Below are positions 1 to 33,488 of a stretch of DNA of 33,488 nt, piece after piece. Below the pieces are notes generated by a model. It was given only the letters and a program-made list of their open reading frames with translations. It was not told the origin of the DNA and did not search any database. The position numbers were made by a program, and so were the translations under genes. The stretch comes from a virus. Within the stretch, counting starts at the first letter, position 1, and every line of letters begins with the position of its first letter. Location of the stretch: the IMG/VR virus record IMGVR_UViG_3300034060_000058, positions 1 through 33,488 of that record; one strand, given 5' to 3'.

Positions 1-215
1 TTGCTCCAGCTTTATATGCTTGAACAATTGATTCTTTACCAGCGCCAGTAGTCTGACCTAAAATTGGAGCTATAACTTTTCCACCTAATACATTGGCAGT
101 TTTTGCAGTAGCTTGTGCAGCAACAGATAATGGATCAATAGTTGATGCTATTTTTGCCAATGGAACTGCTGCTACTTTTGGAGCAATCATAGAGCCACCA
201 GAAAATACTGTAGAT
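1..215. repeat. Terminal overlap, left copy (circular genome)
   Basis: This stretch matches 33274-33488 over its full 215 bp except for T at 128 versus C at 33401. It lies inside a coding region. The gene reads continuously when the two ends are merged, so the repeat is best read as the overlap left when a circular or circularly permuted genome was assembled. A true direct terminal repeat of a linear genome is less likely because it would interrupt a gene. Confidence 0.9.
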
Positions 216-634
216 AAATCAGCCAAAACCCCAGCAGGATCTTCCGCAATAGCTTTTTTAGCACCTTCTACAGAACCATATCTGTTTGCATAAAACTGGC
301 CTACTGCATTAGCAGCTTCTCTAGATGGTCTATCTTCTCCAATTGCTTGAACAAGTTTTTCTGGCAATACATTTTGTAATGCTCCAGCGCCAACATCAAG
401 AACTGCTTTACCAGTTTGAAGTGGGCTTGAAATAGCATCAATAAGATTGCTGAAAAGATTAGCAGTAGATGATGGAAGGTTTCTAATTGCTGATCCAGCT
501 ACCTCTTTTGCAGACATTGATTTTTCTGGAACATTAGCTTCATCATATAACTTTTTTGAAGCAGCATTAATTTCCTTTTCAGACATTGAATCTGGAAAAT
601 CAACTTGCCCTACTTTTGGAATGTCAATAATCAT
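1..634 (-). CDS. Internal/ejection-type virion protein, N-terminal part (origin-spanning gene)
   Basis: The first 211 codons of a 524-aa protein whose remainder lies at 32333-33273. It starts with ATG at 632-634, which overlaps the TGA of the preceding gene as ATGA, so the two are translationally coupled. The N-terminus (starting MIIDIPKVGQVDFPD) resembles the short conserved leader found on large virion proteins of podovirus-like phages. The part seen is rich in Ala, Gly and Ser with hydrophobic stretches, as in proteins packaged inside the head or ejected with the DNA. No enzymatic domain was recognised. Its place among large structural genes supports a virion role, but the exact function is inferred. 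Confidence 0.75.
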   Translation of the reverse strand, partial: MIIDIPKVGQVDFPDSMSEKEINAASKKLYDEANVPEKSMSAKEVAGSAIRNLPSSTANLFSNLIDAISSPLQTGKAVLDVGAGALQNVLPEKLVQAIGEDRPSREAANAVGQFYANRYGSVEGAKKAIAEDPAGVLADLSTVFSGGSMIAPKVAAVPLAKIASTIDPLSVAAQATAKTANVLGGKVIAPILGQTTGAGKESIVQAYKAGA

Positions 635-1893
635 TCTACTTTTCCTGTAGATGGGTTATATTTTTTAACGCCTGTTGTTGTGCCAGTTGCTTGTGCATTT
701 GGAAGTTCAATTCTATTTAACCCTAATGGCTTTTTAGCGCTTTCTGGCATTTGCTCATAGCGCTCATTCCATGCTCCAGCAGTAGCTCTAGCAACTTTTT
801 CTTCAATATCTAACTGCTTCTTCATTGCATCAGGGCTAAATTTAATTCCACCCATTTTTGCTTTTTCTAAGTAATCTCGATCTGCGTTAGAGAATCCTTG
901 ACCAGCACCAAGACCAGAAGCCCTAATGGAGTCCAAAACTGCTCCAGCACGATTAGCAAACAATGTTTGAGTATTAGCCACCATTTCATCTGTGCTTTTA
1001 CCAGTAACTCCTAATGCTTGACCCACTCTAGCAACATTTAGCTTTTCATCAGCAAATGCACCAGTAATAACATTTCCGCTATTTAAAAGATCTCTAGTAG
1101 CATTAATGTTAGAAAGCATAGATGGTGCTTTAGCTGCTGCATTGAACTTTTCAGCATCTTGTTTTGCTAATTGAGTTCCAAGTTCACCACCAAATGATTT
1201 TTCAGTATTAATGCTTAAATTTACCCCTCCAGGAGATCCAGCTTTAACATAGTCTACAAAAGACCCCTTAAAACCACCGCCTTCTGGTGTTTTCGCATAT
1301 TCGTATTCTTGAACTTTTCCTGGCTCTTTAGCAGCTTTAGCAGTTAATTCTAAAAACTTTGCTGGATCTGTAGCTCTTAAATAATCCAATACAGCTTGAT
1401 TTGCTTTGGCTGGATCTACAACATCACGCATTGGTAAGTTAGCCTTTAAAGCGCCAACAGTTTCAGCTTCTGCCATATCTCCACCAAACTCAGGGCGAGA
1501 TAGCATTTCTAATTGAGATCCTTGGCCAGTTGCCATTTGGATGCCTTGTGGCTGTCTTGTAGTAGCGCCAGTAAGAGCTTGTTCATACTTTCTACGAGCA
1601 TCTGCTTTAGATTTATATTCTTGCATTTGCTGACCAGCAATCATTTGCTTAAGTGTATTATCAAAAGATGATTGATATCCACCAGCTCCAGCTCCTAATG
1701 CAGCTCCTAAAGCCTGTCCTGTGCTTACAGGGACTCTTTGAGCGCCAGACATACCAAGCATAGTTACAGCACTAGCTAATAATGCTTGTTTTGCAGCATT
1801 AGACTGCAATGCTTGGATTTGTTCTGGAGATAGTGATCCAGACATATCAGGGAATTGTCCGAATACTCCAGGTGCGATATCTTCAAGTGCCAT
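631..1893 (-). CDS. Large internal/ejection-like virion protein
   Basis: 420 aa. The N-terminal third is Ala/Gly-rich with a Gly-zipper-like stretch around residues 60-75. The middle and end are helical and charged. It carries a phrase of the type GFKGSFVDYV (about residue 208), which I recall from hypothetical proteins encoded next to phage ejection proteins. No catalytic motif was seen. It sits between the 561-aa Gly/Ala-rich protein and the 524-aa origin-spanning protein, whose start overlaps this stop by ATGA. A role inside the capsid or in DNA entry is inferred from position and composition only. Confidence 0.7.
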   Translation of the reverse strand: MALEDIAPGVFGQFPDMSGSLSPEQIQALQSNAAKQALLASAVTMLGMSGAQRVPVSTGQALGAALGAGAGGYQSSFDNTLKQMIAGQQMQEYKSKADARRKYEQALTGATTRQPQGIQMATGQGSQLEMLSRPEFGGDMAEAETVGALKANLPMRDVVDPAKANQAVLDYLRATDPAKFLELTAKAAKEPGKVQEYEYAKTPEGGGFKGSFVDYVKAGSPGGVNLSINTEKSFGGELGTQLAKQDAEKFNAAAKAPSMLSNINATRDLLNSGNVITGAFADEKLNVARVGQALGVTGKSTDEMVANTQTLFANRAGAVLDSIRASGLGAGQGFSNADRDYLEKAKMGGIKFSPDAMKKQLDIEEKVARATAGAWNERYEQMPESAKKPLGLNRIELPNAQATGTTTGVKKYNPSTGKVE

Positions 1894-1897
1894 TTTC

Positions 1898-3583
1898 TTA
1901 TCCTAATAATGATGATCTAGTAGATGATTTTGGTGCTAATAAATTAAGGATTCCAGAGTAATCTACCATTCCTTTTGGAACAAATGATCCACCAGCTCCA
2001 ACGCCAGCTTTTCCAGCGCCACCACCGCCAGCGCCTCTACCTAAAGCACCTAAACCTAACATTGTTCCTAAGTTTCCTAAACCGCTAAACCAGTTTGTAG
2101 GAGTTGCATAATCGGCAGCAGTCAAAGCACGATCTAATGCAGCTTCTTGATCGGCAGTTAAACCGCCACGACCAGCAAATTCAGCACGATTAATATCTAC
2201 ACCTGATGCTTGTGAAAGAGCTTCAGCAGTATTTGCTAATCCAGCAGTATTGTAGTTAAGGTTAGGGTTTAAGCCAATGCCACCATATAACTGCTCAATT
2301 GCTGGATCTAATCCAATTCCAGTATATCCACCAGCGCCATAACCACCACGATTAGTAATATATTCTGGGCTTAATACATCATAGCCACCGCCAGTTCTAG
2401 CTGCTGGATTTAATCCTTCTCCAGAATACGGCTGACCAGCATATCCCATATTTGATACTTCACCATACTTTAAATTATCAAAGTAATCGGCAGATTGTCT
2501 AGCGTTTTCTAGTGAATCTTTAATGCTTGCCCATCTTGGAGCTTCGCCTTCTCTACCAGTAACATTGGCTGGAGCTGTAGGGAAGAAATACTCTGAACCA
2601 GCGCCTAATGCACCGCCTAATCCACCACCATAAAGAATATTTTTCTTTAGATCGCCACCGCCTAGCAATGTATTAATTGCACCGCCAGCAGCTCCACGAC
2701 CAGCTCCTAATAAACCACTAGCAGAAACAGATCCCTTGGCTGCTTCTGCAACGCCAGGGAATAATGCAGCTTCACCGCCACCTAAGATACCGCCTGTAGC
2801 GCCACCAATCAAAGCACCTTTAAGCGCATCTTGACCAGTTAAGGCAGATGTAACACCGCCTGTTAAAGCGCCATATCCAGCACCTTTTAATGCAGAACTA
2901 GCAATAGCAGAATCTAAGAAAGCATTACCAGTTAAAGATGCAGCAGCAGTAGCTGCTTCTCCTGTAGCGCCTAATGCACCAACACCAGTTAATCCACCAG
3001 CGCCTAATAAACCAAGAGCGCCTAATCCAGTTCCAGCAGCACCAGCAAGAATTAATCCTGGAATTAATTTATCTGCCATAAAGTCATCAAATCCTCCTGA
3101 TGGCTTTTCTCTTGGTACAGGGATAGGATTACCAGACTGATCTAATACAAATTTGCCTGTTTCTGGATTTATTACATATTCACCACCACTTAAATCTGAT
3201 GCGCCAAATACTGATGCGTATGGAGTGTTTTGATATCCATAACGAATATTCTCAGGATTTACAGCAGCAAGGATTTGCTCTCTTGTATATGGAGCAGCAT
3301 AGCCCATACTTACATAATCTTCTGGCCTTAAAAATGCTTCAGCATAAGCTGTTTCACCACCGCCAGTTTGATAAGCTACTTTTCCTGAGTTCCAATATCC
3401 AGGATCTTCATATACAGGATTATCAATAGCCTGTGGAGGAAGTGCTGAATTATATTGAGCCTGACCAGCATTAACATCTGCTACATAATTATTCCAATCA
3501 GCAACAGCCTCTGGATTAGTTGCAATTGTTACCTCATCAGGTGGCCCTGTCATTTCCCAGTTGTATGTATTTCCGCTACTCAT
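1898..3583 (-). CDS. Large Gly/Ala-rich virion protein, possible membrane-interacting ejection protein
   Basis: 561 aa. Residues of about 175-335 are a long run of small and hydrophobic residues (Gly, Ala, Leu) with repeated GxxG-type spacing, which suits packed helices able to enter a membrane. The flanks are polar and rich in Tyr, Gly and Asn. The N-terminus contains repeated Pro/Tyr-rich phrases. The start at 3583 overlaps the end of the GNAT gene by 4 bp. Podovirus ejection proteins often have this make-up, but no homologue was recognised and the role is inferred. Confidence 0.65.
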   Translation of the reverse strand: MSSGNTYNWEMTGPPDEVTIATNPEAVADWNNYVADVNAGQAQYNSALPPQAIDNPVYEDPGYWNSGKVAYQTGGGETAYAEAFLRPEDYVSMGYAAPYTREQILAAVNPENIRYGYQNTPYASVFGASDLSGGEYVINPETGKFVLDQSGNPIPVPREKPSGGFDDFMADKLIPGLILAGAAGTGLGALGLLGAGGLTGVGALGATGEAATAAASLTGNAFLDSAIASSALKGAGYGALTGGVTSALTGQDALKGALIGGATGGILGGGEAALFPGVAEAAKGSVSASGLLGAGRGAAGGAINTLLGGGDLKKNILYGGGLGGALGAGSEYFFPTAPANVTGREGEAPRWASIKDSLENARQSADYFDNLKYGEVSNMGYAGQPYSGEGLNPAARTGGGYDVLSPEYITNRGGYGAGGYTGIGLDPAIEQLYGGIGLNPNLNYNTAGLANTAEALSQASGVDINRAEFAGRGGLTADQEAALDRALTAADYATPTNWFSGLGNLGTMLGLGALGRGAGGGGAGKAGVGAGGSFVPKGMVDYSGILNLLAPKSSTRSSLLG

Positions 3584-4044
3584 AATATTCTCTTAGTAAA
3601 TGATTTTTCAAAAAATTCATACCCTAACTGTTCAAAAATATGGCTGTTATCGCTATAGGTTTTAGTAGTAAAAATAATTTGGTTTGCACCCTTATCTTTT
3701 AATACTTTTTCTGTTTCTATAAACAATTGTTTGCCTATTCCTTTGCCTCTATATTCTGGAACTATGTAGTACAAATCTTCTTTAGCTAAACTGCAATCAC
3801 CATATCGAATGTGAGGGGTTATACCAAATACTGTATATCCAATTAACTTCTTATGATGCCTACAAGTTACTACCACCAAAATTCCAACTTCTTGCAACTT
3901 TACATATTTATTGTAGTCAGGCTTAAACTTAAATCCTAATCTTTCTGATACATTTATTTCTGCCATGTGAGGCTTTAATAAAGCATCAAACTCTACAATA
4001 AAATCTTTAAAACTTTCTTCTTGATAGGCAATCCCATCAAGCAT
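3580..4044 (-). CDS. GNAT-family N-acetyltransferase
   Basis: 154 aa, the usual size of a single GNAT domain. The acetyl-CoA pyrophosphate-binding motif is clear at residues 98-104 (YRGKGIG), preceded by a beta strand (LYYIVPE) and followed by the helix of motif A. The C-terminal half ends with a typical FEQLGYEF strand. It should transfer an acetyl group from acetyl-CoA to an amine; the target is unknown. GNAT genes occur inside the structural cluster of several podovirus groups, where modification of a virion or host protein has been proposed. It overlaps both neighbours by 1-4 bp, so it is co-translated with virion proteins. Confidence 0.88.
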   Translation of the reverse strand: MLDGIAYQEESFKDFIVEFDALLKPHMAEINVSERLGFKFKPDYNKYVKLQEVGILVVVTCRHHKKLIGYTVFGITPHIRYGDCSLAKEDLYYIVPEYRGKGIGKQLFIETEKVLKDKGANQIIFTTKTYSDNSHIFEQLGYEFFEKSFTKRIL

Positions 4045-4943
4045 TAAGCAAAGCCACCTAGCAATCCACCACCTAAAGCACCTAAACCAGCGCCTAGCAT
4101 TGAGTTACCAAAAGCACCACCAATAGATGACCCTAATAATCCACCGCTTAATGCACCACCAATAGCGCCTACAGTTGGATTTGTAGACATATTTTGACTA
4201 GTTGTGCCATAGCTTGCAGTAGGAGAGCCATATACAGATGATAGGTAGCCTGATAACTGTTGGTATGGTAATTGCTGACCAAAAGAATAACGCTGCATAG
4301 CCTCTTGTAATGGCTGTGCTGCAATCGCTTCTCTTTGTGCGCCAACTTGAGCTAATTGCTGTGAAGGCAAATATTGTTGAGCGTAGATAGAAGGAGCAGC
4401 TTGAGCTAGGTTAGTTAAACCCATCATAGCTTGTTGCTGTCTTGCTCGTTCTTGATCGTATTGTGTGCCAACTATATTAGCTGAAACATCACCCAAAGCA
4501 CGCCCATATTGCTCAGTAGCCTGTCCTAATGCACCTTGCATAGCGCCAGAACCATAACGACCTGACTTAGAGTAAAGACTAGCAATTCCTGGCAATACTT
4601 GATTACTGTATTGACTTACCAATGGTCTAGTAGCAGCTTCAATCATCTGCTGTTGATATGGATTACCTTGTAAAAATCCACCAGCAGCAGTATTAGCTAA
4701 ACCACCATAAGACTGCAAGTAAGCATTTTGACCAACTTGCAATGAAGGGCTTTGCTGTTGAGCAATGTTTTGCTGTTGTTGCAGCGCAGTCATTGTTTCT
4801 TCAGATGGACTTACATAAGTCTGCCCAGGGTACATTGAAGGCTGTTGATCGCCCAAGAATAGAGTTTTAGCTCTCTCTAGACCAGTAGTGATATACGGCA
4901 ATATGCCTGGATCAATACTAGATGTTGTGCTTACTGTTGCCAT
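4044..4943 (-). CDS. Gln/Gly-rich virion protein, probable internal/ejection protein
   Basis: 299 aa. The central part is very rich in Gln, Ala and Tyr, and the last 45 residues or so form a Gly-zipper-like tail (GGALSGGLLGSS type). This composition is typical of small internal virion proteins thought to pass through the tail with the DNA. No enzyme motif was seen. It lies between the C1q-like protein and the GNAT gene in the structural operon. The assignment rests on composition and location. Confidence 0.65.
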   Translation of the reverse strand: MATVSTTSSIDPGILPYITTGLERAKTLFLGDQQPSMYPGQTYVSPSEETMTALQQQQNIAQQQSPSLQVGQNAYLQSYGGLANTAAGGFLQGNPYQQQMIEAATRPLVSQYSNQVLPGIASLYSKSGRYGSGAMQGALGQATEQYGRALGDVSANIVGTQYDQERARQQQAMMGLTNLAQAAPSIYAQQYLPSQQLAQVGAQREAIAAQPLQEAMQRYSFGQQLPYQQLSGYLSSVYGSPTASYGTTSQNMSTNPTVGAIGGALSGGLLGSSIGGAFGNSMLGAGLGALGGGLLGGFA

Positions 4944-4954
4944 GACTTTTCCTT

Positions 4955-5734
4955 TTATCCTACTATTACATATTTATAAGTTTTGCTTGCCGTACTATTG
5001 GCAAAATGAGAAATTACTGCACTTCCGTTTGCTTGTGAGCTGATATATACATTGTCCATAGCATTAGGAGCTACATACTGCATAGTTGTAATTAAAGATG
5101 CAGTAGATGGTTTTGTAGGGCTTGTACCAGCAGCATAAAATTGTAGAGAAACAGTTGTGCTATCTGCTGACCAATATAGTTCTACATAATCATTTGCAGC
5201 TAATTCTATAAAAAAATTCCATCCACCAATAGTATGCCCATTAATTGAGCCATGCTTTCCAGGGACAGAAATAAGGCCAGTAGATGCGACTACATCCGTT
5301 CCATTTTTTCTTAGCCAAACATAAACATCGTGATCTGCACTATCTGTATTTTCAAACTGCCCAGACCATTGTAAATTGTAGATGCCAGCATTTCTAACAT
5401 TCATCCTAGAACTATTAGAAAGATACACCCCATTTGTATAGTCTGTAGTATCCAATGTCATTGCATAAGCAGCAGTAGTGCTTGCAATAGTTTGATCTAC
5501 TAAACTTTGAAATGCACCATAAGGAGCAGTATCAGCAATAGCAGCAGCAGATTTTGGGACTAATAATATAACGCTATCTATACCAATACGAGCATCTGTA
5601 ATGGTAGTAGAAGTTGCATTGCCTGTGGCTAAAGTAACAGAACCAGTATTGTTGGTTTTGCCATCCATAATGTTATTAACGACTTCAGCGACAGCTCGCT
5701 GATCTCCACCAAAAGGGGGTAATCGTCTAAACAT
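4955..5734 (-). CDS. Virion protein with C1q/TNF-like insertion
   Basis: 259 aa. The first 60 residues or so (FRRLPPFGGDQRAVAEVVN and following) and the last 35 (ending TASKTYKYVIVG) match, from memory, a short family of phage structural proteins of about 100 aa. Between them lie some 150 residues of beta-strand-rich sequence. These include NVRNAGIYNLQWSGQF, VYVWLRKNG and NDYVELYW, the strand pattern of a C1q/TNF-like jelly roll. Such domains usually trimerise and bind ligands, so a receptor-contacting surface decoration is plausible. It overlaps the preceding gene by one base. Confidence 0.7.
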   Translation of the reverse strand: MFRRLPPFGGDQRAVAEVVNNIMDGKTNNTGSVTLATGNATSTTITDARIGIDSVILLVPKSAAAIADTAPYGAFQSLVDQTIASTTAAYAMTLDTTDYTNGVYLSNSSRMNVRNAGIYNLQWSGQFENTDSADHDVYVWLRKNGTDVVASTGLISVPGKHGSINGHTIGGWNFFIELAANDYVELYWSADSTTVSLQFYAAGTSPTKPSTASLITTMQYVAPNAMDNVYISSQANGSAVISHFANSTASKTYKYVIVG

Positions 5735-7176
5735 TATCTAGTTCCTAAACCATTCAGCTCTATGTCCATTCCAATCGCAGTTGTCCACGATCCTGTAGGT
5801 GATAATTGTAAACGATGATAGCGACCAACGCTACGAATACTTACACGATTTTCCGAGTCTGCTGTGGACTGACTACCATAGCTAACAGTTTCATTTAACA
5901 ATCGTCTTGTGGATACTGCCACATTTCCAGAACCATTATCTACAAGTGGCTTAATCATCGTGATTGCAGATGTAGATCCTGGAACTTCAACATCACCAGT
6001 TTCTAAATAGGCCGTTGCATTAGCGCCAGTAAATGTAACAATCTTTGTGCCATTTACACCAGCTAACTGCAATCTACCACCCAACCATAGACGGCTATCA
6101 AAGCTAGTCATAATAGTATCTAGTGTTCCGTATGTGTCCATACCTTCTAGTGTTACTGCTGGTGTAGAAGTTGTTGCAATACGATCTACAGTAGTTGTTC
6201 CGCTAGACCATTTCTGAGTCTGAAAATTGTAGATAATTAACTTATCTACTGTTGCTGAGTTCTTAGAGGCATAAGCCCAAATAATGAGCTTTTTAGCTGG
6301 ATCTACAGCAGCAGACATTAAATAAATAGTACCTTGATCTACATCATCAAAGAAGTAACGATTTACTTTCTCATTTCCAATAGGTAGGATCTGCTGACCA
6401 TCACAAGCATAGAATCCATCATCACCCAAGAAGAATGTCATTCCAGCGTATTGAATAACCGAATTTGCCTCATAACAGCCTAGGTTACGAGTAATATTGT
6501 CAAACTGGAATACCAATGGGCTTCCAACATACGACATACGATAGATAGAGCGATCCATTAGAATCAGTCCAAATTCGCCACCAGTAATACCAACTACAGT
6601 ACCGCCATCAGGAATATCCTGATAATCTGCTTGAGTTGTTGCGCTTGTAGTCCAGCTTGCTTCGTCATTTAACGCAGACCATTGAACTCGATTAGGGTAA
6701 TCTGACTGAATATTTCCAGCCACCACGAAATCACGCACAATCGTTACATATCGTGCTGTAGGAGCATCAGCAGCCAAATCAGCAAATAAAGAGGCTGAAT
6801 TAACATTAAATCCCTGTAATTTATCGTATCCATTAGCAGCAATAACGACATCACCAAACTGGGTAAATCTCCAGCGTTGATCTGTAGGAGTTGTATAGTT
6901 TCCAGATTTGGACACATTGTCCATAGATAGATCTGATGAGTCTAATTTAAAGAGCTTGGTAGCTCCACCAGCAAATAGAATAGTACCGCCAACAGTAGTG
7001 CGACCAGCTACGACATTGTTTAGATCCTCAGATGCAGCATTAGAATAGTCTACTACAGTAGGGACTGCTCCATAACCAACGGCCTTCGGATATACATTCT
7101 CAGCTCGTTGTAAGCCATTTGCAAGTCCTGGCTGGTCAGGAGTCCACTCCCCTAATGTAATTCTACTTAGCGCCAT
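5734..7176 (-). CDS. Tail beta-propeller protein (nozzle or stabilisation-like)
   Basis: 480 aa, almost entirely beta strands with repeated units. Recognisable phrases include ENVYPKAVGYG near the start, NRVQWSALNDEASW around residue 170, and FFLGDDGFYACDGQ around 255. These are typical of the large phage protein of this position that is often compared with P22 gp10-like packaged-DNA stabilisation or tail-nozzle proteins. It probably closes the portal-adaptor channel and forms the short tail. It overlaps the upstream repeat protein by 10 bp. The fold assignment is from sequence pattern, not from a search. Confidence 0.75.
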   Translation of the reverse strand: MALSRITLGEWTPDQPGLANGLQRAENVYPKAVGYGAVPTVVDYSNAASEDLNNVVAGRTTVGGTILFAGGATKLFKLDSSDLSMDNVSKSGNYTTPTDQRWRFTQFGDVVIAANGYDKLQGFNVNSASLFADLAADAPTARYVTIVRDFVVAGNIQSDYPNRVQWSALNDEASWTTSATTQADYQDIPDGGTVVGITGGEFGLILMDRSIYRMSYVGSPLVFQFDNITRNLGCYEANSVIQYAGMTFFLGDDGFYACDGQQILPIGNEKVNRYFFDDVDQGTIYLMSAAVDPAKKLIIWAYASKNSATVDKLIIYNFQTQKWSSGTTTVDRIATTSTPAVTLEGMDTYGTLDTIMTSFDSRLWLGGRLQLAGVNGTKIVTFTGANATAYLETGDVEVPGSTSAITMIKPLVDNGSGNVAVSTRRLLNETVSYGSQSTADSENRVSIRSVGRYHRLQLSPTGSWTTAIGMDIELNGLGTR

Positions 7177-8120
7177 ATTTCGCTTCCAATATTGTTATTT
7201 GTCCAAGCATCATCAGATGTAGTAACTGGAATCCAATCTTCTGATCCGCTAGATACTAAGTTCCATGTATCTGTACTTGGTGTAATTCCTGTCCAAGATT
7301 CTGATCCAGCAGTTTCGTTTGTCCAATTATCACCTAATCGGCTTCCAGCGCATACTACAAAAGTCGTATTATTTATCGTACCATTTGCAGAATAGATAGC
7401 CATAGCTTCTGCATCTACATAAGCCTCGCAGAATACTTCAGCATCACCATCATATAAAACACCACCATTAGCAGTTACTAATGCAGTTGCTTCTATTTGT
7501 CCTTCGGATGTTCTTTCTCTAATGGCATCTGCGCTAACTGTTCCGCTTGCCGTAATTGCACCGACAGAAGTGCGTATCCGTATGCCAGTTGATTCTGCAC
7601 TTCCCGAACAATTGATAACGCCTGATCCCGAAAGTATTGCTGTTGCTTCTGCAATAACGCTTGCCGATCCATTTATTTGTCCCTCACCTACCGCTACCCT
7701 TGCTCCAGCAGCTACAACGCTTGCAGAGCCTTCTATTGAGCCTGACGATGACCTAATTCTATAAGCCTCAGACTCCACTTGAGCATTGGCAGTAATAGCT
7801 GCTTCTGCTACCGCCACTCTAATGCCAGCAGCATTTACTGTGGCATCTGCCGTAATATTTGCTACGCTAGATCTTATACGAGATCCGTCAGCGACCACAT
7901 CTGCGCTTGCAGATACGGCAGCTCCTGGGAACTTAACGCATAAAGTAGTCCATACGGCATCATCAAACGATATATTGAGTTCATCTAGATTCCCTAAAGA
8001 ATCCATATCCTCTAATCGCCAATTACCACATACTTCGTCTACTTCCCAGTTGTGGTCAAATGAGTATGGTACTTGCTCTAAAGTCCCGAACTGATCTAGC
8101 TGTTCGAGAGTTAAAGCCAT
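7167..8120 (-). CDS. Modular repeat protein (20-residue beta-like repeats plus 10-residue Trp repeats)
   Basis: 317 aa. Three kinds of repeat are visible. Residues 8-25 and 39-57 are diverged copies of one unit (consensus D-x-[FL]-G-x-L-[ED]-x-x-x-x-SFD). Residues about 74-263 hold nine to ten units with an exact 20-residue period and pattern V-x-A-x-x-x-R-[IV]-x-[ST]-x-x-G-x-I-x-x-[ST]-A. Residues 266-316 have Trp at 266, 276, 286, 296, 306 and 316, exactly every ten residues, in an S-x-x-x-W context. It lies between the tail-fibre-like 128-aa gene and the beta-propeller tail gene. A rod-like or beta-solenoid tail component is inferred. No family was recognised. Confidence 0.75.
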   Translation of the reverse strand: MALTLEQLDQFGTLEQVPYSFDHNWEVDEVCGNWRLEDMDSLGNLDELNISFDDAVWTTLCVKFPGAAVSASADVVADGSRIRSSVANITADATVNAAGIRVAVAEAAITANAQVESEAYRIRSSSGSIEGSASVVAAGARVAVGEGQINGSASVIAEATAILSGSGVINCSGSAESTGIRIRTSVGAITASGTVSADAIRERTSEGQIEATALVTANGGVLYDGDAEVFCEAYVDAEAMAIYSANGTINNTTFVVCAGSRLGDNWTNETAGSESWTGITPSTDTWNLVSSGSEDWIPVTTSDDAWTNNNIGSEIWR

Positions 8121-8506
8121 TATGCCAATGTAACAGTTAAGCTACCTGATGCAATCTTGAAAATATCGCCAGAGTCAATAGTTTTAGATGTTGTCAATGG
8201 TGTGTGATACAGCATATTGCCTGTAGATTCAGCATCCCAAATACCGATATGGGTAATTGTTCCCCATGATGCAGTAGCTTGGTCAAAGGTTACATCAGCA
8301 GAAGTAGCAGATACGCCATTGCTAGGTGAGCCAAAGGTTGCAGCTTTACGAACATAAGAGCCACCAGTAACTTCTGTGCCTGTGCCAGCATCAGTAGGAT
8401 CAGCAGTATGCAAGCTGACATAAACTGTAGCTGGAGATGTATAAGATGTATTTCTCAAAGTTGCGTTGATTAACGCATTTTCAAGGTAGTTTGACATTTC
8501 AGCCAT
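8120..8506 (-). CDS. Small tail-fibre-like virion protein
   Basis: 128 aa. It begins MAEMSNYLENALINATL and continues with YTSPATVYVSLHT and GGSYVRK. This is a common phage structural family that is usually annotated as tail-fibre-like and has a compact beta fold. It could start at the internal Met4 as well. It sits between the head-tail adaptor and the repeat protein, with 9 bp to the adaptor stop, so it probably belongs to the tail hub or a fibre base. The exact role is unknown. Confidence 0.8.
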   Translation of the reverse strand: MAEMSNYLENALINATLRNTSYTSPATVYVSLHTADPTDAGTGTEVTGGSYVRKAATFGSPSNGVSATSADVTFDQATASWGTITHIGIWDAESTGNMLYHTPLTTSKTIDSGDIFKIASGSLTVTLA

Positions 8507-8515
8507 TTTGATTCC

Positions 8516-9136
8516 TTATCTAGAAGTAACACGCATTGTTAATGGAACACCTGAGTATTCCGAATTTTGGTCAGAGCTATTAATGTTTTGTATGGCTCTA
8601 TTATATAAGTCTGCCCAAGTTGCTACTCTGGCATCGTTAATTAGGTATGGCTCTGCTTCTAAAAGAGAAGCGTATAGCAAAGCGTCAGGATAGTTAGCCA
8701 AAAAAGCATTAGAGCTAACGCTGTCAGACATAGGGGTAGGTTTAGCAAAATAAAGGATCTCCACTACATAGGCTGTATCAGGCTTTGGTGCAAACTCAAA
8801 CTCTGCTCCCAATACTGTGTAAAAAACTGGTAAGCCAGACTCATCTGCTCTAGCATCACGCATAAATGCACTAGGAGAAAGATAAGTAACAGGCATACGA
8901 GGATTGCCCTGAGTGTAGATATTACGCATCTCAAGGAAATCAGATGGCAATGCCATTTTGCCATCACCAGCAGTCATTGTTGAAGTAGCAGATGCTAACA
9001 TCTTACGAGTACGCAAATCACGAGATAAGCGTAATTCTGCCAATGTAACAAATGTAGGAATCTTGCTTGTTAGGTCTGAACGGCCTAAATAATCAGCAAT
9101 CTCCGTTTTTAATGCAGAATAGCTAGTGAATGACAT
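8516..9136 (-). CDS. Head-tail adaptor (SU10-type)
   Basis: 206 aa. The N-terminal helical part (ALKTEIADYLGRSDL, then FVTLAELRLSRDLR) and the following beta part with LPSDFLEMRNIY match the adaptor family described from phage SU10 and many podovirus-like phages. The adaptor forms the dodecameric ring beneath the portal that connects head and tail. It lies downstream of portal and capsid and immediately upstream of tail genes, as expected. Confidence 0.82.
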   Translation of the reverse strand: MSFTSYSALKTEIADYLGRSDLTSKIPTFVTLAELRLSRDLRTRKMLASATSTMTAGDGKMALPSDFLEMRNIYTQGNPRMPVTYLSPSAFMRDARADESGLPVFYTVLGAEFEFAPKPDTAYVVEILYFAKPTPMSDSVSSNAFLANYPDALLYASLLEAEPYLINDARVATWADLYNRAIQNINSSDQNSEYSGVPLTMRVTSR

Positions 9137-9144
9137 AATCGCCT

Positions 9145-9777
9145 TTAATCTTTACTAATATTTTCCCAGCTATAAACATAGCTACCAATATGCCTTATGC
9201 CCATAGATAAGTCGTGATCTACCCAAGTATCTATGCCAACATCTTTAGCTTTAATACAGAAATAGATATCCTCACCCAAAATCTTCTCATTTGGCAATTG
9301 CTCAAAGTAGAAGTAAGGCCGTTCAATCTTTTTAAATACTGATGTCTTAATTAAAAGAATCCCACATCCAATGCCGTCTACCTTGCTAATTCCCTTCATC
9401 TTGTTGGAATAAACAGGAAGCCAGGTTATAGATCCATTCTCATTAATCTGAATATTCTTAGCCGTAGGGATTACAGGCTCAGATCTAGTTGTAGCATTTA
9501 CACCAACAATGTCTTTATTATGGGACATTAGAATCTTTAAGGTATCCTTTGGAAACCTCATGTCTGCATCAATAAACAGCACATAGTCTGCTTTTGTTTC
9601 TAATGCAGTCTTAACCAAATTATTGCGCTGGTCAAATATAAGCGTTCCAGCAGCCGTAAAGATGTCTAGATCGTGTTTAGAAGTCTTGATGGTGTAACCG
9701 ACCAAGGCAGCTAAATCAAACGCTGTAGCCACCTCCATTTGACCTCTAGCTGGAATACAGATAGCAATTCTGCTCAT
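9145..9777 (-). CDS. GT-A fold glycosyltransferase
   Basis: 210 aa. The N-terminus (IAICIPARGQMEV) is a nucleotide-sugar-binding strand-loop. A DxD-like metal motif lies in FIDADMRF (about residues 68-75). A further conserved stretch is GIGCGILLIKTSVFKKI, and a GEDIYFC acidic motif comes late, typical of GT2-like enzymes. It should transfer a sugar from a nucleotide-sugar donor; the acceptor is unknown. Its stop is followed 8 bp later by the adaptor start, and its own start overlaps the upstream gene by 4 bp, so it is expressed with virion genes. Confidence 0.82.
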   Translation of the reverse strand: MSRIAICIPARGQMEVATAFDLAALVGYTIKTSKHDLDIFTAAGTLIFDQRNNLVKTALETKADYVLFIDADMRFPKDTLKILMSHNKDIVGVNATTRSEPVIPTAKNIQINENGSITWLPVYSNKMKGISKVDGIGCGILLIKTSVFKKIERPYFYFEQLPNEKILGEDIYFCIKAKDVGIDTWVDHDLSMGIRHIGSYVYSWENISKD

Positions 9778-10103
9778 ACTGTACCCCCACGAGTACGAAA
9801 CACCCTGTTATCAGGATCATTTAGCCATTTCTTCATAGCTTTTTGATCCATGATGTAATAACCACGCATAATCCCTTTTTGATTGAGTTCATTGATGATC
9901 TCAGTCGGCAAGGATGCAATCTTATTCTTACGATCAATGGGATTATCACCCCATCCAGTAGTTCCGCTATTGTCGTTGAACTGAGCTTTTGTATGCTCTA
10001 TGAAATCCGTTAGATCGGTAGAGTGCTTAATAATTAAGCCACCATTACCATCGTCATAAGCCGTTCTAACAACGCCATTTTGAACTTCTAATATTTTTTT
10101 CAA
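9774..10103 (-). CDS. Conserved phage protein of unknown function
   Basis: 109 aa, soluble, no signal peptide. The N-terminal part is beta-rich (EVQNGVVRTAYDDGNGGLII). The C-terminal part has KIASLPTEIINELNQKGIM and YYIMDQKAMKKWLND. I recall similar proteins between capsid and adaptor genes of SU10-like and other podovirus-like genomes, without an assigned role. Both ends overlap the two flanking glycosyltransferase genes by 4 bp, so its product is made together with them. Whether it acts with them is unknown. Confidence 0.7.
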   Translation of the reverse strand: MKKILEVQNGVVRTAYDDGNGGLIIKHSTDLTDFIEHTKAQFNDNSGTTGWGDNPIDRKNKIASLPTEIINELNQKGIMRGYYIMDQKAMKKWLNDPDNRVFRTRGGTV

Positions 10104-10798
10104 ATCTTAATCCACCTATCAGGTATCAAATCCGTTGTATCAAGGCCGTTGGTAAACCAATCTCTAGGAGATACTACTGTATCTCCATCGGCTAACCATG
10201 CACCCCACCAGGCAAAACTACTATTAGCTATTATATGATTTTTAAATGATGCCAGTAAAGCTAAATCTACAATTGCTGGATTGCCTTTTACAACTACATC
10301 TGCCCATTCTAGGTTTTGTTCGCACCACTCAGGATCATCAGAAAATACTACAAAAGTAGCATCTGGGAATACCTCTCTAGCATCCCCATAATATTCTTCG
10401 TCTAAGATGTGGAACACATCGCCAAGCGCTAAATAATCTCCACGCCTAACGGATACTGCGACCATATCTGAATCTATGTCATGCTTTGGCAGCTTGAACT
10501 CTTGTCTAATCTTGTCAGCAATATGCTCAAAGTACTTCTCTGATTGCCAGTAACCTACCATAGTCCCAGATTGGGATATTTCTTGAAATTTAAAGCCCTT
10601 TTCTAATATTGGCGTATCTATTTGCTGCGCTATTTCTGCCGATATTGGGAAAGAACCTAATTCGTATTGCCTGTGTTTATGCTGATTGTAGAAGCTGTTG
10701 TCTATAAACAACGGCTCTTTTAATCGTTCTGCTACCCCAAGTCCAGCAGCATACTGGAACATCTGATTGCCTAAACCGCCTTGAAGGTATGTAATCAT
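10100..10798 (-). CDS. Alpha-1,2-fucosyltransferase-like enzyme (GT11)
   Basis: 232 aa. The hallmark motifs of family GT11 are present: GGLGNQMFQYA at residues 7-17, VRRGDY at 117-122 (the donor-binding HxRRxDY region, with Val-Ser in place of the usual His), FSDDPEWC at 152-159 and NSSFAWWGAWL at 192-202. The family transfers fucose from GDP-fucose to a galactose 2-hydroxyl. At 232 aa it is shorter than the bacterial enzymes of about 290 aa. It follows the capsid terminator directly. It may decorate virions or host surface glycans; fucose as the donor is a family-based inference. Confidence 0.88.
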   Translation of the reverse strand: MITYLQGGLGNQMFQYAAGLGVAERLKEPLFIDNSFYNQHKHRQYELGSFPISAEIAQQIDTPILEKGFKFQEISQSGTMVGYWQSEKYFEHIADKIRQEFKLPKHDIDSDMVAVSVRRGDYLALGDVFHILDEEYYGDAREVFPDATFVVFSDDPEWCEQNLEWADVVVKGNPAIVDLALLASFKNHIIANSSFAWWGAWLADGDTVVSPRDWFTNGLDTTDLIPDRWIKI

Positions 10799-10800
10799 AG

Positions 10801-10826
10801 AAAAAGGGGTGAGTTATCCCACCCCT
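10801..10826 (-). terminator. Rho-independent terminator behind the major capsid gene
   Basis: Read on the minus strand, AGGGGTG and CACCCCT (arms at 805-811 and 820-826) form a 7-bp GC-rich stem with an 8-nt loop, followed at once by TTTT. It lies 22 bp after the capsid stop codon and just before the GT11 gene. It should cut most transcripts after the capsid gene and so lower expression of the genes behind it relative to capsid. Confidence 0.88.
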
Positions 10827-10847
10827 GATTCTACTTAAAACTACTAC

Positions 10848-11795
10848 TTATGACAAGTCAAATGCACCGCCATGAGCAGCTTCGTTACGAACTTCGAGTG
10901 TTAATTCAGCCAAGATTTGTGTCTTGTCTGCATCACCAACTTTTGCCAATTCGATTGTTTGGAATGGGCGCAAGTATGCCAAAGCTGCATACTCTGGATC
11001 GAGTACGAGGGCATCACGAGTACGCATGAAGCGATTTGGAACGATCTGCAATACACCGAAATCAGATTGATACAAATCAGCACCAGCTAGGATAGTAGCT
11101 TGTCCGTTTGTAGGAACTTGATAACGCTGTGCTGCAAGACCAGTAAAGCCACTAACAACTTGCTTTTGCGCTGGGCTAACAAACAAAGTTGTAGGTGTGC
11201 CACCAGAACTAAACACTTTAGCGATAACATCTTTGAGGATGGTTTCTGTGAAAGTGCGAGTTGTTCCATCAGTACGAGTAGAAACACCGATAGTTACTGG
11301 GTCTACACCAGCAGTTGTACCAGAGCCTTCGTTGCTGTTGGTCTTGATGTAAGACAGGAGTGAACCCATTTTACGAGCAGTAGAACCGCTTGAACCAGCA
11401 GATTGACCTTGGTTAGCTGTGATGATAGCTTCGATATCACGCTTGATTTCAGCAGATGCTTTAGCCAATTGATAAGCCATTTCAGACTTACGACCAGCTT
11501 TGTCTACTGCTTCCAAAGTGCCAGAAACCATAACTGTCTTACCAACGATCTGTGTGTAGTTGCCTAAACGAGTTGTTGGAGAGAGAGTAGCCTCAGATGC
11601 AGAAGCACCTTCAACTAATGCGTTAGAAGTGGTTGCAGCAGCGAGGCTGTCTGTTTGCCACTCATGGTAAACACCAGTAGCCTTAGTCTTGCCAATAGAT
11701 GACATGATTGGGGTATCGGTAGGGGAGATGTCATAAATAACATCGGATAAATCTTCACGAGCGCCAACTGCGCTGTAACGATCATAAGCTGCCAT
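10848..11795 (-). CDS. Major capsid protein (SU10-type, DUF5309-like)
   Basis: 315 aa, close to the usual length of this HK97-fold capsid family. Recognised phrases are DLSDVIYDISPTDTPIMSSI near the start, HEWQTDSLAAA, and a C-terminal YLRPFQTIELAKVGDADKTQ followed by TLEVRNEAAHG. These are characteristic of the SU10 major head protein group. It follows the scaffold by 17 bp and is followed by a strong terminator, as expected for the most abundant virion protein. Confidence 0.92.
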   Translation of the reverse strand: MAAYDRYSAVGAREDLSDVIYDISPTDTPIMSSIGKTKATGVYHEWQTDSLAAATTSNALVEGASASEATLSPTTRLGNYTQIVGKTVMVSGTLEAVDKAGRKSEMAYQLAKASAEIKRDIEAIITANQGQSAGSSGSTARKMGSLLSYIKTNSNEGSGTTAGVDPVTIGVSTRTDGTTRTFTETILKDVIAKVFSSGGTPTTLFVSPAQKQVVSGFTGLAAQRYQVPTNGQATILAGADLYQSDFGVLQIVPNRFMRTRDALVLDPEYAALAYLRPFQTIELAKVGDADKTQILAELTLEVRNEAAHGGAFDLS

Positions 11796-11812
11796 GATTT
11801 AATTCCTTAAAA

Positions 11813-12790
11813 TTATAAAAATCGTTCAAATAACTTAGCTGCATCACGCTTGTTGCCTGTTTTGCGTAACTGAGCAAAGTCTTTCTTTTTTGCTTCTTGT
11901 TCAGAACTCTGCGGATTAGAAGTTCCAGGTTTGAGAGTCTTTGGCGCTGATGCTACTTTTTTAGTAACTCCAGCCTTACCAGCTACCAGCTTCTCATACT
12001 GCATAGCCTTATAGAGCGTTTGTACAGCACGACTGTCATAAACCTGAGAAAGCTCTTGGTCAGAGAATCCAATAGATTTTGCATAATTGCGAATATCTCT
12101 ACGGATTACTTCTGCCTTGGCATCATCCTTGAAATCAGGGATAGCGCTCTTTAGCTTTTCTTGCTCGGCTTGGATATGCTGTTGTAAGCGCTGTCCTTGT
12201 AAGGACTGCTGTTCTTGCTGAACACGCTGGCGTTCTGCTTGAACTGCTTGTAACTGCTTCTCCCTTTCACTACGCTCTGCTACCTTAATTGCATAAGCAA
12301 TTGGATCTGATTCCTTCAATTCCTGTAGGTTTTCAGTATCATGAGTGCTTAACAATTGCTCGATAACTTGGAGTCGTTGTGCATAAGTATCTCTAGTCTT
12401 TGCTGCTTCATCAATCTTTACTCGCTCTGCTTCTACAGCTTTGCGTTGTTCCGCTAAAGATTGAGTCTTTTTCTGATAGTCAGCAGTCCTACTGTAACCA
12501 TTCAAAAGTTCGTCTAGACTTACTTCCAGTTCCTCGCCATTTGCTTTGACTCGGTACTTGGGAGCTTCTTCTTCAACTTCTTCTTGGTATTCAGCTTCTT
12601 CCGCACTTACATCTGATTCCTCGGCCTCTGGCTCATCGTAACCACTTTCGTAGTCGCTTGAGTCATCTGCACGAACCTCTGGGTCAGCTTTCGCTTCCTT
12701 GGTTTGTGGGTCAAGAATAGACATAAATGCGTTAGCTGCACCGCCTATCGTGTTATCTACACTCCCTTGTGGGTTGGTGTTTTCGCTCAT
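11813..12790 (-). CDS. Capsid scaffolding protein
   Basis: 325 aa. The N-terminus is strongly acidic (about residues 35-80, rich in Glu and Asp). The centre, about 105-220, is a long Gln/Glu/Lys-rich coiled coil. The C-terminus is short, basic and Lys-rich (ending AKLFERFL). This acidic-coil-basic layout and the place directly before the capsid gene are typical of scaffolds, which guide procapsid assembly and leave before DNA packaging. The DLNGYSR-like segment (LDELLNGYSRTADYQKKT) is a common scaffold motif in podovirus-like phages. Confidence 0.85.
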   Translation of the reverse strand: MSENTNPQGSVDNTIGGAANAFMSILDPQTKEAKADPEVRADDSSDYESGYDEPEAEESDVSAEEAEYQEEVEEEAPKYRVKANGEELEVSLDELLNGYSRTADYQKKTQSLAEQRKAVEAERVKIDEAAKTRDTYAQRLQVIEQLLSTHDTENLQELKESDPIAYAIKVAERSEREKQLQAVQAERQRVQQEQQSLQGQRLQQHIQAEQEKLKSAIPDFKDDAKAEVIRRDIRNYAKSIGFSDQELSQVYDSRAVQTLYKAMQYEKLVAGKAGVTKKVASAPKTLKPGTSNPQSSEQEAKKKDFAQLRKTGNKRDAAKLFERFL

Positions 12791-12810
12791 GTTTTACCTT
12801 TTATGGGTAG

Positions 12811-13041
12811 TTAAAAAACCTTAAATCGCTTCTTCTCAATGTCTGCTTGTTGCAAGATTGATCTCAAAGATGCTTCAAAATCTTCAATAGCTCTTAGTTT
12901 TACTAAGGCTCTTTCTCTGCCTTCTACATCATGTTCTGGCGAGTTAAATACATAAGACTTGTACAAGTCCTTCTGAGCCTCTAATAGCTCTACAAAGAAC
13001 TCATCGTTTAAATAATTTCTTGCTCGTTCTGCTCTATTCAT
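12811..13041 (-). CDS. Small conserved protein between portal and scaffold
   Basis: 76 aa, mostly helical and charged (EFFVELLEAQKDLYKSYVFNS, then ALVKLRAIEDFEASLRSIL). Small helical proteins are often encoded at this position in SU10-like and related genomes and have no assigned role. The start codon overlaps the portal stop by one base, so it is coupled to portal translation. A part in portal or procapsid assembly is only a positional inference. Confidence 0.65.
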   Translation of the reverse strand: MNRAERARNYLNDEFFVELLEAQKDLYKSYVFNSPEHDVEGRERALVKLRAIEDFEASLRSILQQADIEKKRFKVF

Positions 13042-15107
13042 TAAACAACGCCTTTAGCTACCATTTCGGCTGCCCTTAGTTGAGTGTCAGCTTGTAACTC
13101 AGCAGATTTTAATTCAATCTGAGCAGCAGCTTTATCACGAGCCAATTGTATCTCCGCAGCAGCTTTTTCTCTAGCTAACTGGATCTCTAAAGCGTTTCTT
13201 TCTCTTTCGAGCTGTAGATCAGATTGAGCTTTAAACTTATCTGCTTCAATCTTCGCTGAAATCTTAGCTTGCTCACCTTGAATCTGAGCTTGAGTCTGAG
13301 CCATGTAAGCCTGCACTGCTGGATCTACTGGAGCTTGCTGTGGTGGTGGGGGCTGAGAAATAGCAGCATCCAACTCAGGACTAATTTCCTTAAAGAACTC
13401 GTTAGAGTCTTTGTAACCAGCAGCTTCAATAAAGCGACCAAGAGTATTGCGATATTGACCAACAGTAACCAATGGGTTTGCAAATCCTTGTGTACCAAGG
13501 ATCTGCTCTTGCTTTTGTAGAACCATAGCAGCCATAGCCATTTGTTGATCTTTGTTACCAGTACCTAGTCCAACATTGATAGAAACATCGTAGTTGGTTT
13601 TCCAGTTACGAGGATCTACATTTACATACTTACCACGCAAACGCAGTACACGCTCTTTATCTTGGTATTTGCATAACAAGTGGAAGATGCCAGCGAACAA
13701 GTCTTTAACGCCTGTATCAGCAAAGATGCGAGCAATCATCTCTAAACGACCAGAGCCAGCCTGTTGCATTGCTGCAATAGCTGTAGCAGTCGTGTTTTGT
13801 AGAATGTTTGCATCTAAGCCTTGGCTTGTCTGTGTAACGCCAGAACGCTTCTGCAACACTTGATCCATGTAATCGAGCATTGGGAACGACTGAGCAGCAG
13901 TAGGAGGAACAGTCAAAGCCTGTACTGCGCCTTGGGACTTCATACGAACTACTCCGTTAGGAGCAACAGTTAGCAGATCATCCATGTTTACTTGACCATC
14001 AATAGCCGTCATACGAGGCATATTAGTTAGGTACAAGTTATCCAAGATCTGACGAGTAATTGTAGACTTGATTAACTGGATGTCCATTGCACGATCAGCC
14101 AAAGACTGACCAAAGAACTTGTGTGGCATTGGGATTGGGCAAATAGAAGCAAATGGAATATGATCCACTTCTTCTTGATCTAGAATCTCGCTCATGCCAG
14201 CATAGGTTACTTTTAGCAACTCAGCCATGCCATCACCATCTACATCGGTACGGATATAGCACTCATAAACTTCAATTTCTTGCATTGAGAAATCTAATGA
14301 TTGAGTTTCATCAGGCATCTCGCCACGATCATATCGAGCAATACGCTCTGGAGTGTATGTCAGATCGCTATAAGATGGCAAATTGTCTACGACATCCTTC
14401 TTGTATCCAGCAGCAATCAAGTCTGATCTAGACATCATTACACGATGAGCGCAGAATCTTGCATCTTTAATGCTCTTATCACGCTTGGAGATCAAGAACT
14501 CCTCTGGTGGAACGCACTCAATCTTGACACGCCCAGCTTCTTTTTTCTTCTTGATGGTTACATCGTAAGCCAACAATGGCATACCCATTGGGTCTATACC
14601 AACTTGTGTAATGTCTTGGCTGATAACTTCCATCTGACCATCTGCAAGCAAAAGTGTTAATTCTTCTGCATTGAGATTCTTATACTTTTCCTTGATAGGA
14701 TCTTCGCTATCTTCCCACCAGTACTTAACAATGCCGTTCTTTTGTAGAAGTGCATCTTTAAACCAGTTGTGCATCAAGATAACGCCATCGTTATCATGGA
14801 AAAACACTAGATTGCAATAGTCAGTAGCTTGTTTAGCGCCTTCTTCATCGCCTTGTCCTTTAGGCTCAAAGCGAACTAACTCGTCTGATTGAGTAAAGAT
14901 ACGGAGTAATTGTGGCAATGCGCCATCAACTACTTCAGCTACTTCACCAGTAACAATAGATGAACGGCCTTCTACTTCATTGCCGTATGGCTCACGATTG
15001 TAGTAAGTCAGCGCTTTTCTACGAGCTTCGGTTGTTTCGGTATCTACAAAGCCGATAGAGTTCTCTATCTCGCTATCTAATATACCTTTTAACTTATTGT
15101 CATCCAT
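13041..15107 (-). CDS. Portal protein (SU10-type)
   Basis: 688 aa, normal for podovirus-type portals. It begins with a DUF-like helical clip region (TTEARRKALTYYNREPYGNEVEGRS at about 23-47 in the protein) and contains VPPEEFLISKRDKSIKDA and FGQSLADRAMDIQLIKSTITRQILDN, hallmarks of the SU10 portal group. The C-terminal 100 residues form a Gln/Ala/Glu/Lys-rich helix with repeated LAREKAAAEIQ-type units, the barrel or crown region that runs into the capsid. It forms the dodecameric DNA channel and docks the terminase encoded just upstream. Confidence 0.93.
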   Translation of the reverse strand: MDDNKLKGILDSEIENSIGFVDTETTEARRKALTYYNREPYGNEVEGRSSIVTGEVAEVVDGALPQLLRIFTQSDELVRFEPKGQGDEEGAKQATDYCNLVFFHDNDGVILMHNWFKDALLQKNGIVKYWWEDSEDPIKEKYKNLNAEELTLLLADGQMEVISQDITQVGIDPMGMPLLAYDVTIKKKKEAGRVKIECVPPEEFLISKRDKSIKDARFCAHRVMMSRSDLIAAGYKKDVVDNLPSYSDLTYTPERIARYDRGEMPDETQSLDFSMQEIEVYECYIRTDVDGDGMAELLKVTYAGMSEILDQEEVDHIPFASICPIPMPHKFFGQSLADRAMDIQLIKSTITRQILDNLYLTNMPRMTAIDGQVNMDDLLTVAPNGVVRMKSQGAVQALTVPPTAAQSFPMLDYMDQVLQKRSGVTQTSQGLDANILQNTTATAIAAMQQAGSGRLEMIARIFADTGVKDLFAGIFHLLCKYQDKERVLRLRGKYVNVDPRNWKTNYDVSINVGLGTGNKDQQMAMAAMVLQKQEQILGTQGFANPLVTVGQYRNTLGRFIEAAGYKDSNEFFKEISPELDAAISQPPPPQQAPVDPAVQAYMAQTQAQIQGEQAKISAKIEADKFKAQSDLQLERERNALEIQLAREKAAAEIQLARDKAAAQIELKSAELQADTQLRAAEMVAKGVV

Positions 15108-16361
15108 TTATACGATCCATGAAGTTTTAACATCTAATGCCTTATCCCAGGTATAAGGCTTCTCGTCTAACCCTACAGCCACATAACGCCAAGCATCGGC
15201 AGCATGGCTGTTTTGGTCATGTAGTGGCTTGTCGCTAAACATCTTTGTATCAGGATCTACGGCATAACGATAGTGTCGTAATGCTTGTAGACCTTCTGCA
15301 CATTTGTTTTGATCGAAATAACAACGATTCATCAACATACGAGCAGCATTGATACCATCAGCAATAGACAGTTTAGGAGTAATCCTAACTGGTAATCCCA
15401 TTGCTTCAATAATCTCTTTTGTGCTACGGCCTGTCATATTCTTATGCTCTGCATCATGTGGAAGCCAATGATCTCTATAAGTGTAGCCCTTTTCTTTTAA
15501 AAGAGTTACATAAAAATCTATGGTCTTTTGGCAGTCTTGATAAAAATCTATGATCCTAACTTCGCCACCTGGCAATGTCTGGACAAACCAAATGCTTGTC
15601 ATGTCCGACCAGCCAAGATCCCAAAATGTACTCACTAATATTGCTTTGTCTACAGGAACATCTTTGATCCTGTTTTCTTCCATCGCCTTACGCAACTCAG
15701 TAGCATATACAGCGCCATCTAATACTTGTCTTGTATTGCCTTCCCATACATTGAGATAGGCATCCATATCTCGTTCTTTGAGATCTTCCATCTCTGTTCT
15801 GAGTACGCTTGGAAACCAAGGATTATCAGACCAGTTTACTTTTGCCACCTTTGCAAAGCTCGGAGGATGAGCTACAAAGCGTTTATAGGTTTCATCCGTA
15901 TCTAACTCAGGATTAAATGTTACCCAGATCTCTGAGCCTTCTTTACGAATAGTAGGGATTAATACATCCCAAGAAGATTTAGATGTAGTTTGGGCTTCTT
16001 CTACCCAAGCTATATCTACACCCTCAAACGACTTAATTTTTGTTATGTTGTGCTTTAAACCAGCAAATAAGAACTCAGTCCCATTTGTACCAAAGATACT
16101 GGTGTTTTGTACAGTATAGAAATCCTCTAGTCCCATAGACTTAATCTGATCTGCTAACAAAGCATGAACAGAGTCTGAAATAGAGTTCTGAAACTCACGA
16201 GCGCATAGCACCCTTAGCTTTTTCATCCTACCTAAGACCAATAGCACCCTGGCTACAGTCCAAGACTTAGAGCTTCCTCGCCCACCATAGATGATCTTCA
16301 TCCGATGTGGTTCTAGTAAACACTCTAACTTCTCAGGGATCTCAATACTAAACTTTGTCAT
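15108..16361 (-). CDS. terL: Terminase large subunit
   Basis: 417 aa, typical of PBSX/Terminase_3-type packaging motors. The Walker A motif is GGRGSSKS at residues 26-33. Walker B is DIAWVEEAQ with catalytic Glu at about 121-122. The coupling motif follows (IWVTFNPE). The C-terminal nuclease shows its conserved Asp in TFWDLGWSD and a late Asp in NSHAADAWRY. It cuts and pumps DNA into the procapsid. The small subunit gene overlaps by 4 bp upstream, and the portal follows after zero spacing. Confidence 0.95.
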   Translation of the reverse strand: MTKFSIEIPEKLECLLEPHRMKIIYGGRGSSKSWTVARVLLVLGRMKKLRVLCAREFQNSISDSVHALLADQIKSMGLEDFYTVQNTSIFGTNGTEFLFAGLKHNITKIKSFEGVDIAWVEEAQTTSKSSWDVLIPTIRKEGSEIWVTFNPELDTDETYKRFVAHPPSFAKVAKVNWSDNPWFPSVLRTEMEDLKERDMDAYLNVWEGNTRQVLDGAVYATELRKAMEENRIKDVPVDKAILVSTFWDLGWSDMTSIWFVQTLPGGEVRIIDFYQDCQKTIDFYVTLLKEKGYTYRDHWLPHDAEHKNMTGRSTKEIIEAMGLPVRITPKLSIADGINAARMLMNRCYFDQNKCAEGLQALRHYRYAVDPDTKMFSDKPLHDQNSHAADAWRYVAVGLDEKPYTWDKALDVKTSWIV

Positions 16362-16678
16362 TCTGGCCGTTTGATAACGAACTCGATCTGACTAATCTCT
16401 ATTGCATTGCCATCTGCACCACTAATCTCTGTAGCCTGTACAGCTTTGCCATCTACTCTATCTATTACTTCTTTGATAGCCCAAGGTTCACCCTGTTCAG
16501 CAGCATCTACTAGCTTTTGTGCAATTGTGCGTAATTTACGGCTATCTTCTTGAACCAATGCTACTCTGAGATGGTTGTAGAACAGCTTTCCCTTTTTGCC
16601 GTTCTGATTGCCTATAGGCGCTCCACCCTTATTGGTTGAAGCAACTTCTAAATCTTTGTTTTCTGTAGAACTTTCCAT
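16358..16678 (-). CDS. terS: Probable terminase small subunit / DUF5681-like
   Basis: 106 aa. The N-terminal KGGAPIGNQNGKKGKL is the conserved basic motif of small proteins (DUF5681-like) encoded directly before large terminases. It is followed by an amphipathic helical part with LRTIAQKLVDAAEQGEPWAI. Such proteins are thought to recognise phage DNA for packaging. The stop overlaps the terL start by ATGA, which ties the two products together. The role is inferred from position and motif. Confidence 0.75.
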   Translation of the reverse strand: MESSTENKDLEVASTNKGGAPIGNQNGKKGKLFYNHLRVALVQEDSRKLRTIAQKLVDAAEQGEPWAIKEVIDRVDGKAVQATEISGADGNAIEISQIEFVIKRPE

Positions 16679-16728
16679 TCCATTCCCTATGGGTTGATGG
16701 TTGATGATGTAGCTATTCTACAACAGTT

Positions 16729-17019
16729 TTACCACTTTACTTTATCTGCCCAGTAAGCAGCACTCATTTTGCCTTTAGCAATGTTGCTTGCATGACGAGC
16801 TTTGAATGATTTACGCCTGGCTTTATCTGCTGCTGATTCGTTTTCTTTAGCTGGGCTACCACTTACACCTTGCTGACCGAATCGAATTGTCTTTACCTTA
16901 TCGCCTTCTTTAGCCACAACAACATGGCTTTTAGTAGGATGGCTAGGAGTCTTTTTTGGTTTGTTGTATCCAGCTACGCCTAACTTCTCGAATAGGCCAG
17001 CAGCTTCTCTTACTTTCAT
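16729..17019 (-). CDS. Basic conserved phage protein of unknown function
   Basis: 96 aa, highly basic. Conserved phrases are GYNKPKKTPSHPTKSHVV, IRFGQQGVSGSP and RHASNIAKGKMSAAYWADKVKW. I recall this family from many phage genomes, next to packaging genes and DUF6496 genes. The charge suggests binding of nucleic acid. The start overlaps the upstream DUF6496 gene stop by ATGA. No catalytic motif was recognised. Confidence 0.75.
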   Translation of the reverse strand: MKVREAAGLFEKLGVAGYNKPKKTPSHPTKSHVVVAKEGDKVKTIRFGQQGVSGSPAKENESAADKARRKSFKARHASNIAKGKMSAAYWADKVKW

Positions 17020-17177
17020 TTCTTATAACGAGCCATCTTGCTTGCTTCTGACATAGCGATAGCAATAGCTTGTTTAGGGTTCTTTACGACCTTACCGCCT
17101 TTACCAGAATGTAGAGTACCTTCTTTGTACTCACCCATGACCTTACCGATCTTGGCTTGCTTTTTGCTCATCTTCAT
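17016..17177 (-). CDS. DUF6496-like small protein
   Basis: 53 aa. The pattern is KVMGEYKEGTLHSGKGGKVV followed by KQAIAIAMSEASKMAR, which is the DUF6496 signature seen in many phages and bacteria (function unknown). Start at 17177 is preferred because AAGGA lies 5 nt upstream; an in-frame ATG two codons later is possible. It overlaps the end of the GT7-like gene by 35 bp and the next gene by 4 bp. The product is small and basic. Confidence 0.75.
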   Translation of the reverse strand: MKMSKKQAKIGKVMGEYKEGTLHSGKGGKVVKNPKQAIAIAMSEASKMARYKK

Positions 17178-17895
17178 ACATTTCCTTTAGATCGTACTTA
17201 CACCATATCAACGGAGCTTCTTCGCCATCTGCTAACCCTCTAGCAGTATGCTGTTGTATTTCTACCACATTAGCCTCTAGCTTGCTTAAGCCATCTGCCA
17301 TATTAGGGTAAACCCTATTACTAAATCTTTTGTGATTTGCCTTACTTGCTTCTGTTTCACCATTGGCATCGTAGCCGTTTGAATCGTGATCTAGAGCGAT
17401 AAAAGTACCATCCCTATATCCTAGTGGCAGACCGACTGATTCGAGCCTTTTAGCAAGATCTGTATCCTCGTAACCCCATCCCCAATAAGTATTGGAATAT
17501 CCATTACAGGCTTCAAAATGCCACTTTTTCATTACTGCTACGGCAGCTAGGCCATATCTCTGTGCATTTACTACTTGATCTGTTCCATGCCCTACTGGTC
17601 TTGAAGCCATGCCATGCCAGATAATTCTACTTGGCAAGCTAGGCTCTGAGTAGTCTGCCCACATAGGCATATAGTCTACATCGTTAAAACAGACATAATC
17701 TACAGTTCCAGCTATTGCTGCATAAGCATGATTTGAGATTGCGCCACGATTAAATGGGCTATCATCTACTTGTTCTGCGATACAGAACAGAGGCTCAATA
17801 TTGGTATTTCTACGGAAAAAGCTAACAGTATGAGGAAGCATCTTAGTTAGATGCTGCTCTCTATCTCTATAGGGGATTATGATCCCTAGTCTAAT
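17143..17895 (-). CDS. GT7-like (beta-1,4-galactosyltransferase-type) glycosyltransferase
   Basis: About 250 aa from the chosen start. Motifs of family GT7 are clear: IIPYRDREQHL at the N-terminus (donor base binding), the metal-binding FNDVDYMP, and WGWGYEDTDLAKR (acceptor and catalytic loop), the hallmark of this group. It should transfer galactose or a related sugar from a UDP-sugar. The start is uncertain. No ATG, GTG or TTG lies between the upstream stop and the domain; an ATT at 17893-17895 has AGGAAG just upstream. ATG at 17949 would give 268 aa and a 53-bp overlap without a visible ribosome site, and the frame is open to 18003. Confidence 0.8.
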   Translation of the reverse strand: MRLGIIIPYRDREQHLTKMLPHTVSFFRRNTNIEPLFCIAEQVDDSPFNRGAISNHAYAAIAGTVDYVCFNDVDYMPMWADYSEPSLPSRIIWHGMASRPVGHGTDQVVNAQRYGLAAVAVMKKWHFEACNGYSNTYWGWGYEDTDLAKRLESVGLPLGYRDGTFIALDHDSNGYDANGETEASKANHKRFSNRVYPNMADGLSKLEANVVEIQQHTARGLADGEEAPLIWCKYDLKEMYEDEQKASQDR

Positions 17896-17896
17896 C

Positions 17897-18328
17897 TTAT
17901 TCTTCCTCGTACTCTTTTTCTTCCCATTGATCGCAAACACGCAGATCATGGCAGATAAATGTGTACTTATGGCAATAGCCACGATTTCCACCAGTTTTGT
18001 CAAACTGGCTAATAGGAACTACCTTCATTGCTTCTTTTGCAGCCAAGGTATTGTCGAAATACTCGCAGTTAGAGCAAGTGCTTTCTTTTGCTAATTCTTC
18101 TGGGATTTCCCAAAAATCTGCAATTTCCATCCAAAAACTGCCAGGATTAGCTGGATCTTTAGCACCTAGATGACGAGTTTCCATTAGGGCTTTAGTCATC
18201 TTGTCGTTGGATTCTTTGGAGATAGGGTATTTAGCCTCATCTACCATTGGCTCATCTAGCAAGCCCATGCCTTCTGGCATTTCTTTTTCATCTTCTTTAG
18301 GAGCTAATAGCCCAATAGCAATTTTCAT
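17897..18328 (-). CDS. Cysteine-rich protein, HiPIP-like or zinc-binding
   Basis: 143 aa. The N-terminal 80 residues are polar. The C-terminal part carries Cys at 85, 88, 119, 126 and 132 in the pattern C-x2-C-x-YF, GYC and C-x5-C-x2-W. This resembles small phage proteins compared with high-potential iron-sulfur proteins, but zinc binding is equally possible. Its stop lies one base before the likely start of the GT7-like gene, so the two may be coupled. The function is unknown. Confidence 0.7.
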   Translation of the reverse strand: MKIAIGLLAPKEDEKEMPEGMGLLDEPMVDEAKYPISKESNDKMTKALMETRHLGAKDPANPGSFWMEIADFWEIPEELAKESTCSNCEYFDNTLAAKEAMKVVPISQFDKTGGNRGYCHKYTFICHDLRVCDQWEEKEYEEE

Positions 18329-18370
18329 ATTTAACCTTACGAAATTTTGGGCAAAGTTTCCCTAGCCAAA

Positions 18371-18550
18371 TTATAAATGTGTTTTTCGATCTGCACAAGA
18401 TTTGCAGATAAAACGCTCATTCATGCCATTATTGAATATTTCGTAGACTCCTTCAGCCGTTGTCTTTTTGACCTTGCATTTTGAGCAAATTCGTATAGTG
18501 TGCTGATTTTGTTTTTTTATCCAGTTCTTGCTGGAGTCGTTTCTTTGCAT
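18371..18550 (-). CDS. Small zinc-ribbon protein
   Basis: 59 aa. It has two Cys pairs, C22-x2-C25 and C49-x2-C52, spaced about 24 residues apart as in a zinc ribbon, with RICSKCKV and RFICKSCAD around them. The start ATG at 18548-18550 lies inside the 3' end of the upstream regulator gene (98-bp overlap, different frame), and it ends with TAA at 18371. The gap from 18329 to 18452 would otherwise be empty. The metal-binding pattern supports a real gene. A role in transcription or DNA binding is inferred only. Confidence 0.6.
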   Translation of the reverse strand: MQRNDSSKNWIKKQNQHTIRICSKCKVKKTTAEGVYEIFNNGMNERFICKSCADRKTHL

Positions 18551-18860
18551 TTTCTAAATCTACTTCTAGCCGATGTGGGGATATTCTAAGAGCATGGGCT
18601 AATTGTCCTGTAGAAGCATAAGGATGACTTACATAGCGCATTTTAAGTGTTCTACGCAACTCTAATGGCAAACCCTTAATTGCCTGTTCTATTAAATCTC
18701 CGTCTACATGATCTGGCTCATAATGTGGCTCAGATTCAGCATACAAATTACCTAGCTCTGGAATGTAGTTTTTTTCAAAGCTACGGCAAGTAGTATCAGG
18801 TTGAGGAGATACAACTCCATACGATACATACCAAGCCCAGTTTTTTAAACGAGATTCCAT
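18453..18860 (-). CDS. Antiterminator Q-like / sigma-region-4-like regulator
   Basis: 135 aa. It starts with MESRLKNWAWYV, similar to phage antitermination-type proteins. Residues of about 57-100 (IEQAIKGLPLELRRTLKMRYV, then TGQLAHALRISPHRLEVDLENAKKRL) form a helix-turn-helix of the sigma-70 region 4 / Q type. As the first gene of the 24-kb late operon and directly behind a candidate promoter, it is a good candidate for the activator or antiterminator of late transcription. Which of the two mechanisms applies cannot be told from sequence. Confidence 0.72.
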   Translation of the reverse strand: MESRLKNWAWYVSYGVVSPQPDTTCRSFEKNYIPELGNLYAESEPHYEPDHVDGDLIEQAIKGLPLELRRTLKMRYVSHPYASTGQLAHALRISPHRLEVDLENAKKRLQQELDKKTKSAHYTNLLKMQGQKDNG

Positions 18861-18886
18861 ATAACCATATTAAATTAGTAGAATTT

Positions 18887-18915
18887 ATTGTATTATATTC
18901 AACATCTTAACGCAA
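18887..18915 (-). promoter_or_regulatory. Candidate promoter of the late operon
   Basis: On the minus strand TTGCGT (915-910) is followed after 17 nt by TACAAT (892-887), a fair sigma-70-type match 27 bp before the first late gene. The 71-bp gap between the divergent genes is very AT-rich. Promoters for the plus-strand exonuclease gene must lie here too, but none stands out clearly. Confidence 0.4.
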
Positions 18916-18931
18916 TTACTGAAAGCGCTTA

Positions 18932-19675
18932 ATGAAAATCCTATTACTGGATATAGAAACTTCACCAAATACGGCTCATGTTTGGGGTTTGTGGCAGCAG
19001 AATGTATCGCTTAATCAGCTCCTAGAATCATCATACACTATGTGCTATTCGGCTAAGTGGCTAGGGGAAAAGCAGATCTACTTTGATTCTGTACAAAAAA
19101 GCACCTCTCAGTCCATGCTAGAAGGGATACATGGCCTACTAGAAGATGCAGATGCAGTAGTTCACTACAACGGCACTAAGTTTGATATGCCGACATTGCA
19201 TAAAGAGTTTTTAGTTCACAAGATGCCACCTCCACCACCATCAAAGCAAATTGATCTATTAAGAGTGGTAAAAAGCCAGTTTAGATTTCCAAGCAATAAA
19301 TTAGATTATGTGGCGCAGCGCTTGGGTCTTGGAAAGAAAAACCACCATGAAGGGCATACTCTTTGGATTAAGTGTATGGCTGGCGATAAAAAAGCATGGA
19401 AAGTAATGGAAGAATATAATATTCAAGATGTAGTATTGCTTGAAAAGTTATATAACAAGTTATTGCCCTGGATTAAGAATCCAATAAACCATGCCTTAAT
19501 GAAAGAGCGAAATGGGTTTGTTTGCCCTACTTGTGCCAAACCATCATTGGTTAGCAAAGGGTTTAGATATACAACTACTGGTGCGTATCAGCGCTATCAA
19601 TGTAAAGCCTGTGGAGCTTATTCTACCGATACAAGATCAATCATTCCACATTCAAAACTGAAGCATTTAGCATGA
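18932..19675 (+). CDS. DnaQ-like 3'-5' exonuclease with C-terminal zinc ribbon
   Basis: 247 aa. Exonuclease motifs are Exo I DIET (Asp7, Glu9), Exo II HYNGTKFDMP (Asn80, Asp85) and Exo III YNIQD (Tyr162, Asp166), so an RNase H-fold, metal-dependent 3'-5' nuclease is expected. Residues 198-227 add a zinc ribbon with C-x2-C (198, 201) and C-x2-C (224, 227), which probably holds nucleic acid. No polymerase is attached or nearby. The stop overlaps the SprT-like gene start as ATGA, so the two are co-translated. It may process recombination or replication ends. Confidence 0.85.
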   Translation: MKILLLDIETSPNTAHVWGLWQQNVSLNQLLESSYTMCYSAKWLGEKQIYFDSVQKSTSQSMLEGIHGLLEDADAVVHYNGTKFDMPTLHKEFLVHKMPPPPPSKQIDLLRVVKSQFRFPSNKLDYVAQRLGLGKKNHHEGHTLWIKCMAGDKKAWKVMEEYNIQDVVLLEKLYNKLLPWIKNPINHALMKERNGFVCPTCAKPSLVSKGFRYTTTGAYQRYQCKACGAYSTDTRSIIPHSKLKHLA

Positions 19676-20043
19676 AAATAAACGCTACATTCTTAGAAGA
19701 TACATACATTACATTATGTAAACTTCACCCTTACAACAAATGGAATATGCCTCCAGTAGAGCTTGTTCGTTTTGTTGTAAATAGCGATCCTGATGCTTTA
19801 GGCACTTATTGCTATGAAGAAGATAAAGATAAGCCTCATACAATAACTATTTCAAGAAATAGACTTTCCTATATGCTAACTTGCATTGCTACTACGGCAC
19901 ATGAGATGATTCATTGCTCTAGATGGGCAGAGCCAGCAGATAGAAAGGGTGTTTTTGGATGGGAAAAACACGATAGCAAATTTCGCAAACGAGCCAAGAT
20001 GGTTGCTACAGAGTTTGGTTCGTTTGATCCGCTAGAGCTTTAG
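19672..20043 (+). CDS. SprT-like zinc metalloprotease
   Basis: 123 aa. The active-site motif is HEMIH at 77-81 (His77, Glu78, His81). A later His100 in GWEKHDSKF is the probable third zinc ligand, the SprT/Spartan layout. The family cleaves proteins bound to DNA, including covalent crosslinks, in cells. The neighbour is a DnaQ-like exonuclease translated from the same message, which suggests a joint role in clearing or trimming DNA ends. No separate zinc-ribbon domain is present here; the exonuclease carries one. It ends by a 4-bp convergent overlap with a minus-strand gene. Confidence 0.85.
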   Translation: MKINATFLEDTYITLCKLHPYNKWNMPPVELVRFVVNSDPDALGTYCYEEDKDKPHTITISRNRLSYMLTCIATTAHEMIHCSRWAEPADRKGVFGWEKHDSKFRKRAKMVATEFGSFDPLEL

Positions 20044-20216
20044 TGATTCCCTGGCAAGCAAGAGTGTCCGTCTATACGGCCTTTTAGAATTATATTTTCA
20101 TCTTCAAGTCTGTTTATCAATGCGATAGCAGCATATAAAACTTCTGCATCTTTGTAACTAATTTCTCTGCTTGTAAACAAATTTATAAGATCGTTTACTG
20201 CTTGCTTGTTGTTCAT
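20040..20216 (-). CDS. Small unknown protein
   Basis: 58 aa, helical and charged, starting MNNKQAVNDLINLF and ending GHSCLPGNH. No family was recognised. The start ATG overlaps the stop of the sigma-region-4-like gene (ATGA), and GAGGA lies nearby as a ribosome site. It is the last gene of the minus-strand early block, and its last 4 bases overlap the end of the SprT-like gene on the other strand. Confidence 0.6.
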   Translation of the reverse strand: MNNKQAVNDLINLFTSREISYKDAEVLYAAIALINRLEDENIILKGRIDGHSCLPGNH

Positions 20217-20359
20217 AAAATATCCTCTAGTTTTAAGCCTCTTATTAATAATGCTTTACGCATTTTTAACATAGCTCTTTCTAATATCTCAGCTACAGCT
20301 TGATGGCTTATGCCTTCAACTTCAGCTATCTCTCTTAGTGTCATTGGTTCATTTGACAT
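20213..20359 (-). CDS. Sigma-70 region 4-like HTH microprotein
   Basis: 48 aa. The sequence MTLREIAEVEGISHQAV followed by AEILERAMLKMRKAL is a near-textbook sigma-70 region 4 helix-turn-helix, with nothing else attached. A perfect AAGGAG lies 6 nt before the ATG. Such small proteins might bind -35 elements or RNA polymerase and redirect transcription. It sits at the end of the early block and overlaps the YbcO-like gene by 11 bp upstream. This kind of gene is known from other phages, but its role is not settled. Confidence 0.72.
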   Translation of the reverse strand: MSNEPMTLREIAEVEGISHQAVAEILERAMLKMRKALLIRGLKLEDIL

Positions 20360-20654
20360 CTAAAACTCCTTGTTCAAAAAATTCTGCAATGGTTTTGCGA
20401 TGTGCTTCCTCCCACATCTCAATCCTTTCGGCCTTTGAGAGTTTCGATCCTTGGTCGAGAGTCGAGTGGCAGCTAAAGCACAGGGTCGCAATCCTATAAT
20501 CATGGGCTTTAAGTCCTCTACCTTTGCCATCTCTAAGCTGATTTGAATGGGCTGCAACTGTTGTTCCATCTTGGATTCCGCAATGTTGGCATGGAAGTTG
20601 TCTAGCTGCATCTAACAGCTTTCTATTTCTATACATTATTTGAATGTTATCCAT
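20349..20654 (-). CDS. YbcO/DUF1364-like putative nuclease
   Basis: 101 aa. Two Cys pairs, C22-x2-C25 and C59-x2-C62 followed by His63, together with His36 in VAAHSNQ and His51 in KAHD, fit the metal-bound beta-beta-alpha (HNH-like) nuclease group that includes lambdoid YbcO. It should nick or cut DNA or RNA, perhaps during recombination. The start ATG lies 19 bp inside the preceding tiny membrane-peptide gene. The assignment is from the Cys/His pattern. Confidence 0.75.
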   Translation of the reverse strand: MDNIQIMYRNRKLLDAARQLPCQHCGIQDGTTVAAHSNQLRDGKGRGLKAHDYRIATLCFSCHSTLDQGSKLSKAERIEMWEEAHRKTIAEFFEQGVLDVK

Positions 20655-20713
20655 ATTGAAAGTATCACAATAGACATCATTAACAAGCCAAAGTAGTATG
20701 GCAAATCACTCAT
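20636..20713 (-). CDS. Possible 25-aa single-span membrane peptide
   Basis: A 25-codon frame starting MSDLPYYFG. It consists of one hydrophobic stretch (residues 9-23) and ends with a lysine. Its ATG overlaps the TGA of the 111-aa gene (ATGA), the same coupling used throughout this block, and it fills the 55-bp gap to the next gene. It is too short to be sure. Confidence 0.45.
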   Translation of the reverse strand: MSDLPYYFGLLMMSIVILSIWITFK

Positions 20714-21045
20714 TGCATAGCCCTATCTAAACCACGATTGTTGGCTGATTCTGTTCTATAGATCTCTATAGTTTGTTTAGCAGCTTCTAGCTCCCATTTT
20801 AATGTTTCTTCTAATTCTATGGCTTCTTTAATTCCATAAAGCAAAGCAATGTAGTCAGGATGCGCTTTAGCATCTGTTTCTTTAGCAGCAGAAGTAGACT
20901 CTATAGAATCCTTCATTAGCAAGGCCAGCTTAGACTTAAGGAATAACTCTAGATAAGATCTATTTGCTTTTGCTGCTGCGTAGGTCTTTCCGTTTTTGTA
21001 GAGGAAGTCCCTTGATTTGAGTGCTGATTTTTCGCTGCTTTCCAT
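20710..21045 (-). CDS. Conserved phage protein of unknown function (helical)
   Basis: 111 aa. A helical protein with AKANRSYLELFLKSKLALLMKDS, HPDYIALLYGIKEAIELEETLKWELEAAKQ and a final YRTESANNRGLDRAMQ. I recall the SYLE..KSK.ALLM and WRTESA patterns from many phage early regions, without a known function. GGAAAG precedes the ATG at 21045. The frame overlaps the previous gene by 97 bp, so a later start is possible, though no better one is visible. Confidence 0.68.
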   Translation of the reverse strand: MESSEKSALKSRDFLYKNGKTYAAAKANRSYLELFLKSKLALLMKDSIESTSAAKETDAKAHPDYIALLYGIKEAIELEETLKWELEAAKQTIEIYRTESANNRGLDRAMQ

Positions 21046-21215
21046 TGTCTTTCCATTTCATCTCTAAGTTTAAGCATCGCATCCCAGCCACGCTTATCTG
21101 CTATTAGGTTTAATTGCTTGCGCCTGTCTGCTAAAGGCCAAGTTAATAGCTCTCTAGCCTCACATTCATTGCGCCATTCTTCACTATAGGTTTCCCCATT
21201 GTTCTGCCATTGCAT
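20949..21215 (-). CDS. Conserved small protein (DUF7696-like)
   Basis: 88 aa. The pattern YSEEWRNECEARELLTWPLADRRKQL followed by KRGWDAMLKLRDEMERQW is that of a widespread small phage/prophage family (DUF7696-like, function unknown). The C-terminal 30 residues are polar and Gln/Thr-rich, and probably disordered; that part overlaps the next gene. An AAGG lies 9 nt before the ATG. It overlaps the methyltransferase gene by 32 bp. Confidence 0.65.
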   Translation of the reverse strand: MQWQNNGETYSEEWRNECEARELLTWPLADRRKQLNLIADKRGWDAMLKLRDEMERQWKAAKNQHSNQGTSSTKTERPTQQQKQIDLI

Positions 21216-21768
21216 CAGCTATACCTTCAAATGTTTTTGCTCTATTTTTTTGCCTATCTTTACCGCCAGCATTAAACCAATTGCCAACAACTTTTGTACT
21301 TTCCCCCTTTTGTAAAATATTTGTAGGCTTTAATAATGGCAAGTTTTTAAGCCATAAACAAGTTCTTTTCTGAAATGGATGCCCATATTCATAAGGCTGA
21401 ATAGTTTGGCTATATTGTGGAAGTCCATAAACTTTAGATGGTATTGGATTTTCTACTGCAATTCTTGGTATTTTTGCGTTGTACAAAGCCATAAAAAATT
21501 TAACTGCTTCCATGCCTTTGTGATAACGATCCTTGTTTAGTATCTTTTTTGGATATAAATGTCTAGCTCCAGCATTTGATATATATGTACATGGTGGATG
21601 AGCGATCATAAGATCCCAGCCCTGATCTAATATATCCAATACAGATCCTTGATAGTGTGCGCCAGGAGCATCAGTAGGTATTATGTCGCAACTCATTGCT
21701 TCATGTCCCATCTTAATGAATGCATCTCTTACTATTCCACTATATTCACAAGCAACTAATACCCTCAT
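21184..21768 (-). CDS. Cytosine-C5 methyltransferase-like protein
   Basis: 194 aa, much shorter than typical C5 methyltransferases (over 300 aa). It starts MRVLVACEYSGIVRDAF, a Rossmann-type SAM-binding motif I. Motif IV is HPPCTYIS with the catalytic Pro-Cys at 59-60, and motif VI is ENP at 106-108. No clear target-recognition domain follows; the C-terminus holds a GNWFNAGGKDRQKNR region. It may methylate or otherwise modify cytosine in phage DNA, perhaps with low specificity. Its start overlaps the replication-like gene by ATGA, with GAGGAG upstream. Confidence 0.78.
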   Translation of the reverse strand: MRVLVACEYSGIVRDAFIKMGHEAMSCDIIPTDAPGAHYQGSVLDILDQGWDLMIAHPPCTYISNAGARHLYPKKILNKDRYHKGMEAVKFFMALYNAKIPRIAVENPIPSKVYGLPQYSQTIQPYEYGHPFQKRTCLWLKNLPLLKPTNILQKGESTKVVGNWFNAGGKDRQKNRAKTFEGIADAMAEQWGNL

Positions 21769-22148
21769 AGTTGCTCCTCTAGCTGCTTAATCTTTTGGCT
21801 GATCCTTGCTCGCCATTGTTGCCATCCTTCTCCAGCATACGCTTGAACACCTATCTCTTGTGCTTTTTTAATGGTTAATTCTTCTGAGCTATACCAAGGC
21901 AACTCAGGCCGTTTATTTACTTTAGGTTCTTCTATGACGATCTCATCCTCAAACCTATACTGCCCTAACCAAGTGGATGCGTGTGGGATGAAATCCATCT
22001 CAGTATTTTTTGTTTTCCAATATTTAATATGATTTGGCAATGCCTCTAATGCCAGCTTTTGCTCATCTGCTCTTAGAGCCTCAAACTTACGCTGCGCTAC
22101 TCTCTTGCTAACTTTACGAGGATAAAGATCCCAGAACTTATCAAACAT
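21765..22148 (-). CDS. Replication initiator-like (O/DnaT-type) C-terminal domain protein
   Basis: 127 aa. The signature FDKFWDLYPRKVSKRVAQRKFEAL, followed by a central FIPHASTWLGQYRFEDE, matches the C-terminal domain of lambda-O-like and related phage replication proteins. The N-terminal DNA-binding half is absent. It may recruit host helicase or primosome factors. Start at 22148 is chosen because AAGGAG is then 5 nt away; the preceding ATG at 22151 would be too close. This is the only replication-type gene recognised in the genome. Confidence 0.72.
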   Translation of the reverse strand: MFDKFWDLYPRKVSKRVAQRKFEALRADEQKLALEALPNHIKYWKTKNTEMDFIPHASTWLGQYRFEDEIVIEEPKVNKRPELPWYSSEELTIKKAQEIGVQAYAGEGWQQWRARISQKIKQLEEQL

Positions 22149-22158
22149 CATCTCTCCT

Positions 22159-22374
22159 TCACGAAAAATAATAGGTTACTACACCATAAGCATAAAACGC
22201 AACAGCTACAAACTCTACTAAAAATAATGGTATATCTCGTTGGTATATACCAACAAATGCCCATATAGCGCTTCCTACTAGCCCATACCAAATGTTATAT
22301 GGATAAACATTAATGCTTGTTAGGAATATTCCTATCAAACATAAAATTGTTCCAATCCATTTAACAAGAGTCAT
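22159..22374 (-). CDS. Small integral membrane protein
   Basis: 71 aa with three hydrophobic segments at about residues 4-21, 27-43 and 48-68. The pattern MTLVKWIGTILCLIGIFLTS is one I recall from many aquatic phages, where it has no known role. The ATG overlaps the stop of the upstream gene as ATGA. A role in membrane association of early functions or host takeover would be speculation. Confidence 0.68.
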   Translation of the reverse strand: MTLVKWIGTILCLIGIFLTSINVYPYNIWYGLVGSAIWAFVGIYQRDIPLFLVEFVAVAFYAYGVVTYYFS

Positions 22375-22655
22375 TTCTCTTGTGCCTTTCTTAGTATTGA
22401 TCTAGCAAAATAAACAGGATCGAATTCCCATTCATCTAAACCACTTTCTAAGTAAGACGATTCATAAATGCTTACTATTTCTTCATCTGTTAGTGTTTTT
22501 GCTTTCAATGCCTCTATTTCTGCTTGTTGCTGGCGCAGCACTTCAGCAGCCTTTTGAATATGCGTACCAGAGTAAAACTGCTCTAATCTATCGGCTAAAT
22601 CGTTTGTATCCATATCAATCTCCACCATTCCAGCAAAAGGTATTGGCTCTAACAT
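22371..22655 (-). CDS. Small helical protein of unknown function
   Basis: 94 aa. It begins MLEPIPFAGMVEID, with a perfect AGGAGG 5 nt upstream of the ATG that fixes the start here rather than at the later MDTND. The middle (AAEVLRQQQAEIEALKAK) is a short coiled coil, followed by an acidic C-terminal helical part. No family was recognised. It starts immediately after the stop of the upstream gene. Confidence 0.65.
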   Translation of the reverse strand: MLEPIPFAGMVEIDMDTNDLADRLEQFYSGTHIQKAAEVLRQQQAEIEALKAKTLTDEEIVSIYESSYLESGLDEWEFDPVYFARSILRKAQEK

Positions 22656-22988
22656 TTATCCTCCTAATGCTTTAGTTTTTAATTCCATCAATTGCTTTGC
22701 AAGACCATCTGCTTCTACAACATCTAATAGCTTTAGATAGTCAGAAGTTTTGCACTTGCCGTTTTTATATAGCGATCCAGTTACACAATCCATCATGTAT
22801 TTTGTTTCGTTGTAGTCTGTAGCAATGACTACAGGAGTTACAACAATATCGCCTTCATTGGTAATGCCTTTGTAAAGTAGCCTGTCTTTTAGCCAATTTA
22901 CTTTTAGCTTTTTTACTTGCCAGGATGGGAAGCAGCTACTTGCATCAGCGCACATATAGTGCATAGCTTTTTTAATTTTTTTGTTCAT
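22656..22988 (-). CDS. Unknown soluble protein
   Basis: 110 aa, with a basic N-terminus (MNKKIKKAMHYM), several Cys and a beta-rich centre (GDIVVTPVVIATDYNETKYMM). The C-terminus is helical and Lys/Leu-rich. No motif or family was recognised. It belongs to the minus-strand early block and is followed without a gap by the next gene. Confidence 0.55.
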   Translation of the reverse strand: MNKKIKKAMHYMCADASSCFPSWQVKKLKVNWLKDRLLYKGITNEGDIVVTPVVIATDYNETKYMMDCVTGSLYKNGKCKTSDYLKLLDVVEADGLAKQLMELKTKALGG

Positions 22989-23024
22989 TCATAAATACTA
23001 AACGACAATGATCTACAAATGCAA

Positions 23025-23675
23025 CTACTTTTTTACAAAATGAAAACATCCACAAGCATAAGGTAAATCTAGCTCTGTAACATCAGTTATGAAAGGGCTT
23101 CTTCCATCATTAGGAATAATATAAAACTCGCAATCGTACTCGCTAAACAAATCACGAATATAAACAGGACTGTAAATGCGGTGTGCATTAAACGCAACAA
23201 CTGGCCTCCCAACAGGAACAACAAACAGCAGATGTTTAGATGCCATTCGCTTAAGGTTTGCAATTGCTTTGATATCGCCTTCATTGTCGAGTTCATCTCC
23301 ATATCTTCCTAGTCCTATATGCTCTACAACATGGCAGCAAGAAACGCTTTCTGCTATTGATAGTGAGTGTTTAGTTAAATCGTATTGCGCTACCATTAAA
23401 TTAGGAACGCTAATTTTTGGCGCTCTAAAGTCGTAAAAAGTTGTTGGTACTATAGCTGCTGCACAAGTAGATAAATGTAGGCTAGACCCAATATCTATAT
23501 GGTTTCTAGGGTTTATCTCTTTTATTTTTCTTAGCGCCCAGGCTACATGGTAAATGTAGTGTTGATCGTATCCATGACCAGAATCATCACCAAGACAAGG
23601 AAACGCAGATAGTTCAAATCTACTTTCATGCTGCATGAATTTAGTAGCTTGTTCTATGTATTCTTGTTCTGTCAT
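23025..23675 (-). CDS. DUF268-like (SAM methyltransferase-fold) protein
   Basis: 216 aa. HIDIGSS at 59-65 is a Rossmann motif I, and SCCHVVEHIGLGRYGDELD at about 112-130 is the hallmark of the DUF268 family, a class I methyltransferase-like group found mostly in polysaccharide and glycan gene clusters. The C-terminal half contains AFNAHRIYSP. A role in modifying sugars or glycans is likely but unproven. AGGA lies 5 nt before the ATG. It is separated from the gene upstream by 280 bp that contain the putative structured RNA. Confidence 0.8.
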   Translation of the reverse strand: MTEQEYIEQATKFMQHESRFELSAFPCLGDDSGHGYDQHYIYHVAWALRKIKEINPRNHIDIGSSLHLSTCAAAIVPTTFYDFRAPKISVPNLMVAQYDLTKHSLSIAESVSCCHVVEHIGLGRYGDELDNEGDIKAIANLKRMASKHLLFVVPVGRPVVAFNAHRIYSPVYIRDLFSEYDCEFYIIPNDGRSPFITDVTELDLPYACGCFHFVKK

Positions 23676-23725
23676 TTGTATCCTATAGGTACTAATTAAA
23701 AATGTATTTAATACTTATAGGTATA

Positions 23726-23940
23726 TTATTAAAGTCTTTAATAAGGTTACTGCTCTTTCGGTGAACGAACCTAGCCTACCTAGATTCGCCTTCATCTGCT
23801 CCATCGGAGTTACAGAACCCGACAGTCTTTCGTTGAATAGGCACTATCTTCGCCACCTATATTTGCGCTGTTTCATCAACTACCCCCAGTAACGCTGTAA
23901 TCGTAAGTCGCTGGTATGTCGTTAGAGCCTCCAACTTACG
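23726..23940 (-). ncRNA. Putative structured non-coding RNA or long 5' leader
   Basis: A 280-bp stretch without a convincing gene. Read on the minus strand it has consecutive hairpins: arms 940-934/908-902 (CGTAAGT with ACTTACG, 7 bp, extended by TGG/CCA); 860-837 (ATAGG with CCTAT plus two G-U pairs); 822-804 (TCGG with CCGA); 788-766 (CGAATCTAG with CTAGGTTCG, 9 bp including one G-U); and an AT-rich 8-bp hairpin at 744-726. The G-U pairs become A-C mismatches on the other strand, so the minus strand is favoured. The DUF268 gene starts 51 bp downstream. The longest peptide from an ATG is 29 aa. No known RNA family was recognised. Confidence 0.5.
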
Positions 23941-23955
23941 AATTAATACTATAAC

Positions 23956-24267
23956 CTAAAACTCAAACTCTTTGTAGTCGTATCTACCATTTTCTTTTTT
24001 ATACCATCCAATTACGATGATTCGCCAGCCAGACCTTACGATCTCTGTAAAGAAATCCGAATCTGCAATTTTCTTTATTCTGCTGGACATATTGCTTTTG
24101 GATGTAAGTTGAATACCTATCGTTTCTCCGTTGCCAATAGCCACGATGTCGAAAATGCCAAACAAATCTTTTTTTCGCTTGGTAAAGGCGTTGTAGCTTT
24201 CGACTACATCGCATTTATAGCCTTTAGACTCGTACAGAGCGATTGTGCGTACATTCTGACTAGCCAA
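23956..24267 (-). CDS. PD-(D/E)XK-like small nuclease
   Basis: 103 aa. The region KDLFGIFDIVAIGNGETIGIQLTSKSN (Asp40, Gln53 and Lys57) resembles compact PD-(D/E)XK or Hjc-like enzymes common in phages, with Gln in place of the usual Glu. A basic N-terminus and GWRI-type strand (IIVIGWYKK) support this. The only in-frame start is TTG at 24265-24267, which overlaps the repressor stop by 8 bp; it probably relies on coupled translation since no strong ribosome site is visible. Confidence 0.7.
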   Translation of the reverse strand: MASQNVRTIALYESKGYKCDVVESYNAFTKRKKDLFGIFDIVAIGNGETIGIQLTSKSNMSSRIKKIADSDFFTEIVRSGWRIIVIGWYKKENGRYDYKEFEF

Positions 24268-24445
24268 GATGTTCTGCCGTCAGTTTGCCATTTGAAGCCT
24301 CTATGATGGCGCTATGCCATTTCTTAGGGATTCCGTTACGCATCTTCCAGGCATAGGCCGTAACATACTTAACGCCAATCTTGTCGCATAAGTTCTTGAT
24401 TGAGCCAAACTCTGCCATTAGGTTGTCAAATGCTGTTTTTTCCAT
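24260..24445 (-). CDS. Cro/YdaS-like repressor
   Basis: 61 aa. A single helix-turn-helix: FGSIKNLCDKIGVKYVTAYAWKMRNGIP, followed by KKWHSAIIEASNGKLTAEHL, the pattern of Cro/YdaS-type regulators. AGGAGA precedes the ATG. It is the first gene leftwards from the divergent control region, and a TCTACATT half site overlaps its own putative -10, so it may repress itself and the plus-strand block. No partner CI-type repressor with a cleavage domain and no integrase was seen. Confidence 0.82.
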   Translation of the reverse strand: MEKTAFDNLMAEFGSIKNLCDKIGVKYVTAYAWKMRNGIPKKWHSAIIEASNGKLTAEHLG

Positions 24446-24467
24446 GATTTCTCCTAGTTGATCGTTT

Positions 24468-24495
24468 ATTCTACATTAGTGAAAAAAAACAACAA
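24468..24495 (-). promoter_or_regulatory. Candidate leftward early promoter with operator half site
   Basis: On the minus strand TTGTTG (495-490) and TAGAAT (473-468) are 16 nt apart. The repressor gene starts 23 bp downstream. TCTACATT at 24470-24477 (plus-strand reading) overlaps the -10, and the same eight bases occur in the palindrome at 24548. Confidence 0.5.
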
Positions 24496-24511
24496 GTGTG
24501 CAAAAGCAACA

Positions 24512-24528
24512 CTAGGGAAAGTACCTAG
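24512..24528. promoter_or_regulatory. Inverted repeat CTAGG-N7-CCTAG
   Basis: A 17-bp interrupted inverted repeat between the two divergent promoters, with arms 512-516 and 524-528. It differs from the TCTACA operator and could be the site of a second regulator. It may be chance. Confidence 0.35.
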
Positions 24529-24538
24529 AAAATAATAT

Positions 24539-24568
24539 TTGCAAATCTCTACATTTGTAGATTAGTAT
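24539..24568 (+). promoter_or_regulatory. Candidate rightward early promoter
   Basis: TTGCAA (539-544) and TAGTAT (563-568) with 18 nt between them. The first plus-strand gene starts at 24612, with AAGGAG before it. The spacer is filled by the 14-bp palindrome described separately, so binding there would block polymerase. Confidence 0.5.
24548..24561. promoter_or_regulatory. Palindromic operator TCTACA-TT-TGTAGA
   Basis: A perfect 6+2+6 palindrome located between the -35 and -10 of the rightward promoter. Its left half plus spacer (TCTACATT) recurs at 24470-24477 over the -10 of the leftward promoter. This is the expected layout for the Cro-like protein encoded next to it. Confidence 0.6.
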
Positions 24569-24611
24569 TAATTCATGCAGTAAACATTAACCACTCGTGA
24601 AGGAGTATCAA

Positions 24612-24692
24612 ATGAAAGTAACTTTAATTAATTGGCTTGGTGTAATTGCTCTAGGAATTATCTTAGGCACTATGTTTGCATGGGGAGTTTAA
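24612..24692 (+). CDS. 26-aa single-span membrane peptide
   Basis: A 26-codon frame MKVTLINWLGVIALGII plus nine residues, with one hydrophobic stretch over residues 5-24. A perfect AAGGAG lies 6 nt upstream, and the next gene begins 1 bp after its stop. It is the first gene behind the rightward promoter. Tiny membrane peptides are common as first early genes in phages. Function unknown. Confidence 0.6.
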   Translation: MKVTLINWLGVIALGIILGTMFAWGV

Positions 24693-24693
24693 T

Positions 24694-24975
24694 ATGTATA
24701 ACAACAACTCCTACTATGAAGCACCATACGATGACCAAGAAGATGCAGAGCGCATCGCAGAGGAAGCATACTGGATGGTTAAGAACGATCCAGACTATGA
24801 TCCTACAGACCTCTCCAAACTTGGAGAAGCCATTGGTCAAGACTGTGATAATGTAGAACTCCAGCAATTCATTAGAGATTGTGTAGAGCAAAAAGATTGG
24901 GCAAAGCTAGGTCTAAAACTTTATACAGTTTCTTTTGAATACTGGGAATCAACAGCACAACATCATTTAGAGTGA
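24694..24975 (+). CDS. Acidic early protein of unknown function
   Basis: 93 aa, strongly acidic (DDQEDAERIAEEAYWMVKNDPDYDP). Start at 24694 is preferred over an upstream ATG at 24676 because the latter lies inside the preceding gene, while GGGGAG is 6 nt before this one. No family was recognised. Strong negative charge could suit a DNA mimic or an inhibitor of a host protein, but this is a guess. The annealing-protein gene follows after 10 bp. Confidence 0.62.
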   Translation: MYNNNSYYEAPYDDQEDAERIAEEAYWMVKNDPDYDPTDLSKLGEAIGQDCDNVELQQFIRDCVEQKDWAKLGLKLYTVSFEYWESTAQHHLE

Positions 24976-24985
24976 AGGAATAAAG

Positions 24986-25537
24986 ATGAGCAAATATTTA
25001 GAACTAAGAAATGTAGATGTATCAGACAAGATAGAAAAGAAAAATAATCTTAGCTATTTATCATGGGCATGGGCTGTAGATACATTGTTGCAACATGACC
25101 AAAGCGCTACCTGGGCTTATGGGCAGCCTGTAATGTTTGGGGATACATTGATGGTCTTTTGTACTGTTACTGCATTTGGAAAGTCTATGACTGCCCAGCT
25201 CCCAGTAATGGACTATCGCAATAAGGCTATACCTAACCCTGATGCGTTTGCCGTAAATACCGCTATGCAAAGAGCTTTGACGAAAGCAATCGCACTACAT
25301 GGGTTGGGACTTTCACTTTATGTAGGTGAGGATCTTTGGGATGATGTAGATACAGGAGATGCGTTGGATGCTGATATTTCAGAAATCAAGGCGCAAAAAA
25401 CCCCTGCCGAACTCAAGGTGGCCTTTGCTAAATTATACAAGAAGTATCAGGCTAAACCAGCTCTATTACCACCAATAACCAATGCTTATAACTTAATGAA
25501 AGAGAAATTCAATGAAGTTAGCCCAGGAGCAGCCTGA
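24986..25537 (+). CDS. Sak3/DUF1071-like single-strand annealing protein
   Basis: 183 aa. Recognised stretches are LSYLSWAWAVDTLLQ (22-36), GDTLMVFCTVTAFG (52-65), LPVMDYRNKAIPNPDAFAVN (72-91) and LTKAIALHGLGLSLYVGEDL (98-117), the core of the DUF1071/Sak3 group of phage annealing proteins. It binds single-stranded DNA and pairs complementary strands in Red-like recombination. The YqaJ-type exonuclease and SSB-like protein encoded downstream are the natural partners. The C-terminal 60 residues are a variable helical tail. Confidence 0.85.
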   Translation: MSKYLELRNVDVSDKIEKKNNLSYLSWAWAVDTLLQHDQSATWAYGQPVMFGDTLMVFCTVTAFGKSMTAQLPVMDYRNKAIPNPDAFAVNTAMQRALTKAIALHGLGLSLYVGEDLWDDVDTGDALDADISEIKAQKTPAELKVAFAKLYKKYQAKPALLPPITNAYNLMKEKFNEVSPGAA

Positions 25538-25697
25538 TAATGTTTGTTCGGAATGTGGCGCTAAATGGGGGATTCATAGACCTAAAGACCACGAGTATCG
25601 TATATGGATAGACAAGTGCGATGTGTGTTTAGATACCAGAGCCGTAAGCGATGCGTCAGAGTTTGGATATTTAAAAGAGGGCTGGGATGGTGGATAG
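25512..25697 (+). CDS. Small zinc-finger-like protein
   Basis: 61 aa with two Cys pairs, C12-x2-C15 and C36-x2-C39, and His23. The N-terminus overlaps the annealing gene by 26 bp. The spacing fits a small zinc finger or ribbon, perhaps binding nucleic acid. Start context has no clear ribosome site, so coupling to the upstream gene is likely. Confidence 0.68.
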   Translation: MKLAQEQPDNVCSECGAKWGIHRPKDHEYRIWIDKCDVCLDTRAVSDASEFGYLKEGWDGG

Positions 25698-25851
25698 GAA
25701 GTGGTGTGTGTCTTGTCAGGTTTTCAGACCGACAATTGGTTTTAAGTTGGTAAAGACTAACAAGACAAGTAGATGGAAGTGTGAAGTTTGTTTAAATCGT
25801 GAAGCAGCAACTAAATATAGGAGCAAGAAAAATGAATCAAAACCTAAATGA
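25687..25851 (+). CDS. Second small zinc-finger-like protein
   Basis: 54 aa with C7-x2-C10 and C32-x2-C35 and a basic C-terminus. It overlaps the preceding zinc-finger-like gene by 11 bp and the next gene by 20 bp, in a different frame from either. The Cys pattern resembles that of its neighbour, but the sequences are otherwise dissimilar. The region would otherwise hold about 130 bases without a gene. Confidence 0.6.
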   Translation: MVDRKWCVSCQVFRPTIGFKLVKTNKTSRWKCEVCLNREAATKYRSKKNESKPK

Positions 25852-26044
25852 TTATATTTATAGTAAAGCTGGAACAGATATTACTGTTCGATGGAAGAAG
25901 ATGTATGGCTATGTACCAGCAAGTGAGCAAGCTAAGTATATTAAAAAGTGGGCTGATTTTAGAGAGAAGTGTGCCAAGACTCTAGATGATATTCAGCCAG
26001 AGTTTAGTAAAGAAGTAGTCAATTTAAGGTTTAAACAAAAATGA
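25832..26044 (+). CDS. Small basic protein of unknown function
   Basis: 70 aa. Start chosen at 25832 because AGGAG lies 8 nt upstream; the frame is open further upstream to 25799. Rich in Lys, Tyr and Trp (WKKMYGYVPASEQAKYIKKWADFREKC). No family was recognised. It overlaps the next gene start by ATGA. Confidence 0.6.
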   Translation: MNQNLNDYIYSKAGTDITVRWKKMYGYVPASEQAKYIKKWADFREKCAKTLDDIQPEFSKEVVNLRFKQK

Positions 26045-26244
26045 TTAATAAACTTTGCCTAGAGGCTTTTAATAGTTTAGACAAGCCTGTTTACCATCCA
26101 CAAGAATATTTTATGCTAGGATGGAACGCTGCAATTGATGCCATGTCTGCTGAGTTTGCAAGGAAATGGGAAATGAATGAACTTGCAGATGTATCTCTAG
26201 GACAAGGCCATGTAGAACCATATACTGACGAGGATAAAGAATGA
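26041..26244 (+). CDS. Small unknown protein
   Basis: 67 aa, with a PQEYFMLGWNAAIDAM core and an acidic C-terminus (EPYTDEDKE). ATGA overlaps with both neighbours show it is part of one translationally coupled run from 25832 to 26611. Function unknown. Confidence 0.6.
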   Translation: MINKLCLEAFNSLDKPVYHPQEYFMLGWNAAIDAMSAEFARKWEMNELADVSLGQGHVEPYTDEDKE

Positions 26245-26405
26245 ACGATTATTCAGAAATTTACTTAGATGCTATGAAAACTCTTAAGAGCTTTTATAAC
26301 CATGAGCTTAAAGAAAATCATTTAGAAGCAGCACAAGCAGCAATGGAGTTATCTGTAATGGCTACTAAGCTAAAAGTGATCTCAATGGAAAAGGTAAATG
26401 TATGA
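26241..26405 (+). CDS. Small helical unknown protein
   Basis: 54 aa, almost all helix (MNDYSEIYLDAMKTLKSFYN, then AAQAAMELSVMATKL). It is linked to the genes before and after by ATGA overlaps at 26241-26244 and 26402-26405. Without it a 160-bp gap would remain in a tightly packed run. No family was recognised. Confidence 0.6.
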   Translation: MNDYSEIYLDAMKTLKSFYNHELKENHLEAAQAAMELSVMATKLKVISMEKVNV

Positions 26406-26611
26406 AGGCATTTCCAATAGCAATGATGGATGGTAATGAAGATGATCTAGGAATGGATTTGAGGGATTACTTTGCAGCTAAAACAATGCAAGGAATATGC
26501 GCTGGAGATTGGAAGTTTGATCTTAAAGACGGAGAACATTCCTGGGTTGAAATTGCAACAATGAAGTCTTATGAAATTGCTGATGCAATGATGGAAGCAA
26601 GAGAAAAATGA
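26402..26611 (+). CDS. Conserved small phage protein
   Basis: 69 aa. The phrase GMDLRDYFAAKTMQGICA is widely conserved in phages and prophages, where its role is unknown. [23 protein letters not shown] helix follows. Coupled by 4-bp overlaps to both the upstream microprotein and the exonuclease gene. Confidence 0.72.
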   Translation: MKAFPIAMMDGNEDDLGMDLRDYFAAKTMQGICAGDWKFDLKDGEHSWVEIATMKSYEIADAMMEAREK

Positions 26612-27219
26612 TTCAACAAGGAACAGTAGAGTGGCATTTGCAACGGCTAGGCAAAGTAACAGCCAGCCGTATAGCAGATGTACTTTCTAAGGGGAAGTCT
26701 GGGGAGTCTGCCAGCCGTAAGAACTACAGGACAGAGTTGGTAGTTCAGAGGCTTACAGGAGTTCCAGGAGAGTCGTTTACCAATGCAGCAATGGAATGGG
26801 GTACAGCAACAGAACCACTAGCTAGGATCGCTTATGAAGCAAAAATGGGAATATTCGTTGATGAAGTCGCTTTTATTAACCACCCTAGTATCAGTAATTT
26901 TGGTTGTAGTCCTGATGGGTGTATTGCTGACGATGGATTGCTCGAAATAAAGTGTCCAAATAGCAGTACGCATATAGAGTATTTGACGGATGATAAACCG
27001 CCAACTAAATATGTCCCTCAAATGCAATGCCAAATGACAGTAACAGGCCGTCAATGGTGCGATTTCGTATCGTTTGACCCTAGGCTACCAGAGGACTTGC
27101 AATTGTTTGTAGTGCGCCTTGAAAGGGATGATGAATATATCAAGGCAATGGAAGCAGAAGTAGAGAAGTTCTTGAGTGAAGTTGAGGAAATGTTTACAAA
27201 ATTGAAAGAGAGAAAATAA
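26608..27219 (+). CDS. YqaJ/lambda-exonuclease-type recombination nuclease
   Basis: 203 aa. N-terminal [20 protein letters not shown] is the usual start of YqaJ-domain nucleases. The PD-(D/E)XK core is CSPDG (Asp103) and LEIKCP (Glu113, Lys115), with Glu69 in GTATEP as a further metal ligand. It should resect double-stranded ends 5' to 3' and hand single strands to the annealing protein encoded upstream. It overlaps the next gene by one base. Confidence 0.9.
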
Positions 27220-27476
27220 TGGCTTACGAAATGAAGGAAGGTAGCGGATCGCTATTTAAGAACACCAGGAAGGAAAAAGACACGCATCCAGACTATGCTG
27301 GATCAATCATGGTCAATGGCAAGGAGCATTGGCTAAGCGGATGGATCAAAGAAGGCAAGAATGGCAAGTTCTTTAGTATTGCCGTAGGGAAAGAGAAAGA
27401 GCGTAATAACTTTACGCCCAGAGGCAATGATGAGATGCCTAAAAATACCATCGTAGATGACGATATTCCGTTCTGA
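27219..27476 (+). CDS. SSB-like single-stranded DNA-binding protein (DUF736-like)
   Basis: 85 aa. The strand pattern [40 protein letters not shown] is that of small phage OB-fold-like proteins. The last residues DDDIPF are the acidic, hydrophobic-ended tip by which SSBs bind partners. It sits directly behind the exonuclease, as an SSB would in a recombination module. The OB fold is inferred. Confidence 0.75.
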
Positions 27477-27486
27477 GGAGAGCAAG

Positions 27487-27627
27487 ATGAAAAAACTATT
27501 ATTAGCAGCAGTAACATTTATGTTATTAGGCATTACAGGAGCTTATGCTTGCCAAACGCAAACAATCATTGTTAATGGCAAAATGACCACTTGTACAGTA
27601 TGTGGCAATGTAGTTAATTGCTTCTAA
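27487..27627 (+). CDS. Secreted Cys-containing microprotein
   Basis: 46 aa. A clear signal peptide (MKKLLLAAVTFMLLGITGAYA) is followed by 25 residues with four Cys (including TCTVC and NCF). GAGGAG lies 6 nt upstream. After cleavage a 25-aa peptide with possible disulfides would reach the periplasm. A role such as superinfection exclusion is possible but nothing in the sequence proves it. Confidence 0.65.
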   Translation: MKKLLLAAVTFMLLGITGAYACQTQTIIVNGKMTTCTVCGNVVNCF

Positions 27628-27670
27628 TTTAAACCCCAAAGAGATCTGCTTGCTGTCCTTCACGAGGAGC

Positions 27671-27694
27671 GCCACCCCCTACAGATCAGGTGGC
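27671..27694 (+). other. Hairpin GCCACC-N12-GGTGGC between genes
   Basis: A 6-bp perfect GC-rich stem with a 12-nt loop, directly before the next gene. It has no T tract after it (ATTAATT follows), so it is a weak terminator at best. It could instead affect translation of the following gene, whose ATG is 7 nt downstream. Confidence 0.35.
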
Positions 27695-27701
27695 ATTAAT
27701 T

Positions 27702-27872
27702 ATGAACGAAAGACAAAAAGACACTACTCAGGCCTATTTAACCAACTATGATGCAATCTTCAAGAAAAAGATTCAGCCAGAGCCTACACGACCAGTACGA
27801 TCCACCAGCGAGGAAAGCAGTCAGCGAGTGGATGAAGATGAAGTGGGGACTGAATTGCATCCCAAACCCTAA
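27702..27872 (+). CDS. Small unknown protein overlapping the nuclease gene
   Basis: 56 aa, starting MNERQKDTTQAYLTNYDAIFKKK, which resembles a conserved N-terminal motif of small phage early proteins. The last 35 residues overlap the next gene in another frame and look low-complexity, so either the C-terminal part is not under selection or this gene is short and real only at its N-terminus. Its status is uncertain. Confidence 0.45.
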   Translation: MNERQKDTTQAYLTNYDAIFKKKIQPEPTRPVRSTSEESSQRVDEDEVGTELHPKP

Positions 27873-28191
27873 TGAGTATGGAGTTGATCTAATCGCTTTA
27901 AGAGGAGAAAATCCAGTTGGCTTTGTTGAAGTTGAAGTGCGTAGCTGGGCTTACTGCCACTATCCCACCATTCATATAGGACAGCGTAAAGATAAGCTAT
28001 TTCAGCAAGATCTCCCTGTTCTATTTTTTGCACTAACTCAAGATCTAGGCCATGCGTATTGGTGTAGAGCTGATATTGCAAAGAAGCACCCCATAATAGA
28101 AGTTAAGAACTTCGAAGTTCCAAGCGGGGAATTATTCTACGACATCCCAGTTAAGGAATTTAGGTATGTCTGCCTTACCGACCAGTTTTAG
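27748..28191 (+). CDS. PD-(D/E)XK-like nuclease
   Basis: 147 aa. YGVDLIAL (Asp47) and VGFVEVEVRSW (Glu61, Glu63) show a PD-(D/E)XK-like core with ExE instead of the usual ExK. HYPTIHIGQRKDKLF and LFFALTQDLGHAYWC follow. It may be a resolvase-like or restriction-type enzyme, or a catalytically altered DNA-binding relative. The start is uncertain because no ribosome site precedes ATG 27748. It is the last plus-strand gene, and its end overlaps the convergent Rz gene by 17 bp. Confidence 0.65.
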   Translation: MMQSSRKRFSQSLHDQYDPPARKAVSEWMKMKWGLNCIPNPNEYGVDLIALRGENPVGFVEVEVRSWAYCHYPTIHIGQRKDKLFQQDLPVLFFALTQDLGHAYWCRADIAKKHPIIEVKNFEVPSGELFYDIPVKEFRYVCLTDQF

Positions 28192-28597
28192 AAACTTCTA
28201 CAATCCAATCCTGTAGAGATACTAATTGTTGCGTTGTATAGGCGCAAGTAAGTTCAAGGTTGGTGGCTTTTCCATCAAGACCGATGGTGGTACTGGGTAA
28301 GGTGGACAGGCCGTTGGAACTGGACTGCTGGCGCATCCCACCATAATAAGACTTAAGAGAATTGAGCTTATTTTCATAATCAGACCTTATAGATTTACCG
28401 ATAATATCTTGTTGCTTTTTGATGGATTCATTGACTGCTTCTTGTGCTTTTACTTGTGCCTCTAAATCAGCTTTAAAGGTGTCAAAGCGCTGTTTTTCAC
28501 CTGAGTAGCCCTTGTAGTAGCCAGCACCAAACAAAGCGCCTATAAGCACGATTACGCCAATAATTCTAGCAAATGGGGAAATTAGGATGTCGAGCAT
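28175..28597 (-). CDS. Rz-like inner-membrane spanin subunit
   Basis: 140 aa. An N-terminal membrane anchor (about 9-28) is followed by a long coiled coil (SGEKQRFDTFKADLEAQVKAQEAVN) and a less regular C-terminal domain with Cys, the layout of i-spanins. It joins with the outer-membrane Rz1 lipoprotein to fuse inner and outer membranes at the last step of lysis. A complete Rz1 gene lies inside it in another frame. It overlaps the endolysin gene by 16 bp. Confidence 0.82.
   Translation of the reverse strand: MLDILISPFARIIGVIVLIGALFGAGYYKGYSGEKQRFDTFKADLEAQVKAQEAVNESIKKQQDIIGKSIRSDYENKLNSLKSYYGGMRQQSSSNGLSTLPSTTIGLDGKATNLELTCAYTTQQLVSLQDWIVEVSKTGR
28222..28377 (-). CDS. Rz1-like outer-membrane spanin lipoprotein, embedded in Rz
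   Basis: 51 aa in a different frame wholly inside the Rz gene. It has a basic N-terminus and hydrophobic stretch, then a lipobox MVGC (lipid-modified Cys15) followed by ASS, and a Pro-rich mature part with a further Cys (TACPPYPVPP). This is a textbook o-spanin. It would be lipidated, sorted to the outer membrane and bind the Rz protein across the periplasm. The embedded arrangement is known from lambda. Confidence 0.85.
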   Translation of the reverse strand: MKISSILLSLIMVGCASSPVPTACPPYPVPPSVLMEKPPTLNLLAPIQRNN

Positions 28598-29040
28598 TTT
28601 ATGTATTCTTCCTGTCTGCGTTTAGTTAGCCCAGGAAGTCTTTGACCTTTGAATTGATCCCATCTAAGGATTTCTTTACACGCTCCTTCATAGTCTTGTC
28701 CGTTGAGCTTTTTAACCAAAGTGCTACGGCAGAAACTACCAGAACCAATATTATAAGAAAGGCTAATGTAAGCATCGTATTCTCCTTGACTGAGTGGCAC
28801 TTTTACACATTGTTTTAGTGCGCCCTCAAATTTTTGTATATCTCTTAAAGCCACTTGGAGAGCTTTTTCTGGAGAAGTTCTATCTCCCAGCTTAACTCCA
28901 GATGTAGTTCCAAAACCAATCGTAGGTATATCTCCAGCCAAGGGTAGATAAGCATCTTCTCTATATCCTTCGTGTAATGCAATAGCGACCAAGGCCGTAG
29001 CAGATAAACTGATTGCAGCTATGTCTTGTCTTTTAAACAT
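28582..29040 (-). CDS. SAR-type endolysin (GH24 lysozyme family)
   Basis: 152 aa from the chosen start. Residues 8-22 are a weakly hydrophobic signal-anchor stretch (IAAISLSATALVAIA). The catalytic region is HEGYREDAYLPLAGDIPTIGFGTT, with Glu24, Asp37 and Thr46 as likely active residues. It cleaves the glycan chain of peptidoglycan once released into the periplasm. The frame is open to 29130, but a start there would overlap the holin gene by 98 bp and add a second membrane segment; the chosen ATG overlaps the holin stop by only 8 bp. Confidence 0.87.
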   Translation of the reverse strand: MFKRQDIAAISLSATALVAIALHEGYREDAYLPLAGDIPTIGFGTTSGVKLGDRTSPEKALQVALRDIQKFEGALKQCVKVPLSQGEYDAYISLSYNIGSGSFCRSTLVKKLNGQDYEGACKEILRWDQFKGQRLPGLTKRRQEEYIKCSTS

Positions 29041-29287
29041 CCCGTTGAGCCACAATCCTAGAAATAAAAGCAGCACTAACAAAAAAGAAAGATAGCGTAG
29101 CAAAAAGATTTTTAGGTACTGTATCTTCATACAATGGAAGCACTACTTCACAAGCAGATAAAACGGCAGCCATAGTCATAAATCGGATAGACCATGCCTT
29201 ACGGATGATCTGTTTCCAATTGGGATATAAGGCTACCTTTTTAAAATATCTGTGAAGAAAGCCAATGCGATTCCTAGTACGAGCCAT
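29033..29287 (-). CDS. Holin-like protein (DUF7940-like)
   Basis: 84 aa with two membrane segments at about 36-53 and 60-79 and a basic N-terminus (MARTRNRIGFLHRYFKK). NWKQIIRKAWSIRFM before the first segment is typical of this phage family. Position directly before the endolysin suggests a holin or pinholin that depolarises the membrane and activates the SAR endolysin. The start lies 55 bp inside the preceding gene. Confidence 0.75.
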   Translation of the reverse strand: MARTRNRIGFLHRYFKKVALYPNWKQIIRKAWSIRFMTMAAVLSACEVVLPLYEDTVPKNLFATLSFFFVSAAFISRIVAQRDV

Positions 29288-29502
29288 GTTGCTTTTTCTA
29301 TGATCCGAATAACTGAGTTTTTACCAGCATCTTCCATTTCTAGATCGGACACTCGTTCTTCTATCTTCTCTTGACGATTTTCGTATTGCTCAATCCGCTT
29401 AAACAGAGTGAGCATCCGTTCTTCCATCCGAGCAAGGCTTACGACTGCATCGGCAAGTTTATCTAGTTTTTCTTCTATCCTACCTAGTCTTAAGTCGCTC
29501 AT
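29233..29502 (-). CDS. XhlA-like coiled-coil membrane protein
   Basis: 89 aa. Residues 5-57 are a heptad-patterned coiled coil (LGRIEEKLDKLADAVVSL, then RIEQYENRQEKIEERVSDLE). One C-terminal membrane span follows (about 66-84). This is the layout of XhlA/hemolysin-type lysis proteins that lie beside holins. The end overlaps the holin-like gene by 55 bp. Role in lysis inferred. Confidence 0.72.
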   Translation of the reverse strand: MSDLRLGRIEEKLDKLADAVVSLARMEERMLTLFKRIEQYENRQEKIEERVSDLEMEDAGKNSVIRIIEKATWLVLGIALAFFTDILKR

Positions 29503-29514
29503 TACAAAATCCTA

Positions 29515-29913
29515 TTATGGAGTGATTTCTACCCAGGATTGAGTTGCCTCATCCCATCCGTACATTTTTCCATCTGTAGGATAAGGAATAGGAGGATTCC
29601 ATAACCATGTAGGAGCGCCAATAGTCCAGCTATTACATACTAGACCATTCATATCTAATGGCCTTTCAGAATAAAAGACATCATTTACTGAGTCGTATAT
29701 ATATCCAATACCAGCATAGTTAGCTCTTAGAGCTTTTGACTGATCTGGATCTGGCTCTTGAGGGTTGCTATCAGGAATGTAATAGATTCCACCTCTTGTG
29801 TTATAAGATGTTTGAACCCAGCCATGACCAACAACGCCAGAATCTATAAAATCTTGATCTGCTTTAATTACTTGTGTAACTAAACCATTTTCTACTTTTG
29901 CATAAGTACCCAA
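29515..29913 (-). CDS. Virion-associated protein of unknown function
   Basis: 132 aa. It starts MGTYAKVENGLVTQVIKADQ and continues with GHGWVQTSYNTRGGIYY, ALRANYAGIGYIYD and a Trp-rich end (PTDGKMYGWDEATQSW). This small family is widespread in cyanophages and other aquatic phages, where it is usually encoded near tail-fibre genes. It is probably a structural protein. No catalytic motif was seen. Confidence 0.75.
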   Translation of the reverse strand: MGTYAKVENGLVTQVIKADQDFIDSGVVGHGWVQTSYNTRGGIYYIPDSNPQEPDPDQSKALRANYAGIGYIYDSVNDVFYSERPLDMNGLVCNSWTIGAPTWLWNPPIPYPTDGKMYGWDEATQSWVEITP

Positions 29914-29926
29914 TTTCTTTCTCCGT

Positions 29927-31486
29927 TTAAGCTGTATAAGTACCAGAACTGGTATATTTTAGAATAGTATTAGATCCAGATGTAGTTACTGTTGGTGATC
30001 CTGTTGTTGTGCCAGTATATTTAGATGTTGGAATAGATAGAATTACTACTCCAGATCCACCATTATATTGAGCGCCACCACCACCACCAGTATTTGCAGA
30101 ACCAGCACCATCATTAATAGATGCTCCTCTTGCATAAGTTACAGAAGATCCAGTAATAGAGTTTGCTCTACCACTACCACCAGTAGTATTACTTCCAGCA
30201 CTTCCAGCGCCACCACCGCCAGCACTTGCTATTCCTCCAGCTCCATTATTTCCGTATCCAGTTCCATTGGTAGTATTGCCTTGAGTTTTTGATCCTCCAG
30301 AGCCATAATTTGCTCCGTCAAAACCACCACCACCTCCAGATCCACCATTGCCCCCACTTAAATTAGCGTTTCCAGATCCACGACCACCACCATTAGCAGT
30401 ATCTACATCAAATACTGAATTATTACCATTTGATCCATCTCCACTTACTCCAACTCCTGATCCAGATCCACCAGCACCAACAGTAATAGTGTATGAAGTT
30501 CCTTTTGCTAAATATCTAGATATTTCAACTAAACCACCAGCACCACCACCACCAGCATTATTTCCATATCCAGAACCACCACCGCCAGCAACTACAAGAG
30601 CTGTTATTCCATAACCAGGCGCTAATGTTCCACTTGAAGTAAATGTATGAATAGTTTTTCCAGCAGAAGTTGTAACTGTTCCACCAGCGAATATTTGTGA
30701 TCCCTCATAAGAAACAATAACTATTCCAGATCCACCAGAAGCTCCATTGGCTGTTCCAGATGACCCTTGACCAGCTCCACCACCGCCACCACCAGTATTT
30801 GCAGAACCAGCAGTTGCAGTTCCAGCACTTCCATTTACATTTCCTCTTGCGCCAGCACCACCACCGCCTGATCCACCTGATCCAGCAGAATACCCGCCAG
30901 CACTTGATCCATATTGAGCGCCACCACCACCACCACCAGCATAAGTTACAGAAGAACCGCTAATAGAGTTTGCTACACCAGCTCCTCCAGCTCCAGCAGA
31001 TCCACCAGTAGATGATGATGCGTTACCGCCAACAGCGCCAGCACCACCACCGCCACCACCTCCAAATTGAAGATTTACATCTCCACTATTGTATCCATTG
31101 CCACCAGCATTTCCTTGACCTGATGTCCCTGATGCTGGGCCATTTCCAGCGTGCCAAGCTCCACCACCAGATCCACCAGTTGCAGCAGTAACAGAAACAT
31201 TGCCTCCATATCCACCGCCAGTAGCAGTTAAACCAAATGCAGAAGAATTAGATCCGCTTGTAGAGGCAGCACCACCAGCTCCAACAGTAATAGTGTATGT
31301 GCTTGCTGCGTTTATACTTGTTGTGGAAAAAAGTAAACCACCAGCACCACCACCGCCACCAGTTCTATCAGTAGTTGTTGCACCGCCACCGCCTCCAGCA
31401 ACTACAAGAAAAGTAGCACTAGCAACGCCACCAGAAAAACCAAAAGCTGCTATACAGGCTGATCCAATTCTAGATAAACGAGGCAT
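29927..31486 (-). CDS. Glycine-rich tail-fibre or adhesin-like protein
   Basis: 519 aa, extremely Gly-rich. Two related halves are visible, residues about 26-291 and 296-519. Each begins with LVVAGGGG followed by GGAGGL and TYTITVGAGG, carries a SGSSVTYA motif, and ends in a beta strand (GSGIVIVSY / GSGVVILSI). Gly-rich repeats of this type are known from distal fibre adhesins of T-even-like phages and other viruses. The first 22 residues are odd for a fibre (MPRLSRIGSACIAAFGF), resembling a leader. It probably binds the host receptor. Confidence 0.78.
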   Translation of the reverse strand: MPRLSRIGSACIAAFGFSGGVASATFLVVAGGGGGATTTDRTGGGGGAGGLLFSTTSINAASTYTITVGAGGAASTSGSNSSAFGLTATGGGYGGNVSVTAATGGSGGGAWHAGNGPASGTSGQGNAGGNGYNSGDVNLQFGGGGGGGAGAVGGNASSSTGGSAGAGGAGVANSISGSSVTYAGGGGGGAQYGSSAGGYSAGSGGSGGGGAGARGNVNGSAGTATAGSANTGGGGGGAGQGSSGTANGASGGSGIVIVSYEGSQIFAGGTVTTSAGKTIHTFTSSGTLAPGYGITALVVAGGGGSGYGNNAGGGGAGGLVEISRYLAKGTSYTITVGAGGSGSGVGVSGDGSNGNNSVFDVDTANGGGRGSGNANLSGGNGGSGGGGGFDGANYGSGGSKTQGNTTNGTGYGNNGAGGIASAGGGGAGSAGSNTTGGSGRANSITGSSVTYARGASINDGAGSANTGGGGGAQYNGGSGVVILSIPTSKYTGTTTGSPTVTTSGSNTILKYTSSGTYTA

Positions 31487-31496
31487 TTATAAACCC

Positions 31497-32279
31497 TTAA
31501 GCGAATTTAGTAACGGCTGCAAAAACAGTATATGTAGCAGAACCAGTTTTTACAATGACATAAGTATAAACATCTACAGAACTAGCATTACCGCTAGTCG
31601 GAGCTGTTCCACCTTGCCATTTAGGGGTTACTGAAGTTCCATCTATAGTTACGGCAGAATTATAGTAAGCAGTAGATCCATTTGTGCATAAAAAAGTAGC
31701 AGAAATGGATTCGCCTGTAGACATTAAAGTATTTAATGAAGTAGTGCCATCACCTCTAAAATTAAGTGTGAAGTTACCAGAAGCATTAGTTGTGTAATAA
31801 ACAATAGATTGTGTAATTAAATCTAAATTTATTGTCCCTGTAGAAGCAGTAGCAGATACAGTAGCAGCTTCTAAAATATTAGGGAATTTAGAAGAACCGC
31901 CTGTAGAGTTGCTAAATGTCTGTTTTGCAGTAAATGTATTAGCTACAGCAGTACCAGGAACGGCTAGATTTGTACGAGCATCAGCAGCAGTAGAAGCTCC
32001 TGTTCCTCCATCAGCTACAGCTAAATCTGTGATTCCTGTAATAGAGCCACCAGTAACCGCAATTGATGTAAAAGTAACACCAGTAATAGTACCGCCAGTA
32101 ATCTTAACGGCAGTCATTGTATATGTACCATCACGCAGACCATCGCCACAATCACGAATCTGCGACATCATATCACGCATGGTATCGTTTACGGCTGATG
32201 GGAGCATCCCTTCTGGAGCGCCATCTGGAGGAGCAGCATTGTTAGATGCTGGGGTAAGGGAGTATTTTGTATATGCCAT
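31497..32279 (-). CDS. Tail fibre protein with N-terminal attachment domain
   Basis: 260 aa. The N-terminal APPDGAPEGMLPSAVNDTMRDMM is a common attachment domain of podovirus tail fibres. After it comes a beta-helical repeat region with TGGTITGV / TGGSITGIT and a VADGGTGASTA linker, and a C-terminal domain with WQGGTAPTSGNASSVDVYTYVIV. It probably sits at the tail and may carry the Gly-rich protein encoded just behind it. Confidence 0.82.
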   Translation of the reverse strand: MAYTKYSLTPASNNAAPPDGAPEGMLPSAVNDTMRDMMSQIRDCGDGLRDGTYTMTAVKITGGTITGVTFTSIAVTGGSITGITDLAVADGGTGASTAADARTNLAVPGTAVANTFTAKQTFSNSTGGSSKFPNILEAATVSATASTGTINLDLITQSIVYYTTNASGNFTLNFRGDGTTSLNTLMSTGESISATFLCTNGSTAYYNSAVTIDGTSVTPKWQGGTAPTSGNASSVDVYTYVIVKTGSATYTVFAAVTKFA

Positions 32280-32317
32280 GATTGTTCCTATTATATCTAT
32301 ATTGCGTTATTCTGATA

Positions 32318-32331
32318 AGCCAAAATTGGCT
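32318..32331. repeat. 14-bp palindrome after the origin-spanning gene
   Basis: AGCCAA-AA-TTGGCT, one base after the stop codon of the 524-aa protein and 38 bp before the tail-fibre start. On the minus strand only TATC follows, so it is not a strong terminator. It could be an mRNA processing or stabilising hairpin, or chance. Confidence 0.35.
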
Positions 32332-32332
32332 A

Positions 32333-33488
32333 TTATTTTAAAAGCCCTTCAATTTCGCCAGACTGATATAGAGCGTTATATAGTCTTTGATCTGCTATTG
32401 GAGGCACTAATTCGCCAAATTTTCTACCAACACGATTTGCAAGGCCAGTTGCATAAGCAGCCTCACCCATTAATCTTGGAGATGTAGTTGCTGCTGTAAT
32501 TGCTGCTGCTGGTATTCCTCCAGCTCCATAAGCAAGGTATCCAGTAGGAAGCGATGCAGCGCCTTGTAAGCCTCTTGGCATTAAGTTTGCTAGAGCTTGT
32601 CCAGCAAGACCAGGCATAAACTCTTGGCCTCCAGCAGCCTCTAGTTCTTTTCCTAGCTTTGTTCTTTGACCATAGTTTGTTTGGACATTATCACGCATTA
32701 AACTCTGCAATTTACGCATAGATGTATCAGCAGATGCTTTTTTACCAAGACTTAAGCTACGCTCTATTTCTCTAATTTGTTCTGTAGCATCAGAATACGC
32801 TTTCATTGTCTTAGCGTAAGTTGGAGCTTGTTTCTGAATTGTAGATTTAACTGAATTGTAGATATCGCCAATAGATGATCTAGCAACTTTTTGCTCAAAT
32901 GGGATTGATTCTAAAACATCGCCAACTTTTTTCTTAAGAGCATCTAACCCTTCTGGAGTATGGAACTCTACAGGGTCAAGGCTTTTCCATTCATTTATTA
33001 TTGATTTTGCTTCTTGTAGATTCTTAGCTGCACCCTCATTAACAACTTTACCTTTATAAGTAACCTTGTTTAATGAGTTTTCAATAGCCTTATCAATATC
33101 GCCAAATTCCAATATAGACTTATCATTCTTAATATTTACCATTCCAGAACGATATTCTGCTTGTTTTGCAGCATTTAACTCTTGTAAATTTGCTTTTGCA
33201 ATATCTAATACATCTGTTTGATCTGCTCTACCAGATATATTTGCTCTAAATTGTTCAGCAGTATCTCCACCTTTTGCTCCAGCTTTATATGCTTGAACAA
33301 TTGATTCTTTACCAGCGCCAGTAGTCTGACCTAAAATTGGAGCTATAACTTTTCCACCTAATACATTGGCAGTTTTTGCAGTAGCTTGTGCAGCAACAGA
33401 CAATGGATCAATAGTTGATGCTATTTTTGCCAATGGAACTGCTGCTACTTTTGGAGCAATCATAGAGCCACCAGAAAATACTGTAGAT
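32333..33488 (-). CDS. Internal/ejection-type virion protein, C-terminal part (origin-spanning gene)
   Basis: C-terminal portion of the 524-aa protein that begins at 634. The open frame runs off the right edge and rejoins the left-end frame through the 215-bp overlap. The internal methionine at 33463 is not the true start. The middle of the protein is charged and probably helical (many Lys, Glu and Gln), and the C-terminus has a Gly/Ala-rich segment. This suggests a coiled internal virion or DNA-ejection protein. It ends with TAA at 32333-32335, directly beside a 14-bp palindrome. The tail-fibre genes follow downstream. Confidence 0.75.
   Translation of the reverse strand, partial: STVFSGGSMIAPKVAAVPLAKIASTIDPLSVAAQATAKTANVLGGKVIAPILGQTTGAGKESIVQAYKAGAKGGDTAEQFRANISGRADQTDVLDIAKANLQELNAAKQAEYRSGMVNIKNDKSILEFGDIDKAIENSLNKVTYKGKVVNEGAAKNLQEAKSIINEWKSLDPVEFHTPEGLDALKKKVGDVLESIPFEQKVARSSIGDIYNSVKSTIQKQAPTYAKTMKAYSDATEQIREIERSLSLGKKASADTSMRKLQSLMRDNVQTNYGQRTKLGKELEAAGGQEFMPGLAGQALANLMPRGLQGAASLPTGYLAYGAGGIPAAAITAATTSPRLMGEAAYATGLANRVGRKFGELVPPIADQRLYNALYQSGEIEGLLK
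33274..33488. repeat. Terminal overlap, right copy (circular genome)
   Basis: Right-hand copy of the 215-bp terminal overlap. The only difference from the left copy is C33401 versus T128. On the coding (minus) strand this is the third base of a leucine codon, TTG here and TTA at the left end, so it is silent. Confidence 0.9.

Follow-up and report, generated by a model that had tools for sequence, protein, structure and literature searches.

Betaproteobacteria-1 (RF02932) is listed in Rfam as 'Gene; sRNA' with no known function. A literature search found no paper naming the family; a 2017 discovery paper is reportedly its source. The put RNA of HK022 is ~70 nt long, folds into two stem-loops and lies just downstream of the early promoters (PMC9378689). 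ROOL and GOLLD are ornate RNAs borne by phages, and their function is unassigned (PMC12286853).

The window analysed here is a stretch of viral DNA of 33,488 nucleotides, in which an earlier note had proposed a structured RNA of unknown family, read from the minus strand of a large non-coding gap and visibly richer in G+C than its flanks. The difference in composition was confirmed, with a G+C content of 0.45–0.49 at 23750–23949 versus 0.22 and 0.36 in the flanks. The structured RNA was also borne out, both by homology in Rfam and by covariation in homologues, but the family proved to be a known one. A cmscan search matched RF02932 at 23941–23817 on the minus strand over the full model (1–120) with 94.7 bits, the gathering cut-off being 49.4 bits, and RF02932 was the sole Rfam family to reach its cut-off in the whole window. 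Judged from sequence, the window RNA is with near certainty a member of Betaproteobacteria-1. A weak match to Rfam DdR13 on the plus strand was attributed to chance, and a tRNA search of the gap found none. The features of the locus are given below in the 5' to 3' direction of the minus strand; boundaries and pair counts are based on an alignment (A1) of 72 divergent sequences.

24260–24445, minus: Cro-like HTH gene of the same operon, upstream of the RNA (PHROG 409/35, transcription regulators)
23956–24267, minus: gene without assigned function, upstream of the RNA
Between 23956–24267 and 23025–23675, both minus: inter-gene gap of 280 bases
23948–23953, minus: possible -10 box TATAGT, weak, directly upstream of P1
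23748–23941, minus: whole conserved RNA, ~194 nt (5' end 23941, 3' end ~23748); in A1, conservation stops past R2
23901–23941, minus: P1 stem-loop, an Rfam stem (23941–23932 with 23910–23901); 9/10 pairs change on both sides
23887–23913, minus: pseudoknot PK1, P1 loop with the ACUGG segment (23913–23911 with 23889–23887)
23865–23895, minus: P2 stem-loop, an Rfam stem (23895–23891 with 23869–23865); 4/5 pairs change on both sides
23832–23880, minus: pseudoknot PK2, P2 loop (23880–23876) with P4 loop (23836–23832)
23837–23860, minus: pseudoknot PK3 (23860–23855 with 23842–23837)
23848–23857, minus: GGUGGCGAAG core, identical in 72/72 sequences, partly through the way these were selected, as the core was in both search patterns
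23821–23848, minus: P4 stem (23848–23843 with 23826–23821); 99.8% of cells paired, with changes on both sides
23796–23820, minus: repeat copy R1 (GGGUUCUGUAACUCCGAUGGAGCAG) in the P6 loop, after CUCC; variable core GAGCAG at 23796–23801
23795–23816, minus: P6 stem-loop, outside the Rfam model (23816–23813 with 23798–23795); 4/4 pairs change on both sides
23764–23790, minus: P7 hairpin, outside the Rfam model (23790–23780 with 23774–23764); helices 9–11, 81–99% of cells paired
23750–23772, minus: repeat copy R2 (AGGUUCGUUCACCGAAAGAGCAG) in the tail after P7, after CACC; variable core GAGCAG at 23750–23755
23025–23675, minus: DUF268 protein gene, 216 aa, downstream of the RNA (Pfam PF03269, 51.3 bits)

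Homologues were sought with two degenerate patterns built from the conserved core and run on viral contigs. One pattern gave 112 stretches and the other at least 120, together more than 190 relatives, nearly all from phages. When 16 divergent loci were checked against Rfam, all 16 scored above the cut-off (76–107 bits). The window RNA had no nucleotide match among 50,697 phage records, and the window DNA likewise had none in the phage records. A Paraburkholderia-type query had one match in the phage records, Acidovorax phage AP1 (OM049504.1, L178:7950-8155), in which the RNA is present but unannotated between the primase gene and the next gene. RF02932-type relatives occur in Paraburkholderia, Thauera and one Acidovorax phage. 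True copies in cellular genomes are few (Paraburkholderia, Thauera and a Burkholderiaceae MAG), and scores above the cut-off were found in 5 of 300 genomes in the order of a Paraburkholderia and in 4 of 398 in its phylum. Most of the 64 pattern matches on genome contigs were dismissed as chance pattern matches, as were L017, L060, L087 and L088. Exactly one copy of the RNA was present in 19 of 20 phage records. The exception, a single record of 44,384 bases, holds two equal-score copies 35.2 kb apart (L245 and L264) and is probably a concatemer of a ~35 kb phage. Another RNA-carrying phage contig contains a match to the Type II hammerhead ribozyme (L221:4325-4382, plus strand; 38.1 bits, cut-off 37).

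The three consensus stems of RF02932, namely P1, P2 and P4, are all formed in the window and covary in the 72 relatives. These stems are interlocked by three pseudoknots. PK1 shows CG/UA exchanges with 97–100% of cells paired, and in PK2 all five pairs change on both sides with 91% of cells paired. PK3 joins the strand before GGCGAAG to the strand after the 5' arm of P4; each of its three variable pairs shows changes in both partners, and 95% of cells are paired. The P1 region aligns poorly, with 62% of cells paired. Over the full structure 86.2% of cells are paired, versus 37–44% with slid partners and 71.2% with shuffled partners, and the covariation score is 0.413 versus 0.09–0.12 and 0.177, respectively. 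None of 500 shuffles reached any of the observed pairing or covariation values. A covariation scan that assumed no structure placed pairs of P1, P4, P6, PK1, PK2 and PK3 in the top ranks. The enlarged triple-pseudoknot structure is, on this covariation, hardly in doubt.

The structure forms as minus-strand RNA, because G-U pairs far exceed A-C pairs when counted on that strand (78:0 in PK3, 61:0 in P4, 30:3 in P6 and 154:27 in P7); the strand chosen in the earlier note from two stems is therefore upheld family-wide. Hairpins picked out there also proved to be family elements, 23902–23940 being P1, 23766–23788 being P7 and 23837–23860 coinciding exactly with PK3. The segment 23726–23747 is not conserved in the 72-sequence alignment, and the RNA ends near 23748. 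A coding test of the alignment found no conserved reading frame (22/72 open, versus 36% expected), and no peptide is conserved across the gap. The folding energy of the window sequence is unremarkable (z -0.8; 42 of 200 shuffles fold equally well), as expected since the RNA is pseudoknotted. The evidence for the window RNA comes from homologues and covariation.

The 3' third carries a duplicated element, R1 and R2. The two copies have a common sequence of 6–11 nt that differs from phage to phage and is matched within one molecule: the shared core is GAGCAG in the window and UCCAGCAUUG, AACGGGCAUGG, AAAGGUAUCAU or CAGCAGUUU in other RNAs. The longest run shared by R1 and R2 averages 6.5 nt within an RNA, versus 4.4 nt when the copies are swapped between phages in a set that includes close relatives. 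Column pairs of R1 and R2 that covary by taking the same letter (194–290, 160–265 and 177–288) rank with the strongest covariation signals of the molecule, and the best column pair is identical at a frequency of 0.85 versus 0.33 expected. A duplicated, co-varying element is very likely on these data. Simple copying between R1 and R2 is unlikely because the copies differ systematically (CUCC versus CACC), and the match would be kept by selection through a shared partner. Neither a complement of the core within the RNA or within 3 kb nor further copies in the same locus were found beyond chance, the cores being too short for either to be judged in whole phage genomes. The window and L014, L016, L179, L227, L236 and L273 have near-identical 3' modules (P6, P7 and R2) attached to 5' cores that clearly differ, a pattern suggestive of the 3' module being exchanged between phages as a unit.

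The RNA and the lytic operon nearly always share a strand. Most AT-rich freshwater phages, like the window, have the RNA shortly after a Cro-like HTH gene, where a long lytic operon begins and close behind a divergent block; GC-rich phages have it ~5 kb into the operon, downstream of ParB-like, helicase and primase genes. Among the 72 relatives the gene that comes next is variable (ParB-like, replication-initiation-like and small unknown genes), and the DUF268 gene is not a regular neighbour. In 33 of 72 loci P1 is preceded by a terminator-like hairpin and its U-tract, which end 10–20 nt ahead of it; terminators after the RNA were found in 13 of 72, near background. TAnnnT hexamers recur near the position of the window's TATAGT in AT-rich relatives. 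A scan for such hexamers upstream of P1 did not rise above shuffles and a promoter scan of the window called none there, and for these reasons a sigma-70 promoter belonging to the RNA was rejected.

At ~26 loci the terminator-like hairpin upstream of the RNA belongs to a further conserved unit, which is absent from the window. This unit consists of a small hairpin followed by a ~63–95 nt hairpin whose 3' side contains a 7-nt bulge, and ends 10–20 nt before P1 (examples are L180, L182, L193, L213, L215, L235 and L249). The bulge is complementary to the loop of the small hairpin, the complement averaging 6.9 nt within a locus versus 4.6 when swapped. An upstream -10 box lies at a fixed distance and at 18 of 25 loci agrees with TATAAT at five or all six positions. 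An Rfam search of one such locus gave no convincing match. The unit has the appearance of a separate small RNA that possesses a promoter and a terminator of its own, and it might regulate whether transcription continues into the Betaproteobacteria-1 RNA.

Chromosomal copies are found among metabolic genes (aldehyde dehydrogenase, GST and TetR), and some adjoin genes for SOS-type polymerases, named from sequence; the Thauera copies L139 and L140 are near UmuC-like and SRAP-like genes of SOS type, again so named only from sequence. At L139, L146 and L277 the next downstream gene is convergent, so these copies are not leaders, which speaks for an RNA capable of standing by itself rather than the leader of one gene. 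In Paraburkholderia, L290 (G002:C2) has neighbours encoding PLD-domain and caspase-domain proteins, a setting resembling a defence island. L285 and L286 (G002:C7 and G001:C8) are 5'-truncated at nearly the same point, TAG[CT]CTTGAGA, and one of them immediately follows a gene for a protein that resembles DnaE2 in sequence. The occurrence of several dispersed copies per Paraburkholderia genome suggests some means of spreading; Paraburkholderia sp. BL25I1N1 has copies both in a prophage and in the chromosome.

The best explanation overall, which we hold to be just probable, is an early, free-acting RNA that joins a conserved core to a duplicated phage-specific binding element. An RNA of ~194 nt would be made from the minus strand early in lytic growth, a timing that we predict with good confidence. 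Covariation shows that its 5' two thirds fold into a compact core, in which the three pseudoknots lock P1, P2 and P4 together; its 3' third comprises P6, P7 and the tail, the P6 loop holding R1 and the tail holding R2. The core would bind a conserved host component; R1 and R2 would bind one phage-specific partner, which could be a protein, RNA or DNA and would keep the two sites alike in sequence through selection. Action in trans is predicted with evenly balanced chances, and the outcomes could include a take-over of the host or control over the choice between lytic and lysogenic growth. The absence of a complement to the R1/R2 cores in the searches made in cis counts against the preferred reading. 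The RNA may also be no more than the leading portion of a long mRNA with a role in cis, because few terminators follow it, and the chromosomal copies, two of which are 5'-truncated, could be inactive remnants. More tentatively, the RNA could be a two-site specificity molecule whose knotted conserved core presents two copies of a fast-changing recognition sequence. R1 and R2 would then have to stay identical since one phage-specific partner reads both, each phage would have its own RNA 'key', and the module of P6, P7 and R2 would be exchangeable between phages.

The main rival is cis antitermination, in which the nascent RNA, by analogy with HK022 put, would bind RNA polymerase and carry the enzyme through the terminators of the lytic operon. 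The position of the RNA soon after the Cro-like gene in the window and most AT-rich phages is roughly that of putR or nutR, a varying downstream gene is expected of a general effect on transcription, and strong terminator-like hairpins are common in the region. However, the nearby terminators sit upstream of the RNA (33/72), beyond the help of a nascent transcript, and those downstream are at background. GC-rich phages, moreover, place the RNA behind the primase gene, ~5 kb from the start of the operon, chromosomal copies have convergent downstream genes and lack an operon to act on, and put, at ~70 nt and two stem-loops, has no pseudoknot core (PMC9378689). Processive antitermination is on balance unlikely. 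The same variability of the downstream gene bears on a leader or riboswitch for the gene directly downstream. The earlier note had left the choice between a free RNA and a leader of the DUF268 gene, and the RNA, which shares the strand of that gene, does end ~70 bases ahead of it, but no consistent same-strand downstream gene was found among the 72 relatives and chromosomal copies face convergent genes. The free RNA is favoured and the DUF268 leader has become very improbable.

A DNA element, for instance an origin of replication that folds as single-stranded DNA or that offers an initiator direct repeats, would fit the ParB-like, helicase and primase genes that are often near and the arrangement of R1 and R2 as direct repeats. 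It is at odds with the strong one-strand excess of G-U over A-C, the triple-pseudoknot covariation and the chromosomal copies away from replication genes, and we consider it quite unlikely. The GGUGGCGAAG core is also shared with 16S rRNA as an identical 10-mer at position 721–730, which could make the RNA a decoy that draws off ribosomal proteins. Local alignment scores against 16S and 23S rRNA are, however, mostly within those of dinucleotide shuffles; with only a 10-mer in common, mimicry of 16S or 23S rRNA was rejected, and such a decoy is extremely improbable. The enlarged structure provides the correct boundaries for biochemistry, and the phage setting gives a biological context, the early lytic region, once per phage. 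The R1/R2 element is a direct handle for identifying the partner; if it is a specificity tag, a phage RNA would here be equipped with a recognition code of its own, a strategy not recognised so far.

Neither the window nor any of 16 related loci matched the Rfam models of ROOL, GOLLD and OLE or that of the C4 antisense RNA of P1-like phages. Like ROOL and GOLLD, the window RNA is an elaborate RNA of phages and prophages with pseudoknots and no known job, but it is much shorter and shows no association with a tRNA island here. With HK022 put it shares, in some members, the character of a structured RNA near early phage promoters; it does not have the size and fold of put (~70 nt, two stem-loops), being ~194 nt with three pseudoknots and often placed after rather than before terminators. 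The closest system is RF02932, matched over the full length of its model with P1, P2 and P4 in identical places. The RNA here differs in extending ~75 nt further at the 3' end, Rfam covering only the 5' two thirds, in having three pseudoknots where the Rfam structure line has none, and in carrying the duplicated R1/R2 element. The family itself is already catalogued; the new points are its setting in phages, its true length, the fold with three pseudoknots and the duplicated element.
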